Of a DNA stretch of 64,000 nt, positions 1 through 64,000 are shown piece after piece (positions within the stretch are counted from its first letter, which is position 1; each line of letters opens with the position of its first letter). The stretch comes from Nitrospinae bacterium CG11_big_fil_rev_8_21_14_0_20_45_15. GTDB taxonomy: Bacteria; Nitrospinota; Nitrospinia; Nitrospinales; VA-1. The stretch spans positions 62,001-126,000 of the forward strand of contig PCWG01000032.1 of assembly GCA_002787235.1 (NCBI GenBank), read 5' to 3'. The position numbers were made by a program, and so were the translations under genes. Below the pieces are notes generated by a model. It saw only the letters and a program-made list of their open reading frames with translations. It had not been told where the DNA came from and made no database searches.

Positions 1-914
1 GAGCATGCCAGGTCGCGCAAAGACCAGCCCCAAATATCAGCGGGTCTTACCAGTATGGCAAGGTTGACCGAATTGCGGCGAAGGCAGATGGGACACCGAC
101 AGCGGGGACGATCAGTCAATCCGAAACTACATTGCTGGGGTCGAGCGGTTATGCCTCTCATTTAAGCGGAGTATCCACAGGCGCGGGTGGGGCGATGTAT
201 TGGCGGTATCGGATCGAGTCGCGGGACGTCCAGCGTTTTATAAGTCAGGCCGGGATATTTTCTGCGAAGGTTTATCACAACGTTGGGTCGGCGCAAAATT
301 TCACGATCACGATCAACAAGGCAAATGCAAAAGACGATTTTTCGGCAGTCACTTTGATCTCCGCGTCGGGGAATTTGAGCGTTGAGGATGCGACGGAGAC
401 GGCGATAGAATTCGCCGTTGCTGACTTGGCGAGTTGCGGCAATGGGATTGAGATCATCGTCAAATGTGATTGTGGTGCTGTAACGACAAAGGATTTTTAT
501 TTGGCCGATTTGCAATTTGAAAAAGGGAATGTGGCGACCGAGCTAGAGCCACGGCCGATTGCTTTGGAATTCGCAATGTGTCAGCGGTATTACCAGCAAT
601 ACGGCGAGGGGTCCAACGAAATGCTCGGGACCTCGGCGGTTCATAGCGCAACCACAGCTTTTGTGATCATCCCATTCCAAACCACTATGCGTACCACGCC
701 GACAGTGACATACGACTCGACACTGTCAAACTATCTTGTTCGCATTTCAGGCAGTAGCCAAACCCCAACCTCACTTAATAATGACGTCATCACCCCAAGG
801 ACAATGAGTATAAACATTGGCATAACAGGAGGAACGGTGGGTGATTGTTGTTTTATGTATTCGCCCCCTGCGGATGGGATCAGTGGTCTTATTAAGTTAA
901 GCGCAGAGCTATAA
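1..914 (+). CDS. Phage tail-fibre-like protein, 3' part (5' end outside window)
   Basis: The reading frame is open from base 3 at the left edge and ends at the TAA at 912-914, so about 303 C-terminal residues are visible and the start lies outside the window. The early segment around 'SYQYGKVDRIAAKADGTPT' and the later 'LEPRPIALEFAMCQRYYQ' resemble segments common in tail-fibre and receptor-binding proteins of tailed phages. The C-terminus is rich in Thr, Ser and Gly, as in beta-structured fibre tips. The next gene starts 16 bp downstream and is tail-related. A TTG at 132 could be read as a start, but the coding-like sequence continues upstream of it. The exact fibre family is not determined. 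Confidence 0.72.
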   Translation, partial: ACQVAQRPAPNISGSYQYGKVDRIAAKADGTPTAGTISQSETTLLGSSGYASHLSGVSTGAGGAMYWRYRIESRDVQRFISQAGIFSAKVYHNVGSAQNFTITINKANAKDDFSAVTLISASGNLSVEDATETAIEFAVADLASCGNGIEIIVKCDCGAVTTKDFYLADLQFEKGNVATELEPRPIALEFAMCQRYYQQYGEGSNEMLGTSAVHSATTAFVIIPFQTTMRTTPTVTYDSTLSNYLVRISGSSQTPTSLNNDVITPRTMSINIGITGGTVGDCCFMYSPPADGISGLIKLSAEL

Positions 915-929
915 GAGAGGATATCAAAA

Positions 930-1349
930 ATGTCAAAGTACAAAATAATCAATGCCCCCAATATTTTGAATACAGAAACAGGCGCGCAAATTCCCAACGA
1001 TCCAGCAAATGCGGACTGGCAAGAATATCAGGAATGGTTGACCGATCCCGCAAATACTCCCGATCCTGCTGATGCGGTCGTAGTGACAGCGGATATGATT
1101 AAAACGGAAGCGCGTCGGCGTATCCTTGAGAAATATCCCGAATGGAAACAGGCGAATCTGACCGCGCGCATGGTGGAGCTGAACAAGATCCGTGCCAGTG
1201 TGGGCAGTTGGACCGCTGGCGAGCAGATGGAGGTCGATGCCATCCAGTCGGCCTGGGATTGGGTCAAGTCCGTGCGTTCCGCATCCGATGCGCTGGAGCT
1301 GATCCTGCCGGTGGATTATCAGGACAACAGCTATTGGCCTGCGTTCTAA
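930..1349 (+). CDS. Phage tail assembly chaperone-like protein
   Basis: This 139-residue protein begins at an ATG preceded by an AGAGAGG-type ribosome binding site. The N-terminal part contains 'IPNDPANADWQEYQEWL', a segment typical of small proteins encoded directly after tail-fibre genes and annotated as tail or fibre assembly chaperones. The C-terminal half is charged and helical and includes 'DWVKSVRSASDAL'. Its position directly behind the tail fibre supports a role in folding or attaching the fibre. I infer the function from this pattern and context; no catalytic motif is present. Confidence 0.65.
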   Translation: MSKYKIINAPNILNTETGAQIPNDPANADWQEYQEWLTDPANTPDPADAVVVTADMIKTEARRRILEKYPEWKQANLTARMVELNKIRASVGSWTAGEQMEVDAIQSAWDWVKSVRSASDALELILPVDYQDNSYWPAF

Positions 1350-1370
1350 AATAGAGAAAGGTTGCAAACA

Positions 1371-1628
1371 ATGACGGTATCGAGAGAAGAATTGGACGCG
1401 ATTTTAGAGCGTCATGTCAAGTCGATCAAAGAGCATATCAGCGACAAGCTTGACCCGATCAGCGAAAATTTGCAGGGACACAGCGCAACCTTGTACGGCA
1501 AGGATGGTCGCAACGGACTGGTCGGCGATGTGACAACGATCAAAACAACGGGACTGGCCTTCAAGTGGATTGCGGGCTCGGGTTTCTTTGCGGGAATTTC
1601 AAAATGGATTCACGAATTTTATAAATGA
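1371..1628 (+). CDS. Small phage protein with C-terminal hydrophobic segment
   Basis: This predicted protein has 85 residues. I choose the ATG at 1371 because an AGAAAGG ribosome binding site at about 1355-1361 lies 9 bases upstream; an in-frame TTG at 1362 overlaps that site. The N-terminal two thirds is amphipathic and charged (EELDAILERHVKSIKEHI). The last 25 residues include a hydrophobic stretch with Gly and Phe that could insert in the membrane. Small proteins with this layout at the end of tail operons are often haemolysin XhlA-like or holin accessory proteins, but no family is recognised here. Confidence 0.6.
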   Translation: MTVSREELDAILERHVKSIKEHISDKLDPISENLQGHSATLYGKDGRNGLVGDVTTIKTTGLAFKWIAGSGFFAGISKWIHEFYK

Positions 1629-1670
1629 GCGGGAGGGCAGTGAATCGGGTGGGGCGGATTTTGTCGGTCG

Positions 1671-2066
1671 TTACTTTTGGAAAGTTTCGATGACATCTTT
1701 GATGTCCTGCACGATGGTTTTGATGTTGAAGGGTTTAGTGATCATCGCGTTCATTCCGGCATTGAGGTAGCGTTGTCGATCTTCTTCGGAGGTGTTGGCG
1801 GTGAGGGCAATGATGGGGATGGGTGTTTTTTCGGGATGCTCGCCTTCATATTTTCTGATTTCGCGGGTGGAATCTATGCCCCCCATGACCGGCATTTGCA
1901 CGTCCATCAAAATGACATCGAAAGTTCCCGCTTTGTAGGTCTCAAAGGCTTGCAAACCGTCTTCAGCGGTGGTGACGTTGTGACCGCGCCGGGTGAGAAG
2001 CTTGACGCCGAGAGACAGGTTCATGGCGGTGTCGTCTGCCAGCAGAATATTTAAAATATCATTCAT
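1671..2066 (-). CDS. Single-domain response regulator (CheY-like receiver)
   Basis: This is a 131-residue stand-alone receiver domain. Acidic residues near the N-terminus (LLADDTAMN), the phospho-acceptor Asp in 'DVILMDVQMPVMGG', the switch Thr in 'ALTANTS' and the Lys in 'ITKPFN' are all present, so it should be phosphorylatable. No output domain follows. The ATG at 2066 lies only 6 bases from a perfect TATAAT, suggesting a leaderless message; a TTG at 2081 is the alternative start. It sits between the phage tail genes and the phage-type repressor on the opposite strand from the tail genes, so it may be a phage moron or a host gene at the prophage edge. No partner kinase is nearby. Confidence 0.85.
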   Translation of the reverse strand: MNDILNILLADDTAMNLSLGVKLLTRRGHNVTTAEDGLQAFETYKAGTFDVILMDVQMPVMGGIDSTREIRKYEGEHPEKTPIPIIALTANTSEEDRQRYLNAGMNAMITKPFNIKTIVQDIKDVIETFQK

Positions 2067-2072
2067 CCCTTT

Positions 2073-2101
2073 ATTATACAAAGTGTTGTATTAAATGTGA
2101 A
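2073..2101 (-). promoter_or_regulatory. Sigma70-type promoter of the receiver gene
   Basis: On the minus strand TTCACA (2096-2101) is followed after 17 bp by a perfect TATAAT (2073-2078). Only AAAGGG separates the -10 box from the ATG at 2066, so transcription would be expected to start at or next to the A of the start codon. Confidence 0.6.
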
Positions 2102-2167
2102 TGAAAAATTTAAATTGGGGTGGTTTTTCTATAACATTGTCTTTCGCAGTTTATTTTAAAGCTTCTT

Positions 2168-3055
2168 TTACAGTTCTTTCCAGGCTCCTATGATGCGTCC
2201 GACGATGGGGTCGGGCTCTTCTGCCAGATTGATGATCTGCACTTCGGAGATGGGATTAATGGGCCGCAGGATGAGCAGTTCTTTATGGACCTCCAGGTAT
2301 TTTGCGGTCAATCCTTCCTGATAGTAGATGGCGAATATTTTATTTTTCTGGATGCTTTTGTCGTCGCGATCGATCACCACAATATCGCCAGAATGCAACA
2401 TGGGCTCCATCGACTGTCCATCGACCCGGCTCGCAACCAGGTTACTGCGTTTGCCAGCGGCGCGGATGTGGAGCAGGACATAGTCTTCGACATTGTCTTC
2501 CTGAATGATGGGCTGACCGGCGGCGATGAACGAATCGGTGAGCGGGATGGAGACATAGTCCTCGGCAGAAATTTTGGGCGTCGTCCGCGTGCTGGTGGAT
2601 TTGAAAACCTTGAGTTCTGGAACCGGGGCATGCTGTTGCTCGGTGATGAAAAAATACTGCGGCAAAACATCCAAAGCCTGTGCGAGTGCCGCAATTTCCT
2701 TTGTGGATAAAGGCCAGGCTCCCTCTTCGATCAAGTCGTAAAGGGTCAAACTCAATCCCATTTTTTCTGCAAGTTGTTCGCGGCTCCAGCCTTTATTTTT
2801 CCGAAAAAAAACAATATTTTTTACCACCGTTTTTAACAGGGTCGTTTTTTTGACCTGCCCCGCCACCAGCCATTGCAGGTTGACGCCCGAGTGCCGGGCA
2901 ATCTTTTCCAGTGTGGCGGAGCCGGGAGCGCGACGGCGCGAGATGGATTTTTGCATGGCGGGATAGTTCAGGCCGCAGTCCTTGCAGAAATCGACCAGCG
3001 ATTGCTTTCCCTTCAGAGACTCTATTCGATTGAGAATGTTTTCTTCGTCGTTCAA
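2168..3055 (-). CDS. Phage repressor, two HTH domains plus S24 peptidase (CI/LexA type)
   Basis: This 295-residue protein should hold the prophage in lysogeny and be inactivated by RecA-stimulated self-cleavage. Residues about 1-70 look like a CI-type helix-turn-helix (LEKIARHSGVNLQWLVAG). Residues about 75-140 form a second XRE helix-turn-helix (WSREQLAEKMGLSLTLYD). Residues about 165-295 are a LexA/S24 domain with a cleavage-type Ala-Gly in 'SFIAAGQP', the catalytic Ser in 'VDGQSMEPML' and a Lys in 'LTAKYLEV'. The start is TTG with AGGGGT 9 bases upstream. The gene is divergent from the early operon at 3243, and the region between them is the likely operator. Confidence 0.88.
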   Translation of the reverse strand: MNDEENILNRIESLKGKQSLVDFCKDCGLNYPAMQKSISRRRAPGSATLEKIARHSGVNLQWLVAGQVKKTTLLKTVVKNIVFFRKNKGWSREQLAEKMGLSLTLYDLIEEGAWPLSTKEIAALAQALDVLPQYFFITEQQHAPVPELKVFKSTSTRTTPKISAEDYVSIPLTDSFIAAGQPIIQEDNVEDYVLLHIRAAGKRSNLVASRVDGQSMEPMLHSGDIVVIDRDDKSIQKNKIFAIYYQEGLTAKYLEVHKELLILRPINPISEVQIINLAEEPDPIVGRIIGAWKEL

Positions 3056-3075
3056 GGCAAGGGCACCCCTGTATT

Positions 3076-3130
3076 ATTTTCGCTTAATTTTCGCTTTTTG
3101 GTTGACAGTAAGAGAATTTTGTCCGATATT
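3076..3130 (+). promoter_or_regulatory. Early promoter with tandem operator-like repeats
   Basis: Two copies of ATTTTCGCTT lie at 3076-3085 and 3087-3096, spaced one helical turn (11 bp) apart. Immediately downstream TTGACA (3102-3107) is followed after 17 bp by GATATT (3125-3130), a plausible sigma70 promoter reading toward 3243. The arrangement fits a repressor-controlled early phage promoter. The binding protein is inferred to be the divergent repressor. Confidence 0.5.
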
Positions 3131-3242
3131 GATATTCGGAAGTAGACAAATGGCTTTTATTTTCAGATCGGGTTCATGGTCTCACAAATTCAAACGGAGT
3201 GACTTCCGTTCTTTGGTTAATGTTCAGAATAGGGGAAGGATT

Positions 3243-5474
3243 ATGATCAAGCAATTAAAAATTGAGGGTTTTAAAGATCAGTGGAGAGATATCTGTTTGA
3301 CGGGTCTCGATTTGTTCACATCGGACAATGTCAATGGCGTCGGTAAATCTGCGGTTCTGGAATCGTTCAAGCTGGCGGTTCTGGGCGAGCTTCCGGGTCG
3401 GGCCAAAAATCTGGATGACATCATGAAGTTCACTTCTCACGATGAGATGAGTGTGGGGGCGGAATACGACGATGGAACGCGGTCGGTGTGTTTCAAACGA
3501 AAGTTTTACCGGGAAGGCAAGCAGGGCGAGCGACGTCCGGTTTTGATCGATCGGGTGGCTTTGAAATATGAGGAAGGCAATCACTGGATTCTGCAAAACA
3601 TTGGTGCGGCTTCGATTGGTTTTGATCCGAATGAATTTTTGAACATGAGCGGGCCCAAAAAACTGCAATGGATCATTGCACATTCTCCTGAATCGTGGGC
3701 GATGACTCAGGAATGGGTGCTGTTGGTGTTTCTGGCTAAGCTGACGGAAAAATACCTGGGCGCGGGTCTGGTGTCACATTTGCTGGCTCCCTATGGCATC
3801 AGCGGGATGGAGGCTTTGTATGATCCGAAATCCCCAGCTCCTCTAGCGGTACTCATTCAGGTTTTGACAGAGGCGTTTGAAAAACAGGAACCGGAGTTGT
3901 GGAAGATCATCGACCGGGTTCTGGACAGTTGTTGTCAGGTTTGGTCGGGATCGGCATCGGGTGAGGAGAATCTGAAATCAATCCAGAGATTTTTGAAATC
4001 GGTGAGCGGGGAACGCAAGGGAGCCATTCGAGAACAGGGTTCTGCCATTGCTTGTATGAAGAAAGGCGAGCATCTTCCGGTTTTGGACTCTGCGGACACG
4101 GAACGCAATGCGGTTCGTGCATTGGAAAAGGAAATGGAATCGCTTTGCATTGCCTTGGAGCGGGCAAAAGTTTGTCATCAATCGGAAAGGAAACGCGAGG
4201 AACGCAAGCATTGGTTGCGGGATGAAATATCGCGTCTGGCGAATCAGGTGCCCTCTGGCAATGAGAATTTGGAAGGGCGGATTGCAGAATTGAGTCAGGG
4301 TCAGGTGAACCTGCTTCCACTTGAGGAAGAGCTGGAACGGGTGAAAGTGGCTTACGATCTGTCCTGCGAGGAATGCAACGCGGTCCAGCGTGAAGAAAAG
4401 GAACTTTCTCAGCGGACTTTGTTGATAAGGGAGAAGGCGGAAGCGGTGGACTCGGCACGCATTCGATGTCCGGTGGCAGAATCCATCGTTTGTGACACGA
4501 ATATGGAACCTTACCGTTCTGCTCTGCGTGCGGAAATGGCTGAACTCGAATCGAGTCATGAAAAAATTCAGTTGCGGATTGAGGAACTGGAACGGAACAA
4601 AGAAAGCAATCATTTGAATAAAACCAGTGCGTCAACGCGACTGGAAACAGCAAAGACCTGGAACGACAGGATCAAACGGCAATTGGAGGAGTTGAAAGAA
4701 AAGCAGGCTTTCATCCAAAGGGAGGCATCGCGATTGTCAGGAATGGCCAATGCGTACCGCAATGAATTGTTTGAGTTGGAACGCAATTACCCTTTTGAAA
4801 ATGAAAAACTCAACCCTGCGCCCTGGGAGGAATTGGAAAGCAGGAAAGTGGTTCTGCTGGCGGAAAAAAATCAGCACGAAGAAAAACTGGAGTCGATTCT
4901 GCGCGAAGAAGGGAAAAGAAGAAGTCTGAAAGAATTTCAGACAAAGAAACGCGAGTCGGAAAAGGAACTTGAAGTTTTGAAAGTGCTGGAGACCCTTGCC
5001 GGACCGGGCGGGATGAGTAGGGAGATCGCGGTTTCTGCGGCGGTGGCACTCGAAAAAGAAGTGGGTGAGGCCCTGCGATTGCTGGATGAAAATCTGAAAT
5101 TTGCGGTTGATTTGCGCGGTCGGGAAATGGTGTTGGGCTGGAACCATGACGAGAAACTCATTCCCCTGTTCACCATCAATTCAGGTCATTTTATGTTGTT
5201 CATCGTTCCTTTTTTGGCAACGCTGGTGGCGCGTCTGGCGCGTCTGCGCGAAAAAGCGGGCAAGCGTACTCTGAGGGCACTTTGCATTGAGGCCGAAGCA
5301 CTCACACCCGGCAATCTGGAAATTTTACTCAATGGATTGTCGCGAATGAAAGACGCGGGATATGTGGACAATGTTCTGGTCGCGCATTACAGCTCGGTCA
5401 AAGATCCTGCGTTGTTGCATGGCTTTCATGAACATATTCTCAAGGCGAGTGAAGCGGTTGCAAATGCCGCCTGA
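3243..5474 (+). CDS. Rad50/SbcC-like phage ATPase with long coiled coil
   Basis: This 743-residue protein starts at the ATG at 3243, right behind AGGGGAAGGA. An open frame continues upstream to 2982 but has no comparable start. The P-loop is 'NVNGVGKS' at residues 29-36. About 300 residues of Glu/Lys-rich coiled coil follow, interrupted by a Cys-containing turn (CPVAESIVC) where Rad50 proteins carry the zinc hook. The C-terminal lobe has 'INSGHFMLF' where ABC ATPases carry a signature motif and 'LCIEAEALTPGN' in the Walker B place, so both are diverged. Proteins of this type serve phage recombination and DNA processing, usually with a nuclease; none is seen next to it. Confidence 0.72.
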   Translation: MIKQLKIEGFKDQWRDICLTGLDLFTSDNVNGVGKSAVLESFKLAVLGELPGRAKNLDDIMKFTSHDEMSVGAEYDDGTRSVCFKRKFYREGKQGERRPVLIDRVALKYEEGNHWILQNIGAASIGFDPNEFLNMSGPKKLQWIIAHSPESWAMTQEWVLLVFLAKLTEKYLGAGLVSHLLAPYGISGMEALYDPKSPAPLAVLIQVLTEAFEKQEPELWKIIDRVLDSCCQVWSGSASGEENLKSIQRFLKSVSGERKGAIREQGSAIACMKKGEHLPVLDSADTERNAVRALEKEMESLCIALERAKVCHQSERKREERKHWLRDEISRLANQVPSGNENLEGRIAELSQGQVNLLPLEEELERVKVAYDLSCEECNAVQREEKELSQRTLLIREKAEAVDSARIRCPVAESIVCDTNMEPYRSALRAEMAELESSHEKIQLRIEELERNKESNHLNKTSASTRLETAKTWNDRIKRQLEELKEKQAFIQREASRLSGMANAYRNELFELERNYPFENEKLNPAPWEELESRKVVLLAEKNQHEEKLESILREEGKRRSLKEFQTKKRESEKELEVLKVLETLAGPGGMSREIAVSAAVALEKEVGEALRLLDENLKFAVDLRGREMVLGWNHDEKLIPLFTINSGHFMLFIVPFLATLVARLARLREKAGKRTLRALCIEAEALTPGNLEILLNGLSRMKDAGYVDNVLVAHYSSVKDPALLHGFHEHILKASEAVANAA

Positions 5475-5536
5475 ATTTACGCAAGCAATTGAGAAAATTG
5501 TAGCACGGTTTTTCATGAAAGGAATCCGCGACTGAA

Positions 5537-5959
5537 ATGAAAATGAGAAAATTGAGAGTGAGAAGGTTCCGCCCAAAACGGTCGCGAGCTTTCATGCGAT
5601 GCCATATTGTGAATCGGGTCATGGAAACGGGAGAGGAGGTCAAGCGCGGCTGTGGCGGTCTCAGCATGGTAGCGGATGAAGTGGGTGGGCACTGTCTGTA
5701 CTGCGGCAATTTTTATTACAGAAAAAAACTGCCGCTGGAGGTGCTCTGGTTTCACTTCAAAATATCCCGTGAATACTGGAGTGTGCGGCGCGGACCTGAG
5801 CTGGAGTACATCAACGGATTTCCAGTGGATGGAGTTGCCGATCCATTGCCAAAAAAATTGCGGATCGATCTGGACGAAACCCTGCCACCGGAGTGGTTCG
5901 CACATTTCATGAGTTTCGACGAAGAGCAATTCAAAAAATATCTCAAAAATAAATTTTAG
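5537..5959 (+). CDS. Hypothetical phage protein with CxxC
   Basis: This 140-residue protein begins at an ATG with AAAGGAAT about 12 bases upstream. Residues 1-25 are very basic. A single CxxC occurs in 'GGHCLYCGNFYYRKK', which may be half of a metal site. The rest is rich in aromatic residues and acidic at the end. It lies 62 bp after the Rad50-like ATPase and 27 bp before the next gene, so all three probably form one early phage operon. No family is recognised. Possible roles include DNA binding or a nuclease cofactor, but nothing in the sequence decides this. Confidence 0.55.
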   Translation: MKMRKLRVRRFRPKRSRAFMRCHIVNRVMETGEEVKRGCGGLSMVADEVGGHCLYCGNFYYRKKLPLEVLWFHFKISREYWSVRRGPELEYINGFPVDGVADPLPKKLRIDLDETLPPEWFAHFMSFDEEQFKKYLKNKF

Positions 5960-5986
5960 AAAATAAACTTAACCTGTTCAATATTT

Positions 5987-6361
5987 ATGACAGATGCGAG
6001 GAAAGCGGATATGGAACTGAAAGAAGTGGGCTACGATTCCTGTTCATCAAATGCGGGGTTGGCGGAAGATCGAAACCTGAGGTACATTGCGCCCAATCAG
6101 CTGGAATACCTGCAAAGCGGCTACAGAGAGGAACGCTGGGAAGGAGAATATTTTCCACGCAAGCAATATGATTATTTGAAAAAGATGCGCATCGATCTGG
6201 AGAGGTTTCAGTTGACAGACAAGCAGATGATCGCTGTGAGTCTGGTTTTTTATGGCGGATTGCAAAAAAACCGGGCCGCCGGGGTCATGAAGATCAGCGC
6301 GCAGGCGGTGGACGAGCATCTCAAAGCGGCACTGAAAAAAATTGGCGCAGGTTTGGGGTGA
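5987..6361 (+). CDS. Small protein with sigma-region-4-like helix-turn-helix
   Basis: This protein has 124 residues. The C-terminal half contains 'LTDKQMIAVSLVFYGGLQ' followed by 'NRAAGVMKISAQAVDEHL', a pattern like sigma70 region 4 or LuxR-type helix-turn-helix domains: an alpha-rich start, a turn, and a recognition helix with conserved Ala and Val. Phage late-gene activators with such a domain usually end the early operon and precede the terminase genes. Here no terminase follows; the next gene is on the other strand. The role as late activator is inferred. Confidence 0.58.
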   Translation: MTDARKADMELKEVGYDSCSSNAGLAEDRNLRYIAPNQLEYLQSGYREERWEGEYFPRKQYDYLKKMRIDLERFQLTDKQMIAVSLVFYGGLQKNRAAGVMKISAQAVDEHLKAALKKIGAGLG

Positions 6362-6456
6362 AAATCAGACTGATGGGATTTCCTGTTTATATCTGAGCGT
6401 GTGATTTTTACTTCCATTCTCTGGAAGTTGGGGAGGGATCAAGAAGGGGCAACGGA

Positions 6457-8310
6457 TCAACTGCTGAAATTTTTTGCCAGATAAGATTTGCAATTGGGAT
6501 TCTGGGTCATTTGCAGGATGACACTTTCATTGACGGCGACGTTGGGCAAGGCCGTTTTGCGGATATAATAGGAAAACGCACCCCATAAAGCATTGATGTC
6601 GTGAAATTTATTGTAGGTAGAAAGAATATTGGTCATGTTGGTCACAGTTTTCCCCTCCACACCATCAAACAGAACAAAAGTCTGCATTGCCAGGTCGTAC
6701 AATAATTGATTGAGTTCTTCGGATGCAATTTTGAGAAAGGTGAACTTGCTCACGTTCTTTTTAATAGAAGCATTTCCGGAAGAGAGTATGGAAAGATTGT
6801 GCGCGACGTTTTTGAGCACAGGATGGATAGAATCCCAGATTTCCTTATTTTCGAGACGTCGTTCGAGGCGTTGCCGATCGATTTTTCCACCGAAGGTTTT
6901 CTGAAAAGTCATCAGAACGTTGTTCAACTCACGCGCTTTCTCAGGATAAGTTTTTCGAATGTTGGTTTCGATTTCCTTATCGTATTTTTTCATCAAGGTC
7001 AAAAATTCGTTTTTATCTATGGGTTCGTCGTCTTGTATTTTTTTGGTTATTTTTGACAGATTCTGAAAGAGATGATTTTTTGTTTCTTCAGGGTACCAAA
7101 AATCAATTTCCTGAATGATTAGGTTGATGCGTTCAAGGATATCCCGGCCAAATTTCTTTTCATGATGTGGGGTGATGGCGATGGTTATATCATCTTCATC
7201 TTTTTCTCTGACGATGATATTGAAATTATTGGCTTCCAGTTTTTCAAAAATCATGTCCAGCCTGGAAAAAGGAATTTTCCGTTGTGCAACAAGTTCCTTG
7301 GTTTCTTCAAGGATTGTTTTCAGACGAAGTTTCTCAGCTTCGTTGATCGATTGCGAGAACAGGGCCTTTTCTTTTTTCTCAATTCTCTCTTCATTATAGA
7401 TGATGAGACTTTTTTGAAGTTCTTCAAACTCGACCAGCATGGAGCGGATACTCTTCACCGCTTTTCTGTAACAATAGCGTTTATCCACTTTTTTGACGAG
7501 CTGATTTAAAAACGCATCGGCCTCAAAAATATCGTTCATTTTTATGATTGAAAATTCTTTATCACGAACGCGGTTTAAAAAGGATTCCAATTCCGGTTCG
7601 GCTTTTCTTTCATTCAACAGAGGTTCAATGGTTTTGCAGATTTGCTGGTACTTGGCATTGATGGGCCAGTAGGCTTCAGGGGTATTTTCGTAAAACTGGA
7701 ATTTTGAAAATTGTCCATTCAGCGTTCGCAGTTCATTGTAGCCGCGAATGTTTTCGTTGCCGTCGATGTATCCGTTTAAAAACTGACGGATTGTGATTTC
7801 CCGGTCTTCTACTTTTTCAACGATACTTTTGATTTCTGGTAAAACAGAAATGTCTGCATTGGAAGGGCGGGAATAAAATCTTTCGAGGTGGACGATCTCT
7901 TGTCGAATTGCCGGGATCAGCATATCGATCGGATCGAGTATGATATCGATCGATTTGAAAATTTCCTGCCGGTACATGTCCAGCTTTGCTTCGTATTGAT
8001 CTTCAACTATCTGGGCAATCTCTTGCCGCATGGTAGTGAACAACTGGCCTAGGTTGTTGAGGTGTTGCAGTTCCAGTCTGGCACTCAGGCCGGGTTTGCT
8101 CAAAGTCTGTTCGACTACCTTTAAAACCCCTTGCAGTTTGGGCTTTTGAGAATTCACAACAGATATCAGATGAGCTCTCTCCTCTTCGGGAGTATTGCTC
8201 TTGGGCTCAATGGTGGGAACAGTTGCTATTTTTTCCGCACACAGGGAAAACTGCCCATCGAGAATTTCGATCTGATTCTTAATTATTTGAATTTGCTCAG
8301 GGTTCAGCAT
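6457..8310 (-). CDS. Large hypothetical alpha-helical protein, unknown function
   Basis: This 617-residue protein is charged and almost entirely helical by composition, with several stretches likely to form coiled coils (for example residues about 290-350, 'LRLKTILEETKELVAQRK'). I see no signal peptide, membrane segment, P-loop or recognisable catalytic motif. The coding sequence is more AT-rich than the neighbouring conserved genes. The ATG has no good ribosome binding site. It stands alone, convergent with the phage early operon and followed upstream by about 750 bp of nearly gene-free DNA, which suggests accessory DNA. It could be a phage-borne or defence-related scaffold, but there is no direct evidence. 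Confidence 0.65.
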   Translation of the reverse strand: MLNPEQIQIIKNQIEILDGQFSLCAEKIATVPTIEPKSNTPEEERAHLISVVNSQKPKLQGVLKVVEQTLSKPGLSARLELQHLNNLGQLFTTMRQEIAQIVEDQYEAKLDMYRQEIFKSIDIILDPIDMLIPAIRQEIVHLERFYSRPSNADISVLPEIKSIVEKVEDREITIRQFLNGYIDGNENIRGYNELRTLNGQFSKFQFYENTPEAYWPINAKYQQICKTIEPLLNERKAEPELESFLNRVRDKEFSIIKMNDIFEADAFLNQLVKKVDKRYCYRKAVKSIRSMLVEFEELQKSLIIYNEERIEKKEKALFSQSINEAEKLRLKTILEETKELVAQRKIPFSRLDMIFEKLEANNFNIIVREKDEDDITIAITPHHEKKFGRDILERINLIIQEIDFWYPEETKNHLFQNLSKITKKIQDDEPIDKNEFLTLMKKYDKEIETNIRKTYPEKARELNNVLMTFQKTFGGKIDRQRLERRLENKEIWDSIHPVLKNVAHNLSILSSGNASIKKNVSKFTFLKIASEELNQLLYDLAMQTFVLFDGVEGKTVTNMTNILSTYNKFHDINALWGAFSYYIRKTALPNVAVNESVILQMTQNPNCKSYLAKNFSS

Positions 8311-8673
8311 TATTTGTTTATGGAAAAACTTAAAGGGCGTTTCTATAAAGTATGCAATTTACCCTAAGGCAATTCGCAGGCCCTCATTGTGCCAGGCCGT
8401 TGGTGACTGATATTAATTTTGATAAATGCCCCGGATAATTGTTACTCAAAAGCTAAACAAGATTTAGAAAAAAATTCAGTTGTATTCACGCACTTACGAA
8501 AGCCAAAAAGTTTTGATCAGAGAATACCGAACATTCACCTTATAATCATTTTGTAAACAGTGTTTGAATTATAAGAAATTCAAAAAGATGCACTATGATA
8601 ATTGAAAAAGCAAGGAATTGGCAAGCAAAAAATTTTGTAAGTACCTCAAAAAGCTAGCGTTTTGCTAATTTTA
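8311..8673. other. AT-rich stretch without recognisable gene
   Basis: I see no credible open frame, RNA gene or strong terminator here. The stretch is AT-rich and lies between the start of the 617-aa gene and a startless open frame. Confidence 0.5.
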
Positions 8674-9006
8674 CTAAAGAATATCAGTGCCAATGTAAAT
8701 TGAAGAAGTACAATTTACAGAGGGGAATTCTTCTTCAGGACAAAAATTAGAGTATTTTTTTACTGATCGGCATTTCTTGCAAATAATAAAGTGGATGCCC
8801 TGGCAATGCATTTTTTTGTGAAAATTTATGTTTTCACTGATGGGTTCGGTGAGTGTTGCTTGTGATTTCATGAGATGGGCGTTCAATTTTTTGACGATTT
8901 GCAATGCTGAATGGTTTAACAAAGCAGATTCATCAGAGAAATATTCAAGTTCTTGAGTGTGTAAGTCGCTTATATACTGGAGATGCTCGTCCTGTTGTAA
9001 GTATTT
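8674..9006 (-). pseudogene. Possible gene remnant with Cys motif, no clear start
   Basis: The minus-strand frame is open from a TGA at 9007-9009 to the TAG at 8674-8676 and reads like protein throughout (for example 'HLQYISDLHTQELEYFSDE'). No ATG, GTG or TTG occurs before the TTG at 8922. The first ATG would give only about 65 residues. The later part has 'FIICKKCRSVKKYSNFC', distantly like the Cys motif that often ends sensor proteins of the PAS or receiver type. I read it as a decayed fragment of a larger gene. A short real gene starting at 8922 is the alternative. Confidence 0.3.
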
Positions 9007-9081
9007 TCATTTCTGGCACTGGAATTGCTTATACTATTGAAAGATTGTAACTTTCATCAAGATTGATTGGGATTGAACGCT

Positions 9082-9639
9082 ATGAACGCTATGAAAATGA
9101 TGTGCTGGGTTTCTCTGTTATTGTTTTTAACGGCTTGTGAAGTCAAAATGGGTCCTTCGGAATATTGGTCTAAAATATTTCGTACGCAATCGGACTCCAG
9201 TTATTACAAGGAAAAGATGGAAAGCCTGATTGAAGCTGTATCAAAAAATATTACAGATTATGAAATCAACAAGGTGGCGGTCATGGATTTGACCGATGAA
9301 ATGGGCGAAGCTCCTATTCTGGGAGAATACCTTGCCTCTCGTATCATCGAAGCCGTCACTAATGTGAAGGTGTTTCGGGTGGCGCAGAAGGGTGAGGTAA
9401 ACCAGGCATTGATTCAATTGAATTTGAAGCCGTCTTATGTTTATTCAAAAGGGGAATTGGCAAGTCTGGGCAAGGTGTTAAATTCTCAAGCGGTGTTGAC
9501 AGGGAAAATCACCGATCTGGGGACGAATCTCGACGTTCATGTGGCCTTGACGGATGTTGCAACGGGTGAAGTCATTTCTTCTGCGACTGAAAATTTGAAT
9601 CGGACAAAATTTGCTGTTGAGATGTTGCGCCATCACTAG
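9082..9639 (+). CDS. FlgO-like lipoprotein
   Basis: This 185-residue protein is placed from the ATG at 9082; the frame has further ATGs at 9091 and 9097 and a TTG at 9067. The N-terminus is a lipoprotein signal with lipobox 'LTAC', so it should be lipid-anchored, probably in the outer membrane. The body (residues about 50-180) contains 'KVAVMDLTDEMG', a conserved mid region with 'VFRVAQKGEVNQAL' and 'VLTGKITDLGTNLDVHVAL', a layout seen in the FlgO and CsgG-related lipoprotein family, which oligomerise or bind envelope structures. No flagellar or curli genes are near, so the partner is unknown. Confidence 0.7.
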   Translation: MNAMKMMCWVSLLLFLTACEVKMGPSEYWSKIFRTQSDSSYYKEKMESLIEAVSKNITDYEINKVAVMDLTDEMGEAPILGEYLASRIIEAVTNVKVFRVAQKGEVNQALIQLNLKPSYVYSKGELASLGKVLNSQAVLTGKITDLGTNLDVHVALTDVATGEVISSATENLNRTKFAVEMLRHH

Positions 9640-9761
9640 AAGCGAGATGAGTGCTTTTTTTGATGGAAAGGTTCAAAGGTGTTTGGCATTTATTTTATTT
9701 TGCTTTATTCTAATGCCTGATTTGTGATCTTTAACCTGCAATGATGGGAAGGTCAAACTCA

Positions 9762-10088
9762 ATGCACTCGCTTCGCTATCTCTGTTTAGTTCTTTTGTTT
9801 CTTATGGCTTCGGCTTGTGGTTCTGTGGGTAAGGATTTTGACACACAACTGATCGATGGAATTCAGAAAGGGGAAACCAGCCAAACACAAATTCTGGATA
9901 TGTTTGGGCTTCCTTTCAAAGAAGGCACAGAAGACGGTCGCACGATGTGGACCTATCAATGGGATTACTGGAGCTTGTTCGAGGACAATAAATCCAAGGG
10001 CCTGGTTATTTTATTCAATGATAAAAATCGGGTTTTGGCCTACCGCTACACCACCACTGATTTTAAAAAGCAAACTCCAGTAAAGTGA
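9762..10088 (+). CDS. SmpA/BamE-like small lipoprotein
   Basis: This 108-residue protein begins at the ATG at 9762, with GGGAAGG 9 bases upstream; the ATG at 9741 overlaps poorly with any binding site. A signal peptide ends in the lipobox 'ASAC'. The mature part has 'GIQKGETSQTQILDMFGLP' and a Trp-rich segment, the pattern of the SmpA/OmlA (BamE-like) fold, which often serves as an outer-membrane assembly or chaperone module. The stop codon overlaps the start of the next gene (TGATG), so the two are translationally coupled. It is not necessarily the BamE of the BAM complex. Confidence 0.7.
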   Translation: MHSLRYLCLVLLFLMASACGSVGKDFDTQLIDGIQKGETSQTQILDMFGLPFKEGTEDGRTMWTYQWDYWSLFEDNKSKGLVILFNDKNRVLAYRYTTTDFKKQTPVK

Positions 10089-10750
10089 TGGTTTCAAAAA
10101 AACGTCTCATTTCTCTTCTCATCTACGATTTTGACGGCACTCTGGTCGATACGCTGGAAGACATTGCATGGTCGGTCAACCGGGTTCTTCAGAATCTTCA
10201 ATTGCAGACTTTATCTGTGGAAACCGTTCGGGGTTTTGTTGGCAATGGAGTGGTTCCCTTGATGTCTCGTTCTATCGTCGCGGCGGGTGGCGGAGAGGGC
10301 GATGTGGATTGCGCGGTGGATCTTTTCAAATCTTTTTATGCCGGGCATCTTCTGGAGCAAACCTGTTTCTACCCAAACTGTCGGGAAACCATCGAAGCGT
10401 TTGCTGGAAAATTTCAGGCCATTCTTTCGAACAAGCCCTCAGCATTCATCGAACAAATCCTGACCGGCTTGAACTTTCGTCAGCCCTTCCACGCCATTGT
10501 GGGCGGCGATACCTACCTGAGTAAAAAACCCGATCCGGAAGGATTGCTCAAACTCATCGAAAAATTTGAGATCGACCCATCGAACGTATTGCTTGTCGGG
10601 GACAGTGCCGTTGATGTGGAAACTGGGAAACGGGCGGGGGTGATGACCGTAGCGGTGAGTTACGGCTTTTGCAACCCGCGTTCCAACAAAGACTTCGCAC
10701 CGGATTGTGTGATCGACGATCTCTCGCAGTTGCAAGAGTTGATTCAATGA
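10088..10750 (+). CDS. HAD-family phosphatase, phosphoglycolate phosphatase-like
   Basis: This 220-residue hydrolase starts at the ATG at 10088, overlapping the preceding stop; GTG at 10085 is possible. Motif I is 'DFDGTLVDT' with both Asp residues, motif II is Ser-Asn in 'ILSNKPSA', the Lys of motif III is in 'SKKPDPEGL', and motif IV is 'VGDSAVDVETG'. An alpha-helical cap of C1 type lies between motifs I and II. This is the full set for a Gph-like phosphatase acting on small phosphorylated metabolites such as 2-phosphoglycolate. The substrate cannot be read from sequence. A hairpin terminator follows directly. Confidence 0.85.
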   Translation: MVSKKRLISLLIYDFDGTLVDTLEDIAWSVNRVLQNLQLQTLSVETVRGFVGNGVVPLMSRSIVAAGGGEGDVDCAVDLFKSFYAGHLLEQTCFYPNCRETIEAFAGKFQAILSNKPSAFIEQILTGLNFRQPFHAIVGGDTYLSKKPDPEGLLKLIEKFEIDPSNVLLVGDSAVDVETGKRAGVMTVAVSYGFCNPRSNKDFAPDCVIDDLSQLQELIQ

Positions 10751-10767
10751 ACCCGTTGCGGGTTTTT
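10750..10767 (+). terminator. Rho-independent terminator after the HAD phosphatase gene
   Basis: AACCCG and CGGGTT form a 6-bp stem with a 3-base loop, running into a short T-tract. It overlaps the stop codon of the HAD gene and separates it from the convergent radical SAM gene. Confidence 0.65.
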
Positions 10768-10771
10768 CAGA

Positions 10772-12433
10772 TCAGCAGATGCCGCAGATTTTGCAAACCG
10801 CAGTGTCGCAAACAGGGGTTCGCCCTGCTTTGAGTCCACGCTGATAATCTTCCCAAAGAAAATTGTTGCGGTAACCGTGGTCGATGATGTCCCAGGGCAA
10901 AACGCTGTCTTTTTCGTACTGCCGGTAGACAAACGATTCGACGAGCGGGTGAAAACGCTTGAGCGCGCTTTTGGCGTCGTATCCGTTGTCGAGGTATTCC
11001 AGAAAGAAATCCAGAAGACGCCGATCGCCGCGCGACAGACAGGTCTGCAAATACGCTTCGTTGGGCGAACCAAAACTCATTTTTAAATTCTGCATGCGTC
11101 CCAAAGCTTTGCGAATCTTCATGAATTTTTTCTTCAAAGATCCCACAGAATCCATTGTGTGCCATTGAAAGGGCGTACCGGGCTTGGGAACCAACGGGCT
11201 GAGGCTGATGGTGACTCGCCCGATTTTTTTGTTCTTCTGCGAAGCTTCAATATAAGCCTTCATGATGCGTTCGGTCAGGCGGATGAACGCATCGATGTCT
11301 TCATCGGTCTCGCCGGGCAGTCCGACGATGGAATAAATTTTCAGATGCAGGATGCCTTTTTCCGTCAGGAACCGGCATTTCTCGACAATGAAGTCATCGG
11401 TCGCCGCTTTGTTGATGACATCTCGCATGCGTTCGGACGGACCATCGACCGCAACTGTCAAAGTTTTCTGACCGCTTTGCAGGATCAAATCGACCAATTC
11501 ATCGGTCAAGGTTTCCATGCGCAGTGAGGAGAACGACAAGGTTTTGCCTTCCGCCGTGATGCGTTTGGCGAGACCCATCAAATCAGGGTGATCGGTCACC
11601 GAAGGACCGATCAAGCCAATGGTTTGGCTTTCTGCTCCTGCACTTTTAAGAGAGGCAGATAAGGAATCGTAGGTGCGTTGCAAATCTGGAATTCGGGGCG
11701 GACGATAGATGAAACCAGCGGTGCAAAATCGGCAGGCCCAGATACAGCCGCGAGTAGCCTCTAACAAGGCCATGTCTTTGAAAGTGGAGTCGCCGCCATG
11801 CAGAACGGAATGCGAACACAGGTCTTCCTGCAGAGGAGTCCAGTAACGAATCACCCGTTTGGGAGCTTTGCCGGAAACATCAAAACCCGCAAAATTGAAA
11901 CCCTCGTAACGCGGTTCGTAAAGTTTGGGAACGTAGACACCGGGGATATGCACGCTGTCGTCGAGAGCTTCTTTCAAGCTCAAATCACCACGCGCACTCA
12001 AAAAATTGAAAAACGATTCCGCCATTTGTTCCGCTTCGCCAACGAGGAAAGCGTCCATGCAATCGGCCAAGGGTTCCGGGTTGATGAAGATCGCGGAACC
12101 ACCGGCGATGATGAGGGGCGCATTGGCGTTGCGTAGCCGTCGTTCAAGGTTCAGCCCCATGTACTTCATGATGCGGACGACGTGCAGATAATCGGGTTCG
12201 AAAGAAATCGAAAATGCCACCACGTCGAATTCTTGTACGGGCAAACCTTGATCGTGAGAACGTATCTCATCGGCAGGAATATCAGCCGACTCAGGAGTCC
12301 AATCTTTGGGAAGGCTGTAACGATCGCAATCGACACCTTCCATCGCATTCAGCAAACCATAAACGCGCTGAAAACCCAAATTGTCGAGAGCCACATCGGC
12401 AGTGTTGGGGTAGACCAGTAAAACTTTTATCAT
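10772..12433 (-). CDS. Radical SAM protein with B12-binding-like N-terminal domain (TIGR03960-like)
   Basis: This protein has 553 residues. Residues 1-180 resemble a cobalamin-binding Rossmann domain (VLLVYPNTADVALDN, later 'IIAGGSAIFINPEP'). The radical SAM cluster motif is 'CIWACRFC' near residue 235, followed by a TIM-barrel core with 'LRMETLTDELVDLI' and 'VGLPGETDEDID'. The C-terminus ends in a Cys cluster (CKICGIC) that could bind another Fe-S cluster. The layout matches the uncharacterised radical SAM family often tagged TIGR03960. The reaction is unknown. It is convergent with the HAD gene and divergent from the TrpD-like gene. Confidence 0.82.
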   Translation of the reverse strand: MIKVLLVYPNTADVALDNLGFQRVYGLLNAMEGVDCDRYSLPKDWTPESADIPADEIRSHDQGLPVQEFDVVAFSISFEPDYLHVVRIMKYMGLNLERRLRNANAPLIIAGGSAIFINPEPLADCMDAFLVGEAEQMAESFFNFLSARGDLSLKEALDDSVHIPGVYVPKLYEPRYEGFNFAGFDVSGKAPKRVIRYWTPLQEDLCSHSVLHGGDSTFKDMALLEATRGCIWACRFCTAGFIYRPPRIPDLQRTYDSLSASLKSAGAESQTIGLIGPSVTDHPDLMGLAKRITAEGKTLSFSSLRMETLTDELVDLILQSGQKTLTVAVDGPSERMRDVINKAATDDFIVEKCRFLTEKGILHLKIYSIVGLPGETDEDIDAFIRLTERIMKAYIEASQKNKKIGRVTISLSPLVPKPGTPFQWHTMDSVGSLKKKFMKIRKALGRMQNLKMSFGSPNEAYLQTCLSRGDRRLLDFFLEYLDNGYDAKSALKRFHPLVESFVYRQYEKDSVLPWDIIDHGYRNNFLWEDYQRGLKAGRTPVCDTAVCKICGIC

Positions 12434-12524
12434 GCAGTGCTCAAATAATTAAAGGGATAGCGGTTGCCCGGTGAATGAAACAAGGCTAACATGAAACCAC
12501 CTGTATCTGCCAGAAACTAAAACC

Positions 12525-13643
12525 ATGCGACAAAAAATTTCACAAGACACCGCTCCCGAAGAGCGGATGAAAAGCTATATAGAACGCATCGCCGCCGGAC
12601 CGCGCCTGAGCAAAGATCTCTCTGAAGATGAAGCTGAAGACGCACTGGAATTGATCTTGAACAGCAGTGTCTCCGACATCCGCTCCGCAGTATTTCTGAT
12701 CGCGCAACGTATGAAACACGAAACGCAGGAAGAAAATATCGGGGCATGGAAGGCACTCGCCAAAACCGCTCCCGATTGTTACACACTTCCCTTAGTACGC
12801 TTGTTGCAAATCGCCGATGCTTTTGATGGTGTCGTGCGTGTGCCTTATTTTGGTTTCTACGCCATACCGCTCATTGCCGAATTGGGATTGCCGACCTGCG
12901 GGCTTTCCGCGCAATCCCTGCCTCCCAAGTTTGGTGTCACCTTCGAAGATTTGCTCGTCGAGCATTATGCCTGCCCGGCCGTTGAAGCAGGCGATCGCTC
13001 GCGCATTTCAGCTTTGGAAAAATTCCGATGGGGTTACCTGCCGCTGAGCCTCGCGCACCCGGCATTGAATCGCCTGGCCCCGTTGCGGAGAGAACTGGTC
13101 AAACGCACCCTGCTGTCCACACTGGAAAAACTTCTGCAACCCGTGCGCGTTCAAGTCGGTGGCAACTACCTCGCCTCAAGTTATTTTCACAAAGGCTATG
13201 AAGAGGCCATGCTGGCTGTTTCGAGACTGGGCGGATTCGACCGGGTGGTTTTCGGCAACGGACACGAAGGGACCACGCTTTACGGCGTGCACAAACCCGC
13301 AAAAATTTTTCGCAGGAAAGACACATCCGGGCCGGAAGAAATCGGTCTTTCCAGTGAGAAGATTTTTTCAGCAGAAATTGCAGAAAACATCCACACCGCT
13401 TTTGAAACCATGAAGGACACCGCGACCACAGCGGAAAACATCGCGCGCCTGGGTGAAGAAGCCCTCAGCAAAGGGACAGGCCCCGCAGTCCCGCTCATCG
13501 CCTGCCAAACCGCGACCCTGCGGGTTCTGTTCGAGCAATGCACGGACCCTTCATCGGCCTATAAGCAAGCCCTTGCCGTGATGAAAGAAGGCCGGGTTCA
13601 TCAATCGCTCATGAACTATTTGAAGTTTATTAAAAATTGTTAA
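12525..13643 (+). CDS. TrpD2/YbiB-like glycosyltransferase family 3 protein
   Basis: This 372-residue protein resembles anthranilate phosphoribosyltransferase in fold. The N-terminal helical domain (residues about 15-95) has 'LSEDEAEDALELILN' and 'DIRSAVFLIAQRMK'. The C-terminal alpha/beta domain has a Gly-containing turn, 'VGGNYLASSYFHKGYEEAML', and the nucleotide-type loop 'GNGHEGTTLYGVHKP'. The usual TrpD glycine-rich phosphoribosyl-pyrophosphate loop is not well conserved. No other trp gene is near. This is the pattern of the YbiB/TrpD2 group, reported to bind nucleic acid and not to make tryptophan. I assign it to that group with moderate certainty. Confidence 0.72.
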   Translation: MRQKISQDTAPEERMKSYIERIAAGPRLSKDLSEDEAEDALELILNSSVSDIRSAVFLIAQRMKHETQEENIGAWKALAKTAPDCYTLPLVRLLQIADAFDGVVRVPYFGFYAIPLIAELGLPTCGLSAQSLPPKFGVTFEDLLVEHYACPAVEAGDRSRISALEKFRWGYLPLSLAHPALNRLAPLRRELVKRTLLSTLEKLLQPVRVQVGGNYLASSYFHKGYEEAMLAVSRLGGFDRVVFGNGHEGTTLYGVHKPAKIFRRKDTSGPEEIGLSSEKIFSAEIAENIHTAFETMKDTATTAENIARLGEEALSKGTGPAVPLIACQTATLRVLFEQCTDPSSAYKQALAVMKEGRVHQSLMNYLKFIKNC

Positions 13644-13776
13644 ACTTCATAAATATCTAAGAATTTGTGTAAGATAGGCTTTTGACTTGGCATAGAAAAT
13701 CAGTCGAGCTCTTTAGAAAAAATTAAGAAAGAGGAAGTGAATGGAAATATTAAGGCTGAAAAAGGAAAGAAAAAAG

Positions 13777-13796
13777 GATCAAGTGCGCTCTTGACT
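13777..13796 (+). repeat. REP-like palindrome copy
   Basis: An imperfect ATCAAG...CTTGAC palindrome preceded by AAAAGG. It is a diverged copy of the GGGGTCAAG-N6-CTTGAC element found twice more at the edges of this island. It abuts the truncated end of the left transposase fragment. Confidence 0.5.
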
Positions 13797-13800
13797 ATAA

Positions 13801-13869
13801 CCGATTCAAGCCACGATTCACCACATGATAAACTGCACCCGGAAACTCAATGCATAAAGGTTGGCTCAT
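13801..13869 (-). pseudogene. REP-associated (Y1) transposase, 5' fragment, left copy
   Basis: Reading leftward from the ATG at 13869, 23 codons encode 'MSQPLCIEFPGAVYHV', then 'VNRGLNR', and then leave the family sequence at 13801 and hit a stop within two codons. This is the conserved N-terminus of IS200-like REP-associated tyrosine transposases, normally over 200 residues. The catalytic His-X-His and Tyr are missing, so it cannot be active. An inverted partner copy lies at 16420. Confidence 0.75.
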
Positions 13870-13923
13870 GATCTTAGAATAAACATTATGCCACCTGTAG
13901 TCAAGAACGGACTTGACCCCTTT
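13801..13923 (-). repeat. Left arm of 123-bp inverted repeat (REP plus transposase 5' end)
   Basis: The reverse complement of 13801-13923 aligns without gaps to 16366-16488, with about 110 of 123 bases identical by my count. It contains the GTCAAG-N6-CTTGAC palindrome (13900-13917), a 30-bp leader and the first 23 codons of the transposase. The two arms face inward and enclose the IS3 remnant and three AT-rich genes. Confidence 0.8.
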
Positions 13924-13928
13924 ACTTT

Positions 13929-14039
13929 ATGACCCCTTTATTTTTTGAATATATCGAAGTGTTTTACAATAGGGAGCGTCGTCATTCGCACTTGGGCTAT
14001 CTCAGCCCGGCAGACTTTGAGAAGCAACATGCGGCCTAA
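13929..14039 (+). pseudogene. IS3-family transposase OrfB, C-terminal remnant
   Basis: The last 36 codons of an IS3/IS150-type transposase are present: 'YIEVFYNRERRHSHLGYLSP' is the typical C-terminal segment, ending 'ADFEKQHAA' and TAA at 14037-14039. The rest of the element, including the DDE catalytic core, is absent. The following bases (about 14045-14070) probably include the former right end of the insertion sequence. It begins immediately inside the left inverted-repeat arm. Confidence 0.8.
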
Positions 14040-14217
14040 CTTCGTGTCCACATATTCCGGGTAAGATCATTGCTTCAATTGCCCTAGATTTAATAAATCG
14101 ATTAATTATTGTGCCTACCAATGTGATAAGATAAGATTCATATCACAATTTTATCAAAAAAAAGAATATTAAAACTTAATATTTTCTAAGCAACTAAACT
14201 ATGGTAGCTAAATTAAA

Positions 14218-15027
14218 ATGTTTTTAAATATTGAGAATAAAGCAATAGAATCTTTTAATAGGCATTTTCTTGAAGGCGTACATTGTGAAATTGAATTCTC
14301 AGAGGTCACATCCGAGACTTTAATTAACAATGAAGAGGCGTTCAAGCGCGAATTTAATAGAATTGGATTTGCGAGTTTTAAAAAAATAAAGGAAAATTCA
14401 TTTGCCATTGAGGCCACAGGGGAAAGTGGCAACATTATTACATCGGTTAATCAACAAGGCAAATTTAAAGGATATTTGTGGGAAAGTGCAGACCCCAAAC
14501 GGAATGTTCAAATTAATCTGACTCAGCTTCTAACGTCCGATTATTCCTACAGTGGATTTGACAATTTTCATTCAAATTTAAATGCGGAATTGAAGATAAT
14601 TGAAGAACTGTTGGGAAAGCGCACAGTTAAAAAAATTGGCTTAAAAAAAGTCAATAAAATTCAGATTAGTAGTGTCCAATCTGTTGAAGATATAGGTATA
14701 TTATTTAATTCAAATTTGTTAGGCGGCGTAAGAAGCGGAATTGGAGAAATAGAAGATACTGTATTCACAGAAGAAAAACTCGTTTTTAAAAAAGAACAGA
14801 TTGTCGCCATTTTGACAATTAGTTTAAGTAAAATTAAAGAAAATGTGTTTGGAGTTAAGTTAGAATTAGATTGTATTTGCCTATCAGAATTTGACTCAAT
14901 TGATAAAGTGAATGAGACACTTTCTAAAATAAATCAATTTCAGTATAACTTATTCAACTGGTCGATCACTGAAGATTTTATTAAAATTTTGAGGTCATCT
15001 GATGACGAGTCTATTAACATTTCCTGA
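14218..15027 (+). CDS. TIGR04255-like protein, first gene of accessory cassette
   Basis: This protein has 269 residues and AT-rich codons unlike the neighbouring conserved genes. The early 'LEGVHCEIEFSEVTSETL' and the late 'LSKINQFQYNLFNWSITEDF' match the layout I know for the sporadically distributed TIGR04255 family: an N-terminal ferredoxin-like strand region, and a C-terminal helix with Phe and a Thr-Glu pair. The function of that family is unknown. No signal peptide or membrane segment is seen. The coding end overlaps the next gene by 26 bases, showing translational coupling. The binding site upstream of this ATG is weak. Confidence 0.6.
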   Translation: MFLNIENKAIESFNRHFLEGVHCEIEFSEVTSETLINNEEAFKREFNRIGFASFKKIKENSFAIEATGESGNIITSVNQQGKFKGYLWESADPKRNVQINLTQLLTSDYSYSGFDNFHSNLNAELKIIEELLGKRTVKKIGLKKVNKIQISSVQSVEDIGILFNSNLLGGVRSGIGEIEDTVFTEEKLVFKKEQIVAILTISLSKIKENVFGVKLELDCICLSEFDSIDKVNETLSKINQFQYNLFNWSITEDFIKILRSSDDESINIS

Positions 15028-15742
15028 GACTGAAGTTACCGAACCAATATCGAGTCTATCGACATTTTCCGAGACTGAATTTGACAAAATGTTTAATCCA
15101 TCTGAATTCAAGATTAATGTTGTCTTGAATAGGATTATTCCTAAAAAACTTAAATTGGGTGTCCAGAAAAAAGATGTCCACAAAAGAAAATACATAATTT
15201 TTAATGAAGCTATTAATGCTGATAATTTAGAAAGAGGCTTCAAAGAGGATGCTTCTCTATTGATCCCTTTTATATCGAAAAATAACTTTTACTCCCAAGA
15301 AACCAATTTCGTTTTACATACTAAAATAACAGATATTAATGAATCTGATAATCATACAGATCTGTGGAACGATGTTGATAAATTTAACAATACCTATTTA
15401 GCAAGCAAAGCCAGAATTAAGTCTTTTAAAGAAATAGGTGAAAATTGGGATTCAATGGGTAGTGCTGCGCCAAGTGAATTATCAATTCGAAATGCGCTGT
15501 TTGCGTTAGAGTTGTTGAAAGATAGTATGATTTTCCCAAATTCAATTAATCCATCCTCCGATGAAGGAATTGTTTTTGAGTTTAGTCTGAATAAAAATTA
15601 TTTTATCTTTGAGTTTTACAACGATGGGGACATAGTTTTTCTAAAAGACATAAAGGATGGTTCAGTTAGTGAACCAATGGCATTTGATATTAGTTCAAGT
15701 GAAATTAAAGAAAAAATCCGTGAAATTAACACAATCGATTAG
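15002..15742 (+). CDS. Hypothetical protein, second gene of accessory cassette
   Basis: This 246-residue protein begins at the ATG at 15002, with GAGG 7 bases upstream inside the preceding gene. The C-terminal half has 'ENWDSMGSAAPSELSIRNA', then 'DEGIVFEFSLNKNYFIFEFY', a module I have seen in proteins encoded beside TIGR04255 genes: a Trp-Asp-x-x-Gly motif, an Ala-containing helix, then a beta hairpin. The N-terminal half is not recognised. An unusual direct repeat of residues near the start (LTFPETEVTEPIS and STFSETEFD) suggests a small internal duplication. No enzymatic function can be assigned. Confidence 0.6.
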   Translation: MTSLLTFPETEVTEPISSLSTFSETEFDKMFNPSEFKINVVLNRIIPKKLKLGVQKKDVHKRKYIIFNEAINADNLERGFKEDASLLIPFISKNNFYSQETNFVLHTKITDINESDNHTDLWNDVDKFNNTYLASKARIKSFKEIGENWDSMGSAAPSELSIRNALFALELLKDSMIFPNSINPSSDEGIVFEFSLNKNYFIFEFYNDGDIVFLKDIKDGSVSEPMAFDISSSEIKEKIREINTID

Positions 15743-15749
15743 ACGTTTA

Positions 15750-16253
15750 ATGAAATTGTGTGACCCCCACTGCAAGAAAAAAAAAATTCCTCAACATTTG
15801 CATCAGAATGGCAGATTAGCTGATCCGTCATTTGATAGAAATGAGCGTATTTATATTAGGTTTCGGGAATTTGAAGATAATAAACCTACTTTATGCGATG
15901 GAAAAGTTAGTGCGGCAATATTTAAAACCGAGAAGCAGTCCTCGAATAGAGAAAAATATTCAAAATCACCCACAGATGTTTTGTTTGAAACTAATGGAGA
16001 TCACAAATTTTCATGGGGAATTGTCGAATTGATGTCCAGAGAAATTTGTGAAACCACTTTTCCGCATCCCAATACAGAAACTTCATATTCGTTTAGAGTT
16101 ATTCATGATCCGGTACAATGTATGTATCCGCATTCCGAGATAAGGATTTTCGAAAATGGAAATTTGGTTGAATCCATTAAGCCCAAATCTGTTAAAAATT
16201 TGATTAAATATAAATGGAGAGAAATAAGTTCTGTTTTGAAGAAACCAAGTTAA
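15750..16253 (+). CDS. Hypothetical His/Cys-containing protein, third gene of cassette
   Basis: This 167-residue protein begins at the ATG at 15750, only 7 bases after the preceding stop. An open frame reaches further upstream inside the second gene but is less likely to be used. The start has 'KLCDPHCKKKKIPQHLHQNG', with two Cys and several His that could bind metal. The middle has 'NREKYSKSPTDVLFETNG' and the later part 'FRVIHDPVQCMYPHSEIRI'. The conserved look of the His-Asp-Pro and Met-Tyr-Pro-His motifs suggests an enzyme or a specific binding protein. I do not recognise a named family. Confidence 0.55.
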   Translation: MKLCDPHCKKKKIPQHLHQNGRLADPSFDRNERIYIRFREFEDNKPTLCDGKVSAAIFKTEKQSSNREKYSKSPTDVLFETNGDHKFSWGIVELMSREICETTFPHPNTETSYSFRVIHDPVQCMYPHSEIRIFENGNLVESIKPKSVKNLIKYKWREISSVLKKPS

Positions 16254-16365
16254 TACTACTTTTCACATCATCCAATTTACCCCTCCTCCAAAAGCTGTAA
16301 TTATAAAAATCTATGCGAAGAATATGTTGAAATTGACAATTCAACACAAAAAAAAGGGGTCAAGA

Positions 16366-16488
16366 AAAGGGGTCAAGTCCGTTCTTGACGACAGTTTGTG
16401 TAATGTTTATTCTAAGATCATGAGCCGACCTTTACATATTGAGTTTCCGGGTGCAGTTTATCATGTAATGAATCGTGGGCTGAATCGG
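16366..16488 (+). repeat. Right arm of 123-bp inverted repeat (REP plus transposase 5' end)
   Basis: This is the partner of 13801-13923 in opposite orientation. The palindrome core GTCAAG-N6-CTTGAC is at 16372-16389, preceded by an additional partial AAAAGGGGTCAAG at about 16353-16364. The arm covers the leader and the first 23 codons of the transposase fragment. Confidence 0.8.
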
Positions 16489-16566
16489 AACTCTATCTTT
16501 CTCGAAAATAAAAATTATGAGCTGTTCGGGGAAACCCTTGAGCAGGGTTGCCGCTTTTTTGAGTAG
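16420..16566 (+). pseudogene. REP-associated (Y1) transposase, 5' fragment, right copy
   Basis: From the ATG at 16420, family-like sequence runs for about 36 codons (MSRPLHIEFPGAVYHV, then 'MNRGLNRNSIFLENKNYELF'). It then changes to an unrelated short tail ending at TAG 16564-16566. The catalytic region is missing. The break near 16527 probably marks the junction with the DNA downstream of mnmE. Confidence 0.75.
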
Positions 16567-16614
16567 CGTATAACTATTCAGGTTGGGAATACGTGTGATT
16601 TAAGGTCAATAAAA

Positions 16615-18021
16615 TTATTTTCCGATACAGAATTCATTGAAGATTTGATCGAGCAGGTCTTCATCGAAATTCTTGCCGACGATCCCGCCCAAATGATCCA
16701 TGGCCATTTGCACATCCACGGCCACAAATTCTTCTGACAACTGATTTTCCACCGACTCCCGGGCGCGTTCAAGGGCTTCCAGTGTTTGCGCTAAAGCGGA
16801 ACGATGCCGCTCGCGGCTGATGACGATGGATTCGCTGGCGTGTTCTCCCTTCGCCACTTTTTCGTAAATCGCGTCTTTCAAAGCTTCCAGTCCTTCGAGA
16901 GATTTGGCGGAGATGGATAGCAGGGGGGTCCCGGCAAGTCGTTGCTTCAAATCACTGTGATCGAGTTTTGCGGGCAGATCGGTTTTGTTCAATACTGCGA
17001 TGCGTACTTTATTTTCGACGACGCAAAGCAGGAGTCGGTCGCTTTCATCCAGAGGTCGGGACTGGTCGAACAGGACCACAGCGAGATCGGCTTCCTTCAG
17101 TGCGTTGCGGGCGCGTTCGATGCCGATTTCTTCGATGGCTTCGGGATTGTCGCGCAGGCCGGCGGAGTCGATCAGGTTGATGTGAATGTCGCGCAGGCGG
17201 ATGCTTTCTTCCAACAGGTCGCGTGTGGTGCCGGAGTGCGGAGTAACGATGGCGCGTTCTTCATCGAGAAGCGCGTTCATGAGACTGGATTTTCCAACAT
17301 TGGGTTTGCCTATGAGCAGGACGCGCGCGCCTTCACGAAAAATTTTCCCCTGCCGATAGGTGCCAAGCAGTTGGGTGATGCTGGATTGGATGGCCCCGAT
17401 CTTGCGAAGCAACTCGGCCTGCTGAACAAATTTCAAATCATCTTCGGGGAAATCAATCGCGGCTGATAATTGGGACAGGACGGCGAGCACATCGTCGTAC
17501 AAATCGGAAAGTTTTTTGGAGAGATTGCCTTTCAATTGCGCGGTCGCCGTCTTCAGGGCCTGATCGGATGCGGAATGTATGACGTCGATGACGGCTTCGG
17601 CCTGGGAAAGATCGATGCGACCGTTCACAAAGGCGCGCCGGGTAAATTCTCCGGGTTCCGCCATTCGCGCTCCTGCTTCGAGAGTTCTTTGCAGGACTTT
17701 CAGGGAAACGTATTGTCCGCCATGCACACAAATTTCGACGACATCTTCGGCGGTGTAACTTTTGGGAGCTTTGAACCAGGTGAGGATGGCCTCGTCGATG
17801 CAAGTGCCTTCGGCAGAACGGAGTTCGCCAAAATAGGCCTTTTGGGGCACCATCTTTTCACTGAGGGGTTTTCCGTTTGCCTTGACGAACAGGGCGCGGG
17901 CGATGGTCACTGCGTCGGGTCCGCTGAGCCGTATGACACTGAGTCCGCCTTCACCTTTTGGGGTGGCGATTGCGCTGATGGTATCGCCCGGCGAGCCGCC
18001 GGTGGCAATAGAACTTTCCAA
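16615..18021 (-). CDS. mnmE: tRNA modification GTPase MnmE
   Basis: This 468-residue protein works with MnmG in the cytoplasm to place the 5-carboxymethylaminomethyl group on wobble uridines of certain tRNAs. The N-terminal tetrahydrofolate-binding domain starts with 'DTISAIATPKGEGGLSVIRL'. The G domain near residues 215-380 has P-loop 'GKPNVGKS', 'SGTTRD', 'DSAGLRD' and 'NKTD'. The protein ends with the family-specific 'CIGK', whose Cys is characteristic. Length is normal for the family. It lies downstream of yidC in the usual rpmH-rnpA-yidD-yidC-mnmE order, after a 354-bp spacer. Confidence 0.97.
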   Translation of the reverse strand: MESSIATGGSPGDTISAIATPKGEGGLSVIRLSGPDAVTIARALFVKANGKPLSEKMVPQKAYFGELRSAEGTCIDEAILTWFKAPKSYTAEDVVEICVHGGQYVSLKVLQRTLEAGARMAEPGEFTRRAFVNGRIDLSQAEAVIDVIHSASDQALKTATAQLKGNLSKKLSDLYDDVLAVLSQLSAAIDFPEDDLKFVQQAELLRKIGAIQSSITQLLGTYRQGKIFREGARVLLIGKPNVGKSSLMNALLDEERAIVTPHSGTTRDLLEESIRLRDIHINLIDSAGLRDNPEAIEEIGIERARNALKEADLAVVLFDQSRPLDESDRLLLCVVENKVRIAVLNKTDLPAKLDHSDLKQRLAGTPLLSISAKSLEGLEALKDAIYEKVAKGEHASESIVISRERHRSALAQTLEALERARESVENQLSEEFVAVDVQMAMDHLGGIVGKNFDEDLLDQIFNEFCIGK

Positions 18022-18375
18022 AGACTGTTCCTTTAAAAATCAACACGCTTCAAATGGACCCCGCTCCGGCGGGCGTGTGCAAAAAGAAAAACCACCCAAG
18101 CAGTCATCCTGAACGGAAGTGAAGGATCTCTGGGGTGCAAACAATATACAGCAAATTTGCTCCCGCCACGCGGGAGCCGCCGGACAGGCTACGCCTGTTG
18201 GACATAGAAAGATTCGCGATCGCACAAAATATGCACTGGGTTAATTAATAACGTACAGTCTAGCGAGCGACTTGCCGGACCCGCCGGAGCGGGTCGACAC
18301 ATTCCATTACGAAATATTGTATTGGACAGCTTTATTATTATGCACAAATTACCAGCGGAGGTACTCCGCACTCCG
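18022..18375. other. Intergenic spacer with hairpins and a dispersed repeat
   Basis: There is no credible gene between yidC and mnmE. The spacer holds a GTCATCCTGA...GAAGGATCT dispersed-type repeat (18103-18132), a perfect 8-bp stem GCTCCCGC-CAC-GCGGGAGC (18159-18177), and a perfect palindrome GACCCGCCGGAGCGGGTC (18278-18295). The hairpins lack long T-tracts, so they are probably not strong terminators. Confidence 0.6.
18103..18132 (+). repeat. Dispersed GTCATCCTGA...GAAGGATCT repeat
   Basis: The sequence matches a short repeat motif seen scattered in intergenic regions of many bacterial genomes. Only one copy is visible in this window, so its status as a repeat rests on general knowledge. 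Confidence 0.4.
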
Positions 18376-20028
18376 CTAGTCTTTGGCTATTTTGTAGATA
18401 TAGTATTGTTGGCTGATCGTGAGGACATTGTTGATTGTCCAGTAGATGACCAGACCCGCCGGAAACGATACAAAGAGGAATGTGAAGAAGACCGGCAAAA
18501 ACATCATTATTTTTTGCTGAACCGGGTCCCCGATGGCTGGACTCATTTTTTGTTGCAAGAACATCGAAATGCCCATCAAGATCGGCGTCACATAATAAGG
18601 GTCCGCGACCGACAAATCCTTGATCCACCAAATGAACGGAGCCCCGCGCAATTCGATGGAAAAGAACAGCGCATGGTACAGGCCGATGAACACAGGAATC
18701 TGCAAGAGCATGGGCAGACAGCCGCCGAGCGGATTGACCCGGTGCTTTTTGTAAAGCTCCATCAGTTCCTCGTTCATTTTTTGACGATCGTCCTTGTTGC
18801 GTTCCTGGATCATCTTGACGTAAGGCTGGACCTTGTGCATCCCCTTCATCGACTTGAAACTCTTGTGCGTCAAAGGGAAGAATAACAATTTGATGACAAA
18901 AGTCAGAGCGATGATTGCCCAACCGTAGTTCTGGAAAATGCCGTAAAAATATTGCAGAGCCTTCAACAGTGGTTTCACAAGAAAAGCAAACTTGTTGCCG
19001 ACCCAACCGTAGTCGAGAACACGCACCAGCTTGTGGCCCGTATCTTCCAGAAGTTGCAATTCCTTGGTTCCAGAATAGATCATGTAGCCTGCCGAAGCCG
19101 CCGATTGAACCGACTCAAATTTCAGGCCGACATAAACATTTTCACCTTCTTTTTTAACAATGGTCGATTTCGTACCACGTTCGGGAATGAGAGCCGTCGT
19201 GAAGTATTTATTCTGAAAAGCCGTCCAGGAGATATCGCCTTTGAATTCCTTGAAGTCGCCTTCGATTTCGTCCGGAGGACTCTCGACCCGTTCATTGTTC
19301 ACAAAAGTCGTGGCACCCGAAAAGACGATGAAATCCGTTTGCGAAGACACCGCGCCACCCATCCCCGGTCCCAGCAGAACATAATAATCGAGATTTCTTC
19401 CCGCCATTGCAGGGTTGGTGATGGTTGTTTCGACCTGAGCCGTGTATTTTCCGTAAGTGAAAGTGATTTTGCGGAGAATGTTCAGGCCATCGGGTCCGTT
19501 GTAAGTCACCGTCACCGTATGCTGGGGATTGGATGCCGAGAGCGTGACATTTTTAGCCGGAGAAATCTGGTAATAAGCATTCGCAAGAATCGCATTGAAT
19601 GCAGAATCTTGAGTTTCCAGAGTCAGAGGTAGTTTCGCACCTGGCTCGTGTTTGACAAGATCGACGATTTCGCCCGTATCCCCTTTGTATTTTGCGAGGA
19701 TGATGCTTTTGATGACCCCGCCCTTGTTGGACAGGGTAAATGTAGCCAGTCCCGTAGCAATATCGACTGTTTCCTCATTCCTGTCCGTTTCCGGAACGAT
19801 GGGAGAAGGTGCCGAACTCGTGCCGGTTGAAGACATGTTGGATGACGAGGCACCCGCACTTGATGACGAAGATTTATTGGTCAGACTCTTGCCCGTTGCA
19901 GAAGCATTGGAGTTTTGAGCCAGTTCTTCGACCGGTTTTGGCGGCGGTTGCACCGTGGACAGGAAATAACCCCAGCCAAAAAATACAACCAGAGACAAGA
20001 CAAAAGCTACAAGAATGCGGTTTTCCAA
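18376..20028 (-). CDS. yidC: Membrane protein insertase YidC
   Basis: This 550-residue inner-membrane insertase folds and inserts membrane proteins alone or with SecYEG. The first membrane helix is at residues 1-25 (ILVAFVLSLVVFFGWGYFL). A Ser/Thr-rich linker (residues about 40-75) and a large periplasmic beta domain (about 80-330) follow, typical of Gram-negative YidC. The conserved C-terminal core has 'ALTFVIKLLFFPLTHKSFKS', the cytoplasmic hairpin with 'LYKKHRVNPLGGCLPMLLQ', and the last helices near 'FPAGLVIYWTINN'. The essential Arg of the core lies in the first conserved helix region in relatives; I did not align it precisely. The gene follows yidD by 11 bp. Confidence 0.96.
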   Translation of the reverse strand: MENRILVAFVLSLVVFFGWGYFLSTVQPPPKPVEELAQNSNASATGKSLTNKSSSSSAGASSSNMSSTGTSSAPSPIVPETDRNEETVDIATGLATFTLSNKGGVIKSIILAKYKGDTGEIVDLVKHEPGAKLPLTLETQDSAFNAILANAYYQISPAKNVTLSASNPQHTVTVTYNGPDGLNILRKITFTYGKYTAQVETTITNPAMAGRNLDYYVLLGPGMGGAVSSQTDFIVFSGATTFVNNERVESPPDEIEGDFKEFKGDISWTAFQNKYFTTALIPERGTKSTIVKKEGENVYVGLKFESVQSAASAGYMIYSGTKELQLLEDTGHKLVRVLDYGWVGNKFAFLVKPLLKALQYFYGIFQNYGWAIIALTFVIKLLFFPLTHKSFKSMKGMHKVQPYVKMIQERNKDDRQKMNEELMELYKKHRVNPLGGCLPMLLQIPVFIGLYHALFFSIELRGAPFIWWIKDLSVADPYYVTPILMGISMFLQQKMSPAIGDPVQQKIMMFLPVFFTFLFVSFPAGLVIYWTINNVLTISQQYYIYKIAKD

Positions 20029-20039
20029 AAGGATCTCCG

Positions 20040-20258
20040 TTAAGGTTTGAGCGGATCGAAACCGCCTTCATGATAGGGATGGCACTTCAGTAGACGAAGG
20101 GCGATTAAGTAAAGGGCGTGGAAGAGACCGCGAGAAAGCAGAGCTTGCGCGGCATACTCCGAACAGCTCGGATGAAAGCGGCAACCGGGAGTCAAAAAAG
20201 GAGAAACGATTTTTTGGTAAAGTCGAATGAGGACCAGCAGAGATTTTTTAACCATCAC
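20040..20258 (-). CDS. yidD: Membrane protein insertion efficiency factor YidD
   Basis: This 72-residue protein starts at GTG 20258 with AAAGGG 8 bases upstream; an ATG at 20255 is the alternative. The family signature is intact: '[20 protein letters not shown]' followed by 'YAAQAL' and a C-terminal '[12 protein letters not shown]'. The three Cys and the Pro/His motif are conserved in the family. It assists YidC, probably as a peripheral inner-membrane protein. It sits between rnpA and yidC in the canonical order. Confidence 0.95.
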
Positions 20259-20343
20259 AGTTCGTACCCTTTCCCACGCCGTTAGGTGGCTGGAAAGGTC
20301 ACACCTTATCTTAACGTTAATCTCCCACAGAGTCAGGCAAACC

Positions 20344-20700
20344 TCAAGCAGAGAGGTTTGTGGACTTAGGGAGTACTTTTAAAATTTTTTCTTCAATGAT
20401 GGAAATAGGGAGCGGCGCAAGACTTTTGCCGCATATAATCACCAAGTCGTAGGCGAGATCCTCCCGATTCCTCAGCCGTCGGAAAACGTCCCGGAGTTTC
20501 CTCTTGGCCCGATTTCTTACGACAGCGTTTCCGACCTTTCGGGAAGCAATGATTCCCAGGCGTTTGGTCCCCAGCGAGTTGGGCAGGAAGAATAAAGTAC
20601 AGAAATTCTCTATTCGTTTCTTCCTACCGCCGTTCATCACACGCTGAAACTCTTCCCGATTGCGCAGACGCGCAGACTTCGGGTAGGAAAAATCTTCCAT
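20344..20700 (-). CDS. rnpA: Ribonuclease P protein component
   Basis: This 118-residue basic protein binds the RNase P RNA and helps process the 5' ends of tRNAs. The conserved '[20 protein letters not shown]' followed by 'KLRDVFR' is the RNR motif of the family. An N-terminal '[14 protein letters not shown]' is also typical. The ATG at 20700 lies 4 bases after the rpmH stop, and GGGT between them may serve as the binding site, so translation is probably coupled to rpmH. Confidence 0.95.
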
Positions 20701-20704
20701 ACCC

Positions 20705-20839
20705 TTAAACAGCCAGCCGTTTTCTTCCTTTGCGCCTGCGGTTCGCCAAAACTTTCCTGCCGCCTACCGTCATACGACGTTTGCGAAAACCGTGAGCCCG
20801 CTTCCTGCGGAGGTTTTTAGGCTGATAAGTGCGTTTCAT
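20705..20839 (-). CDS. rpmH: 50S ribosomal protein L34
   Basis: This 44-residue very basic protein begins at the ATG at 20839, with AAAGGAAAGAG upstream on the minus strand. It reads '[20 protein letters not shown]' and then '[20 protein letters not shown]' before 'RLAV', a textbook L34 sequence of the usual length. It is the first gene of the rpmH-rnpA-yidD-yidC-mnmE run. dnaA, which often lies on the other side of rpmH, is absent here. Confidence 0.97.
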
Positions 20840-21202
20840 AATTCTCTTTCCTTTATATTAAATAACCAATGCATTCCCTAAAAGCAATAAAATCAACCCA
20901 AATTGCCCGGTTCATGAATTTATTAGAAGGGTTTTGCGATTATTCCATTGAGCGGTGTTTCTGTCAAGGAGAAACCCCAACAATTTCATTGAATAAGACG
21001 AATTTTGCAATAAATTTGCGAGTGAATCAATCGAGGAATGCAAAATGGACCCAAACACCCAGCGAAAGGAAGATTTACGAGTCTCAATAGAGGCAGGAAT
21101 CGCTGATAAATAGAAGCCGGTTGTTTTACAGAAAACAGAGTCTGTTCAAATGCATTGTTGAATAGAGAGGGGATTGTAATTTGAAATGTTTACTTTTAGT
21201 AG
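20840..21202. other. Intergenic region upstream of rpmH, no gene seen
   Basis: The region should contain the rpmH promoter on the minus strand (AT-rich around 20850-20870). I find no DnaA-box cluster, tRNA or convincing open frame. Confidence 0.5.
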
Positions 21203-21315
21203 TTGACTATTCCCGTTTTTAGCCGATACTATTAGTAAGTTCTTTGCCAGACGGCATGGAATCTATAGAGGCTTTGACCGCTGAGCCAGCCTGGCAAATC
21301 AGCGGTCGTTTTTTT
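21203..21315 (+). ncRNA. Candidate small RNA with own promoter and terminator
   Basis: TTGACT (21203-21208) and GATACT (21225-21230), 16 bp apart, form a plausible promoter. About 75 bases later GACCGCTGA (21276-21284) and TCAGCGGTC (21299-21307) form a perfect 9-bp stem, whose loop carries a nested GCCA/TGGC stem. A run of eight or nine T follows. No open frame or ribosome binding site lies between. TTTGCCAG (21243-21250) is fully complementary to CTGGCAAA in the terminator loop (21291-21298), suggesting a pseudoknot-like fold. The predicted transcript is about 80 nt. The terminator does not have a T-run on the other strand. Confidence 0.42.
21276..21315 (+). terminator. Strong Rho-independent terminator
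   Basis: A 9-bp perfect stem with a 14-base structured loop, followed by a T-tract, oriented on the plus strand. It faces the convergent gene ending at 21317. Confidence 0.75.
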
Positions 21316-21316
21316 T

Positions 21317-21760
21317 CTACACGAGATTGATTTCCCATTTAGGATTTCCTCTGATTTTTTGGATACTGTTATCTGCTAAATATGCAGTTACAAACTCCCC
21401 GCTCAATCCCGACTGCGTTCTTTTCAGTCGAACAATGACCACATAGTTACCATATACAACGCTTACACGGCAATTGGGATCATTTTTTCTTTTCTTTTTA
21501 TCCCATCCACAATAAAGGTCTGCTTTGGGGTTTGTTAGGGTTTCAATTATCCAATCAATTCTCTCCGCTCTATTATTTGAAAATTGATCCTTAATATTGT
21601 TTCTTTGACTGCTTTCATAAAAGGCATGTTCAAATCTATTTTTTCTGAAAACGATAGGTATAGAATCAAATGAAATTATGGGTTTTTTGCAATAAACCCT
21701 TTCATAGTGCTTTTTATATTCTTGTTCAGTGTTGTAATGGATTAGTTTTGGAGTGGTCAC
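21317..21760 (-). CDS. Hypothetical protein, possibly BECR-fold nuclease-like, with DUF3800 gene
   Basis: This protein has 147 residues. The conserved-looking parts are 'FEHAFYESSQR', 'NRAERIDWIIETLTNPKADL', 'CRVSVVYGNYVVIVRLKR' and 'GEFVTAYLAD'. A helix with Arg, a beta hairpin with Tyr and a final 'FVTAY' strand resemble phage-type BECR (barnase/EndoU/colicin E5) ribonuclease folds, but I cannot confirm this by eye. The ATG is 3 bp after the stop of the DUF3800 gene, so the two form an operon. Codons are AT-rich. It may be a toxin, a phage-defence effector or a regulator. Confidence 0.55.
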   Translation of the reverse strand: MTTPKLIHYNTEQEYKKHYERVYCKKPIISFDSIPIVFRKNRFEHAFYESSQRNNIKDQFSNNRAERIDWIIETLTNPKADLYCGWDKKKRKNDPNCRVSVVYGNYVVIVRLKRTQSGLSGEFVTAYLADNSIQKIRGNPKWEINLV

Positions 21761-21763
21761 CGA

Positions 21764-22483
21764 TTACCAACCTCCATCCAATTTAATCTGAAAAATATTA
21801 AATTTCATTTCAGATTTACCAGTAGGTTTAAGTTGGTCTACGTCTAATCGCGATTCTATATGCCGTAAAATTTTTGACTTTGCCGAGTCTTTAGTTAGAT
21901 TGCCATTTAGGCTTGCTCCAGCGGCACCAAGTAAAAAATCGGCTAATTGAATTAAAGCTGATTCTGAAGACGGTAAAGATTGAATTGAAATAACTTTAGA
22001 AGAAAGATTGGTTTTTTGCAGACACTGCTTTAGGTCTTGTAACCGCTTAGGATTTCTATTGGTTTTAATGTCACAGAAAATGAAATAATCATTAAAATCT
22101 AATATCCAATGATGAAGTAATTGGTAGTAAAATTTATAGAAACCAAGTTCTTTATCATCATTGTGAAATAGTTGAAAGTCGACTTTACTTGCTTTTATTG
22201 CAATACAGCGAAAGCGCAAATCATGTCCAAATGACATGAACAAGTCGACTACTTCTTTATAAAAATCGAGACGTGAGTTTGATACTTTTTGCCATTTAAT
22301 CTGGCCGCCAACCTTATGGTGGTCTTTTAGTATTTTAATTCGTTTTTTAACCAATGCCCGTTGATCTGCTGGGAGCCAAATACTACCAATTAAAAGAAAC
22401 TGATCCTTTGATAGTGTTCCCGTTGTAAAAAGATCAGGTCGGCTTTCGTCGCAATAAACTTCAAATTTCACAAAACCTCTCAA
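21764..22483 (-). CDS. DUF3800 family protein
   Basis: This protein has 239 residues. It begins with a strand carrying 'VYCDES', has 'YFIFCDIKTNRNPKRLQDL' in the middle and 'IQLADFLLGAAGASLNG' near residue 190. This set of acidic residues (Asp-Glu, Asp, Asp in the order expected for an RNase H-like core) is characteristic of DUF3800, a family common in phages, islands and defence neighbourhoods and thought to be nuclease-like. Activity has not been shown for this protein. It is the upstream gene of a two-gene operon and is AT-rich. Confidence 0.78.
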   Translation of the reverse strand: MRGFVKFEVYCDESRPDLFTTGTLSKDQFLLIGSIWLPADQRALVKKRIKILKDHHKVGGQIKWQKVSNSRLDFYKEVVDLFMSFGHDLRFRCIAIKASKVDFQLFHNDDKELGFYKFYYQLLHHWILDFNDYFIFCDIKTNRNPKRLQDLKQCLQKTNLSSKVISIQSLPSSESALIQLADFLLGAAGASLNGNLTKDSAKSKILRHIESRLDVDQLKPTGKSEMKFNIFQIKLDGGW

Positions 22484-22563
22484 TCATTATTTTTTAAATA
22501 TAATTGTTTTAATGAGTCCCATAATTTTAACCGAAATGACTAAAATTGAGTCGGTTTTTGGGA

Positions 22564-22857
22564 TCAGGTTCGGGGTTTGATTTCATTTTTTACGGGTTTT
22601 CCCATTTTGGAATTTTGAACGGCTTCTTTTGTAAGACGGTCGAGCAAACCCGAACCGTAAGCGACGGTTTCCCCCTTTGCGATCTGGTTTTCTCCCACCG
22701 CTAAAAGCGCGCGGATATTTTCCAAATTCTTTTCATCTTGACGATCTTTCATGTGGCGCAAGGCGTCACGGATCACTTCTGTTGCATTTCCATACATGCC
22801 AGTGGCTACCTGCGCTTGAATGAAGTCGTCAAATTCATGCCCCAGTTTCAAATGCAT
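22564..22857 (-). CDS. ParD-like antitoxin without adjacent toxin
   Basis: This protein has 97 residues from the ATG at 22857, which has GAGG 9 bases upstream; a TTG at 22872 overlaps that site and is less likely. The N-terminal ribbon-helix-helix domain has 'LGHEFDDFIQAQVATGMYGN' and 'ATEVIRDALRHMKDRQ', the ParD pattern. The C-terminal tail, which would neutralise a ParE toxin, is longer and basic. No ParE-like frame lies on either side. It has its own promoter with tandem repeats, as expected for autoregulation. It may be an orphan antitoxin left after toxin loss. Confidence 0.8.
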   Translation of the reverse strand: MHLKLGHEFDDFIQAQVATGMYGNATEVIRDALRHMKDRQDEKNLENIRALLAVGENQIAKGETVAYGSGLLDRLTKEAVQNSKMGKPVKNEIKPRT

Positions 22858-22882
22858 TTCGTCGTTCCTCAAAACAAATATT

Positions 22883-22927
22883 CATAAAATATACATAAAA
22901 TATACATAAAAAGTATATTTTGGTCAA
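22883..22927 (-). promoter_or_regulatory. Autoregulated promoter of the ParD-like gene
   Basis: On the minus strand TTGACC (22922-22927) and TATATT (22899-22904) are 17 bp apart. Two adjacent CATAAAATATA repeats (22883-22893 and 22894-22904), an 11-bp period, cover the -10 region. A related inverted half AGTATATTTT lies at 22912-22921. These are likely ribbon-helix-helix operator sites. Confidence 0.6.
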
Positions 22928-23022
22928 TCTGAGCCATTGTGTGGTGCAAGGTGATATTGAGGTGTGTTCGTCGAGGATATTTTGGAGTGGGTGAAAAATG
23001 GGGAAAAGTTAAAAATCAAAAT

Positions 23023-23059
23023 GGATTGCCACACCGCTTTCAGCGGTTCGCAATGACGG
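23023..23059 (+). repeat. Dispersed GGATTGCCAC...CGCAATGACGG hairpin repeat
   Basis: The segment has the ends of a short intergenic repeat known from several bacterial groups, with a central hairpin ACCGCT-TTC-AGCGGT (23032-23046). Only this copy is visible in the window. Confidence 0.45.
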
Positions 23060-23110
23060 TTGGGAGGTTTTCTCTGCGTGTTGCTGGTACTCTGCGGTGA
23101 AATTTTTTTC

Positions 23111-24499
23111 TTATTCTTTGATTTGTTCGGCGAGTTCTTCGGCTGGGTAGGTCAGGATTTCGGCGAGGGTGGGGTGGTAGTGGGGCATTTCTGCGAGGTC
23201 TTTGACGGTTCCTCTAAAATACATGACGGCGATCAGTTCGTGGATCAGTTCTCCGGCTTCGGGGCCGACGATGTGGGCTCCGATGATTTCGCCGCTTTTG
23301 GGATCGCACAAGAGTTTGACGTGGCCGTGGATTTCGCCGAGGCACATGGATTTGCCGTGGTCGGCAAAGGGGTAGGAGGCGGTCAGGTAGGGGATGTTCT
23401 CTTTCTGGCATTCTTTTTCGGTTCGTCCCACGCAGGCGACGGCGGGATCGGTGAAGATGACTCCGGCATTGAGTCGTTCGTCGCTTTTCTTTGCGGACTG
23501 GTCGCTGTAAACGAGGTTGTGTGCGGCGATTTCGCCTTGCTGGATGGCGATGTGGACGATCTCGTGCCGGCCGTTCACGTCGCCTACGGCGAAGATGTGT
23601 TTCTGGCTGGTGCGCATTTCGTCATCGACGGTGATTTTGCGTCCGTCGGTTTCCACGCCTGCTTTGTCGAGTCCGAGTCCGTCGCTGTTCGGTTGTCTGC
23701 CGAGGGCTTGCAGGATGATTTCTGCTGAAACCTGTTTCTCTGCGCCAGCGTGGGTGAAGTGGATGATTTTTTCTTCGCCCCGGCTCTCTACTTTTGTGAT
23801 TGCGGTTCCGGTAAATACTTTCATACCTTCTTCGCGCAGTCGTGCTTCGACGGGACGGGCGATGTCTTCGTCACCTGCGGACAGGATGTGCGCGCTTCGC
23901 TGGATGAGGGTTACGTTCACGCCGATCCGGCAATAAAATTGTGCGAGTTCGAGGGCGACGGGTCCGCCGCCGAGCACGATCATGGATTTTGGAATTTCGC
24001 GTAGTTCGAGGGCTTCGTCGCTGGTGATGAAACCGGTTTCCTGCAATCCGGGGATGGGGAAGTCGGCGACTCTCGATCCGGTGGCGATGACAAATCCTTT
24101 GCGGGCTTTGAGGACATGGGGGCCGACTTGCAATTCGGTCGGGGAAAGAAAAGTGGCGCGTTCTTCGTACAGGCTGAAACGTTTGTTGCGGAGTTGGTCG
24201 ATACGGTATTCGGCGAATTCCTGGATCAGGCGATTTTTCCGGTCGATGATGGCGGAAAGATCGGCTTTCGCTGAGACCGGGTGCAGGCCAAACTCGCGGT
24301 TTCTCTGTTGCAGGGAGAGGATGTCGGAGGAACGGAGGATGGCTTTGGTGGGCATGCAGCCACGCAGAATGCACAGTCCACCGAGCGGCCCGGCATCAAC
24401 GATGGCGACCTGGGCTCCTGCAGATTGGGCAAAACTGGCGCAGGCATAGCCCGCCGAGCCGCCGCCGATGACGACGATATCGTATTCAACCGATTTCAT
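23111..24499 (-). CDS. Flavin disulfide oxidoreductase, lipoamide dehydrogenase/mercuric reductase-like
   Basis: This 462-residue FAD protein has the N-terminal dinucleotide fold 'DIVVIGGGSAGYACA', a redox-active pair in 'GGLCILRGCMPTKA', the NAD(P)-binding 'MIVLGGGPVALELAQF', the second FAD motif 'HIFAVGDVNG', and the dimer-interface 'HYHPTLAEI' with the catalytic His. Spacing of the two Cys (four residues between) is that of class I disulfide reductases. It is not next to any pyruvate or oxoglutarate dehydrogenase gene, so its substrate is uncertain; lipoamide, a low-molecular thiol or a metal are all possible. It follows the TPR gene on the same strand at 12 bp distance. Confidence 0.88.
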   Translation of the reverse strand: MKSVEYDIVVIGGGSAGYACASFAQSAGAQVAIVDAGPLGGLCILRGCMPTKAILRSSDILSLQQRNREFGLHPVSAKADLSAIIDRKNRLIQEFAEYRIDQLRNKRFSLYEERATFLSPTELQVGPHVLKARKGFVIATGSRVADFPIPGLQETGFITSDEALELREIPKSMIVLGGGPVALELAQFYCRIGVNVTLIQRSAHILSAGDEDIARPVEARLREEGMKVFTGTAITKVESRGEEKIIHFTHAGAEKQVSAEIILQALGRQPNSDGLGLDKAGVETDGRKITVDDEMRTSQKHIFAVGDVNGRHEIVHIAIQQGEIAAHNLVYSDQSAKKSDERLNAGVIFTDPAVACVGRTEKECQKENIPYLTASYPFADHGKSMCLGEIHGHVKLLCDPKSGEIIGAHIVGPEAGELIHELIAVMYFRGTVKDLAEMPHYHPTLAEILTYPAEELAEQIKE

Positions 24500-24511
24500 A
24501 AGGGTTGTTAT

Positions 24512-25048
24512 TTATGAAGGAAGCGTTTTGCATTCCTCTTCGGTGAGCTTGAATTCCCGGCAACATTCTTTGATCAGGTCTTTGGCGTTATCGCTCATGC
24601 GTGTGTCGCCCAGCTCTTCAAAAATTTCGACAGCTTTGAGGAGGTGATGGACGGTTTCCAGTCCTCTTTTCAGGGAGTAGTGGACCATGGCGAGATTGCT
24701 GTGGGCCTTGCCAAATTTTGGGTTGATGCGCAGGGCTTCGGCATAGTGGTGGAAAGCGTTGTCAGTTTCCCCGATCAGGTTGCTGACCACGGCCAGACTG
24801 TAGTGCGCCATGGCATCTTCGGGTTTGATGCGGATGGCTTCTTTGAAACATTTTGCGGCTTGCACATTCATCGGGATTTTCCCGTAACGAATGCCGAGAT
24901 TGAACTGGGCGCGAAAGTGATCGGGATCGAGTTCCACGGCTTTTTTATAGGCTTCCATAGAGGTTCGATTGTCGCCGATTCTTCCAGCTTGCAATCCCTC
25001 TTCGAACCACTGCTCAGCAGTTTTTTCAGAATTATTCTCGTCGGACAT
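24512..25048 (-). CDS. Tetratricopeptide repeat protein
   Basis: This 178-residue soluble protein contains about four TPR units, for example 'SMEAYKKAVELDPDHFRAQF', 'AAKCFKEAIRIKPEDAMAHY' and 'AFHHYAEALRINPKFGKAHS'. Such repeats form a superhelical scaffold for protein binding. No signal peptide or enzyme domain is present. The gene lies 12 bp upstream of the disulfide oxidoreductase, suggesting one transcript, and both might serve a common redox or stress function. Confidence 0.85.
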   Translation of the reverse strand: MSDENNSEKTAEQWFEEGLQAGRIGDNRTSMEAYKKAVELDPDHFRAQFNLGIRYGKIPMNVQAAKCFKEAIRIKPEDAMAHYSLAVVSNLIGETDNAFHHYAEALRINPKFGKAHSNLAMVHYSLKRGLETVHHLLKAVEIFEELGDTRMSDNAKDLIKECCREFKLTEEECKTLPS

Positions 25049-25243
25049 GGCGAGATGTTACCTCCCATTAAACAGTTAAATACGTAAATTGAAATTGTAT
25101 AGCCGTGTATGCTACCTTATTCCAATCAAAAATTGCAAGGTCATCGACAAATCAACGGTCCCATTTCCCAAAATCTGGAAAAATTATTTTAGATGGATCG
25201 GGAGTGCGGGCCAATAATATAATCAGAAGAGGAATAACCGAGA

Positions 25244-25516
25244 ATGCAGATTGAACCAGGAAGTGATGAAGAACGCCTGGCATTGGGCAAATGGATCAAG
25301 GCGGGTCAAAATCTTATTGTGGGTGGATCCGCAATGGGGGAATCGTATCTTGATCCGAATGTAAAACGACCGCCGGAAATAGCTGAAAGGGCTGAAGTGT
25401 ATGTGAAGCTGGATCACGAAATGGCAGAAATGTTGCCGCATCATAAGGGGAAATTTCGCTGGGATCTGGAAAAATATTACCGCGAACGTTTCGGACCCTA
25501 CTTACCCAAGGACTGA
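25244..25516 (+). CDS. Hypothetical protein next to Rieske-like gene
   Basis: This 90-residue soluble protein is not recognised. It has 'ALGKWIKAGQNLIVGGSAMG' near the start and a charged C-terminus, 'FRWDLEKYYRERFGPYLPKD'. There is no Cys and no signal peptide. The ATG is 15-20 bases after a purine-rich AGAAGAGGAAT stretch, and the gene ends 6 bp before the Rieske-like gene, so the two are very probably co-transcribed and may act together. Confidence 0.68.
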   Translation: MQIEPGSDEERLALGKWIKAGQNLIVGGSAMGESYLDPNVKRPPEIAERAEVYVKLDHEMAEMLPHHKGKFRWDLEKYYRERFGPYLPKD

Positions 25517-25522
25517 CCCTAT

Positions 25523-25846
25523 ATGTCTTATGAGAAAATAGTTTCTTTGGAAGAGGCTCCTGCGGAAGGCACTGGCAAGAAAATTGTCTTCAAGCATTCC
25601 TATACAGAATTTATATATGAGTTGGCATTGTTTCAAATCGATGGCAAGTATCATGCATTGACCAACCAGTGCAAATTATGCGAGGGCAGTCTTGGCGATG
25701 GCATCATCCTTGGCAAATACGTTGCCTGCAATAAAGAAAATTGCCAGTGGAGTATCAAAAAAGGAATTTGCAAATTCAATCACAGCAATGTGACGCCATC
25801 TTACAAGGTAACGGTCGAAGAAGATGGATTGTATGCCCAGTTATAA
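25523..25846 (+). CDS. Rieske-fold protein with all-Cys metal-ligand positions
   Basis: This 107-residue protein has the size and layout of a NirD-type Rieske domain. The first loop reads 'NQCKLCEGSLGDG', where a Rieske protein has Cys-X-His. The second reads 'YVACNKENCQWSIKKG', where the usual form is Cys-X-X-His-X-Trp. Both His positions are replaced by Cys and the second spacing is longer (four residues). The strands around the loops fit the Rieske beta fold. It could bind a four-Cys [2Fe-2S] cluster, a rubredoxin-like iron or zinc. It is second in a two-gene operon. Confidence 0.68.
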   Translation: MSYEKIVSLEEAPAEGTGKKIVFKHSYTEFIYELALFQIDGKYHALTNQCKLCEGSLGDGIILGKYVACNKENCQWSIKKGICKFNHSNVTPSYKVTVEEDGLYAQL

Positions 25847-25943
25847 AGCTCGGCTGATTTTTAAAGGGCGCAAAGGCAGATAATTCGAGGCTGTTAATTT
25901 TTCTGTGCCGACTATTATAATTTATAATATAGAGGCCGTTTGA

Positions 25944-26270
25944 ATGAAAGACGAAGACCTCTCTGATGCGGTCATCCAGATCCAGTGTATATGGGCCTTT
26001 TTGCTGTTGGCACTCTATGCGGCAGGATTTATCGATGCCCGTTTGTTCAGCGAAAGCGGAGCACCCTTTCCTGAGCGGGAAGAAATTCTCATCAAAGCGC
26101 AGAGAGTTTTGTTTTTTGGTGTCATGACAGTGGGATTTTTGATCGATATTGTGCGCATGCGGCAAAACAGGAATTACGCGTATCAATACCTCTTGTTGAG
26201 TCTGGTCATGGGAAGTTTCTCCGAGATGATCAGCGGCTGGCACTGGAAATTCTGGAGTTCGTTTTTTTAA
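25944..26270 (+). CDS. Hypothetical small membrane protein
   Basis: This protein has 108 residues with two or three likely membrane helices: one near residues 10-30 (IWAFLLLALYAAGFI), one near 55-70 (VLFFGVMTVGFLIDIV) and a shorter one near 85-100. Basic residues after the second helix suggest a cytoplasmic loop. A TATAATATAG box lies shortly upstream. No family is recognised. Confidence 0.6.
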   Translation: MKDEDLSDAVIQIQCIWAFLLLALYAAGFIDARLFSESGAPFPEREEILIKAQRVLFFGVMTVGFLIDIVRMRQNRNYAYQYLLLSLVMGSFSEMISGWHWKFWSSFF

Positions 26271-26549
26271 CCTCAGGCAGTCCTGCCTGAGTGGTTAGAA
26301 GTCTTAAAAAACACCGTTCACTTCTTTTGCAGTTCGGGTCTGCCGAGAGCGGGTGTTGGTGGACTTTTAGACTGTGTTGCGTTACATTGACGACGATGTC
26401 AATTGTTCATCATGAAGTTCCCCTGAGCCGGTTTGTTTTTTCCTGAGCTGAAAATTTCCTTTCAACAAAAGTCATGGATCACAGAGGTGATCCGATCGTT
26501 CAGGAAGCAGGGATCCAACGGCTATTAACCCATCAAAATCATAAACAGC
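26271..26549. other. Intergenic region with one hairpin
   Basis: CTCAGGCA-GTCC-TGCCTGAG near 26272-26292 is a perfect 8-bp hairpin without a T-tract. The remaining bases show no gene and no clear promoter for the ABC exporter downstream. Confidence 0.4.
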
Positions 26550-28337
26550 TTGTCACTTACCAAGTTCAAATCGATCTGGATTTTGGCCCGGGAACGAAAG
26601 CGAAAGCTTGCGTTGTTGTACGTGCTCATACTGTTCAGTGCCGTTGTTGAGTCCTTTGGCATCGCCTCTCTTTATCCTGTCATGGACATGCTTCTGGACA
26701 AGGGGCAATCCGCCGTTTATTCCAAAGTGTTCTTTTCTTGGGTGCCCTTCCTGGAAAACTATGTGGGGGGAGACAGCTTTACGCTTTTTGTGCTCATTAC
26801 AGTCGGCATCCTGTTTATTGCGAAAAACGCCTTTCTGATTTTAACGCATTACCTGTCGATCTCGATAACGACGCAACTGCATTGCTCCTGGATGGATAAA
26901 ATCTTCTCCTTTTATCTGAGTCAGCCCTACCGATTTTTTACTGAAAAGCAGGCTGGCGATCTGGTACAACGGCAACTGGTTCAAACGGAAAAGGCGGCGA
27001 CCGCTCTGTGGCAGGTCATGTTGTTTATGAGTGGCATCACACTGATCACCGCTTTGTATCTCATGATGCTGGCTTTTGCTTTCAAGGCAGTGTTGCTGAT
27101 AACTCTGTTCATCATTCCGATTTACTATTTTACTTTTTCCGTTTCCAGAGGGCCTATTTACCACTCGGGCGACCGTATCGCCGAGATGCATAAAAGAGGC
27201 TACGCTCTTTCTGCAGAAGCTCTGTCTGGAGTGCGGGAGGTCAAAACATTTGGTGCTGAAAAGTTTTTTTCCAAACGTCTGGTTCAGATTTGGGAAGAAT
27301 TTCGCAGGCACACGATCCGCAATACGACCTTCTCTTATCTGCCGCGACCTTTTTTGGAAACCTTTGCGGCATTGGGAGGCTTGATCGGGATTTATTGGTC
27401 TTTGAAAATGGGTACCGATATAAAAAATCTCATGCCTCTGCTGGCAGTTTTTGGGGGAGCGTTTTATCGGATGTTGCCTTTGGTTTCGGGGGCAAGCAGT
27501 CAATTTCTGATTGTTTATGGGGCCCTCCCCGCGCTTGAGATCGTGTCTGCTCTTGTCAAGGAATCGAATCCTGTCAACGGTGAAGAAACGATGCCTCCCA
27601 TGAAAAAGGACATCGTTTTCGACCAGGTTTCTTTTGCTTATAATGAAGGGGAACCGGTTTTGCAGGATGTTTCGTTGCGCTTCGAAGCCAACCGATTTTA
27701 CGCCATCGTGGGTTCATCGGGCAGTGGCAAGTCCACGCTCATGGATCTGCTTTTAGGATTTTATACTCCTGATAAGGGCCGGGTGTTGGTGGATGGGGTT
27801 GATTTGAAAACCCAGACACCTTCTTCCTGGTTGCGACAATTGGGAGTCATCAGCCAGGACAATTTTCTTTTCACCGGGACGGTCGCGGATAATATTTGTT
27901 TCGGGTTGGATGAAAGGTATCGCGATTCTGCCCGTATTCTGGAATCTTCCAAAATGGCGCATGCCTGGGAATTTATTCAAAAAATGCCGGAAGGTTTTGA
28001 CACTCAGGTGGGTGAGCGTGGTGTGAAATTATCTGGCGGGCAAAAACAGAGACTGGCGATTGCCCGTGCGCTGTATCGAAATCCCTCTGTTTTGATTTTT
28101 GATGAAGCCACCAGTTCGTTAGACCCGGTGTCCGAAAAAAATATTCAGAAAGCGATTGAGGAGTTGCAGGGAAAGCGCACGATGATAGCCGTGGCGCATC
28201 GACTCTCCACGGTCGTGAAAGCCGATCACATTTATGTGATCGCCAACGGCAGGATTGTCGAGCAGGGAACGCACCAGGAATTGCGTGAAAAGAAGGGCGT
28301 TTATCATGATTTATGCGAACACCAGGCCCTACATTAA
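26550..28337 (+). CDS. ABC transporter, fused permease-ATPase (MsbA-like exporter)
   Basis: This 595-residue half transporter has six membrane helices in residues about 20-320 and an ATPase domain after residue 355. Walker A is 'GSSGSGKST', the Q-loop is in 'LGVISQDNF', the signature is 'LSGGQKQR', Walker B is 'VLIFDEATSSLD' and the switch His is in 'AVAHRLS'. All residues needed for ATP hydrolysis are present. As a homodimer it would flip or export a lipid, glycan precursor or peptide. The start is probably TTG at 26550 with no good binding site. It precedes a radical SAM and a PhnW-like gene on the same strand. Confidence 0.87.
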   Translation: MSLTKFKSIWILARERKRKLALLYVLILFSAVVESFGIASLYPVMDMLLDKGQSAVYSKVFFSWVPFLENYVGGDSFTLFVLITVGILFIAKNAFLILTHYLSISITTQLHCSWMDKIFSFYLSQPYRFFTEKQAGDLVQRQLVQTEKAATALWQVMLFMSGITLITALYLMMLAFAFKAVLLITLFIIPIYYFTFSVSRGPIYHSGDRIAEMHKRGYALSAEALSGVREVKTFGAEKFFSKRLVQIWEEFRRHTIRNTTFSYLPRPFLETFAALGGLIGIYWSLKMGTDIKNLMPLLAVFGGAFYRMLPLVSGASSQFLIVYGALPALEIVSALVKESNPVNGEETMPPMKKDIVFDQVSFAYNEGEPVLQDVSLRFEANRFYAIVGSSGSGKSTLMDLLLGFYTPDKGRVLVDGVDLKTQTPSSWLRQLGVISQDNFLFTGTVADNICFGLDERYRDSARILESSKMAHAWEFIQKMPEGFDTQVGERGVKLSGGQKQRLAIARALYRNPSVLIFDEATSSLDPVSEKNIQKAIEELQGKRTMIAVAHRLSTVVKADHIYVIANGRIVEQGTHQELREKKGVYHDLCEHQALH

Positions 28338-28422
28338 GTGCCATGTTTGAAAAATGTTACAATGAGCCGCTTGACGTATCCATGGAATCATTACCTAATC
28401 AAATATTTTTCGATGGTTTTTT

Positions 28423-30390
28423 ATGAGTGAGAAGTCCCGCCCTAAAATTCTTATCATCACGACACCCCTGCGCCCCGTGCCTACGATGTTTCCTCCGATT
28501 GGGAGTTTGTCTGTAGCGACGGCCTTGAAAAAATCCGGTGCCGCGGATGTCCGGTTCTACAATATTGATTTGTTGAGGCCGGAATACTCTGAGGTGCTGG
28601 AATACATCAAAAATGAAAAGCCGGATATTCTTGGCATCAGTGCGGTTGTTTCTACCGCATACGAATATTCCAAACGCTTGTCTCTGGATATCAAAAGAGA
28701 ACTCCCCGAATTGACGATATTACTGGGCGGCAACATGGGAGCTTCCGCGGAAGTCATTCTCAAAAAAACAGGCGTGGATTTTGTCTGCACCGGTGAAGGG
28801 GAGAAAACAGCCGTTGATTTTGTGAATTGCTGGAAGAGCGCAAAGAACAAAAACGATTACCTCAATGTCAAAGGCCTTGCGTTTTTTGATGAGCAGGACG
28901 AACTCCAGATCACCGCTTATGCAGAGCCGTTAGCCAAAGAAGAGGTTTACGATATAGACTGGAGCGAGATGGAAGCCTCCAAAGAGCTGGACTGGTTTAT
29001 CCCATCACAAGAAAATTCCGACACGATACGAGAAGCTTATGCTCACGATCCACGCTGTCATGAGCCTCATCGTAATGATAAGACCGTTTTTACTTTTGTG
29101 TCGAGCAAGGGTTGCGTGGCCCGCTGTACCTTTTGTCATCGCTGGGACAAGGGTTATCGTGTGATCCCTATTCCTTCTCTCATGAAGCGCATTGACTATT
29201 TCATTGAGAAATACAACGTAGGATTTCTGGACTTTGGCGACGAAAATTTTGGTTCCGACAGGCGTTGGCTCATTGAGTTGTTGAGCGAAATCAAAAAGAG
29301 AGATTTGCTCTGGCGCGTCGCGGGCATGCGAGTGAGCACTCTGGACGAAGAGATCATTGTGCAAATGAAAGAAGCGGGTTGTGTTTCCATTCTTTGCGGG
29401 ATGGAAAGTGGCAGTCAGCGCATGCTCGATGTCATGGAAAAAGTGACGACGGTGGAACAGAATAAAAATACTCTGCGCTGGCTCGCGAAACACAATATTC
29501 CAACTGTGGTTCAATTGGTCATCGGCAGTCCGGGCGAAAGTCCTGAGACGATTCAGGAATCCTGCGACTTCGCGGCGTTTTTTGCCGAACAATCTCCCGA
29601 GACCGATCCCAACGATCTGAGCATCAACTTTGCTCAAGCCTTGCCGGGTACGCCGCTTTATGAGGTGGGACGGCGCAATAAAAAAATTGGTTCGTCGCTC
29701 GAAGAAGAAGAACAATACCTGCTGAATATTTCTGATCGCGATGCACGCGATGGTGAAACCCGTTTGAATTTTACAGACTATCCCATGATCCTGCTGGAAA
29801 AATGGCGATTCGATATCCAGATCGCGGCGCAACATGCCTGCATCTCGAAATGGGGCAAGGCGGTGTATTTCAACAATATCCTAAACGCACCCCGACTCAA
29901 GCACATCCAGTCCAAACCGGCTGAAGAGGAATCAAAGGATTCTGGTTATTTTGCAGACCCTGCACGTATCAAGGAACAAGAGCTGGGCCAACGAAAAGCA
30001 CCTGAAATGACGAGCATGGGACCGACGGACACGGTGAATGAAAAAACCGTGCGCATCGAAATCCTCGACAAGCAAATGCCGTCAATCTTATCTTTGATAA
30101 AACAACGGGCGAAGGTGGGACACATTGCCATGTTCTATCCGCGATTTTTTTGGCAGACGCGTCATTTTCTGATCCTGTTTATCATCGCCAACACTTTCAG
30201 AAAATACCCGCGCAGGATTGCCTGGAATATGACCAAAGAATATCTGTTGTGGAAACTGGGTGTTTCAAAAATTAAAGGGAACACCACGACGGGAAATTAT
30301 TTATCCTTGCGAAAAGTTATAAAAAAGAATTTGATTCCCGATATTGAAACCGATCACCCGATCATGGCCCCTTTACGAAAGGGCCGATAG
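28423..30390 (+). CDS. B12-binding radical SAM protein
   Basis: This protein has 655 residues. The N-terminal domain (residues about 1-140) is a cobalamin-binding Rossmann fold with 'FPPIGSLSVATALKKSG' and 'DFVCTGEGE'. The 4Fe-4S motif is 'CVARCTFC' near residue 230, followed by a barrel with 'FGDENFGSDRRWLIELL' and 'GMESGSQRMLDVMEK'. A C-terminal extension of about 200 residues is basic and partly hydrophobic and may touch the membrane. Such proteins often methylate or rearrange unactivated carbons, including in phosphonate and lipid pathways. Substrate unknown. It lies between the ABC exporter and the PhnW-like gene. Confidence 0.84.
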   Translation: MSEKSRPKILIITTPLRPVPTMFPPIGSLSVATALKKSGAADVRFYNIDLLRPEYSEVLEYIKNEKPDILGISAVVSTAYEYSKRLSLDIKRELPELTILLGGNMGASAEVILKKTGVDFVCTGEGEKTAVDFVNCWKSAKNKNDYLNVKGLAFFDEQDELQITAYAEPLAKEEVYDIDWSEMEASKELDWFIPSQENSDTIREAYAHDPRCHEPHRNDKTVFTFVSSKGCVARCTFCHRWDKGYRVIPIPSLMKRIDYFIEKYNVGFLDFGDENFGSDRRWLIELLSEIKKRDLLWRVAGMRVSTLDEEIIVQMKEAGCVSILCGMESGSQRMLDVMEKVTTVEQNKNTLRWLAKHNIPTVVQLVIGSPGESPETIQESCDFAAFFAEQSPETDPNDLSINFAQALPGTPLYEVGRRNKKIGSSLEEEEQYLLNISDRDARDGETRLNFTDYPMILLEKWRFDIQIAAQHACISKWGKAVYFNNILNAPRLKHIQSKPAEEESKDSGYFADPARIKEQELGQRKAPEMTSMGPTDTVNEKTVRIEILDKQMPSILSLIKQRAKVGHIAMFYPRFFWQTRHFLILFIIANTFRKYPRRIAWNMTKEYLLWKLGVSKIKGNTTTGNYLSLRKVIKKNLIPDIETDHPIMAPLRKGR

Positions 30391-30447
30391 GCTGGGCTGG
30401 TAATATCAGAAGGGAATTTTTTAGATTAGAGAATTGAAAAAAACAAA

Positions 30448-31578
30448 ATGACAGACATGCCCAGAAAAATTTTACTGAACCCCGGACCCGGCACCACTTC
30501 CCAAAGTGTCAAAGACGCCTTGGTGGTGGAGGACATTTGTCCACGCGAAAAAGAATTTCAAGAGGTGATGGAGAACTTGCGCCGAGATCTGGTGAAAGTG
30601 GTTCATGCAGGCAATGATTACGACTGCGTGATGTTCGCAGGTTCCGGTACGGCGGTGATGGATGCCTGCATCAACTCCGTGGTTCCTCCCGATAAAAAAA
30701 TATTGATCGTCAATAACGGAGCTTATGGGATGCGCCTTGCGGCCATCGCTAAAGCTTACGGCATTGCTGTCGAGGAGATGAAATTTGCCTGGGACTCTCC
30801 ACCATCTCTGCAAGCCATCGAAGAGAAACTCGCGTCGGATGCCGATGGCTCCATCGCCTGCATCGCCATGGTGCATCACGAAACCACGACGGGTTTATTG
30901 AATCCTGTGAAGGAAACAGGCGCACTCGCACAGCGTTACGGAAAGACCTTTATTGTGGATGGGATATCGAGCTACGCCGCGATCCCTATCGACATCGAAG
31001 CCTGTCATATTGATTATCTGCTCTCGACTTCAAACAAGTGCATTCAGGGCATGGCGGGAATCAGCTTTGTGATTGCAAAAATTTCGGCTCTTGAAAGTGC
31101 AGGGAAATTTCCCTCGCGCTCTTATTATCTCGACCTCTGCGAACAATATGCTTACATGAAACGCACCGGGCAAATGACGTTTACGGCACCGGTGCAAATC
31201 GTTTACGCCTTGCAACAGGCGGTCAAAGAATATTTTGATGAAGGGGCGGAGAAGCGGCGTGCGCGTTACAGCGAAAACTGGGACACGCTCTATGAAGGGC
31301 TTGCGAAGCTGGGCTTTCAATTTCTTTTGAAACCGGAACACGAATCAAAGATTCTCCTCTCCGTTCGCGAACCCACGCACCCCGATTTTGATTTCAATGT
31401 TTTGCACGATCGTCTGTACGCGAGAGGATTCACCATCTACCCTGGAAAAATCGACAACACAAAAACATTCCGGCTGGCGGTGATAGGCGATCTCAGGAAA
31501 CAGGACATGCTCGATTTTCGGGTCGCTCTGGAAGAGACGCTCGCAGGCATGGGCATCCAGCATCCGCTTTACATCTGA
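30448..31578 (+). CDS. Class V aminotransferase, 2-aminoethylphosphonate-pyruvate transaminase-like
   Basis: This 376-residue PLP enzyme opens with 'KILLNPGPGTTSQSVKDAL', typical for PhnW and relatives. The PLP-binding Lys is in 'STSNKCIQGMAGISFVI', and the cofactor Asp is in 'FIVDGISSYAAI'. Motifs such as 'VHHETTTGLLNP' match the PhnW group best, although close transaminases exist. PhnW interconverts 2-aminoethylphosphonate and phosphonoacetaldehyde. No phosphonatase (PhnX) is near. A phosphonopyruvate decarboxylase gene 7 kb away (38759) fits a biosynthetic direction. Convergent with the CoA-disulfide reductase gene, 4 bp apart. Confidence 0.82.
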   Translation: MTDMPRKILLNPGPGTTSQSVKDALVVEDICPREKEFQEVMENLRRDLVKVVHAGNDYDCVMFAGSGTAVMDACINSVVPPDKKILIVNNGAYGMRLAAIAKAYGIAVEEMKFAWDSPPSLQAIEEKLASDADGSIACIAMVHHETTTGLLNPVKETGALAQRYGKTFIVDGISSYAAIPIDIEACHIDYLLSTSNKCIQGMAGISFVIAKISALESAGKFPSRSYYLDLCEQYAYMKRTGQMTFTAPVQIVYALQQAVKEYFDEGAEKRRARYSENWDTLYEGLAKLGFQFLLKPEHESKILLSVREPTHPDFDFNVLHDRLYARGFTIYPGKIDNTKTFRLAVIGDLRKQDMLDFRVALEETLAGMGIQHPLYI

Positions 31579-31582
31579 GGTC

Positions 31583-33250
31583 TTATTTTTCCTGCATGAC
31601 TTTCCAGGTACGGTAAGCACCGGAAAGATTTTTTACCTTAAATCCGCTCAGTGCCAGTTGCCGGCAGGCAAAAAAGGACCGTTGTCCGGTCTGACAATAG
31701 ACAATGATTTCCTTGTCCCGAGGCAGTTCCTGCATTCTCTCGTGCAATTCGTCCAGCGGGATATGTAAAGAAGGTTGAATGCAACCTTCTTCTCTTTCAT
31801 CCTCATCGCGCACATCGAGCAATACCTGTTGATTGCTTGCTACCTGATCGAGCTCATTCCAGTGCGCGTTTTTGATTTCCCCCTTCACCACATGCTGGGC
31901 CACCATTCCGGCAAGGTTGACCGGATCTTTTGCCGCTCCAAAAGGCGGCGCATAGGCCAGTTCCAAAGCTTCAAGATCGTGCATGGTCAAACCGGATTTC
32001 AGAGCGGTTGCTAATACGTCGATGCGTTTATCGACGCCATCTTTGCCAATCACCTGAGCACCCAGCAATTTTCCGGTCTTTGGGTCGAATAGAATTTTCA
32101 TCGCGATCCGGCTACCCCCGGGATAATAATTGGCATGCGATGCGGGGTGCAGATAGACTTTTTCGTAAGAGAGGTTCAAACGCTGTAGAGTTTTTTCGCT
32201 GGCTCCGGTGCAGGCCGCAGAGCATTCGAACACACGCACAATGGCGGTTCCCAGCGTGCCTGCATATATCTCGTTGCCGCCAAAAATATTGTCACTGACG
32301 ATTCGGCCCTGACGGTTGGCGGGTCCGGCGAGTGGAACCATCACCGCTTCGCCGGTCACAAAGTCGGTGACTTCGATGGCGTCGCCCAATGCCCAGATAT
32401 GAGCATCCGAAGTGCGAAGCATGTTGTTCACACGAATGCCGCCGCGCTTTCCAGTTTCCAGTCCTGCTTGTAGCGCAAGTTGAGATTCCGCTCTCACTCC
32501 AATTCCGAGGATAACGAGATCGGCGGGCAGTCGTGCGCCGCTTTTGAGTTCGACAATGCTTTGATGTCCCTCATCGGCTTGCGGGGCGATGAATGCGGAA
32601 ACGCCGTCGTTGAGGCGAAGGTCCACGCCATTGACTTTCAATTCCTGATGGAGCCATGCCGCCATTTCCGGGTCGAAGGCCGCCATGACCTGGGATAGAG
32701 CTTCCACCACGGCAACCTGCAATCCGCGGCGTTGCAATTGTTCCGCCATTTCCAATCCTATGAAACCGCCGCCGACGATGACCGCTCTGCGGGCCTTGTT
32801 GGTCTCGATCCAGTCCAGTATGGCTTCCGCATCGGGGATACTGCGCAACGAAAAATGCGCGGGATGATCGATGCCGGGGATGGGCGGTTTGAGCGGGCTG
32901 GCACCGGTGGAGATGATGAGGTCGTCGTAACTCTCGCGATACTCTTCATTGTTTTGATGGTTGAAGACGCGCACCCAGCGTTCCTTGGGGTTGATTTCCT
33001 TCACTTCGGACAAGACGCGTACATCCAGATTGAAGCGTGCGCGCAGGCTTTCGGGAGTCTGAACCAGTAAATCCGACTTGTCGGAAATCTCGCCGCCGAT
33101 GAAATAGGGCAATCCACAATTGGCAAAAGAAACATGAGGTCCGCGTTCAAACATTATGATCTCTGTCTCTTCAGAAAGCCGCCTCGCATGAGCGGCCGCA
33201 GAGGCTCCCCCAGCCACGCCACCTATGATCAAGATTCGTTTGGGTTTCAT
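31583..33250 (-). CDS. CoA-disulfide reductase with C-terminal rhodanese domain
   Basis: This protein has 555 residues from the ATG at 33250; an open frame extends to 33358 but the FAD fold begins right at this ATG (KRILIIGGVAGGASAA). The single redox Cys is residue 45 in 'SFANCGLPYFIGG', the hallmark of the CoA-disulfide and persulfide reductases. The NADH fold is 'RRAVIVGGGFIGLEMAEQ'. The last 100 residues are a rhodanese domain with active loop 'VYCQTGQRS'. Fused enzymes of this kind reduce CoA-disulfide, CoA-persulfide or polysulfide. This suggests a role in sulfane-sulfur handling. Confidence 0.9.
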   Translation of the reverse strand: MKPKRILIIGGVAGGASAAAHARRLSEETEIIMFERGPHVSFANCGLPYFIGGEISDKSDLLVQTPESLRARFNLDVRVLSEVKEINPKERWVRVFNHQNNEEYRESYDDLIISTGASPLKPPIPGIDHPAHFSLRSIPDAEAILDWIETNKARRAVIVGGGFIGLEMAEQLQRRGLQVAVVEALSQVMAAFDPEMAAWLHQELKVNGVDLRLNDGVSAFIAPQADEGHQSIVELKSGARLPADLVILGIGVRAESQLALQAGLETGKRGGIRVNNMLRTSDAHIWALGDAIEVTDFVTGEAVMVPLAGPANRQGRIVSDNIFGGNEIYAGTLGTAIVRVFECSAACTGASEKTLQRLNLSYEKVYLHPASHANYYPGGSRIAMKILFDPKTGKLLGAQVIGKDGVDKRIDVLATALKSGLTMHDLEALELAYAPPFGAAKDPVNLAGMVAQHVVKGEIKNAHWNELDQVASNQQVLLDVRDEDEREEGCIQPSLHIPLDELHERMQELPRDKEIIVYCQTGQRSFFACRQLALSGFKVKNLSGAYRTWKVMQEK

Positions 33251-33654
33251 AATTCGTTTCTCTAAAAGTGATTGAATGTCGAGCTGTTCCAGAAAACACT
33301 CCGCATCGGTTCGCAAATCTTCCTGCCTTTGCTTTGAGTCGATGTTTGAGTCTCCCAACTCAAGGATATACCCAATTGTCTTTGATGAACAGGTCTCTCA
33401 TCTAGATAGTTGTCTAGAAAAATGACTCTTTTGCTTCTGAATCCGCACCGGATTCGGTAATTAATGGCATTTTCAAAGAATTTTTATAAATTTTAAATCC
33501 TTTGTTTTTGATAGTTTAAGTATATATCTAGATATTATATTAGATATTTATGAATCTAACCTTGACAAATACTCGTCTTATGTCTAGATTATGTATATAG
33601 GTTGATTAATAAGTTAGACATTAATTCAAATTTTGTTTACAAAGGGGACTCGCA
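33251..33654. promoter_or_regulatory. Divergent regulatory region with repeated TCTAGA palindromes
   Basis: This AT-rich region lies between the CoA-disulfide reductase gene (minus) and the His-rich secreted protein gene (plus). TCTAGA occurs at 33401-33406, 33413-33418, 33527-33532 and 33583-33588. TTGACA (33562-33567) and TAGATT (33585-33590), 17 bp apart, form a plausible plus-strand promoter whose -10 box overlaps the last TCTAGA. This layout suggests a regulator binding over the promoter. Confidence 0.55.
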
Positions 33655-34350
33655 ATGAAAACGAAAATGAACGTACTCAACGCAATCGCAATCACCACCA
33701 CAATCGCTTTGACTTCCACTGTTGCCATGGCTCACTCGAATCACGATCATTCTACAGTTACCTATAAATGGGCCTTGTCTAAAGATTTGCAGGCAAAAAT
33801 TGATAAAAAACTGGGTTCTGCCGAACCGACTTCTTTGATCGGATTGAATGCTTTCGAGCAAAAAAAGCTGGAGCATTATGACATCAAGGTTGGCAAAAAA
33901 TTCAATACCGAGACACGCGGACTCAATTTTTTGATCGAGCGAACTTCTGCGGGCATGAAGATTGTCGATGCGAATCGATTCGGTAAAGTTGTTTATACAG
34001 ATACGGTTCCTATCAAAAAAATTCCGATGCTTTCCAAAGTAACGATGAATCGGCAGTCGCATACAGGTCACGATCATTCTCATCTCCCATACGAATGGAC
34101 TTTTGGTTTGAAGACACAAGGCAAGCTCATTGATGGAATGATTAAAAATGATAAAGACGTTATGCTGGGACTCAACACATTCGAGTTGTCTTTGTTCAAG
34201 GAATATGGCATTCGATCGGGCAATACTTTTCAAACCACGGTTTCTGGACACAAATTTTTAATCGAAAAGACCAGTGCTGGAATCAAGGTACTGCGCCATG
34301 TGGACATGCAACGAGTGGCTGTGGTTCCTGATAAAAATGAAAATATGTGA
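33655..34350 (+). CDS. Secreted His-rich protein with internal duplication
   Basis: This 231-residue protein has a strong AAAGGGGA site 7 bases before its ATG. Residues 1-27 are a cleavable signal peptide (ending near 'VAMAHS'). The mature protein consists of two homologous halves of about 90 residues. Each begins with a His cluster (HSNHDHS and HTGHDHSHLP), followed by Tyr-x-Trp, a helix with 'IGLNAFEQKKLEHYDIKVG' or 'LGLNTFELSLFKEYGIRSG', and a strand with 'FLIERTSAGMKIV' or 'FLIEKTSAGIKVL'. The His clusters could bind zinc, copper or nickel in the periplasm. No family is recognised. Confidence 0.72.
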   Translation: MKTKMNVLNAIAITTTIALTSTVAMAHSNHDHSTVTYKWALSKDLQAKIDKKLGSAEPTSLIGLNAFEQKKLEHYDIKVGKKFNTETRGLNFLIERTSAGMKIVDANRFGKVVYTDTVPIKKIPMLSKVTMNRQSHTGHDHSHLPYEWTFGLKTQGKLIDGMIKNDKDVMLGLNTFELSLFKEYGIRSGNTFQTTVSGHKFLIEKTSAGIKVLRHVDMQRVAVVPDKNENM

Positions 34351-34408
34351 TTTCCCACCTGAATCTTTGGAACCCGTCGCGCTGCGGATATTCAGAGATT
34401 CAGGAGGG

Positions 34409-34414
34409 TCTAGA
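34409..34414. promoter_or_regulatory. TCTAGA site upstream of the MerR-type gene
   Basis: A fifth TCTAGA copy in this locus, 68 bases before the start of the MerR-type regulator gene at 34482, which would fit autoregulation by the same protein that acts at 33401-33588. Confidence 0.35.
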
Positions 34415-34481
34415 AGGTGAGTCAAGATTTTAGAATGAGAGTTGATGGTTGAATCTGAATATTCAAACGAAAGAAAAGCTG

Positions 34482-35423
34482 ATGACTGATGTGACAAAAA
34501 TAGACGATTACCTTTCGATTGGTGAATTGGCCAGCATGACCGGGATCGGGGTACATACGCTGAGGGTGTGGGAAAAAAGGTATGGATCGCCACATTCTCA
34601 GCGTCTCCCCTCCGGACATCGCAGGTATCCCAAGGCAGAAGTGCCGCGATTGCGAGCGATTGCGAGCGCATTGGAGTCGGGGTACCGGCCCAGCAAAGTG
34701 GTGACGGCTACGATGGAGGAATTGCAGAGGTTGATGGGATTGCAATCCTTTGTAGAATCCAAAGCGGACGCACACAATGCCGGGCAAGCTGAGCAGACAT
34801 CAAAAGAAATGTGGATCGAAAGTGGGGTCAAATCGATTCATGGCTACGATGACGGTGCGCTCTTAAACGGATTCCATGAGCAGTGGGGCCGCCACGGTGC
34901 ATTGAATTTTGTAATTCACTTTGCCGCTCCCTTATTGGAAAGAGTCGGCAAGGGCTGGGAAACCGGGGAGTTGACGGTATCGCATGAGCATTTCACTTCT
35001 GAATGTATGGTGAGTTTTCTGAGTGAAAAATGGCGGCAGATGAACATCAGAAAACAGGGGCCAACGGTTTTGATCACGACCCTGCCGGGAGAGTCTTACA
35101 GCCTGGGAATACTCCTGTGCGCCGTGGTCACTTCGGTGACGAATTTCAAGGTGATTTATCTGGGCATTGACAATCCGCTGGAAGACATCATTACTGCTGC
35201 AAAAAACTACCAACCGGACATCCTCACGATGAGTATTTCGCACGTCTTCAATCCGGAGTTTGCTGAAACCTTGCTTTATAAAATAAGAAAAGAATTGAGC
35301 CCCAAAACATTGATGGTGACAGGCGGAAAAGGAAGCCCGCGCAATCTTCCGGGCGTCACCTACCTCACGGAACTGGATAAATACTACGACCTTCTGGTCA
35401 ACTTCAACCCATCTACCCGTTGA
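34482..35423 (+). CDS. MerR-family regulator with B12-binding-type domain (CarH/LitR-like)
   Basis: This protein has 313 residues from the ATG at 34482; a TTG at 34449 is the alternative. Residues about 10-80 are a MerR helix-turn-helix (LSIGELASMTGIGVHTLRVW, then 'GHRRYPKAEVPRL'). The rest resembles the sensory part of CarH/LitR photoreceptors: the four-helix cap contains the Trp-X9-Glu-His signature in 'GWETGELTVSHEH'. The cobalamin fold has 'TTLPGESYSLGILL', where the cobalt-ligating His of the Glu-X-His motif is replaced by Tyr. It may thus bind cobalamin differently or not at all. It probably controls nearby genes. Confidence 0.82.
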   Translation: MTDVTKIDDYLSIGELASMTGIGVHTLRVWEKRYGSPHSQRLPSGHRRYPKAEVPRLRAIASALESGYRPSKVVTATMEELQRLMGLQSFVESKADAHNAGQAEQTSKEMWIESGVKSIHGYDDGALLNGFHEQWGRHGALNFVIHFAAPLLERVGKGWETGELTVSHEHFTSECMVSFLSEKWRQMNIRKQGPTVLITTLPGESYSLGILLCAVVTSVTNFKVIYLGIDNPLEDIITAAKNYQPDILTMSISHVFNPEFAETLLYKIRKELSPKTLMVTGGKGSPRNLPGVTYLTELDKYYDLLVNFNPSTR

Positions 35424-35478
35424 AAAATTGACTCGAAGTCTAAAATACTCATTTTGAATTTAAAGGGAATGACACGTC

Positions 35479-36009
35479 ATGGCATTTTCAAAAAAAGCAG
35501 TGATACTGGTAGGGCACGGAGGATTGCCCAAAGACATTCCTACTGAAATTGTCGAAAAATTCATGCGGGTCCATAAGACCCGAATAAAATCCGGAAACCC
35601 CATCAGTACCGAGGAAATCGAGCTGGATGGGATCATTAGAAAATGGCAGAGAAGTCCGGAACATGATCCTTATAAAACCGGACTCGAAAATCTTGCATCT
35701 CATATGCAGAATCAGTTGCCGGATTGCTTGTTAAGAACCGCCTACAATGAATTTTGTTATCCAGCGATTGAAGATGCAGTGAACGAACTGGTGCAGGAGA
35801 GTGTCAGCCAGATCATCCTTGTGACCACCATGATCACACGCGGAGGATCACATTCTGAAAGCGAAATTTCCGCAGAAGTGAAGGCCCTCAGTTTGAAATA
35901 CCCGGATGTAGATATTCAATACGCCTGGCCGTTCAATATAGAAGCGTTTGCGTTGTTTCTAAGCGACCATATAAAAACATTTGACCGACCCTGCAAACTC
36001 GAAGTTTAA
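35479..36009 (+). CDS. CbiX/sirohydrochlorin chelatase-like protein
   Basis: This 176-residue protein opens with 'AVILVGHGGLPKD', where the metal-ligand His of CbiX-type chelatases sits. A second His occurs in 'VTTMITRGGSHSESEIS', the equivalent of the conserved His-containing loop in the family. A Cys and an acidic run lie near the end. Such enzymes insert cobalt, iron or nickel into sirohydrochlorin-type rings. The position directly after the MerR/B12-fold regulator is suggestive of tetrapyrrole-linked function, but the substrate cannot be determined. Confidence 0.7.
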   Translation: MAFSKKAVILVGHGGLPKDIPTEIVEKFMRVHKTRIKSGNPISTEEIELDGIIRKWQRSPEHDPYKTGLENLASHMQNQLPDCLLRTAYNEFCYPAIEDAVNELVQESVSQIILVTTMITRGGSHSESEISAEVKALSLKYPDVDIQYAWPFNIEAFALFLSDHIKTFDRPCKLEV

Positions 36010-36075
36010 CAGAATATTTTTAGAATCGAATAATGCTCTGAATAGAGTGTTTGAATATATAGAAAGTAGATTGTC

Positions 36076-37443
36076 ATGAAAGTAATGGTCACAGGAGCGA
36101 CGGGATTTGTAGGCAGAGAACTCATCAAAAAACTGAATCAAAAGGGGCATGAAATTCTGGTTTTGACGCGCAATCCCGACACCGCGCGATTGAAGATCCC
36201 CGTCCATTGCACGATACGAGCCTGGAATCCCGAGAAGGAATCCCTTCCCGTTGGCTTACTGAAAGGGGTCGATGCCATCATCAATCTGGCGGGCGAGGGC
36301 ATTGCCGATGGACGCTGGTCTGTGTCACGCAAACGAAAAATTATAGAATCGAGAGTGCTGGCGGTTCGCCGTCTGGTAGAGGCGATGGCTGGAACGGATG
36401 ACAGACCGAAGGTGTTTGTATCCGCTTCCGCCATTGGATTTTATGGCGACCGTGGAGACGAGTTTCTCGATGAAACTTCAGCGAAAGGCGAAGGATTTCT
36501 TTCAGATGTTTGTCAGGACTGGGAGAATGAAATCCTGAAAGCCAAGGAATTGGGAGTTCGAACCGTGGCCTGCCGAATCGGGATGGTGCTGGGTCATGAT
36601 GGCGGGGCACTGGCCAAAATGCTGGTCCCTTTCAAACTCGGTGTGGGTGGCAATATCGCAAGCGGAACGCAATGGATGAGCTGGATACATGTCAGCGATC
36701 TGGTGAATGTCATGATCCATTCCATTGAAAACTCCGCAATGAATGGAATCTACAATGCGGTGAATCCCAACTGGGTAAGAAATGAAACCTTCACCAAAAC
36801 ATTGGGAAAGATTCTCAAGCGACCGACTCTGTTGCCGATACCCCAACCGGTATTGAAACTTGCGCTGGGGGAATTGTCCGAACTATTGCTGGCGAGCCAG
36901 CGTGTGAAAGCGAATAAATTGACCGATACAGGATTTCAGTTCCAGTATCCACAATTGGCCGTTGCGCTGAAAGAAGTTTGCGATCACAAATACCATGAAA
37001 TAGAACTTGAGCAGTGGGTTCCACAGTCGATTGAAAAAACCTTTGAATTTTTTAAAGAAGCCAAAAATCTGGAAAAACTCACACCCGAATTTTTAAAATT
37101 CAAAGTGCTCAAACAATCAACAAAAAGCCTTGAGGAAGGAACAAAAATAAATTATCGACTTTCCCTGCACGGCATCCCGATTCACTGGCAATCCGAAATC
37201 ATAGGCTGGGAACCCAATCACAAATTTTCAGACGTCCAGGTGAAAGGCCCCTACGGCTATTGGCATCACACCCACGAGTTTGAAAAAAAAAATGGCGGAA
37301 CGCTGATAAAAGACCGCATACTGTATCAGGCCCCTTTCGGCATCGCTGGCGACCTGCTGGCGGGAAGCTTTATCCGCAAGGATCTCGAAGCAATTTTCAA
37401 CTATCGCTGTAAAGCCGTAGAAATTGAATTGGGTCATGCCTAG
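36076..37443 (+). CDS. SDR epimerase (TIGR01777/YfcH-like) fused to SRPBCC domain
   Basis: This protein has 455 residues. The first 300 are an extended short-chain dehydrogenase-like domain: 'MVTGATGFVGRELIKKLNQK' at the start, 'GVDAIINLAGEGIADGRWS' and the 'SASAIGFYGDRG' catalytic strand, typical of TIGR01777. Residues about 305-450 are an SRPBCC (START-like) ligand-binding domain, with 'VPQSIEKTFEFFKEAKNLEK' and 'DVQVKGPYGYWHHTHEFEK'. This fusion occurs in clusters with LitR/CarH-type regulators, photolyases and lipid enzymes in other bacteria. Substrate unknown, possibly a lipid or hydrophobic small molecule. Confidence 0.85.
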   Translation: MKVMVTGATGFVGRELIKKLNQKGHEILVLTRNPDTARLKIPVHCTIRAWNPEKESLPVGLLKGVDAIINLAGEGIADGRWSVSRKRKIIESRVLAVRRLVEAMAGTDDRPKVFVSASAIGFYGDRGDEFLDETSAKGEGFLSDVCQDWENEILKAKELGVRTVACRIGMVLGHDGGALAKMLVPFKLGVGGNIASGTQWMSWIHVSDLVNVMIHSIENSAMNGIYNAVNPNWVRNETFTKTLGKILKRPTLLPIPQPVLKLALGELSELLLASQRVKANKLTDTGFQFQYPQLAVALKEVCDHKYHEIELEQWVPQSIEKTFEFFKEAKNLEKLTPEFLKFKVLKQSTKSLEEGTKINYRLSLHGIPIHWQSEIIGWEPNHKFSDVQVKGPYGYWHHTHEFEKKNGGTLIKDRILYQAPFGIAGDLLAGSFIRKDLEAIFNYRCKAVEIELGHA

Positions 37444-37520
37444 AGCAGGAAAAGTTTTTTGAAAAAACCAAATGGCAGAATTTACGATTCATCCCACTAA
37501 CCCAAACGTTTGAGGATGCC

Positions 37521-37952
37521 ATGAACAGTTTTCAAATCTTTCATATCACCGGAATTTTCATGCTGGCCCTCGTCCTCGGAGGGATGTTCTTTTTTGCCGC
37601 GATCATGACACCCCTGGTGTTCACAAAACTGCCTCCACAGATCGCAGGCCCTTTCATACGCGAGACCTTTCCCATCTACAGTCAGGCCATGGCAGGAATG
37701 ACCTTGATGGCCGCGATATCCTTGTGGAACTATTCCGAAGTCGTGCCCCTCATAATCGTTATTGTACTTTTTCTATGGGCCTGGTTGTGGCTGACACCGA
37801 AAATCAATCGCTATCGCGACGCGCAATTGCAGGGCGATCCCAAGGCCGCGAAAACCTTCGATCGCCTGCACAAATTGAGCGTCGGCATCCATCTCGCGCA
37901 AATGGTGATGATAGGAATTGTTTTGTTTCGGATCGTGCCATCCATCGGATAA
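37521..37952 (+). CDS. DUF4149-like membrane protein
   Basis: This 143-residue protein has four likely membrane helices at about residues 8-30, 52-68, 72-92 and 122-140. It includes 'TPLVFTKLPPQIAGPFIRET' after the first helix, the pattern of the DUF4149/TMEM205 family. No enzyme motif is seen. It follows the SDR-SRPBCC gene on the same strand and could be part of the same regulon. Confidence 0.7.
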   Translation: MNSFQIFHITGIFMLALVLGGMFFFAAIMTPLVFTKLPPQIAGPFIRETFPIYSQAMAGMTLMAAISLWNYSEVVPLIIVIVLFLWAWLWLTPKINRYRDAQLQGDPKAAKTFDRLHKLSVGIHLAQMVMIGIVLFRIVPSIG

Positions 37953-38004
37953 GGAAAAAACTGACGCATGCAATCGGGCAAGTTTAAATGGAGGTCATAA
38001 TTAG

Positions 38005-38099
38005 GGGGTCAAATCTATGTTTTATATTAGTTTTACTTTAAAATTGGGTGAGGGTGTTGAGTTTATATAAAAAAATATATTAAATATAGATTTGACTCC
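38005..38099. repeat. REP-like inverted repeat (GGGGTCAAATCTAT type), left side
   Basis: GGGGTCAAATCTAT at 38005-38018 is followed by its near reverse complement, ATAGATTTGACTCC, at 38086-38099, about 95 bp in all. It lies just downstream of the HEPN-like gene. The GGGGTCAA core is shared with the REP palindromes at 13917 and 16369. Confidence 0.65.
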
Positions 38100-38141
38100 T
38101 TATACTATAGGTTATCCAATATAAAAAGGGGGATGCTTGGC

Positions 38142-38660
38142 TTATTCCTCTTCTATTTTGTTTGAGAAAAAGGTTAATATATCATCAACCGACGAAGGCA
38201 CATATTGATTAAAGCTATCCACATATTCCAAAAAATCTTTTATAAATTTTTCCGAAACGTCGATTTCTTTAGCTCCGAAGCTAAATATTCGTTTGCCCCC
38301 CCGAACATTGAGCCCATAATGAATTGTGCGTGGGTTAGCTCCGTCAAATACTGGCTCAGGAGCATTTCTTTTAGAACCAAACAACCTATCATCAAGATGT
38401 TCAAAATGGTTCCTAGCGTCTCGGTATAAACTGTAATCTATAGAGCCTTCATGGGTGATTGCATCTCCACCAATTAAACGAGAAAGGACCTTCATGTTAT
38501 TACAAACTAGATTAATGCTAACAAGTAGAAAATGAAGCTCTATTAATACTTGCGGATAGTTTGATTGTCTCCATGCTTGAATAAAACGAGAGTGTTGTAG
38601 CTCCGCGCTATTTCTATATCTTAAAATATGTTCCTGCGTTGTAAGGAGTTTATTATACAT
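38142..38660 (-). CDS. HEPN-like hypothetical protein in repeat-bracketed insert
   Basis: This 172-residue protein is all-helical by composition. Near residues 80-100 it has 'YRDARNHFEHLDDRLFG'; the Arg-Asn-X3-His arrangement is the RX4-6H motif of HEPN domains, which act as ribonucleases in many toxin, defence and RNA-processing systems. No MNT-type antitoxin partner is seen. The flanking DNA is AT-rich and carries copies of a GGGGTCAAATCTAT repeat on both sides, so the gene looks like inserted cargo. The HEPN assignment is from motif and helix content only. Confidence 0.58.
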   Translation of the reverse strand: MYNKLLTTQEHILRYRNSAELQHSRFIQAWRQSNYPQVLIELHFLLVSINLVCNNMKVLSRLIGGDAITHEGSIDYSLYRDARNHFEHLDDRLFGSKRNAPEPVFDGANPRTIHYGLNVRGGKRIFSFGAKEIDVSEKFIKDFLEYVDSFNQYVPSSVDDILTFFSNKIEEE

Positions 38661-38699
38661 AATAGTTCCTTTGAACTTTTTAAGTTATTTATATTAATT

Positions 38700-38713
38700 A
38701 TAGATTTGACCCC
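38700..38713 (-). repeat. REP-like repeat, right side of HEPN-like gene
   Basis: ATAGATTTGACCCC is the exact reverse complement of the 14-bp GGGGTCAAATCTAT at 38005-38018. Together they bracket the 519-bp HEPN-like gene in opposite orientation. Confidence 0.65.
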
Positions 38714-38758
38714 TATTGTTAGAATTATAATTTATTTTTTAAGTCAGTGTGAATTTAT

Positions 38759-39883
38759 TCAGGACAGGAATTGCATGAGGGCTTGTTTGTTCTCGATGGG
38801 TGTTTTGGTCGGGCGGCCCAAGTCTTTGCGCGCGCCTTTACGGACGCGTATCTCCAGCAAGCTGGGTCCGGGTGCGGATATGAATTCTTTCATTTTCGCG
38901 GCCAGTTCTTCTTTGCTGTCAGCACGCAAAATGATTTGGTAGCCCGATGCGGTGGCGATGGCTCCGTAGTCGATGTCAAATCCCACGGTGGGTTGTCCGC
39001 CAACGGAGTCATGCGCGCCGTTGTTGATGAGCACGTGCCGGAAATTCGCACAGGCGGATATGCCGGTGATCGGGAACGATCCCAAATGCATGAGGGCGGC
39101 TCCATCGCCGTCGATGCAGAAGACCTTGCGGTCTGGCACTTGTTGCGCGATCCCCAGCGCGATCTGCGATGCGTGGCCCATACCGCCCACGGTCAGGAAA
39201 TCGCGTTCGTGTCCTTCCCCGCGTTTCACACGCAGTTCAAACAACTCGCGTGATGCCATTCCGGTTGTCGATACCACGACATCCGCAGGAGACATGGGAT
39301 CAAGCAATTCGCCAATCGCCTCCTCGCGGGTCATGGCGTATTCCGGTGCAGAGGAGTCGGATAATTTATAAGTCTGGAAGGTTCCCTTCTGGACTGCAAG
39401 TACAAAGGGTCCGGATTTCGTTTTGAAATGTTCCATGGCCCGGTCCAGAGCCGGATCGGCGGAGTCGTCGTCGGGTCCGATCACCGCAAAAGGGATGTCC
39501 ATCGCACTCAGCATGGCGAGCATGACCCGGCCTTGCTTGACATGTTGCGGTTCGTCCTTCACCCCCGGCTCGCCGCGCCAGCCCACAAGCAATAGCATGG
39601 GAGTTGCGTAAACCTCGGGGTCGGCCAGAGACAAGAGGGGATTGATCGCATTGCCCAAACCGGAATTTTGCATATAGATAAGCGGCACTCCGCCGGTTGC
39701 GAAATGATGACCCATGCCCAGTCCCACGGCCGCGCCTTCGTTGGCGGTGATGACATGCGCTGAAGGTTCTGCATGGTCGGTCAAATACGCGCAAAAATCT
39801 TTCAACAGGGAATCGGGAACACCTGCGAAAAAGCGGATGTTTCGTGTCTGCAAGGCGTTTAAAAAGTTTTTGTTATCGATCAT
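38759..39883 (-). CDS. Phosphonopyruvate decarboxylase
   Basis: This 374-residue thiamine diphosphate enzyme converts 3-phosphonopyruvate to phosphonoacetaldehyde, the step that pulls phosphonate biosynthesis forward. The start has 'FFAGVPDSLLKDFCAYL' and 'ANEGAAVGLGMGHHFATGG', with the conserved Glu that activates the cofactor. The diphosphate-binding motif is 'FCIDGDGAALMHLGS' with 'INNGAHDSVGGQP'. Length matches the Ppd group, not the longer sulfopyruvate or acetolactate enzymes. PEP mutase, which should supply the substrate, is not in the window. The PhnW-like transaminase at 30448 could use its product. Confidence 0.88.
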   Translation of the reverse strand: MIDNKNFLNALQTRNIRFFAGVPDSLLKDFCAYLTDHAEPSAHVITANEGAAVGLGMGHHFATGGVPLIYMQNSGLGNAINPLLSLADPEVYATPMLLLVGWRGEPGVKDEPQHVKQGRVMLAMLSAMDIPFAVIGPDDDSADPALDRAMEHFKTKSGPFVLAVQKGTFQTYKLSDSSAPEYAMTREEAIGELLDPMSPADVVVSTTGMASRELFELRVKRGEGHERDFLTVGGMGHASQIALGIAQQVPDRKVFCIDGDGAALMHLGSFPITGISACANFRHVLINNGAHDSVGGQPTVGFDIDYGAIATASGYQIILRADSKEELAAKMKEFISAPGPSLLEIRVRKGARKDLGRPTKTPIENKQALMQFLS

Positions 39884-40300
39884 GATATTTGTTCAGGCGT
39901 CAGACAGATTGGTAGAAACCGAATAGCAGGTGTTTGCTGATTCGATTGTTGAATCGGCTTCGCTCAAGTGCTGTGTTTGATTTATGGATGGTACCCGATG
40001 TTGCTGGGCAGAATTTTAGCATAAATTGGGGTCTGAATTGATTTATGGGGCGTTATTTTTTTACAGACATGATTTGACTTTAAAGCAAAGCATTTGCCAG
40101 ATTTGCAACAAAGCGGTCGCGGCACACGAGCGCGGGGCAAAGAAGGATTCTGCAGAAGTTTTTATCTTTCCGTTTCAGTTTGTCAGATGCTTTTAAGCGT
40201 TTGAATTGTTTGGGGAGTTTGAGATCATATAATTCTTTTCCCTGGCAATATTTTATTGTTATACTTTCTCGAATAGAAGTTTGCACTTATGAGGTTTGCA
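39884..40300. other. Intergenic region without recognisable gene
   Basis: I find no convincing gene in this interval between the divergent decarboxylase and PilZ genes. It must hold both promoters. No strong repeat or RNA fold was noticed. Confidence 0.45.
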
Positions 40301-40639
40301 ATGAGTTCCGATGCAAGAAAATTTCCCCGTGTTCCCTTCACAAATGCGATTACAATAGAAGTTTCTGGCAATCCATCTCCTGCGGAGTTGGAGGACCTTA
40401 CCGTGGAGGGGGCTTCTTTCATCTTTGATGAAGCGATGTCTTCTGGTACCTTGCTCACGGTGAAATTTCCGGGCTCTTCGGATATGGAACCTGCTGATTT
40501 GATGACCGAGGTGGTGCGTTGCGAACCAAAGCCCGGCGGCAGGTACTCAGTCGCGGTGCAATTCTCTGATGCGGATGACCAGTATTTGATGGATATTTTG
40601 AGCTTGATCCACAGGGGTCATACTGAAAAGAATAAATAG
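40301..40639 (+). CDS. PilZ-domain protein
   Basis: This protein has 112 residues from the ATG at 40301, which has GAGG 6 bases upstream; an ATG at 40289 contains that site in its codons. The PilZ motif pair is present: 'RKFPRVPF' (RXXXR) and 'DLTVEGASFIF' (DXSXXG with Thr for Ser). These residues bind cyclic di-GMP. There is no other domain, so it probably acts by binding a partner. It is followed after 9 bp by a truncated haemoglobin gene, suggesting a joint transcript and a link between second messenger and oxygen or NO response. Confidence 0.82.
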   Translation: MSSDARKFPRVPFTNAITIEVSGNPSPAELEDLTVEGASFIFDEAMSSGTLLTVKFPGSSDMEPADLMTEVVRCEPKPGGRYSVAVQFSDADDQYLMDILSLIHRGHTEKNK

Positions 40640-40648
40640 AATTATTTT

Positions 40649-41083
40649 ATGAGTGAAGATCTATCTTTATTGGCAGAAGTGGGTGGCCGTGAGGTTCTGG
40701 AACGCGTTCACAAGAAGTTTTATGACAAGCTTTATGAGCATGCCTGGTTGAAACATTTCTTTGCTGAGGTTGACCAGAAGGTCATAGAAAATCAGCAAAC
40801 AGATTTCATGGTTTCCAATATGGGAGGAGGCCGGGTGTATTCTGGCAAGTTGCCCAAGCCTGCGCACAAGCACATGAATATCACGGATGAAATGTTTGAG
40901 GAGCGCAATCGCATTTTGAAGGAGAGTATTCTGGAATGCGGTGTTCGCCCCGATCTTGCCGAGCGTTGGCTCAAGATCGATTACGCTTTCAAACGATCTT
41001 TGGTTAAGAACAGTTTGTCAGAATGCGAAAAACGCTTTTTTACTGATGAGATTCTTGATTTTCCAAAACCCCCCAATTTTTGA
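40649..41083 (+). CDS. Truncated haemoglobin (2-on-2 globin)
   Basis: This 144-residue protein has the globin pattern: 'VHKKFYDKLYEHAWLKHFF' in helix A/B, 'MGGG' in the E-F region and 'AHKHMNITDEMFEERN' with the proximal haem-binding His in helix F. The length and the Gly-Gly motif are those of truncated globins. They bind oxygen, NO or related ligands and serve detoxification or sensing. It shares an operon with the PilZ protein. Confidence 0.86.
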   Translation: MSEDLSLLAEVGGREVLERVHKKFYDKLYEHAWLKHFFAEVDQKVIENQQTDFMVSNMGGGRVYSGKLPKPAHKHMNITDEMFEERNRILKESILECGVRPDLAERWLKIDYAFKRSLVKNSLSECEKRFFTDEILDFPKPPNF

Positions 41084-41139
41084 TCGTTTTTAGATACTAA
41101 TCAATCCACACTGAAAATCAGCTTCTGGAGGTTTTCCCC

Positions 41140-41907
41140 ATTTTAAGATTCTCCGTTTTATCCAGTGGCAGTGGCGGCAACGCGATATTCATCGAATCCT
41201 CTCAAACCCGTATTTTGCTCGACGCGGGTTTGAGTTTTCGTGAGCTTACGATGCGGATGGCTCAAGTGGGTGCGGATTTTTCTTCTCTGGATGCGGTGTT
41301 TGTGACGCACGAGCATTCGGATCATTGGAAGGGTCTGGGTCCGCTTGCGCGTAAAACGAAAGCCACGGTTTACTCGACCGAAGGAACGTTCCGCGGCATT
41401 CAAGACCGTGTCGGAAAATTACCGCACTGGAAGCCATTGAAGGCGGGACGACCGCAAATTGTGGGTGATCTTCTCATCGAACCCTACGCGACCCCGCACG
41501 ATGCGCGCGAGTCGGTGGCTTTTGCGGTGCATTGCGGCGGCAAAAAAATCGGTCACGCCGCCGATCTCGGCACGATCAATTCGACGGTTGTCGATCATCT
41601 GCGCAATTCCGATGTTTTGCTGATCGAGTCCAATCACGATGTGGACATGTTGATGGCCGGACCTTACACCTGGCCGCTGAAGCAGAGGATAAAAAGTCTG
41701 GTCGGTCATCTATCGAACGAAGTTTGTGGCGAACTGCTGGCCAAGGTCGTGCATTCCAAATTACAAGCGGCGGTATTGATGCATTTGAGTGAAACGAACA
41801 ATTGTATCGATATCGCAGAAATCACGGCCCGGCAGGCTCTGGGTTCTTATCCTGCCGAGATGATCGTTGCCCGGCAGGATCGCGCGACCCCCTTTATAAC
41901 CATTTGA
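41140..41907 (+). CDS. Metallo-beta-lactamase-fold hydrolase (YycJ-like), probable AUU start
   Basis: This 255-residue protein would start at ATT (41140): GGAGG (41127-41131) lies 8 bases upstream, and the sequence from there reads 'LRFSVLSSGSGGNAIFIESS', the expected N-terminal strand of the YycJ/WalJ branch. The next possible start, TTG at 41215, would delete this strand. The metal motif 'VFVTHEHSDHWKG' carries the HXHXDH ligands; further His and Asp ligands are in 'TPHDARESVAFA', 'IGHAADLG' and 'LMHLSETNN'. Members are nucleases or hydrolases involved in DNA or cell-wall processes. The AUU start could imply low or IF3-dependent expression. Confidence 0.83.
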   Translation: MLRFSVLSSGSGGNAIFIESSQTRILLDAGLSFRELTMRMAQVGADFSSLDAVFVTHEHSDHWKGLGPLARKTKATVYSTEGTFRGIQDRVGKLPHWKPLKAGRPQIVGDLLIEPYATPHDARESVAFAVHCGGKKIGHAADLGTINSTVVDHLRNSDVLLIESNHDVDMLMAGPYTWPLKQRIKSLVGHLSNEVCGELLAKVVHSKLQAAVLMHLSETNNCIDIAEITARQALGSYPAEMIVARQDRATPFITI

Positions 41908-41927
41908 ATGGCTGTTTGAAAAGCATT

Positions 41928-43268
41928 ATGGATCTGGAAGACAAAATATCCGGTTGTTTCACAGGGCTTGCCATTGGCGATGCCATGGGCTCTGCTGTCA
42001 AAGGGGTCAAGCCCGAAGCGGTCAAACAGTTGTTCAAGCAAGTCGATCGTTATCTGGACGTCAAACCGCATTTGGGCAAGGGGGTCAAGCGTTACCGTAT
42101 GCGTGGGCTTTACGGAGCCCAGACGCAACTGGCACTTGCTGTTTGTGACAGTTTGCTGGAAGATAAAAAATCTGGTGTGCAAGGCGTTGCCGATCGTTTG
42201 CAGGTGCTGAGTCAGGGCGGGTCGGAAGGCGAGTTTGGCGTTTTCAGACGACCCGAGGGCAATCTGGTTCGTGCGGTCGAGGCACTCCGGAATCGCGTGG
42301 AGCTTTTGCCTGCAGAGGCTTCGTCGAAGGACTGCAACTTTGCCGTGATGGGAATTCCGTCGGCCCTGTTTTATAAAAAATCTTCGACGACTCTGGAGCG
42401 GTTCTGGCTGGAAAGCGGGTTGATGATGAGCCGAAATGTCTGGGAGATCAGTGCTGTTGGTGTCGTCGGGCTCATCACCCTGCGTTGTCTGCAATGGGAG
42501 CCGGGAGAGAATCTCGACAAAAAGTCAGACGAACTGTATCAGGAATTGATCGAATACAGTGAGACGGTGTTGACGGTCTTGCAGGAGCAATTTCCCGAAG
42601 TTTACGAAGAGCAGAACACACGGACCCGCACGGCCTTTGTTGATATGTTGAAAGGTCTGCAAAAGATGCGTTCCCAATCGCAGGACGAAATCCTGCAATG
42701 GGTTTGCGAACATGCCAGCGAATCGACAAACAATCCCATTCATCATCCCTCGCAGGCCAGCGTATTGACTTTGATTCCACTGGCCTTGCTGACCGTGTTG
42801 AAACATGAAGGTGCTTTTCAGTCCACATTGACGGCGGTATTGAATCGCGGACGCTCGGCCGAAAAATTGGGAGCCCTTGTGGGGGCCTGGATGGGAGCCC
42901 TGTGCGGTTTTTCAAAAATCCCGCAGGAACTCAAAACCGGGCTGGTCAATGGCAAAGAGATAAAGACACGCGGTGAGGCCTTGTGCAAACGCAGGGTGCA
43001 GGGACAATCCAAAGAACTTTATGAAATGGAGTCGGGTTCATCTGCAAAAAATCGCGAAGAGGAAAGAAAGTATCAACCCGTGTCCAAAGTTTCCAAACCG
43101 GCAAGTCGATCCTGGGATGACGACGACGATGACGAACTGGAAAGCGACGTTCCCCTAAAAGAGAACAAAGCCGAGTGGCGAAAATTTCAGAAAGATAAAA
43201 CACGGAAAAAGCGCGATCGACGTAAAAATCTGGATCCAGAACTTGAATTGGAAGAGGATTTGATTTAG
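41928..43268 (+). CDS. ADP-ribosylglycohydrolase-fold protein, probably catalytically inactive
   Basis: This 446-residue protein starts at the ATG at 41928, 21 bp after the MBL gene. 'GCFTGLAIGDAMGSAVKG' is the N-terminal signature of the family. However, the metal site expected as Thr-Asp-Asp reads 'LYGAQTQLALAV', and the later Asp-rich loop reads 'VLNRGRSAEKLGALVGAWMG', lacking the Asp pair. The magnesium-binding acidic residues therefore appear lost. The last 80 residues are a low-complexity tail with a run of Asp (DDDDDDEL) and a basic end. It may bind ADP-ribose or proteins without hydrolysing. Proposed as pseudoenzyme. Confidence 0.72.
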   Translation: MDLEDKISGCFTGLAIGDAMGSAVKGVKPEAVKQLFKQVDRYLDVKPHLGKGVKRYRMRGLYGAQTQLALAVCDSLLEDKKSGVQGVADRLQVLSQGGSEGEFGVFRRPEGNLVRAVEALRNRVELLPAEASSKDCNFAVMGIPSALFYKKSSTTLERFWLESGLMMSRNVWEISAVGVVGLITLRCLQWEPGENLDKKSDELYQELIEYSETVLTVLQEQFPEVYEEQNTRTRTAFVDMLKGLQKMRSQSQDEILQWVCEHASESTNNPIHHPSQASVLTLIPLALLTVLKHEGAFQSTLTAVLNRGRSAEKLGALVGAWMGALCGFSKIPQELKTGLVNGKEIKTRGEALCKRRVQGQSKELYEMESGSSAKNREEERKYQPVSKVSKPASRSWDDDDDDELESDVPLKENKAEWRKFQKDKTRKKRDRRKNLDPELELEEDLI

Positions 43269-43353
43269 AAACGAGAAAGTTCTTTATAATTACGGTATAA
43301 TAAAACGAGTAAAAAAATTTGCAAGGCGACAAGCCGACAGACCTTAGGTTCAT

Positions 43354-43959
43354 ATGAGACAGAATTTTTTACAAGGAGTACTGCCCTTGAATATTGGGAA
43401 ATTGATTTTAGTGGCGATTTTTATTTTTTTCGTGGTCGTTCCCTTGTCAGCAGAAGAAAAAGGCGATGAGCAGGCCACACCGTCTGCACCTTCTTCCCCT
43501 CCTTCTGCATCTAAAAAGGCAGAAGCTAAAAAACCAAAAGAAGAAGGTCTGGTCATTGGCAAAAATTTAGCAGTGGGTATGCCATTGCAGAAGGCCTACA
43601 ACCTTTTGGGTACACCCGATGCCGTACTTGTTGCACGCGGCCTCGCTCCAGAGTACGACAGTGTTTTTGTGAACTACAAAGAAGCGGGAGTGGTTGTTTA
43701 CAGCCTGACAGGTAGGACCGTTGTTGAAGAAATAGAAGCTTTGCCTACATTCAAGGGAGCGTTTGATAAAGGGCTCAAGCTTGGAGACAACATCAGCAAG
43801 CTGATAAGTCTCTATGGAGTTCCTGAGGAATTCAACGACAAAATAGCGCGATATCCCGACAAAGGGATGTTTTTTTTCCTGAAAGGTGAGACCCTCGTTT
43901 CGGCAAAATGGTTTCTGAAAGGGAGCAAAATTTTCGATCGGGAGCTCATCGGTCAGTAA
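43354..43959 (+). CDS. Hypothetical exported protein
   Basis: This protein has 201 residues. An N-terminal hydrophobic segment (LILVAIFIFFVVVPLSAE) is a signal peptide or membrane anchor, followed by a low-complexity Pro/Ser/Lys linker to about residue 65. The body has two similar units with 'GMPLQKAYNLLGTPDAVLVA' and 'LGDNISKLISLYGVPEEFND', a repeat like that in small outer-membrane assembly or lipoprotein-related proteins. Start could be ATG at 43354 or TTG at 43387, the latter with AAGGAG upstream. A TATAAT box lies at 43296-43301. Function unknown. Confidence 0.65.
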   Translation: MRQNFLQGVLPLNIGKLILVAIFIFFVVVPLSAEEKGDEQATPSAPSSPPSASKKAEAKKPKEEGLVIGKNLAVGMPLQKAYNLLGTPDAVLVARGLAPEYDSVFVNYKEAGVVVYSLTGRTVVEEIEALPTFKGAFDKGLKLGDNISKLISLYGVPEEFNDKIARYPDKGMFFFLKGETLVSAKWFLKGSKIFDRELIGQ

Positions 43960-44174
43960 TAATTTATAGTTTTATAAAGGACTAAAATAATTTAAAAGTT
44001 GTAACATCAAAAAAATTCTCATAAAATAATGTATTACTAAAGTATTACTAAAGAGAATCAACTGAAAATTATTTGCGAGGGGTGCAGGTTGCCTCTGTAA
44101 ATGGTCCTTTTCAGTCGGGCCAATCCGGTCCGATCCCGAATTCTAATCTTCTTATTTGCAAGGAACATCCAGTT

Positions 44175-46601
44175 ATGTTTAAGCGATTTACGGAACGGGC
44201 TCGAAAAGTCATCATACTTGCCAGAGAAGAGGCGGAGCTTTATCGGCACGAGTATCTGGGGACAGAGCATATATTGCAAGGTGTAATAAAGGACGGTGGT
44301 GGCATCGCGGTAGCGATCGTTCAAAAATCTGGGGTGGATGTGAGTCTGCTCAAAAAGGAATTGGAAAAAAATCTGCCACGCAGTTCCAATTCTTTAATCA
44401 TTGGTGATATTCCCTTCACCTCACGTGCAAAAAAAGTTTTGGAATTTGCCGTTGAGGAGGCGAGGTCTCTCAATCACAACTACATAGGAACCGAGCATCT
44501 TTTGCTGGGCTTGCTCAAGGAAAAGGAAGGCGTTGCCTGCCGGGTTCTGAATAATTTTGGTTTGTTTTTCGATGATGTGAAGGAAAAAATCGTTGAAATG
44601 TTCAAAGAGCCAACCGAAGGTGCCAAGGAAGTTGGCAAGACTCCGACGCTGGATGAATTCAGCCGGGATTTAACGAAGATGGCTATGGAAGGCAAGCTCG
44701 ATCCCATCATTGGGCGTAACAAGGAAATCGAGCGGGTGGTTCAAATTTTGAGCCGTCGAACAAAAAACAACCCTGTCTTGATCGGTGAGCCGGGCGTCGG
44801 TAAAACGGCTATTGTTGAAGGCCTGGCGCAGATGGTTATCGAAAAAGAAGTGCCCGATACCCTGTTTGACAAGCGTGTGGTTTCGCTCGACCTGGGGTCG
44901 CTCATTGCCGGTACCAAGTACCGGGGTCAATTTGAAGCGCGCCTCAAGGGCATCATGAAAGAAATCGTTCAGAACAAGAATATTATTTTGTTCATTGATG
45001 AATTGCACACGATTGTAGGTGCCGGAGCGGCAGAAGGTTCTGTTGACGCTTCCAATATGTTGAAGCCGGCTCTTTCGCGCGGTGAGATACAGTGTATTGG
45101 TGCGACCACGTTGGAGGAATACCGCAAGTACATTGAGAAAAACGGTGCTCTTGAGCGTCGTTTTCAACCTGTCGTTGTGAATCCCCCTTCCGCAGAAGAG
45201 ACCATAGAAATTATAAAAGGCTTGCGAGTGCCTTATGAGTTGCATCATAAAGCGAAAATCACCGATGAAGCCATCATTACTGCAGTACGGTTTTCCGACC
45301 GTTACATCAGTGATCGGTTTTTGCCCGACAAGGCCATCGATGTGATCGACGAAGCGGGTTCGCGTGTGCGTCTGAGAAAGGTGACTCAATCACCAGAGAT
45401 GCGTGCGGTTCAAAAGGAAATTGATGTTTTGGTGCGTGAAAAATCAGTTCGCATCGAAAATCAGGAGTTCGAGAAAGCCGTCGAGCTGAGAGATAAAGAA
45501 GAAGATCTGCGCGAACAACTTGAGAAGATACGATCTGAATGGGAAGCAGGAAAAGACCAGGAGGAACCTTCAATCACAGAAGAAGACATCGCCGCAGTCG
45601 TTTCCAGCATGACGGGAATTCCCTTGTCACGCATAGAAGAAGTTGAAAGCATTCGACTTCTGAATATGGAAGAAGAGTTGGCGGGTAAAGTGGTTGGCCA
45701 GCGTGAAGCCATCAAGGTCATCACACGCGCCATCCGACGCTCGCGCTCGGGCCTCAAGGACATGCGTCGCCCGATCGGGACCTTCCTGTTTCTTGGCCCC
45801 ACAGGTATCGGTAAAACAGAGCTTGCACGGGTACTTGCCGAATTTATGTTTGGTAACCCGGATGCTCTGATACGTCTCGATATGTCCGAGTATATGGAAA
45901 AATTCAATGTTTCCCGTCTGACAGGAGCCCCTCCCGGCTACGTCGGATATGAAGAAGGCGGGCAGTTGACGGAAAAGGTACGCAGAAAACCCTATTCCGT
46001 GATTCTTTTTGATGAGCTGGAGAAAGCCAATCCAGATGTTTTCCATCTTTTATTGCAGATCATGGATGAAGGAAGGTTGACAGACAGTTATGGCAGGGTC
46101 ATCGATTTTAAGAACACCGTAATCATCATGACCTCGAATATCAGTTCGAGAATGCTGGATAAGGGAACGTCGTTGGGATTTCACAACGACAATAATGAGT
46201 TGAGCTATGAAAAGATGCAAAAGGAATTGAAACAGGATCTGCGAAAAACGTTCAATCCTGAATTTCTGAACCGCATCAGCGAGACCGTTGTGTTCCGTCC
46301 TTTGAACATTGATCATATTGTGGAGATTTTAGACATCAACCTGCAACAGTTGAACGAGCAGTTGATTCAGCAGGGACTCACGCTGGAATTGACCCTGGGT
46401 GCCAAAAAATGGCTGGCCGAGAAAGGTTTTGACAAGAATTTTGGTGCGCGACCTCTGAAACGGGCCATGCAAAAGTATCTGGAAGATGTGCTTTCTGACG
46501 AAATGCTGAAAGGTCGTTTCAAGAATGGCGGTCATATTGAAGCCAGTCTGCAGGGAGATGAGTTGATTTTCACTGAAAAGAGCGATACTGTAAACGCTTA
46601 A
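44175..46601 (+). CDS. clpC: ATP-dependent Clp protease ATP-binding subunit ClpC
   Basis: This 808-residue AAA+ unfoldase starts at the ATG at 44175, with AAGGA upstream; an open frame runs further back but lacks family sequence. The N domain has two repeats ('[17 protein letters not shown]' and '[17 protein letters not shown]'). AAA1 has 'GEPGVGKTA' and 'ILFIDELHT'. The UVR-like middle region has '[19 protein letters not shown]', and AAA2 has 'GPTGIGKTE' with 'ILFDELEKA'. This is the ClpC and not the ClpB or ClpA layout. It feeds substrates to ClpP, which is not in the window. A strong terminator follows. Confidence 0.96.
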
Positions 46602-46637
46602 TACAAAATAGCTCTATTGAATCAAATATATAAAGGT

Positions 46638-46685
46638 ATCAGGCTTCTGAACCGTTAGGGTTCAGAAGCCTGATGCTTTTTTTTT
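46638..46685 (+). terminator. Rho-independent terminator after clpC
   Basis: ATCAGGCTTCTGAACC and GGGTTCAGAAGCCTGAT form a near-perfect 16-bp stem with a 4-base loop, followed by a long T-tract. It separates clpC from bamA. Confidence 0.92.
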
Positions 46686-46747
46686 GCTTGAATTCAGGAC
46701 ACTATAAAATGTACCATAACTCAATTAATAACAATTAGTTTCACTCG

Positions 46748-49030
46748 ATGCTCCCATTGCTTAGAAAACTACCCTTTCTTCTACTTTTTATCCTCCTTCT
46801 CCAGCCGATCCATGATGCTTATGCGATGGGTGGCGATATCATTCGTTCTATCCGGATTGAAGGAAACCGGCGCGTCGAAGCTTCAACCATCCGCTATTAT
46901 ATCAAGTCCAAGATAGGGGAGCCGATTTCCCAACAGCGGGTGCGTCAGGATATTGAAGAAATCTACAGTCTGGGACAGTTCAAAGATGTTCGCGTGGAAA
47001 CCTTTCCAGTAGAGGGTGGTATCGAAGTCCTCTTCAAGGTGGAAGAAATTTTATCCATTGGGGAGATTCGTATTGCGGGAGACAGTCAGGTAGACAGCGT
47101 TGAAATATGGCGTAAAATCAAAGATTTTCTAAAGCAGGGAGAAACTTTTCATCAGCATTTGTTGAATGAAACAATCAGCACCATCACCCAGCATTATAAC
47201 GAAAAAGGTTATTTCTTCGCTAAAATCACGATAGATACATTCCCTACGCCAAATAATCTCGTCAATCTGCAAGTCAATATTGTACGTGGCAATAAAGTTG
47301 GGATTCATAAAATACGATTTGTTGGCAACAAAAGGTTCACCGACAAAGAGCTCAAAGAGAAGATGGAGACCAATGAGGCAAGCTGGTACTCCTGGCTGGA
47401 TGAATCGGGAATTTACAAGAAAGACTTGTTGAAACTGGATACCTTTCGTATTGAGGCCTTTTATCAGGATCATGGGTACATCAAAGTTCACGTTCAGGAC
47501 CCTCGGATAGACATCAACGAAAAAGATCAGGCCATCTACATTGTTATCCCCGTTGACGAAGGTCCACAATTCAAAATCGGTAAAGTTGAAATCAAGGGGA
47601 ATGATAATGTTTCTGAAGAGGCGATTCGGAAGGTAATCTCCAGTAAAGCTTCCGAGGTGTATAATTTATCGCAGGTTCGGGAAGACGTTCTCAGTATTTC
47701 AGAGCTCTATTCCAAGGAGGGTTATGCATACGCAGATGTAAACCCCCAACCAAAAGAGGATAATGAGACCAAGACGGTCGATCTGCTATTTCAGATCGAC
47801 AAGGGCCGAAAAGTTTATGTCGGAGAAATCTCAGTCATCGGCAACACTCGAACCCACGACAACGTTATCCGGCGTGAATTTCGCTTAAAAGAGGGCGAGT
47901 TATTCAACAGCGACAAATTAAAACGAAGCAAGCAACGTCTCAACAATCTGAAATATTTTGCAGATGTCAAAGTCGATACACACCGCGGCAAAGAAAAAGA
48001 TCTCATCGACATAACCACAACCGTCGCAGAGCAACCCACGGGCTCCATCAGTGTGGGAGCCGGGTACAGTTCCACCGAGAACCTGATTTTCAACGCCTCT
48101 ATTTCCCAGGACAACTTTTTGGGTAGGGGACAGAAAATGATATTCAGCACCAACCTGTCTTCACTGCGAAGCGATTTCAACTTGTCCTTCACCGATCCGC
48201 GTATTTTCGATTCGAATATACTGGGTGGAATCGATCTTTTTAATACCAAAACCAATTTCTTTAGTTTTTTATCTAGAAACAACGGTGGTGGATTGCGTTT
48301 GGGAAAAAACATTTCTGAATACGAATCTGTCTCTATCCGTTACGGGCTTGAAAATGTCAGTATTTCTGGCGTGGCCCCGGCTTCACAAACAAGTTTTCTG
48401 AAGAATCAAGATCGAACCACAAGCAGAATAGCACCTTCGTATATTTACGATTCAAGGGACGATTTCCTGAATCCGTCGAATGGCTGGAGACATGTTTTTA
48501 AATTTGATTTTGCGGGAAGCATCCTCGGAGGAAGTGATTTTCTCAAGGCGGGTTATGAAGTCACCTACTATCGCCCTGTTGTAGGCAAACTCGTTGGTGC
48601 CATCCACGGAGAAATCAACTGGGCGGATGGTTACAATGGCGAGCAGTTGCCTATTTTTGAAAACTACTTTATGGGCGGTCCCACCAGTCTGCGCGGATTC
48701 ACCATCAAAAATATTGGACCTAAAGACTCTTCAGGAAACCCGATCGGTGGTAGCCAGTCGGTGTTGCTGAATATGGAATTACAGTATCCTTTCACAAAGG
48801 GATTTCGCGGTTTCGCATTTTTTGATCAGGGTAACGTCTATGGAGACGGGACCAGTCTTATCGGTACAGCCAGTTCTTTTGATTTGAGCAAACTGCGCTC
48901 CAGTGTGGGTGTGGGTGTGCGTTTTATCAGCCCCTTTGGTCCTGTGGGTTTTGCTTATGGAATCAAGCTTGATCAGAAAAAAGGCGAAAAACCGGCAGAG
49001 TTCCATTTCTCTGCAGGAAGCGCGTTCTAG
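46748..49030 (+). CDS. bamA: Outer membrane protein assembly factor BamA
   Basis: This 760-residue protein has a signal peptide (ending near 'PIHDAYAMGG'), five POTRA domains in about residues 28-430 (each with patterns like 'IRSIRIEGNRRVEASTIRYY' and 'YVGEISVIGNTRTHDNVIRR'), and an Omp85 beta barrel with 'FMGGPTSLRGF' and the closing 'GPVGFAYG'. The C-terminal Phe after 'FHFSAGSA' is the outer-membrane targeting signal. It folds beta-barrel proteins into the outer membrane. It is first in the bamA-skp-fabZ-lpx row. Confidence 0.96.
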   Translation: MLPLLRKLPFLLLFILLLQPIHDAYAMGGDIIRSIRIEGNRRVEASTIRYYIKSKIGEPISQQRVRQDIEEIYSLGQFKDVRVETFPVEGGIEVLFKVEEILSIGEIRIAGDSQVDSVEIWRKIKDFLKQGETFHQHLLNETISTITQHYNEKGYFFAKITIDTFPTPNNLVNLQVNIVRGNKVGIHKIRFVGNKRFTDKELKEKMETNEASWYSWLDESGIYKKDLLKLDTFRIEAFYQDHGYIKVHVQDPRIDINEKDQAIYIVIPVDEGPQFKIGKVEIKGNDNVSEEAIRKVISSKASEVYNLSQVREDVLSISELYSKEGYAYADVNPQPKEDNETKTVDLLFQIDKGRKVYVGEISVIGNTRTHDNVIRREFRLKEGELFNSDKLKRSKQRLNNLKYFADVKVDTHRGKEKDLIDITTTVAEQPTGSISVGAGYSSTENLIFNASISQDNFLGRGQKMIFSTNLSSLRSDFNLSFTDPRIFDSNILGGIDLFNTKTNFFSFLSRNNGGGLRLGKNISEYESVSIRYGLENVSISGVAPASQTSFLKNQDRTTSRIAPSYIYDSRDDFLNPSNGWRHVFKFDFAGSILGGSDFLKAGYEVTYYRPVVGKLVGAIHGEINWADGYNGEQLPIFENYFMGGPTSLRGFTIKNIGPKDSSGNPIGGSQSVLLNMELQYPFTKGFRGFAFFDQGNVYGDGTSLIGTASSFDLSKLRSSVGVGVRFISPFGPVGFAYGIKLDQKKGEKPAEFHFSAGSAF

Positions 49031-49249
49031 AAGTCAGCATGATTTAGGAATGAATACTTTAAAATTGCGCCTGATAATTTTGCAAAATAGGGTTGATTGT
49101 CGCCTGCCTGGCAGAAAAAAATCTTTGCCGTCCTCCCTTTCTTAACATAGAATGGTTTGTATGAGGTTTGCAAACTGAGAAGACACTGCATCTTCCGTTA
49201 GTTTCAAATATTCAGAATTACTTCAAATTAAATATTTTCGAGAGGAACC

Positions 49250-49798
49250 ATGTTGCCAAGACAATTTAAAGTATTTAAAAAATCAAGTCCCCTTTTTATA
49301 GCCCTTTTTTTGATCGCCCTTTTTGCAGGCACGGCGTTTGGTGCTGAGGGACGGATGGGATTTATAGATCTGCAAAGGGCCTTGTCGGAAACGAAAGAAT
49401 GGCAAGAAAAATCGGGAGAATTTAAAAAAGAATTTGAAAGAGAACAAATCCTCATATCTGCGCGAGAAGCAAAGATTGCGAAGATGCTTGAAGACATCAA
49501 TAAGCAGAGCATGGTACTCGATCCCACTTTGAAAAAAGAAAAAGAGGACGCTTTTCGGGCTGAGAGGCGTGATTTTGAGCGTTATGTCAAAGACAAGAGC
49601 GAAGAGTTCAGCGCAAAAGAAAAAGAAATGACGGAAGAAGTGATCAAAAAAATGGTCAAGGTTTTAAAGAAAATCGGCAAGGAAAAAGATTTCACCATGA
49701 TTTTGGAAAAGAAAAGTACTCTGTACATGGATGAAGACAAGGACATTACGTCAGCCGTTGTAAAAGTTTACGACAAGATGTACCCTAAAGAGCAATAA
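49250..49798 (+). CDS. skp: Periplasmic chaperone OmpH/Skp
   Basis: This 182-residue protein has an N-terminal signal peptide (FIALFLIALFAGTAFGAE). A short beta strand 'GRMGFIDLQRALSETKEWQ' is followed by about 100 residues of charged helix that would form the long arms of the Skp trimer, and a final strand region. It holds unfolded outer-membrane proteins in the periplasm. Position directly after bamA is canonical. Confidence 0.9.
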   Translation: MLPRQFKVFKKSSPLFIALFLIALFAGTAFGAEGRMGFIDLQRALSETKEWQEKSGEFKKEFEREQILISAREAKIAKMLEDINKQSMVLDPTLKKEKEDAFRAERRDFERYVKDKSEEFSAKEKEMTEEVIKKMVKVLKKIGKEKDFTMILEKKSTLYMDEDKDITSAVVKVYDKMYPKEQ

Positions 49799-49857
49799 GC
49801 CTCAATACATCACGCGAATGAAAATGGAGTGTGTTGCAGTTTCTGGAGATATTGTAA

Positions 49858-50289
49858 ATGCTGGATAGTGTCGAAATAAAAAAAATCATTCCTCATCGTT
49901 ACCCGATGTTGCTGGTGGATCGGGTGATCGAAAGCGATTGGGATACACGGATCGTTGCCTTGAAAAACGTTACGGCGAATGAACCTTTTTTTCAAGGTCA
50001 TTTCCCGGAGTTTCCTGTCATGCCCGGAGTTCTTATCATAGAAGCCTTGGCGCAGACGGGTTGTATCCTGGCATTACGCGTTTTGAAAAAAGAAGGGCAG
50101 GGTTCTGTATTTTTTACCGGCATCGACGGAGCCAAGTTTCGCCGCCCCGTTGTTCCGGGTGATCAATTGCGCCTGGAGCTGGAAAAAATAAAACAACGCG
50201 GGACCTTGTTTCGCTTTCAAGCCAAGGCTTTTGTGGGAGAAGATCTCGCCGCAGAATGTACCTTGCAAGCCATGGCCGGAAAAGACTGA
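49858..50289 (+). CDS. fabZ: 3-hydroxyacyl-ACP dehydratase FabZ
   Basis: This 143-residue enzyme has the hotdog-fold signature '[17 protein letters not shown]', with the catalytic His, and '[20 protein letters not shown]' with the catalytic Glu. It dehydrates 3-hydroxyacyl-ACP in fatty acid synthesis and competes with lipid A acylation for that substrate, so its place beside lpxA is functional. lpxD, often found just before fabZ, is not present here. Confidence 0.96.
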
Positions 50290-50465
50290 GAATCGACCGA
50301 TTGCTGTCTTTTGAAACAACCACATTCATTTCCCTATTTAAAGAACAATTCTCTTTGTATGGCACCGCTGATTGATCTTGCCAAATCAAGAGGTATCTCA
50401 ATACCGTGTGCTATATCGTCCGTTCCCTTGGCGGTAAAGGGAAATGTGCGTTTTGCAAAATTTAA

Positions 50466-51242
50466 ATGACCTCTATTCATCCCACAGCTCAAATTCATTC
50501 CACAGCCCAATTGGGTGCAGATGTTGTCGTAGGCCCGTTCAGCGTGATCGAATCGGGTGCGATCATTGGCGATCAAGTCAGAATTGGAACCAGTGCCATC
50601 ATTCATTCAGGAACGGTGTTGGGTGCTCACTGTGAAGTGGGACATGGTTCCGCGATTGGTGGCGACCCGCAAATCATGGGCTTCGATCGTGATATTCCGT
50701 CGCGAGTGGAAATCGGTGAAAAAACCATCATGCGCGAGTATGTGACGATCAACCGTTCGGGTTATGCGGAAGGTGTGACGCGGGTGGGTGCCAAATGCAT
50801 GTTGATGGCCTATGCGCATGTTGCACACGATTGTGTTTTGGACGATCGTGTGATTCTCGTCAACGGGGTTGGATTGTCAGGACACATCGTCGTTGGCGAA
50901 GGTGCTTTTGTTTCTGGATTGACCGGTGTGCATCAATTCGTTCGTATTGGAAAATTTGCGATGATTGGTGGTGTCACTGCGATCACTCAGGATATATTGC
51001 CTTTCTCTTTGGTGGAAGGCAGGCCGCCGCGATTGGTGGGTATCAACTCAGTTGGATTGAAAAGAAATCAGTTTGCTCCGAAGACACGATCGGCTTTAAA
51101 AGGAGCCGTAAAGATCCTGAAGCAGAATGATTTGAATACCAGTCAAGCCGTTGAGCAAATTCAGGCACAAATTGATTCTGGGGAAGAAATCAGCTATCTT
51201 ATTGATTTTATCAACACTTCCAAGCGGGGAATTACCAAGTAA
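50466..51242 (+). CDS. lpxA: UDP-N-acetylglucosamine acyltransferase LpxA
   Basis: This 258-residue protein is a left-handed beta helix with hexapeptide repeats from residue 5 on ('IHPTAQIHSTAQLGADVVVG'). The catalytic His is in 'AYAHVAHDCVLDDR'. The C-terminal helical part has 'SALKGAVKILKQNDLNTS'. Length and pattern are those of LpxA and not LpxD, which has an extra N-terminal domain. It transfers 3-hydroxyacyl to UDP-GlcNAc or a 3-amino analogue, the first lipid A step. The stop overlaps the next gene's start (TAATG). Confidence 0.95.
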   Translation: MTSIHPTAQIHSTAQLGADVVVGPFSVIESGAIIGDQVRIGTSAIIHSGTVLGAHCEVGHGSAIGGDPQIMGFDRDIPSRVEIGEKTIMREYVTINRSGYAEGVTRVGAKCMLMAYAHVAHDCVLDDRVILVNGVGLSGHIVVGEGAFVSGLTGVHQFVRIGKFAMIGGVTAITQDILPFSLVEGRPPRLVGINSVGLKRNQFAPKTRSALKGAVKILKQNDLNTSQAVEQIQAQIDSGEEISYLIDFINTSKRGITK

Positions 51243-52210
51243 TGAATGATGTAAAAATAGGCGTAGTCGGCGTCGGTCGAATGGGAGAGTACCATGTCGG
51301 TGTGCTTTCCGAATTGTCTGGTGTGCAGGTATCCGGTATTTCCGACGTCAATCAAGATCGAGTCAAGGAAATGGCGGAACGCTACAGGGTTCCTTGTTAC
51401 ACGGATTACCGGGAGTTATTCCATTTGGTCGATGCGGTGGTTGTAGCAGTGCCTACTCACATGCATTTTGAAGTGGCACGCGATTTTCTGAATGCCGGAA
51501 TCCATGTGCTATTGGAAAAACCTTGCGCGAATAATCTGCAAGAGGCCAGAGAATTGTTTGATATTTCCATCAAAAAGAAACTGGTTTTGCACATCGGTCA
51601 TGTGGAACGTTTCAATGGTGCGGTGCAGGAGTTGTCGAAAATTGTCACGCAACCCATCTTTATTGAATGCAAGAGAACCTGTCCTTTCACCGACCGTATC
51701 AAGGACGACGGTGTGGTGCTTGATTTGATGATTCACGACATTGACATTGTTTTGAATATCGTTCGTTCCAAAGTCAGGCGGGTGGCGGTTGTGGGCACTT
51801 CGGTGTTCAGCAAGAAGGATGATCTGGTTTCTGCGCAAATCGAGTTTGAGAATGGCTGTATTGCCAATATTCTTGCGAGCCGGGCTTCCCAGAACAAAGA
51901 GCGTACGCTGTCGGTAACGCAAAAAGATTCTTACGTCAAACTGGATTACACCGATCAGGAAATCTACGTGCACCGACAATCCACCTCCGAGCATCAATTG
52001 AGCAAGGGGAGCCTGCGTTACAAGCAGGAATCACTGGTCGAGCGAATCTTTGTTCATAAAGAAAACCCACTCAAGCTGGAGCATCAGCATTTTATCGATT
52101 GTTTGAAAAATGGCAGTCCCCGGCATGTGGGAGTGACAGAAGAATTGTACTCTCTGGAAATTGCATTGCAAATTCTTGAGCAGTACAACAACAATCGCGC
52201 GTCCAACTGA
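51242..52210 (+). CDS. Gfo/Idh/MocA-family oxidoreductase, possibly UDP-sugar 3-dehydrogenase (GnnA-like)
   Basis: This 322-residue NAD(P)-dependent enzyme has 'IGVVGVGRMGEYHVGVLSEL' at the start and the family motif 'LLEKPCANN' near residue 95. The C-terminal domain contains a His in 'VVLDLMIHDIDIVLN', as in sugar dehydrogenases. It overlaps lpxA by one base, so it is tightly coupled to lipid A synthesis. In organisms that make 2,3-diamino sugar lipid A, GnnA of this family oxidises UDP-GlcNAc next to lpxA; the partner transaminase GnnB is not seen here. Role in that path is inferred. Confidence 0.8.
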   Translation: MNDVKIGVVGVGRMGEYHVGVLSELSGVQVSGISDVNQDRVKEMAERYRVPCYTDYRELFHLVDAVVVAVPTHMHFEVARDFLNAGIHVLLEKPCANNLQEARELFDISIKKKLVLHIGHVERFNGAVQELSKIVTQPIFIECKRTCPFTDRIKDDGVVLDLMIHDIDIVLNIVRSKVRRVAVVGTSVFSKKDDLVSAQIEFENGCIANILASRASQNKERTLSVTQKDSYVKLDYTDQEIYVHRQSTSEHQLSKGSLRYKQESLVERIFVHKENPLKLEHQHFIDCLKNGSPRHVGVTEELYSLEIALQILEQYNNNRASN

Positions 52211-52262
52211 AATCGGGGAATCAAACATTGCCGCATCAGTTCCCTCTAAAAAGTTCGTAGCC

Positions 52263-53078
52263 ATGAATTCATCCACTGCGCCAGAACTGACGGGATTGAT
52301 TGCCGGGGCGGGTGAAGTTCCCCTCTATTTTGCCCAGAAAGCAAAAAATGCCGGGCTCAAAATTCTTGCCATTGCTTTCACCCCCCAAATTCAGGCCGAT
52401 CTGGAACCCTTTGTGGAAAAGAGCTACTGTATCGGCGTCGGGAAATTGGACAAGATATTTAAAACCCTGAAGAAAGAACAAGTCCGTGACTTGATCATTC
52501 TCGGGAAAGTGGACAAAAGCGTCATCTTCCGACCTCAGTTGTTTGACCTGCGAAGCCTGAAAATCATCAAGAACCTGAAAAACCGCGGAGACAAGGTTTT
52601 GATGGAAGCGGTGATCGAAGAATTGGATAAAGAAGGCCTGCGCTTGCTCGATCAGCGCCAGTTCATGCCCGAAATATTTCCCGCCAAAGGCACGCTCACC
52701 GCAAGACATCCCAGCGAAGAAGAGATGAAAGACATCGAGTTTGGCTTGCCCATTGCACGCAAACTTGCGGATATGGAAATCGGACAAACTCTGGTTGTGA
52801 AGAACCAGGTCGTCGTTGCTGTCGAAGCCGTTGAAGGCACCAATCGGGCCATCGAAAGAGGTTGTCAGCTGGCACAAAAGGCGGTCGTCGTAAAAGTGAG
52901 TCGAAGCCATCAGGATTTTCGTTACGACAGCCCCGGTGTTGGCCCGGAAACTCTCCAGGGTATGATCGATGGAAAAGCCTCTGTATTGGCACTGGAAGCC
53001 GGTTGCATCATGCTTCTTGAGCAGGAAAAAACCCTTGCAATGGCGGAGAAGCACCATATCTCCATCATTTGCATTTAG
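52263..53078 (+). CDS. lpxI: UDP-2,3-diacylglucosamine pyrophosphatase LpxI
   Basis: This 271-residue protein starts at the ATG at 52263; an open frame reaches to 52161 but overlaps the preceding gene. The N-terminal 'LTGLIAGAGEVPLYFAQKAK' and 'QVRDLIILGKVDKSVIFRP', and the C-terminal 'DFRYDSPGVGPETLQGMID', are typical of LpxI (former DUF1009). It splits UDP-2,3-diacylglucosamine to lipid X, replacing LpxH. It lies between the Gfo/Idh gene and lpxB. Confidence 0.93.
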   Translation: MNSSTAPELTGLIAGAGEVPLYFAQKAKNAGLKILAIAFTPQIQADLEPFVEKSYCIGVGKLDKIFKTLKKEQVRDLIILGKVDKSVIFRPQLFDLRSLKIIKNLKNRGDKVLMEAVIEELDKEGLRLLDQRQFMPEIFPAKGTLTARHPSEEEMKDIEFGLPIARKLADMEIGQTLVVKNQVVVAVEAVEGTNRAIERGCQLAQKAVVVKVSRSHQDFRYDSPGVGPETLQGMIDGKASVLALEAGCIMLLEQEKTLAMAEKHHISIICI

Positions 53079-53094
53079 TCCCAGATTCTGAATT

Positions 53095-54249
53095 ATGAGC
53101 AAGACCCGAATCTTGATCGTCGCCGGCGAGGCTTCCGGCGATCTGCATGGTGCGCACCTCATCGAAGCCATCCACCGTTTGGATTCGAGCTACGAGTTTT
53201 ACGGTTTGGGTGGCAATAAAATGCGTTCCGCCGGAGCCCAAACGTTTTTTGATATCGAACGCATGGGGGCTGTAGGCATCGTCGAAGTGCTGGGCGATCT
53301 GGGTCATTATGTCAAAGTCTACCGTCGTTTTGCCCGCGAGATCGCCAATGGGGGTTACGATGCCGTCATACTCATTGATTATCCCACCCTCAATCTGCGT
53401 CTGGCCCGCTTGTGCCGGGAAAAGGGAATCCCCGTCTTTTATGTCATCGGGCCGCAATTGTGGGCCTGGCGAGCGGGTCGTATCAAAGAAATCAAACGCA
53501 ATGTTTCAAAGATGTTTGTTATCTTTCCGTTTGAAGAGGAAGTGTATCGCAACGCCGGGGTCGATGTAGAATTCGTCGGTCACCCTTTCACCGAAACCGT
53601 TGCACCCCAGATGACCCGTGCCGATGGGCAGAGCTATTTCAATCTTCAGCCCGATCGTCCCACCGTGGGTCTTTTGCCCGGCAGTCGTCGCAAGGAAATC
53701 GAAATGTTGTTGGGTCCCATTCTGGAAGGCGCGCAGGCGATCGCCAGAGAACTCAACACCTGCCAGTTTATCTTGCCCGTTGCCGACTCCATTGATCCCG
53801 AAGTCCTGAAAAAAAAAGCCGCGCCCTACAATCTGGACATTCAGTTCGTTTCAGGAAAAACGTACGATGTGATGAATGTGTGCGACTGCCTCATCATCGC
53901 ATCCGGTTCCGCCACTCTGGAAGCGGCCATGATAGGCACTCCGATGGTGATCGTCTACAAACTGAATGCCTTGACTTACTGGATCGCGCGTCCCCTTGTA
54001 AAAATCAAACTGTATGGATTGGCAAATATCACTGCGGGAGAGCAAGTGGTGCCCGAGTTGATTCAGGGAGACCTGACCGCGCAAGCGATCCAGCGTGAAA
54101 CCCTGAAATTCCTTAAAGATCCCGAGTACGCCGATTCCGTGCGCAACAAACTGCTGGGAATCAGAAAATCTCTGGGACGCCCCGGTGTCATGGAACGCAT
54201 TGCCCAAAGCATTGTCCGCGCTCTTGGCCCCGGCGAGAAAAAAGAATGA
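53095..54249 (+). CDS. lpxB: Lipid A disaccharide synthase LpxB
   Basis: This 384-residue GT-B glycosyltransferase joins lipid X and UDP-diacylglucosamine. The start has 'ILIVAGEASGDLHGAHLIEA' and the middle 'VFYVIGPQLWAWRAGRIKEI'; the nucleotide-binding part has 'LLPGSRRKEI' and 'SGSATLEAAMIGTPMVIVYK'. It is a peripheral inner-membrane enzyme. Its last four bases overlap the next start (ATGA). Confidence 0.96.
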   Translation: MSKTRILIVAGEASGDLHGAHLIEAIHRLDSSYEFYGLGGNKMRSAGAQTFFDIERMGAVGIVEVLGDLGHYVKVYRRFAREIANGGYDAVILIDYPTLNLRLARLCREKGIPVFYVIGPQLWAWRAGRIKEIKRNVSKMFVIFPFEEEVYRNAGVDVEFVGHPFTETVAPQMTRADGQSYFNLQPDRPTVGLLPGSRRKEIEMLLGPILEGAQAIARELNTCQFILPVADSIDPEVLKKKAAPYNLDIQFVSGKTYDVMNVCDCLIIASGSATLEAAMIGTPMVIVYKLNALTYWIARPLVKIKLYGLANITAGEQVVPELIQGDLTAQAIQRETLKFLKDPEYADSVRNKLLGIRKSLGRPGVMERIAQSIVRALGPGEKKE

Positions 54250-54899
54250 AGAGCTGGTTGCGGGAGCGGGTCTTGCCTCTGGTAGCGATTGGCCTGATTC
54301 GTGTGTGGTGCCTCACCCTGCGCATGACCAACCTCGACCCTGCCGCAGAGAACCACGTCAATCAAATGCAAACGCCCTGCATCCTCACCCTTTGGCATGG
54401 ACGCATCTTTTATTTGTTTTATCACCTGCGCAACCGCCCCGAGTATCATCTCTTGATCAGCCCAAGCAAAGACGGCGATTTTTTAGCCCGACTTGCCCTT
54501 CTCATGGGCTATTCCGTAGTGCGCGGTTCCAGCTACAAAAAAGCCGTGTCCTCGGCGCGTACTTTGATAAAAATATTGCGCAACGGCGGACGCGTCATCA
54601 TCATCGCAGATGGATCACGCGGACCCTGTGAAGTTGCCCAGACCGGATCACTGGAGCTTGCGGCCATCGCCGACGTACCCGTGATTCCCATGACATGGGG
54701 AGGGCGTCGAAAAAAGCGACTGAACAGCTGGGATCGCTTTGTATTGCCTCTACCCTTTAGCACCTGCACTGTAAAATTTGGAAGGCCAATAGAAATAAAA
54801 ACACGTTCCCACCCCGCTGAACTCGATCACAAACAAAAAAAATTACAGGAGCAACTGAATAAAATAAATGCAGAATGCGATCAGGAACAAAGCATTTAA
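54246..54899 (+). CDS. DUF374-type acyltransferase
   Basis: This 217-residue protein has an N-terminal hydrophobic segment and the LPLAT-like signs of the DUF374 family: 'PCILTLWHGRIFYLFYHLR' with the catalytic-type His, 'SPSKDGDFLARLALLMGYS', 'VVRGSSYKKA' and 'IADGSRGPCEVAQTGSLELA'. Members probably add acyl chains to lipid A or related lipids. The gene overlaps lpxB by 4 bp, which supports a role in lipid A assembly. Confidence 0.85.
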   Translation: MKSWLRERVLPLVAIGLIRVWCLTLRMTNLDPAAENHVNQMQTPCILTLWHGRIFYLFYHLRNRPEYHLLISPSKDGDFLARLALLMGYSVVRGSSYKKAVSSARTLIKILRNGGRVIIIADGSRGPCEVAQTGSLELAAIADVPVIPMTWGGRRKKRLNSWDRFVLPLPFSTCTVKFGRPIEIKTRSHPAELDHKQKKLQEQLNKINAECDQEQSI

Positions 54900-55055
54900 A
54901 AAAGCGTAATTTTAAAGCATTTTGTTCTATAAATGATACAATTTGGTGCAGGCGAATCCGTTTGGTATAAACTCCGTTGGTATGTTATTATCTCATCGTC
55001 CGTAAAACCCATTTATATATAAGGGTCTGAGGTGCTGGGTATTTTTTCAGCCGAT

Positions 55056-55071
55056 TGGCATGAAAATTGTA
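55056..55071 (+). promoter_or_regulatory. Probable sigma54 promoter of glnB
   Basis: TTGGCATGAAAATTGT has the -24 GG at 55057-55058 and the -12 element with G at 55069, exactly 12 bp apart. The -12 GC is GT here. This fits NtrC-type nitrogen control of glnB-glnA. A GGTGCA half-site near 54945 may belong to an activator site, but a full palindrome is not seen. Confidence 0.5.
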
Positions 55072-55141
55072 TTGAATAGAGACGGGACAGCCGGTCCAGC
55101 TTGAGGCGTTGTTTCGTTTTGGCCGAATGCAGGAGAACAAC

Positions 55142-55550
<409 letters not shown>

Positions 55551-55748
55551 GTGTCGCCAGATCCGCTTGGTTTTTATGACAAACACGGCGGTAGGTATTG
55601 AACTGGCTTGTGGGACACAAACAAATTGAAATTGCTCTGATGGAATGATCTGCCAAAACTTCTGGGCCGGCAACGTGAAGTTTTCGCTGAGATTTCTGTA
55701 CAAAATGCAAACACTAAAACAATTTTTTCAACTGAGGAGACATTGTAA

Positions 55749-57161
55749 ATGACGCCCAAAGAGGTAATGGAGTTAGCTAAAAAGAACAATATAGAGATTA
55801 TCGATCTCAAATTCATGGATTTGATCGGCTCATGGCAGCATTTTTCAATTCCTATCAGCAGATTGGACGAAGCCTTTTTTGAAGACGGCTTGGGCTTCGA
55901 CGGGTCCAGCATCCGCGGCTGGCAGGCCATCAACGCCAGCGACATGTTGGTCATTCCCGATCCGTCCACCGCAGTTGAAGACCCGTTCATGCAAGTCGCT
56001 ACCTTGAGTATGTTGTGTGATATCTTCGACCCCATCACCCGGGAAAAATATTCCCGAGATCCTCGAAATATTGCCCAAAAAGCAGAAGCATACCTACAGT
56101 CAACCGGCATTGGCGATGCGGCTTATTTTGGCCCCGAAGCAGAATTTTTTATATTGGACGATGTTCGCTATCGAAGCGATACCAACCAGGCTTTCTATTA
56201 TATAGACTCTGTTGAAGGTTCCTGGAATACCGGCAGAGAAGAAAGCCCCAATCTGGGTTACAAACCGCGCCATAAAGAAGGTTATTTCCCCGTATCTCCT
56301 TCAGACAGTTTGCACGATATTCGAACCGAGATGATGTTGATCATGCAAAAAATTGGCATGACCATGGAATGTCATCATCATGAAGTAGCCACTGGTGGAC
56401 AAAGTGAAATCGCGACACGCTTTTCCACATTGACCAAATCGGCTGATAATCTGATGTGGTACAAATACATCGTTAAAAACGTAGCCAAGAAATACGGTAA
56501 AACCGCTACGTTCATGCCCAAGCCAATTTATGGCGACAACGGAAGCGGCATGCACGTTCATCAAAGTATCTGGAAAGGCGGCAAGCCTTTGTTTGCAGGA
56601 AACGGTTATGCAGGATTCAGCGAGACAGGTTTGCACTACATAGGCGGTATTTTGAAACACGCTTCCGCCATTTGTGCTTTTGCCGCACCCACCACCAATT
56701 CTTACAGACGACTGGTGCCCGGTTTTGAAGCACCCGTCAACCTGGCGTATTCCAGCCGTAACCGAAGTGCCGCGATTCGTATCCCGATGTATTCGCCGAG
56801 CCCCAAAGCCAAGCGCATGGAAGCCCGCTTTCCTGACCCATCGAGCAACGGCTACCTTGTGTTCTCTGCCATGTTGATGGCCGGTCTGGACGGTATCGAA
56901 AACAAAATCGATCCCGGCGAGCCGCTGGATAAAGATATCTACGCATTGGGACCGGAAGAGTTGGCGCATATTCCACGATTGCCTGACTCTCTTGATGGAT
57001 CTCTCCGAGCTTTGGAAGAAGATCATGATTTTCTGCTCAAAGGCGACGTGTTCACCCAGGATCTTCTTGATAAATGGGTCGATTACAAACGTGAGAAGGA
57101 AATCGACGAAGTTCGAGTTCGACCGACTCCGATGGAATTCCATTTGTACTATGATGTTTAA
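55749..57161 (+). CDS. glnA: Glutamine synthetase type I
   Basis: This 470-residue enzyme makes glutamine from glutamate, ammonia and ATP. '[17 protein letters not shown]' is the N-terminal beta-grasp signature; '[12 protein letters not shown]' and '[19 protein letters not shown]' hold metal and nucleotide ligands. 'NRSAAIRIP' is near the active site. Tyr398 in '[12 protein letters not shown]' is the adenylylation site, so activity should be controlled by GlnE, encoded next. Length fits the GSI-beta group. The glnB gene lies upstream and a terminator follows. Confidence 0.97.
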
Positions 57162-57180
57162 TTGAGGCAAACCTTTATTC

Positions 57181-57214
57181 AGCCTCTGGGGTTTTTTACC
57201 CCAGAGGCTTTTTT
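57181..57214 (+). terminator. glnA terminator overlapping the glnE ribosome binding site
   Basis: AGCCTCTGGGG (57181-57191) and CCCCAGAGGCT (57199-57209) form a perfect 11-bp stem, followed by six T. The 3' arm contains AGAGG (57203-57207), which is the only good binding site for glnE at 10 bases before its ATG (57218). Confidence 0.88.
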
Positions 57215-57217
57215 ATT

Positions 57218-60200
57218 ATGAATACGAATATATATAAGATCCTGAGCCAGAATCTTCTTGGCAACGTTGCCTTGAACGAAGAGCTGGAAAAACTCTTGCG
57301 GGAATGCGCATTTGAAAACCCTTCGGCCGATTGGAAGGAAATTCTTCGCATTTCAAAACAATGTAATTTTACCGAACTGTACCCTACATTTTTTGCCGAT
57401 TTTTTCCAGTTTTTGAAAGAGTCTTTTGATTCGAATATCGCACTCAAAAACTTCTCACGTTTTTCTGACCTGATTGCGGATAAAAATCATTTTTATTCCC
57501 TGTTAACGACACGTCCCGATTTCCATAAAAATTTAATTTTTCTTTTTTCAGGGAGTCAGGTGTTGACCGACACCCTGTTTCAGAATCCGTCGCTCATTGA
57601 TTGGTTGCGTCTGCCGGAAGTTCTGTCCAAATCAAAAAACAAAGACGCTTTCCAGCGCGATTATTATGAACTCGCCGGGGATTATTACAACACCGATCGA
57701 ACGCCGACACTGCTCCGTCAGTTCAAGAAGCGTGAGTACCTGCGTGTGGGCCTGCGCGATTTGCTGGGTCTGGCTTCATTTGAAGAAACTGCGGGCGACA
57801 TCACCCGCATTGCCGATGTTGCGATGCAGGTCGCTTATGAATACGCCGATCATGTGTGTCAAAAGAAATACGGCGTGCCCTATTATGAAGACCTGGATGG
57901 CAAAAAACTCAAGGCAGAGTTTGCCATTCTGGGAATGGGAAAACTGGGCGGGCAGGAACTCAACTACAGTTCCGACATTGACCTGATTTATATTTATACA
58001 TCCAGCAAAGGCGAGACCCAGAAGGAAGGTGAAGGAAGCACACAGCAATCCATCACCAATCACGAATATTTCACCAAGCTGTCCCAGATCGTCACCAAGA
58101 CCTTGCATGAGATCACCAGCGAAGGGAACGTTTTCCGTGTCGATCTTGATTTGAGGCCCGAAGGTAAAAGCGGCGAAATCGTTAACTCGTTGGCGAGTTG
58201 CGAAATCTATTATCAGTCCTGGGGCAGAACATGGGAACGGCAGGCCTTGATCAAGGCGCGAGTTTCCGCCGGTAGCGAAGCGTTGGGCAAACAGTTTTTC
58301 GACCGATTGGAGCCTTTTATTTATAAGCGCAGTCTGGATTTTTCTTCGATAGATGAAATCAAGGCGATGAAACAAAAAATCAACCTCAGTCTGCAAAGAA
58401 AATCGGGAAACAGGACCAATATAAAATTGGGTTTTGGTGGCATTCGTGAGATCGAGTTCATCGTCCAGTCCTATCAATTGATTTTTGGCGGACGCAATAC
58501 CAGTTTGCGAGTGTCCAACACACTGGCCGTTTTAAAAAGATTGTGCGAACGCGAATTCATCGAAAAAGAAGATTACATAAGATTGCGTGATGCCTACATT
58601 TTTCTTCGCAATCTGGAAAACCGTGTGCAGATTTCTTTTGGACTGCAAACCCACGATCTTCCTGATGAGGAAAAACCGTTACGCGCGCTGGCCAGGAAAA
58701 TGGGCATCAAAGCGACTCCAAAAGATGCGCCTACTGCTTTGATGGAAATCTTTCGCTTCCACACTGAATATGTGGGGGCTCAATTCACGGCTTTGCTGGC
58801 AGATAAAGAAAACCGCGACGCGGCAGAAAATGCATCGCTCCAATGGAGCCAGGCGGCCGAACGTGAAACCATGTTCTCGTTGGAACGTGTTGAGGAATGT
58901 TCTTTCAAAGATCCCCAGCGAACTTTCAAATTTCTTGAAGCACTGAGAGAAGGCGCGGCTTACTCTCACCCTACTGAGAAGAGCATTCAGAATTTTGATT
59001 TTCTTTTTCCGAAGATACTGCGTTTTTCGGAAAATGCTCCCAACCCCAATTCAGCAGTAGAAAACTGGGTCAAATTCATTGAATCGAGCGGGGCCCGCGA
59101 ATCCTATTTGAGTTTGTTCAAGTCCAACGAAAAATTTCTCGAACTCATCCTGATGCTGTTTGGTTCCAGTGATTTTCTTTCTGAAATTCTGATCAAACAG
59201 CCGGGAACCATTGATGTTGCAATGGACATGGAAGCTATTTATCGTTTCAAGTCGCCTGAAAAAATTCGCGACGAGCTCAAAGCGCAATTGGAATTTCTGA
59301 AGGACTTTTCAGCAAAAAAACTGGCCCTACGACGTTTCAAACAGGGGGAAGAACTGCGTTGCGGTCTGCGTTATCTGATTGGCGAACAGGACATCATGGC
59401 GGTTCTGGAAGACCTGTCCAATCTGGCAGATGTATTCATTCAAACGGTTTACAATCTGGCCTTCGAAGAATTGAACAGTAAGACGGGGGAACCGCTTCAA
59501 ACAGATTTTGCCATTTTTGTTTTGGGCAAACACGGTGGGCGGGAGCTGAATTTTGGTTCTGATCTGGATGTCATTTTTGTTTATGATTTGCCTGATGAAA
59601 CGCTGGAAGATCATGAAGTTGCAGAACTCTCGGCGCATTATTCCAGTTGGTCGCAGTTGATCTTTTCGTTGACCTCAGAAGTAACGACTGCGGGTGTGGC
59701 TTATAAAATGGATGCCGATTTGCGTCCCGATGGCGGCGGCGGATCGCTGGTGATGAGTTTTGAGGGATACCGGGATTATTTCAAAAATCGTGCGCGGATT
59801 TGGGAGCGACAGGCCATGACGCGCGCGCGTTTTGTCGCGGGGAAACCTGAGCTTGGGGAAAAATTTCGCAAGCTGGCGCAAGAGTTCACCTACAGTAAGA
59901 AACTGGAATACGGAGAACTGATTGAAATTTCCCGCTTGCGGGAGCGCATGGTGGTCGAACTGGCGCAAGAGTCTAAAAAAGGACTGAACGTCAAACTGGG
60001 TTCCGGTGGATTGGCCGACATCGAGTTCATTCTGCAAATCATGTTGTTAAAATACGGTTCACAATATCCGAAACTGCGTTTGACCAATTCCCTGGATGCA
60101 CTGCTTCAGTTTGCGCAAAGTGGATTGTTGGATGAAGGTACGGTATTAAAGATCAAAGATCATTTCCTTTTTCTGAGACGGCTGGAATGCGTTTTACGTC

Positions 60201-60394
60201 TATGGAATCCCAATTCAAAAAATTATCTGCCGAAAGACAGTGCTTCCTTGATTGTTGTCGCGCGATTGCTGGGTTATTCCGGGAGCGATGAGGAAACCTC
60301 AGAACAATTGCTGGCGGATTATGAAAAACACAGCACTCAGGTGCGGGCGTTTTATAACAAAACGCTGGATTATCTACTGCGTACTTCGCTTTAA
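57218..60394 (+). CDS. glnE: Glutamine synthetase adenylyltransferase/deadenylase GlnE
   Basis: This 1058-residue protein adds and removes AMP on GlnA. It has two nucleotidyltransferase domains: the first near residue 240 with 'GMGKLGGQELNYSSDIDLIY' (deadenylylation half) and the second near residue 767 with 'VLGKHGGRELNFGSDLDVIF' (adenylylation half). Each is followed by its Asp-rich strand ('DLDLRPEGKSG' and 'DADLRPDGGGG') and a helical regulatory part. It is controlled by PII. The length is slightly above the family average. It directly follows the glnA terminator. Confidence 0.96.
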   Translation: MNTNIYKILSQNLLGNVALNEELEKLLRECAFENPSADWKEILRISKQCNFTELYPTFFADFFQFLKESFDSNIALKNFSRFSDLIADKNHFYSLLTTRPDFHKNLIFLFSGSQVLTDTLFQNPSLIDWLRLPEVLSKSKNKDAFQRDYYELAGDYYNTDRTPTLLRQFKKREYLRVGLRDLLGLASFEETAGDITRIADVAMQVAYEYADHVCQKKYGVPYYEDLDGKKLKAEFAILGMGKLGGQELNYSSDIDLIYIYTSSKGETQKEGEGSTQQSITNHEYFTKLSQIVTKTLHEITSEGNVFRVDLDLRPEGKSGEIVNSLASCEIYYQSWGRTWERQALIKARVSAGSEALGKQFFDRLEPFIYKRSLDFSSIDEIKAMKQKINLSLQRKSGNRTNIKLGFGGIREIEFIVQSYQLIFGGRNTSLRVSNTLAVLKRLCEREFIEKEDYIRLRDAYIFLRNLENRVQISFGLQTHDLPDEEKPLRALARKMGIKATPKDAPTALMEIFRFHTEYVGAQFTALLADKENRDAAENASLQWSQAAERETMFSLERVEECSFKDPQRTFKFLEALREGAAYSHPTEKSIQNFDFLFPKILRFSENAPNPNSAVENWVKFIESSGARESYLSLFKSNEKFLELILMLFGSSDFLSEILIKQPGTIDVAMDMEAIYRFKSPEKIRDELKAQLEFLKDFSAKKLALRRFKQGEELRCGLRYLIGEQDIMAVLEDLSNLADVFIQTVYNLAFEELNSKTGEPLQTDFAIFVLGKHGGRELNFGSDLDVIFVYDLPDETLEDHEVAELSAHYSSWSQLIFSLTSEVTTAGVAYKMDADLRPDGGGGSLVMSFEGYRDYFKNRARIWERQAMTRARFVAGKPELGEKFRKLAQEFTYSKKLEYGELIEISRLRERMVVELAQESKKGLNVKLGSGGLADIEFILQIMLLKYGSQYPKLRLTNSLDALLQFAQSGLLDEGTVLKIKDHFLFLRRLECVLRLWNPNSKNYLPKDSASLIVVARLLGYSGSDEETSEQLLADYEKHSTQVRAFYNKTLDYLLRTSL

Positions 60395-60534
60395 AAGAGT
60401 GTTAAAAGAAGCTTGAGAGGGAGTGACCGGGAACTGAAAATGGGGAACGCTGTATTTTGCCGAGTCGAGGCATTTTCTTTTCAATAGATACTGCGGGACG
60501 AGAAATCCCACAGGTTTTTTACAGAATGCAGTTT

Positions 60535-60587
60535 TTGGAATGAATTCCGCGCTTGAGACAAGGGCGGGATTCATTCCAAATTTTTTT
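60535..60587 (+). terminator. Rho-independent terminator after glnE
   Basis: TTGGAATGAATTCCGC (60535-60550) pairs with GCGGGATTCATTCCAA (60564-60579) in a 16-bp stem with one G-U pair, followed by seven T. It also separates glnE from the convergent cheW gene. Confidence 0.88.
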
Positions 60588-60596
60588 CAAGCAAGC

Positions 60597-61046
60597 TCAG
60601 GCATTGACGGGTTCGCCAAAGTCTATGGTTTTGGTTGTGTCCAGAATGAGGAGCAGGGTTCCTTCCAGTTTGTAAACACCACGGACCAAATCACGAGCGA
60701 TTCCTTCAATGGTATCTGGCGGTGGCTCATAATCGTCGAGTGACATTTCCAGAACGTCGCCAATTTCGTCCACCAGCAGACTCACTGCACCTCCGGGGGT
60801 TCTTATCACAACATTCATTGGCAATTCACCATCGGGTCGGTCGGGCATCTGCAATCGTTTTCTCAAGTCAATCGCAGTGATGATCTGACCGCGCAGGTTG
60901 ATAAGCCCTTTGATGGTAGGAGGGGCCAATGGAATCGGTGTCATTTCCTGATAGCGAAAGACTTCCTGAACTTTTTCCACTTCGATACCAAAAAAGTGTT
61001 TGTTCAGATAGAAGGTACAAAACTGGGTCGCATCCGCCATGATCAA
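60597..61046 (-). CDS. cheW: Chemotaxis coupling protein CheW
   Basis: This 149-residue protein has the CheW fold: 'FCTFYLNKHFFGIEVEKVQE', 'PTIKGLINLRGQIITAIDLR' with the conserved Gly-x-Ile-Asn-x-Arg-Gly turn, and 'VSLLVDEIGDVLEM'. It links receptors to CheA. The start overlaps the end of cheA by 4 bases, so it is translationally coupled. It might serve chemotaxis or a related chemosensory signalling path. Confidence 0.92.
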   Translation of the reverse strand: MIMADATQFCTFYLNKHFFGIEVEKVQEVFRYQEMTPIPLAPPTIKGLINLRGQIITAIDLRKRLQMPDRPDGELPMNVVIRTPGGAVSLLVDEIGDVLEMSLDDYEPPPDTIEGIARDLVRGVYKLEGTLLLILDTTKTIDFGEPVNA

Positions 61047-63448
61047 TTGCCCTCCAATAGGCCAGCTACTTCTTCGTTAAAAAATGTAGGATCGACAGAC
61101 AGGATCACTTTCTCAATATCCAACATGTCGGTGACCTGATTTTGAACTACAATGGTGCCCATGACTCCGTGGCGCGATCCAGATTTTTTGACCTTGATAT
61201 TCTCTTCGACAATATCGCAGATCTGATCGACAACCAGTGCCACACTCTTGTTGTTTCGGGTGTAAACGACTGCGTGCAGTTCTTCCCGACTTTCAGCCTC
61301 TCCACTGGAGGTGCCGAGCAAACTGCCAACATAAATCAGAGGCATGATCTCACCGCGGTATTGCACCACTTCCTGATCGCCGGAGTGTTCAATATTTTTT
61401 CGGTTGAACTCTTCAAGGCGTGCCACTTTGGACAAGGGAATCGCCATGCGTTGACCGCCAAGACCAATGATGAGCAAGGTTTGTCGGTCGCCTTCTTTCG
61501 AGGCACCATCGCCATGTGTTTCGGAACGCATTTTGGCCTGTGTCTGGGATATCACGCGGGCTTTGTGGGCCAGACCCATGACGTCGAGAATGAGAGCTAC
61601 ATTACCATCCCCCATGATCGTTGCTCCTGAGTAAGCGGAGATATTTTTGACCTGTTGACCCAGGGGTTTGACAACAATTTCTTCGGTATCGTTGATGGCT
61701 TCAACGACCAAACCAAAATGACGATCGTCGGCTTGCAAAACGACAATGTTGATGACGTCGGTTTTATCGACTTTTTCAACCCCTAATTCTTTATGCAGGT
61801 AAACCAGCGGAAGCAGTCTGCCCCGCAAACGGTACACAGGAGTGTCCTGGATTTTTTCAATTTTTGTTGCCGCCTGAGCACCGTCCAGTCGAACCAGTTC
61901 CAACAGGTTGACTTGAGGAATCGCATAGCGTCCGCCACCAGTGGCAACGGTCAATGCGGGAATGATGGCCAGTGTCAGGGGTATTTTTACTTTCAGAGTG
62001 GTTCCTTTGCCGTAAACGCTCTGAATATCTACTGTGCCGCCAATTTTTTCGATATTGGTGCGAACCACATCCATTCCAACGCCCCGGCCTGAGACGTTGG
62101 TGATTTTTTCAGCGGTAGAAAAGCCTGGCGCGAAAATCAGGTTGACGAATTCGCGGTTGCTCATTCGTGCGGCCTGTTCTTTGGTGATCAAACCCTTGCT
62201 CAGAGCTTTTTCTTTAATTTTATCGGGATTGATTCCGCCGCCGTCATCAATGATTTCAATATTGACTTGTCCGCCTTCATGGAAAGCTCGGAGCAGGAGA
62301 ACGCCTTCTTCCGGTTTCCCCCGTTCGGCGCGTACCTCAGCAGATTCGATTCCATGATCCACAGAGTTTCGGACAATGTGCGTCAGAGGATCTTTGATGG
62401 CTTCGATCAGAGTTTTATCGAGTTCGGTTTCTTTACCTTGCATCTCCAAACGCACTTTTTTTCCACAGGAAATAGACAGATCACGAACAATTCTGGGATA
62501 TTTGCTCCAGATGTTGCCAATCGGTTGCATACGCGTTTTCATAACGCTTTCCTGCAACTCGGAGGTGACGAGATTGAGATGTTGGGTGGTGGTTTGGAAA
62601 TTGGAATCGCGTGATTCGGGAGCGTACTGAAGGATCTGGTTGCGTGCGAGTACCAGCTCACCGACCAAATTCATGAGCGTGTCTAAAAGACTGACGTCTA
62701 CGCGGATGCTGGTATCGGCTACACCTCCGCCAGATTTTTGCGGTTCCGACTGTCTGCGCTGGCTCTCCTCACGTCTTTCCCCGTGTTGGGCCAGATGTTC
62801 GGCTTCTTTAACAGGGTCGCCTTCGCGCCGATCTTTGCCACGTTGTTCGACTTCGACGGTACTGTCATCATCCTCAGAGACGGGTTCAGGTGTTGCTTCA
62901 GCCACCACCTCGGCGACTTCAGGTTCTTCAGCAACGGCTGGGGTTTCCTCTGCCACAGGTTCCGGCGTTTCTTCAGCGACGGGTTCGGGGGTTTCTTCAG
63001 CAACGGTCTCGGTGCTTGCAGTTTTTGCGGCAGCGGGATCTATTTCGGAGACTTCGACAGATTCTCCATTTTGGAGGCGGGTCAGAGTTTCGACCAATTT
63101 GGAATAATCGACATTGCCTTCGTTGCGTTCATTTTCCAGACAATCCAGAATCTGGCGAATGGCATCTACCATGGCGAGCAAGGCACTTGTGCTGGTGGGA
63201 TTGAGTGTCAGTTCACCATCGCGCAACTTGCTCAATAAATTTTCGCCGACATGGGCGATGGATTCTAATTTAGAGAAACCTAAAAATCCGCAGGTTCCTT
63301 TGATCGTATGAATGGTTCGAAAAATACTGGCCAGTATGCTGGTTTCTTTCGGGTTTTGCTCCAGCTTCACGAGATCCAAATCAAGCTGGTCTAGATTTTC
63401 GTAACTCTCAACAAGAAACTCGCCAATAATAGCGTCCATCTCGTCCAT
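61043..63448 (-). CDS. cheA: Chemotaxis histidine kinase CheA with two CheW-like domains
   Basis: This 801-residue kinase has an HPt domain at residues 1-105, with His47 in 'FRTIHTIKGTCGFLGF'. A long acidic linker (about 135-245) with tandem 'PVAEETPE' units replaces the usual P2 domain. The dimerisation helix is 'LLDTLMNLVGELVLARNQIL', and the ATPase domain has 'HIVRNSVDHGIE', 'DDGGGINPDKI' and 'GRGVGMDVVR'. Two CheW-like modules (about 505-640 and 660-795) close the protein, where most CheA proteins have one. No CheY or methyltransferase is adjacent. Confidence 0.93.
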   Translation of the reverse strand: MDEMDAIIGEFLVESYENLDQLDLDLVKLEQNPKETSILASIFRTIHTIKGTCGFLGFSKLESIAHVGENLLSKLRDGELTLNPTSTSALLAMVDAIRQILDCLENERNEGNVDYSKLVETLTRLQNGESVEVSEIDPAAAKTASTETVAEETPEPVAEETPEPVAEETPAVAEEPEVAEVVAEATPEPVSEDDDSTVEVEQRGKDRREGDPVKEAEHLAQHGERREESQRRQSEPQKSGGGVADTSIRVDVSLLDTLMNLVGELVLARNQILQYAPESRDSNFQTTTQHLNLVTSELQESVMKTRMQPIGNIWSKYPRIVRDLSISCGKKVRLEMQGKETELDKTLIEAIKDPLTHIVRNSVDHGIESAEVRAERGKPEEGVLLLRAFHEGGQVNIEIIDDGGGINPDKIKEKALSKGLITKEQAARMSNREFVNLIFAPGFSTAEKITNVSGRGVGMDVVRTNIEKIGGTVDIQSVYGKGTTLKVKIPLTLAIIPALTVATGGGRYAIPQVNLLELVRLDGAQAATKIEKIQDTPVYRLRGRLLPLVYLHKELGVEKVDKTDVINIVVLQADDRHFGLVVEAINDTEEIVVKPLGQQVKNISAYSGATIMGDGNVALILDVMGLAHKARVISQTQAKMRSETHGDGASKEGDRQTLLIIGLGGQRMAIPLSKVARLEEFNRKNIEHSGDQEVVQYRGEIMPLIYVGSLLGTSSGEAESREELHAVVYTRNNKSVALVVDQICDIVEENIKVKKSGSRHGVMGTIVVQNQVTDMLDIEKVILSVDPTFFNEEVAGLLEGN

Positions 63449-63797
63449 GATCGTGGCTCCATAAACATACAGTTATTGAAATGGATTCCGTGCTTTGAAA
63501 TGCTGTTATATGTACAGGGTAAGTAAACTTGATTAAAAATGCAACATTAAATTATTCGGATAACAGGTCATAAATTGAGCCATAAATGGTGTGCGTATTG
63601 GCTTGGGTGAATGGATGTTGCGTTTGTATTTTAAGGGATACTCTTAATAACGAATAGCCAGGAGAGCACTGCAAAAAGGGTATGATGCGAGGTTGCGGGG
63701 GCTGGTTTGGAATAATTTACAGCTTTCTTTACCAAGATTCCTGCATTATATATATGTAAACGTATTTTTATACATTCACAGAATTGTAAATCATCCG
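63449..63797. other. Intergenic region between cheA and the edge lipoprotein gene
   Basis: I see no gene here. The AT-rich part near 63740-63770 (TATATATATG and similar) could be the promoter of the plus-strand gene at 63798, and the cheA promoter must lie at the left side. Confidence 0.4.
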
Positions 63798-64000
63798 ATG
63801 AAAAAAACTTTTCGTTACGCGCTTTATTTGCTGGTGGTAATACAGGCCTCTTGTGTGGACAATACACCCCCGCCAGATATTTTCCAGCTTCCCATGACTT
63901 ACAAGGTAGGTAAAAAACCTTCGGCATTGTTTTCAGAAGATCTGAATAATGACGGATTTCCCGATCTCATGGTTGCCAATTCTGCGAGCGATACGCTCAG
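63798..64000 (+). CDS. Lipoprotein with FG-GAP/VCBS-like repeat, 5' part only
   Basis: The gene starts at the ATG at 63798 and runs off the right edge after 67 codons. The N-terminal 'MKKTFRYALYLLVVIQASC' is a lipoprotein signal with Cys19. A Pro-rich spacer follows, then 'ALFSEDLNNDGFPDLMVAN', a calcium-binding-type FG-GAP/VCBS repeat that usually builds a beta propeller. The protein is probably exposed at the cell surface. The rest and thus the full function lie outside the window. Confidence 0.75.
   Translation, partial: MKKTFRYALYLLVVIQASCVDNTPPPDIFQLPMTYKVGKKPSALFSEDLNNDGFPDLMVANSASDTL

Follow-up and report, generated by a model that had tools for sequence, protein, structure and literature searches.

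TIRtrons, or TIRYT elements, are the closest described relatives of the locus reported here (Di Nocera 2013, PMC3733652). Their repeat motif is given there as GGGGWSAS, and the abstract of the paper locates REPs chiefly downstream of coding regions. These elements probably correspond to subclass 2.1 of PMC6006769 and to RAYT group 1. The functions of these Y1 proteins are still largely unknown according to PMC6006769, and the spread of REP-type repeats is yet to be elucidated according to PMC8266576. REPINs and BIMEs are REP doublets mobilised by RAYT enzymes (PMC3116915); neither "cargo" nor "passenger" is used in the text of that study. In the one paper found to combine "REP-associated tyrosine transposase" with "cargo", the latter word denotes prophages and islands rather than REP-bounded units. 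A text match to the letters of our repeat returned unrelated titles only, among the matches listed.

Mobile integron gene cassettes have foldable repeat sites, arrays of small genes and variable content at a chromosomal place. All three features recur at the sites described below, whereas our repeats are associated with a HUH transposase. Defence islands and hotspots hold AT-rich accessory genes at fixed sites, as do our sites, with restriction, retron/DRT-type, Schlafen and Abi-type genes among them, but what borders them here is a single terminal repeat, present in copies that favour one polarity.

We analysed a 64,000-nt stretch of DNA from a Nitrospinae bacterium, hereafter the window, in which two inverted arms enclose an AT-rich operon. 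As in TIRtrons, the cognate elements encode a Y1 HUH transposase whose C-terminal domain is DnaA-like, the gene lies between two inverted repeats, here carrying GGGGTCAA, and the repeats also occur singly, as dimers or as clusters. Unlike in TIRtrons, the window locus holds element remnants only. PMC3733652 does not use the terms cargo, passenger, gene cassette or defense, and the passages considered here make no mention of polarity towards accessory genes or of exchange between species. The likeness to REPINs and BIMEs lies in short palindromic repeats arranged in inverted pairs, the left unit of the window being such a doublet, but here the copy number is low (five exact repeats in the 3.37 Mb of the genome) and kilobase cargo takes the place of a short spacer.

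The arms and their element family

The original prediction described two 123-bp arms in opposite orientation with about 110 of 123 positions identical, which agrees with the 89% identity that we measured over the 123-nt core (E 1.8e-41). The complete inverted repeat (13801-13950 and 16339-16488) is 150 nt long and 84% complementary, with 2388 nt between its arms. The palindrome expected in each arm was recovered without mismatch to AAAGGGGTCAAG-N7-TTGAC (Table 1). Each arm had also been thought to carry the first 23 transposase codons and then to break off; this holds for the left unit, but the right unit keeps 48. Likewise, the left arm does contain the proposed 5' end, but it forms a doublet with a second palindrome at its outer end (13772-13795, two mismatches in the pattern search). 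In its 24-base form, the right terminal repeat is predicted to form a hairpin of 6 bp, with z -2.55 on one strand and -3.00 on the other, and additional AGGGGTCA copies lie directly inside both arms.

Table 1. Features of the arms and the enclosed operon (positions in the window)
Feature	Position	Strand	Basis or remark
Left unit, 152-bp doublet bounded by two terminal repeats	13772..13923	-	codons 1-23 between the repeats
Left unit, outer terminal repeat, diverged	13772..13797	+	26 nt, 85% complementary to 13898-13923
Left unit, Y1 transposase codons 1-23	13869-13801	-	alignment to first 23 residues of cognate
Left unit, cargo-proximal terminal repeat, AAAGGGG end towards cargo	13900..13923	-	0 mismatches
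Extra partial copy of AAAGGGGTCA end, cargo side of left arm	13930..13939	-	sequence
Possible IS3-family element remnant, C-terminal piece and right end	13941..14069	+	motif and end; no Pfam match
Gene A, 269 aa, TIGR04255 family	14218..15027	+	NCBIfam E 7.2e-18, above cut-off
Gene B, 246 aa, overlaps gene A	15002..15742	+	ORF; without Pfam or NCBIfam family
Gene C, 167 aa	15750..16253	+	ORF; without Pfam or NCBIfam family
Extra partial copy of AAAGGGGTCAAG end, cargo side of right arm	16353..16364	+	sequence
Right terminal repeat, AAAGGGG end towards cargo	16366..16389	+	0 mismatches
Right unit, Y1 transposase codons 1-48, then stop	16420..16566	+	5' fragment

The proposal that the two arms derive from a single Y1 tyrosine-transposase family is supported, and intact cognate elements were found in five relatives (G005, G011, G022, G023 and G043). 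These elements are about 1.03-1.05 kb long and consist of a gene for a transposase of 325-329 aa between inverted AAAGGGGTCAAG-N7-TTGAC repeats, about 1.0 kb apart, with AAAGGGG outward. The G022 protein matches Y1_Tnp (PF01797, E 2.2e-14) and Bac_DnaA_C (PF08299, E 2.6e-11); the latter domain is absent from the window, which retains the 5' end only. The window pieces align to the first 23 and 48 residues of this protein, and the right-unit piece shares 67% identity with residues 1-48 of an intact relative. In the repeats, GGGGTCAA agrees with the published GGGGWSAS at seven of eight positions. Both arms are decayed copies from a single TIRYT element family (group-1 RAYT, Y1 tyrosine transposase). 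The elements fit TIRYT/"TIRtron" (group-1 RAYT) rather than REP-RAYT, as the earlier label had it. Among 89 repeats examined, all 30 with a transposase within 300 bp have it on the GTAG side, linking repeat and enzyme. Both are also present outside the window's bacterial family.

With pieces of 23 and 48 codons, the window locus contains no intact transposase gene, and the single Y1 gene that we found in a check of its own genome for a full-length enzyme lacks these ends. Since no intact cognate enzyme was found in that genome, the window locus is probably a scar. A third copy of the arm, on contig C39, is 91% and 90.5% identical to the two window arms; the arms differ from each other (89%) about as much as from this copy, which marks them as old and as possibly separate insertions. 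The recurrence of the layout and its polarity across the bacterial family argues against mere chance for the arm pair.

Polarity of the repeats

Fifty stretches were picked by eye for palindromic matches from the repeat-pattern list, a choice that may have introduced bias; many matches to the pattern at two mismatches are chance, a control pattern performing similarly in several genomes. Polarity and control-gap counts were made with a longest-ORF script (ORFs of at least 100 aa within 700 bp). The window, L093 and L094 lie outside the polarity set, from which L123, L142 and L144 (dense arrays or intact elements) are also excluded, and 12 loci were removed from the outside-family set as Nitrospinota or as duplicates of family genomes. 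With two or more repeats at several loci, counts over all repeats are non-independent, and counts of one repeat per locus are given beside them.

At lone repeats in the window's family, the nearest ORF on the GTAG side has its 3' end towards the repeat in 35 cases versus 9 (p 1.1e-4). The ORF on the AAAGG side has the lower GC content in 31 of 36 comparisons, or in 28 of 33 (p 6.6e-5) when one repeat per locus is counted. A flanking ORF below 40% GC is present at 23 of 33 repeat sites, compared with 20 of 103 control gaps. At some sites of the family, GC is ordinary on either side of the repeat (e.g., L096, L105, L115 and L119-L121). Polarity is absent outside the family, where the 3'-end count is 28 versus 25 and GC is lower on the AAAGG side in 25 of 42.

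As a possible clue to repeated events, we counted additional AGGGGTCA copies within 200 bp of the repeats. Around 58 family repeats, the AAAGG side holds 18 copies in the same direction and none in the opposite one, while the GTAG side holds none and two, respectively, the two belonging to the window's own doublet. The corresponding numbers for 133 repeats of other loci are 30 and 5 on the AAAGG side and 7 and 32 on the GTAG side. A constant doublet length was considered and dropped: outside-family doublets without transposase have gaps of 19 to 213 bases. The gap of the window doublet, 105, falls in one cluster (104-120).

The 3'-end bias could also arise if repeats and small doublets preferentially inserted immediately downstream of genes, turning the GTAG side to the gene, and accessory islands began at these positions too; the repeats at island borders would then take no part in exchange. 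We regard this passive origin as possible but unlikely. It is in keeping with the published location of REPs mainly downstream of coding regions (abstract of PMC3733652) and with the age of the arms, but leaves the excess of AT-rich cargo at repeats over control gaps unexplained.

Cargo beside the repeats in related genomes

Other cargo between such ends, which the original prediction had suggested looking for, does exist: seven inward-facing pairs in the family enclose unrelated, non-transposase cargo, and a stricter scan recovers five of them. Different cargo is also found beside homologous GTAG flanks. In G041 and G042, a common flank that reaches the repeat is followed by a Schlafen helicase in G041 and an MmeI enzyme in G042, and 60 bp of the far flank are common as well. 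G008 and G005 carry different cargo between outer flanks that are both common and collinear. At the nifU site, G039 and G045 have a common near flank and different cargo, and their flanks beyond the second repeat are not common. Further pairs combine a common GTAG flank with different cargo. Five pairs are similar on the AAAGG side only, in each case starting at least 800 bp from the repeat, and in one pair, with a Lar-like unit, the AAAGG side is common right at the repeat. Flanks of transposase sequence (L111, L142, L144 and the window) were not counted as sites in this comparison. One 237-aa cargo gene stands beside the repeat in all four genomes that have it, among 46.

Gene order is generally fluid in the window's family: in most of 14 listed loci a different gene follows nifU, whether or not a repeat is there. 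The fluid gene order also suits a passive origin of the repeats, which on the other hand accounts neither for inward pairs placed tightly around single genes nor for the flank common to G041 and G042, which extends as far as the repeat with different cargo beyond. Among 14 M90-peptidase loci, only that of G018 has the repeat pair around an AbiJ-like gene. The nifU and M90 sites yielded no clean empty site.

Tandem repeats in the same direction with small genes between them (G041:C61 and G039:C67), and a 438-bp unit with a small Lar-like ORF that is common to two arrays with different neighbours, are reminiscent of an integron-like platform. In such a platform the repeat would be an attC-like folded site served by another, unrecognised recombinase, which we consider highly improbable given that the transposase was on the GTAG side in every one of the 30 cases above.

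Part of the cargo resembles defence genes. For 20 ORF pairs, drawn from sites with ORFs on both sides and favouring longer ones, PADLOC models matched 6 of 20 AAAGG-side cargo ORFs clearly, by our own judgement; a mechanical cut at E <1e-5 gave 7 of 20 on the AAAGG side versus 4 of 20 on the GTAG side, the latter being three ABC ATPases and one response regulator.

Polarity at the sampled sites, the inward pairs, the different cargo beside homologous GTAG flanks and the occurrence of the 237-aa cargo gene next to the repeat in four species are the observations behind our preferred reading. On balance, we think it somewhat probable that the repeats are borders of cargo exchange, with the window locus a scar of it. 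At family sites the repeat tends to keep one polarity, its GTAG side to the 3' end of a backbone gene and its AAAGG side to variable, AT-rich cargo that includes anti-phage genes; in this reading the repeats would act as the breakpoints. Exchange might proceed by ssDNA cleavage and joining at the terminal hairpin, with the transposase acting in trans, or by recombination between repeat copies. A border of preferred polarity between backbone genes and variable, partly anti-phage genes would give one Y1 family a concrete and testable role.

A bolder version, which we hold to be doubtful, makes the TIRYT terminal repeats docking sites of gene-cassette exchange. The HUH Y1 enzyme would cut and join folded repeats, swapping accessory and anti-phage genes behind backbone genes, as an integron-like platform without integrase, and the window would be one loaded, immobile site.

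The window locus and its operon

The left arm of the window is a 152-bp terminal-repeat doublet and the right arm a 5' fragment, with the cargo between their AAAGGGG outer ends. The proposal that arms and cargo form a composite mobile unit found no support: a second arm pair was not found in the genome, nor was a second copy of gene A there or in 45 relatives. Two copies of one element do flank the cargo, and neither has an intact transposase. The trpD-like/mnmE gap, where an empty site had been sought, yielded no clean one, the same-genus genome G001 having other content there; no target duplication was found, and neither excision nor a circle was seen.

A true composite transposon, in which two element copies moved the cargo into this gap as one unit, would account for inverted arms around AT-rich cargo, and in G005, too, cargo is flanked on either side by element fragments. 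We judge it improbable: the G005 pieces are in direct rather than inverted orientation, a transposase piece was undetected at E 1e-3 in five of the seven inward pairs, and the missing second copies and target duplication count against it as well.

The three AT-rich ORFs predicted between the arms are present, and lie between the 3' ends of the TrpD-like gene and mnmE. GC content is 0.29-0.34 in 500-base windows within 14000-16250 and 0.47-0.57 in those fully outside. Next to the left arm is a segment that may be an IS3 remnant, judged by a motif and its end; its 32-aa piece has no Pfam match. Genes A-C are a foreign-looking, AT-rich accessory operon consisting of a TIGR04255 gene and two genes without family. 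PADLOC gave no significant match to them (A none; B PDC-M32A, E 0.0019; C PtuB, E 0.027). No relatives were found of gene A in the genome_contigs search, of genes A, B and C in plasmids, or of gene B in viral contigs. At two other TIGR04255 loci (L273 and L278), the gene is followed by two ORFs without detectable similarity to B or C, and the repeat is absent from the stretches examined, so there is no fixed link between this type of operon and the repeats. The border may nonetheless serve as a sequence signature for finding new accessory systems, of which the three-gene TIGR04255 operon of the window is an example. Within the phylum, TIGR04255 occurs in 11 of 77 genomes at E 0.001, 10 of them over the cut-off.

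Arms of the cassette and their parent element

The original prediction placed two opposite-facing arms around an AT-rich cargo, and both features were borne out: the arm core of 123 nt is 89% identical (E 1.8e-41), and GC content is 0.29-0.34 inside the cassette versus 0.47-0.57 outside. Each arm had also been read as a broken-off transposase start of 23 codons. The arms are real, but the right unit keeps 48 codons, and the left unit is a 152-bp doublet because a second palindrome sits at its outer end. The cassette separates a TrpD-like gene from mnmE, both with their 3' ends towards it, in a genome of 3.37 Mb (45 contigs). In a relative of the same genus (G001), a gene of tetratricopeptide-like repeats (named by sequence alone) comes after the TrpD-like gene, and the first part of a similar gene, located at a contig end, comes after mnmE; this is consistent with one single tetratricopeptide-like gene at this place; in another relative (G002) the TrpD-like gene and mnmE lie far apart. 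A second dispersed intergenic repeat occurs upstream of mnmE in the window, with shorter matches also behind mnmE in G001.

Features of the window, inward repeat pairs of the family and defence matches of AAAGG-side ORFs
Feature	Location	Detail
Inverted repeat of the arms	window 13801-13950 / 16339-16488	150 nt, 84% complementary
Second palindrome, left unit	window 13772-13797	
Right-unit transposase remnant	window 16420-16566	48 codons kept
Second dispersed repeat	window 17994-18209	
Copy of second dispersed repeat	contig C32 (L025:902-1081)	78%, near Y1 gene
Duplicated terminal repeat	start of contig C39 (L026:60-133)	38-bp tandem duplication
Lone AT-rich gene	contig C9 (L143:2349-3476)	376 aa, SEC-C motif
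Inward pair	window	2.4 kb between
Inward pair	G008:C26	274-aa ORF
Inward pair	G018:C42	AbiJ/TIR-like gene
Inward pair	G039:C67	
Inward pair	G041:C13	Schlafen helicase
Inward pair	G045:C119	238 aa
Inward pair	G005:C1	123 aa
Defence match		Type II restriction enzyme, 8e-26
Defence match		TIR effector with AbiJ domain
Defence match		NDT_II-A, retron-type effector by name, 1.4e-80
Defence match		DRT-associated RTasPolA, 1.2e-133
Defence match		PDC-S41 Schlafen, 6e-274
Defence match		type IIG enzyme, 0

The arm and its surroundings have matches in 18 of the 46 family genomes. Intact elements of about 1.03-1.05 kb (G005, G011, G022, G023 and G043) encode a protein of 325-329 aa and have a repeat on either side of the gene, each with its AAAGGGG end outermost; the G022 protein combines a Y1 transposase domain with a DnaA-like C-terminal domain. 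A transposase match lies within 300 bp of 30 of the 89 repeats in named genomes, on the GTAG side in all 30. The type is known from the literature as subclass 2.1 (RAYT group 1), some members of which carry a Bac_DnaA_C domain (PMC6006769), and it is probably equal to TIRYT, whose inverted repeats have GGGGWSAS in common (PMC3733652).

A full-length enzyme elsewhere in the window's genome had been proposed as a source of activity, and the sole Y1 gene found there, on contig C32, does not have these ends. A further arm copy is cut off where contig C39 ends, so that an intact gene could be hidden in an assembly gap. The window locus is probably an immobile scar. The duplicated repeat on C39 is followed by an AT-rich stretch of about 0.9 kb, in which there is a 114-aa ORF.

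Doublets without an intact gene are also present in named genomes outside the family, with gaps of 19-213 bases. Six from several groups (L184, L191, L197, L217, L218 and L224) measure 152-168 bp in total and have mostly unrelated interiors, one of the six (L224) also enclosing a transposase start. The remaining doublets are shorter or longer.

Inward pairs and polarity of lone repeats

Inward-facing AAAGGGG pairs around transposase-free cargo occur at seven places in the family, five of which are left under a stricter scan. Outside the family, the stricter scan returned four inward pairs without transposase versus 14 outward pairs, with a GC content of 0.41-0.55 in the three inward pairs that have a value. 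One-direction tandem repeats with small genes between them were found in G041:C61 and G039:C67, which have in common a 438-bp unit (87% identity) amid differing neighbours; its small ORF is presumably Lar-like.

Polarity was assessed in 50 family stretches with the repeat, chosen by eye from the list of repeat matches. Around repeats without a nearby transposase, GC within 300 bp was lower on the AAAGG than on the GTAG side at 35 of the 44 untied sites, as it was at 25 of 30 when measured at 1.3-2 kb, and ORF GC was lower on the AAAGG side in 31/36 cases (28/33 with one per locus). On the GTAG side, the closest ORF points its 3' end at the repeat in 35 versus 9 cases (31 versus 9 with one per locus), compared with 22 versus 19 on the AAAGG side. 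A flanking ORF below 40% GC was present at 23/33 repeat sites versus 20/103 control gaps, the latter taken from loci retrieved for unrelated purposes. The window's genome has repeats that face AT-rich DNA on contigs C21 (both arms), C9 and C39. Outside the family the polarity is absent (28 versus 25 for ORF 3' ends; 25/42 for GC), and it therefore characterises the family and not the repeat itself.

The AT-rich gene on C9 has the repeat at one border only and adjoins a class II tRNA synthetase gene. Lone repeats at L109, L115, L118, L130 and L131 (from G018, G023 and G042) have 40-120 bp in common next to the repeat on the GTAG side, possibly as a separate subfamily without transposase. Ladders of AGGGGTCA-like copies lie beside a variant repeat in the high-GC species G003 (L136 and L137).

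Cargo differences between species at the repeat

Flanks were compared for 58 repeats, each with over 150 bp of sequence to either side. A homologous GTAG flank, with an AAAGG side lacking detectable similarity, was found in G041/G042, G039/G045, G008/G005, G018/G025 and G018/G022/G023; at one further site only the GTAG flank is homologous (G026/G039 and, over 140 bp, G041). The reverse, similarity on the AAAGG side only, occurred in five pairs, each beginning at least 800 bp from the repeat, and the Lar-like unit gave one pair in which the AAAGG side is common directly next to the repeat. The best case is G041/G042, where about 3 kb (86-91%) is common up to and including the repeat, the cargo is a Schlafen-group helicase in G041 versus an MmeI-type enzyme in G042, and 60 bp on the far side are common at 92%; a second repeat was not found at the matched site in G042. 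In G008/G005 both outer flanks are common and collinear (75-77% nearest the site) and the content between them differs. At the nifU site, G039 and G045 have 3 kb in common (90%) as far as the first repeat, followed by unrelated cargo and a second repeat in each, beyond which the flanks are not common. A 237-aa cargo gene occurs in 4/46 genomes, beside the repeat every time and in at least two different places.

Gene order in the family is fluid, which is a caution for the exchange reading: most of the 14 loci listed differ in what gene comes next to nifU downstream, with or without repeats. The argument for exchange thus rests on polarity, not on breaks alone. The structure, the polarity in the sample, the inward pairs and the different cargo beside common flanks are observed; cargo may have been exchanged at the repeat by a cognate TIRYT, or by recombination between repeat copies. 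Additional AGGGGTCA copies, which lie on the side of the repeats towards the cargo, may be traces of repeated events. The related E. coli enzyme TnpAREP is reported to cut single-stranded REP substrates in vitro and to join them again (PMC8266576). Among the titles, abstract openings and passages of open-licence papers on RAYT, REP/REPIN, TIRYT and defence, no description of genes enclosed as cargo by such ends was found, including in PMC3116915, PMC2817692, PMC3733652, PMC8266576, PMC6006769 and PMC3390384.

Cargo genes

Twenty sampled ORFs from each side were compared with Pfam and defence (PADLOC) models. Specific defence models were matched by 6/20 AAAGG-side and, as judged by the author, 0/20 GTAG-side ORFs, the latter including three ABC ATPases and one response regulator with generic matches; a mechanical cut at 1e-5 yields 7 versus 4. 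A Pfam family was found for 18/20 GTAG-side versus 11/20 AAAGG-side ORFs. Among the three window genes, A belongs to TIGR04255, and neither B nor C has a family in the profile libraries searched; the match of gene B to the candidate defence model PDC-M32A (E 0.0019) is only a lead. At two other loci (L273 and L278), a TIGR04255 gene is followed by two more ORFs without detectable similarity to genes B and C, perhaps forming a three-gene accessory operon that recurs with different partners.

Follow-up and report, generated by a model that had tools for sequence, protein, structure and literature searches.

The locus described here raises the question of whether three closely packed, AT-rich genes in a Nitrospinae genome act together, and whether the unit they would form belongs among the systems through which bacteria contend with phages and mobile elements. 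The genes, which we call A, B and C, lie in the window, the 64,000-nucleotide stretch of DNA that was analysed (Table 1). A encodes a TIGR04255 family protein, and B and C are probably divergent relatives of the families that the PADLOC library names PDC-M32A and PDC-M32B, where PDC denotes a phage defence candidate. We consider it somewhat better than even, at a probability of roughly 0.55, that the cassette represents a widespread kind (TIGR04255 with a PDC-M32A-like and a PDC-M32B-like protein) whose proteins would act as nucleic-acid sensor, coupler and effector in conflicts with phages or mobile elements.

An open reading frame check returned the three genes as a single co-directional block with the boundaries of the original prediction, which had described genes overlapping or 7 bp apart, and both the overlap and the gap were confirmed. 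The AT-rich composition said to be common to them is equally plain, the block having a GC content of 31.5% (31.2-33.9% for the single genes) against 51% in both flanks. A repeat search found 150-nt inverted repeats, 84% complementary, bracketing the block. The left arm contains a truncated frame that presumably corresponds to the start of a REP-associated/IS200-type tyrosine transposase, the right arm holds the start of a truncated transposase-like frame, and a fragment adjoining the left arm resembles what we take to be the C-terminus of an IS3-family transposase. Each arm carries an 18-nt palindrome followed by T-rich tails, and a third, partial copy of the repeat occurs at the end of contig C39. 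These repeats and the IS3-type fragment support the earlier claim of mobile DNA around the genes, and the block is foreign DNA, probably acquired horizontally. An empty-site comparison drew on one genome whose contig stops ~485 bases past mnmE (G046) and one that lacks a matching neighbour gene (G047). Adjoining the A-B overlap, the start of B contains a 32-nt direct repeat (45 nt apart, 84%) that encodes a duplicated peptide around LTFPETEV / STFSETEF.

Table 1. Positions of the features discussed; coordinates refer to the window unless a locus or contig is named.
Feature	Position	Strand	Remark
372-aa gene			left neighbour of the block
Left arm of inverted repeat	13801-13950	-	contains truncated reading frame MSQPLCIEFPGAVYHVVNRGLNR*
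Palindrome GTCAAGAACGGACTTGAC, left arm	13900-13917		
Transposase-like fragment YIEVFYNRERRHSHLGYLSPADFEKQHAA*	13950-14040	+	seen in translation
Gene A, TIGR04255 family protein (269 aa)	14218-15027	+	from the ORF list
Gene B, middle protein (246 aa)	15002-15742	+	overlaps A by 26 nt
Direct repeat at start of B	15006-15082		
Gene C (167 aa)	15750-16253	+	read from ATG 15750; starts 7 nt past B
Right arm of inverted repeat	16339-16488	+	truncated frame is ORF 16324-16566
Palindrome GTCAAGAACGGACTTGAC, right arm	16372-16389		
MnmE-like GTPase gene	16615-18021	-	right neighbour; named by eye
DUF3800 gene and 147-aa partner gene	21317-22483	-	second low-GC patch
Partial repeat copy	G000 contig C39:1-95		
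L006 third gene	2549-3136		'QGDI' start, Cys-Asp motif
L009 third gene	2560-3171		'QGDI' start, Cys-Asp motif
L011 third gene	371-1033		'QGDI' start, Cys-Asp motif
L014 third gene	377-1036		'QGDI' start, Cys-Asp motif
Lone C-type gene and VapC toxin pair	L119 5893-7534		Rhizobium gallicum plasmid pRgalR602b

The first gene can be placed with confidence. Its resemblance to TIGR04255, noted at the outset, extends over the whole length of the NCBIfam profile (positions 2-251 of 252) at E 7.2e-18 and 65.3 bits against a cut-off of 30. In keeping with the NCBIfam label 'sporad', TIGR04255 is present in 11 of the 77 genomes of the phylum and absent from both other genomes of the genus. The tight coupling and sporadic spread on which the original prediction had leaned are both found here. 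As A-B-C is absent from those two genomes and from most of the phylum, it is not essential. An AlphaFold2 model of A, built with 35 relatives (pLDDT 85.5, pTM 0.81), runs through a strand, two helices, strands and a long helix, then a strand, a helix, strands and long helices. When this model was compared with the PDB using Foldseek, chains of TATA-binding protein (TBP) made up 11 of the 13 top matches, the best of them at E 1.3e-4 and probability 1.00, with a TMt of at most 0.48 and an rmsd of about 11 Å; the low full-length TM suggests that the halves are set differently from those of TBP or that only parts correspond. Matches in a viral library included giant-virus TFIID/TBP-like proteins. 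A search of A for an internal sequence repeat found none, and matches of the A profile to TFB4 (0.1) were attributed to chance. We describe the fold of A as predicted to be TBP-like.

Since bacteria are known to have TBP-like domains in RNase H3 and in a number of RNase LS proteins, we propose that A binds nucleic acid. The N-terminal domain of RNase H3 is TBP-like and binds RNA/DNA hybrids (PMC4132731), although it is a single TBP half fused to RNase H and the cassette has no RNase H. In part of the RNase LS family, the toxin-antitoxin system RnlA/RnlB, a TBP-like domain is fused to a HEPN RNase (PMC3710099); this serves only as a comparison of how such a system may work. RNase LS has two genes rather than three, the TBP-like part of the cassette is a separate, larger protein and C has no HEPN family match. 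If the predicted fold is right, a full-length relative of the archaeal and eukaryotic promoter-recognition protein would serve bacterial conflict systems, in parallel with the single TBP half of RNase H3 and of some RNase LS proteins.

The claim that the three genes form one system finds its firmest support in their recurrence elsewhere. We fetched C-type loci with a pattern built around LSVNWLE from the third gene of L017, a cassette in the same phylum, across 84,980 species at one genome per species, and obtained 70 loci from many phyla (L031 being the same contig as L012). TIGR04255 was sought with a profile made from proteins of the phylum and three from plasmids, independently of the fetching, and was found two genes upstream of C in 37 of the 70, at 515-808 nt from C. 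These 37 loci come from Thermodesulfobacteriota, Nitrospirota, Nitrospinota, Planctomycetota, Pseudomonadota, Acidobacteriota, Cloacimonadota, Calditrichota, Spirochaetota, Rhodothermota and others, and the window matches them in gene order, strand and spacing. The co-occurrence whose absence would have told against the original prediction is thus present, and the A-B-C order recurs across many phyla. B in the TIGR04255 loci is mostly 190-260 aa long and has a conserved C-terminal module, a helix followed by a G...W hairpin; the B-C junction is mostly a 4-nt overlap. In 63 loci the DNA upstream of C extends for 1500 nt or more; the first gene of these is TIGR04255 in 36, where a B-type gene separates it from C, another conserved gene in 9 (L041, L044, L055, L057, L058, L061, L062, L063 and L089) and neither in 18. 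The alternative first gene encodes a protein of ~215 aa with HNPSILNPDFL...HVPYxxLGLN and precedes the same B-C pair; its profile likeness to TIGR04255 is too weak to call the two homologous. In a Rhizobium gallicum plasmid, a lone C-type gene adjoins a VapC toxin pair near nif genes, with no A or B annotated there.

Across the phylum, most TIGR04255 genes have a pair of small co-directional genes behind them, and the identity of these partners varies. In L012 and L017 they encode a hairpin protein and a 'HVSRYCKP...LSVNWLE...PSHS' protein; in L006, L009, L011 and L014, a short protein and a 'QGDI...CDLS' protein of 200-220 aa, the L006 member of which matches phrog_4575, of unknown function (9.6e-20). 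TIGR04255 is partnered by a DUF7689 protein in L008 and by one that matches HicA weakly (0.064) in L010. On a Crinalium plasmid it stands with two hypothetical proteins, and on a Vibrio plasmid with a hypothetical protein and a zeta toxin (Pfam 3.1e-12). A HEPN reading of the L007 third gene, made from a motif by eye, was dropped for want of database support, and a scan with HP[RL]HA[NVD]I[VI] found no relatives of the L013 third gene. In a TIGR04255 tree, A of the window groups with the Nitrospinota proteins of L011 and L014 (SH-aLRT 97), which have other partners, and falls outside the bulk of TIGR04255 proteins that have B-C partners, a position made unsure by its long branch. If this placement is right, partners appear to have been exchanged behind one first gene. 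Such exchange of the third gene, among the C type, zeta toxin and others, would add to the known instances in which sensors and effectors are combined as modules.

The neighbours of some of these cassettes suggest conflict. We searched 80 proteins adjoining B-C cassettes, almost all of which include TIGR04255, against PADLOC and Pfam, and found matches to type I and type IV restriction, PglZ, Argonaute-system models and CBASS-type domains (SMODS, SLATT). In Pseudomonas benzenivorans (L066), a type I R gene, with M and S recognised by eye, is followed directly by A-B-C on one strand; in L036, A-B-C is followed by type I R and M-S genes; in L038, PglZ precedes A-B-C; and in L035, a type III methyltransferase follows it. 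As these loci were picked from the longest neighbours, they are examples and not a rate. The 80 neighbours matched 296 PADLOC models against 11 for a control of 38 window genes, a comparison that is no more than indicative, given the redundancy among the models and the small size of the control. It is in this sense that the neighbours bear on the enrichment near defence genes that had been suggested as a check; in the window itself, no known defence gene adjoins the cassette. As some cassettes lie next to or within operons for restriction or of BREX-like kind, the conflict flavour of the original prediction stands, and a role in defence would be consistent with it.

We hypothesize that A, as a TBP-like saddle protein, would bind a nucleic-acid feature that arises in phage or mobile-element attack, candidate targets being bent DNA or an RNA:DNA hybrid; that B would link A to C and keep C in check; and that C would be the effector, harming replication of the invader or the host cell. 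We call C an effector mainly because a zeta toxin holds the third place in one sister cassette. The sensing, the coupling and the anti-phage function are inferred too. A broader and more tentative extension is that TIGR04255 proteins are free-standing, two-halved TBP-like nucleic-acid sensors of bacteria, a hitherto unrecognised first component of a modular anti-phage system that takes in PDC-M32 and the sister cassettes, with coupler and effector exchanged and the window holding one of its most divergent forms; we hold this to be possible and lean somewhat against it.

The alternative that survives best is that the genes have no anti-phage role and serve to retain mobile DNA, as a toxin-antitoxin or addiction module of three parts in which C would be the toxin, B the antitoxin and A a DNA-binding autoregulator. 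Low GC, flanking inverted repeats and sporadic spread would all suit such a module, a TBP-like A could act as its regulator, the third genes of sister cassettes include the zeta toxin and the weak HicA match, and Rhizobium plasmids have a solitary C gene next to a VapC pair. However, a tblastn search with A, B, C and the L017 third gene gave no plasmid match, and the cassettes found beside or inside restriction and BREX-type operons suggest defence, so that we regard an addiction module as unlikely.

The sensor-coupler-effector reading also requires that B and C of the window be true members of their families, and here the evidence is weak and mainly positional. The original prediction gave B a Trp-Asp-X-X-Gly module followed by a beta hairpin; both are present in the window protein, as Trp-Asp-Ser-Met-Gly and a strand-rich stretch (EGIVFEFSLNKNYFIFEFYNDGDIVFL), and the hairpin is kept in the B family while Trp-Asp-X-X-Gly is not. 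The paired Cys/His motifs attributed to C fared less well, as CDPHC is not a conserved motif. The positions common to C and its relatives are H7, G21, F28, E40, H119-x-P121 and H128. H128 is invariant in 45 C relatives and lies outside the fetch pattern; the invariance of E40 among relatives arises by selection, because that residue lies inside the pattern. The LSVNW motif is missing from C of the window, in which 12 of the 33 conserved positions are retained.

Profile comparisons, each ranking the query among 301 proteins (300 decoys and the query), placed window B above its 40 shuffles and second of 301 against the B profile, one decoy scoring higher. With the C profile, window C likewise outscored its 40 shuffles and came first of 301, by the narrow margin of 22.4 to 22.1. 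The parts aligned to the family profiles were the expected ones in both, and the cross-comparisons (window C to B, window B to C, and A to either) lay at background. Plain hmmsearch gave window C 4.9 bits, below the best shuffles, and did not recover window B with the B profiles. In PADLOC, window B matches PDC-M32A at 15 bits and E 1.9e-3 (residues 137-215 to profile positions 263-341 of 375), and window C has no PDC-M32B match up to E 10; the PDC-M32B model run over the phylum gave weak matches, none of which was used. No significant Pfam, NCBIfam or PHROGs family was found for B or C, nor any Pfam match whatever for C. Used as lone queries on the 77 genomes of the phylum, neither found a convincing relative, and searches for direct relatives of both in plasmids and IMG/VR, and of C in phages, found none. 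An AlphaFold2 model of window C on an alignment with its relatives reached a pLDDT of 61.4 (67-88 over residues 81-160), and a fold search with this middling model gave a best E of 1.0, with no match. C has no catalytic family either.

Three further candidates were set aside. An N-terminal match of B in G003 (L004; 32% over 93 residues) lies inside the frame of another gene and was taken as chance; a weak PtuB match of window C (0.027) is supported by nothing else; and a Pumilio match of the C profile (7e-6, one chain) was taken as spurious, because Pumilio is an all-helical repeat protein and C has predicted alpha/beta elements.

These results bear on a second alternative, in which A alone belongs to a real system and is followed in the window, by chance, by a B and a C that have no relation to it and are either recent arrivals or genes in decay. 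Their want of a significant database family, the lack of convincing relatives for either as a lone query in the phylum and profile scores just above the decoys could all be read in this way. Such a reading sits poorly with the overlap of A and B, the short gap to C and the composition they share, with the two small genes that mostly follow TIGR04255 elsewhere, and with the fact that B and C each match the profile predicted for their place in the order, B finding its counterpart in the PADLOC library as well. We therefore consider it distinctly improbable that A stands alone, and B and C of the window probably belong to the B and C families on the combined evidence of sequence and gene order, each piece of which is weak by itself; as both proteins are very divergent, this assignment is probable and not proven. 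A housekeeping or regulatory operon that arrived with foreign DNA and is unrelated to conflict would fit the absence of a known defence gene next to the window cassette, but is very improbable given that the genes are dispensable in the genus and most of the phylum and that their composition and flanks indicate mobile DNA.

If the three genes are a sensor, coupler and effector, how much of the system was already known? The original prediction put it forward as a candidate undescribed system, and this holds in part. Among family members, B of L017 matches PDC-M32A at 2.6e-6 and C of L012 matches PDC-M32B at 0.021; like the B and C families, which match PDC-M32A (through its C-terminal module) and PDC-M32B, PDC-M32 consists of two adjacent genes. 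As these families are already named in PADLOC, the cassette is not wholly undescribed. PDC-M32, termed hypothetical (PMC12429752), is a two-gene name that leaves TIGR04255 outside it, and the window departs from it in the low score of B and the missing match of C. The TIGR04255 entry, which A matches along its full length and above the cut-off, comes without a function, whereas here the family is set in three-gene cassettes with several kinds of partner and a predicted TBP-like fold; no paper was found under the name TIGR04255 in the literature searched. The kind is thus already named, in both TIGR04255 and PDC-M32, without a function. New within the literature searched are the grouping of the three genes into one unit, a TBP-like fold predicted for TIGR04255, the proposed exchange of its partners and a far-diverged member from Nitrospinota. 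Once TIGR04255 is linked to PDC-M32, what was predicted as a pair of genes becomes a unit of three in a defined order, so that a test of B and C alone might lack the sensor.

Elsewhere in the window, some genes match the PADLOC models PDC-M04A/B, PDC-M37B, mad3 and DolB at E < 1e-28, possibly through generic domains. A second low-GC patch encodes a DUF3800 protein (Pfam 2.2e-11) and its small partner; DUF3800 genes are often found in conflict settings.
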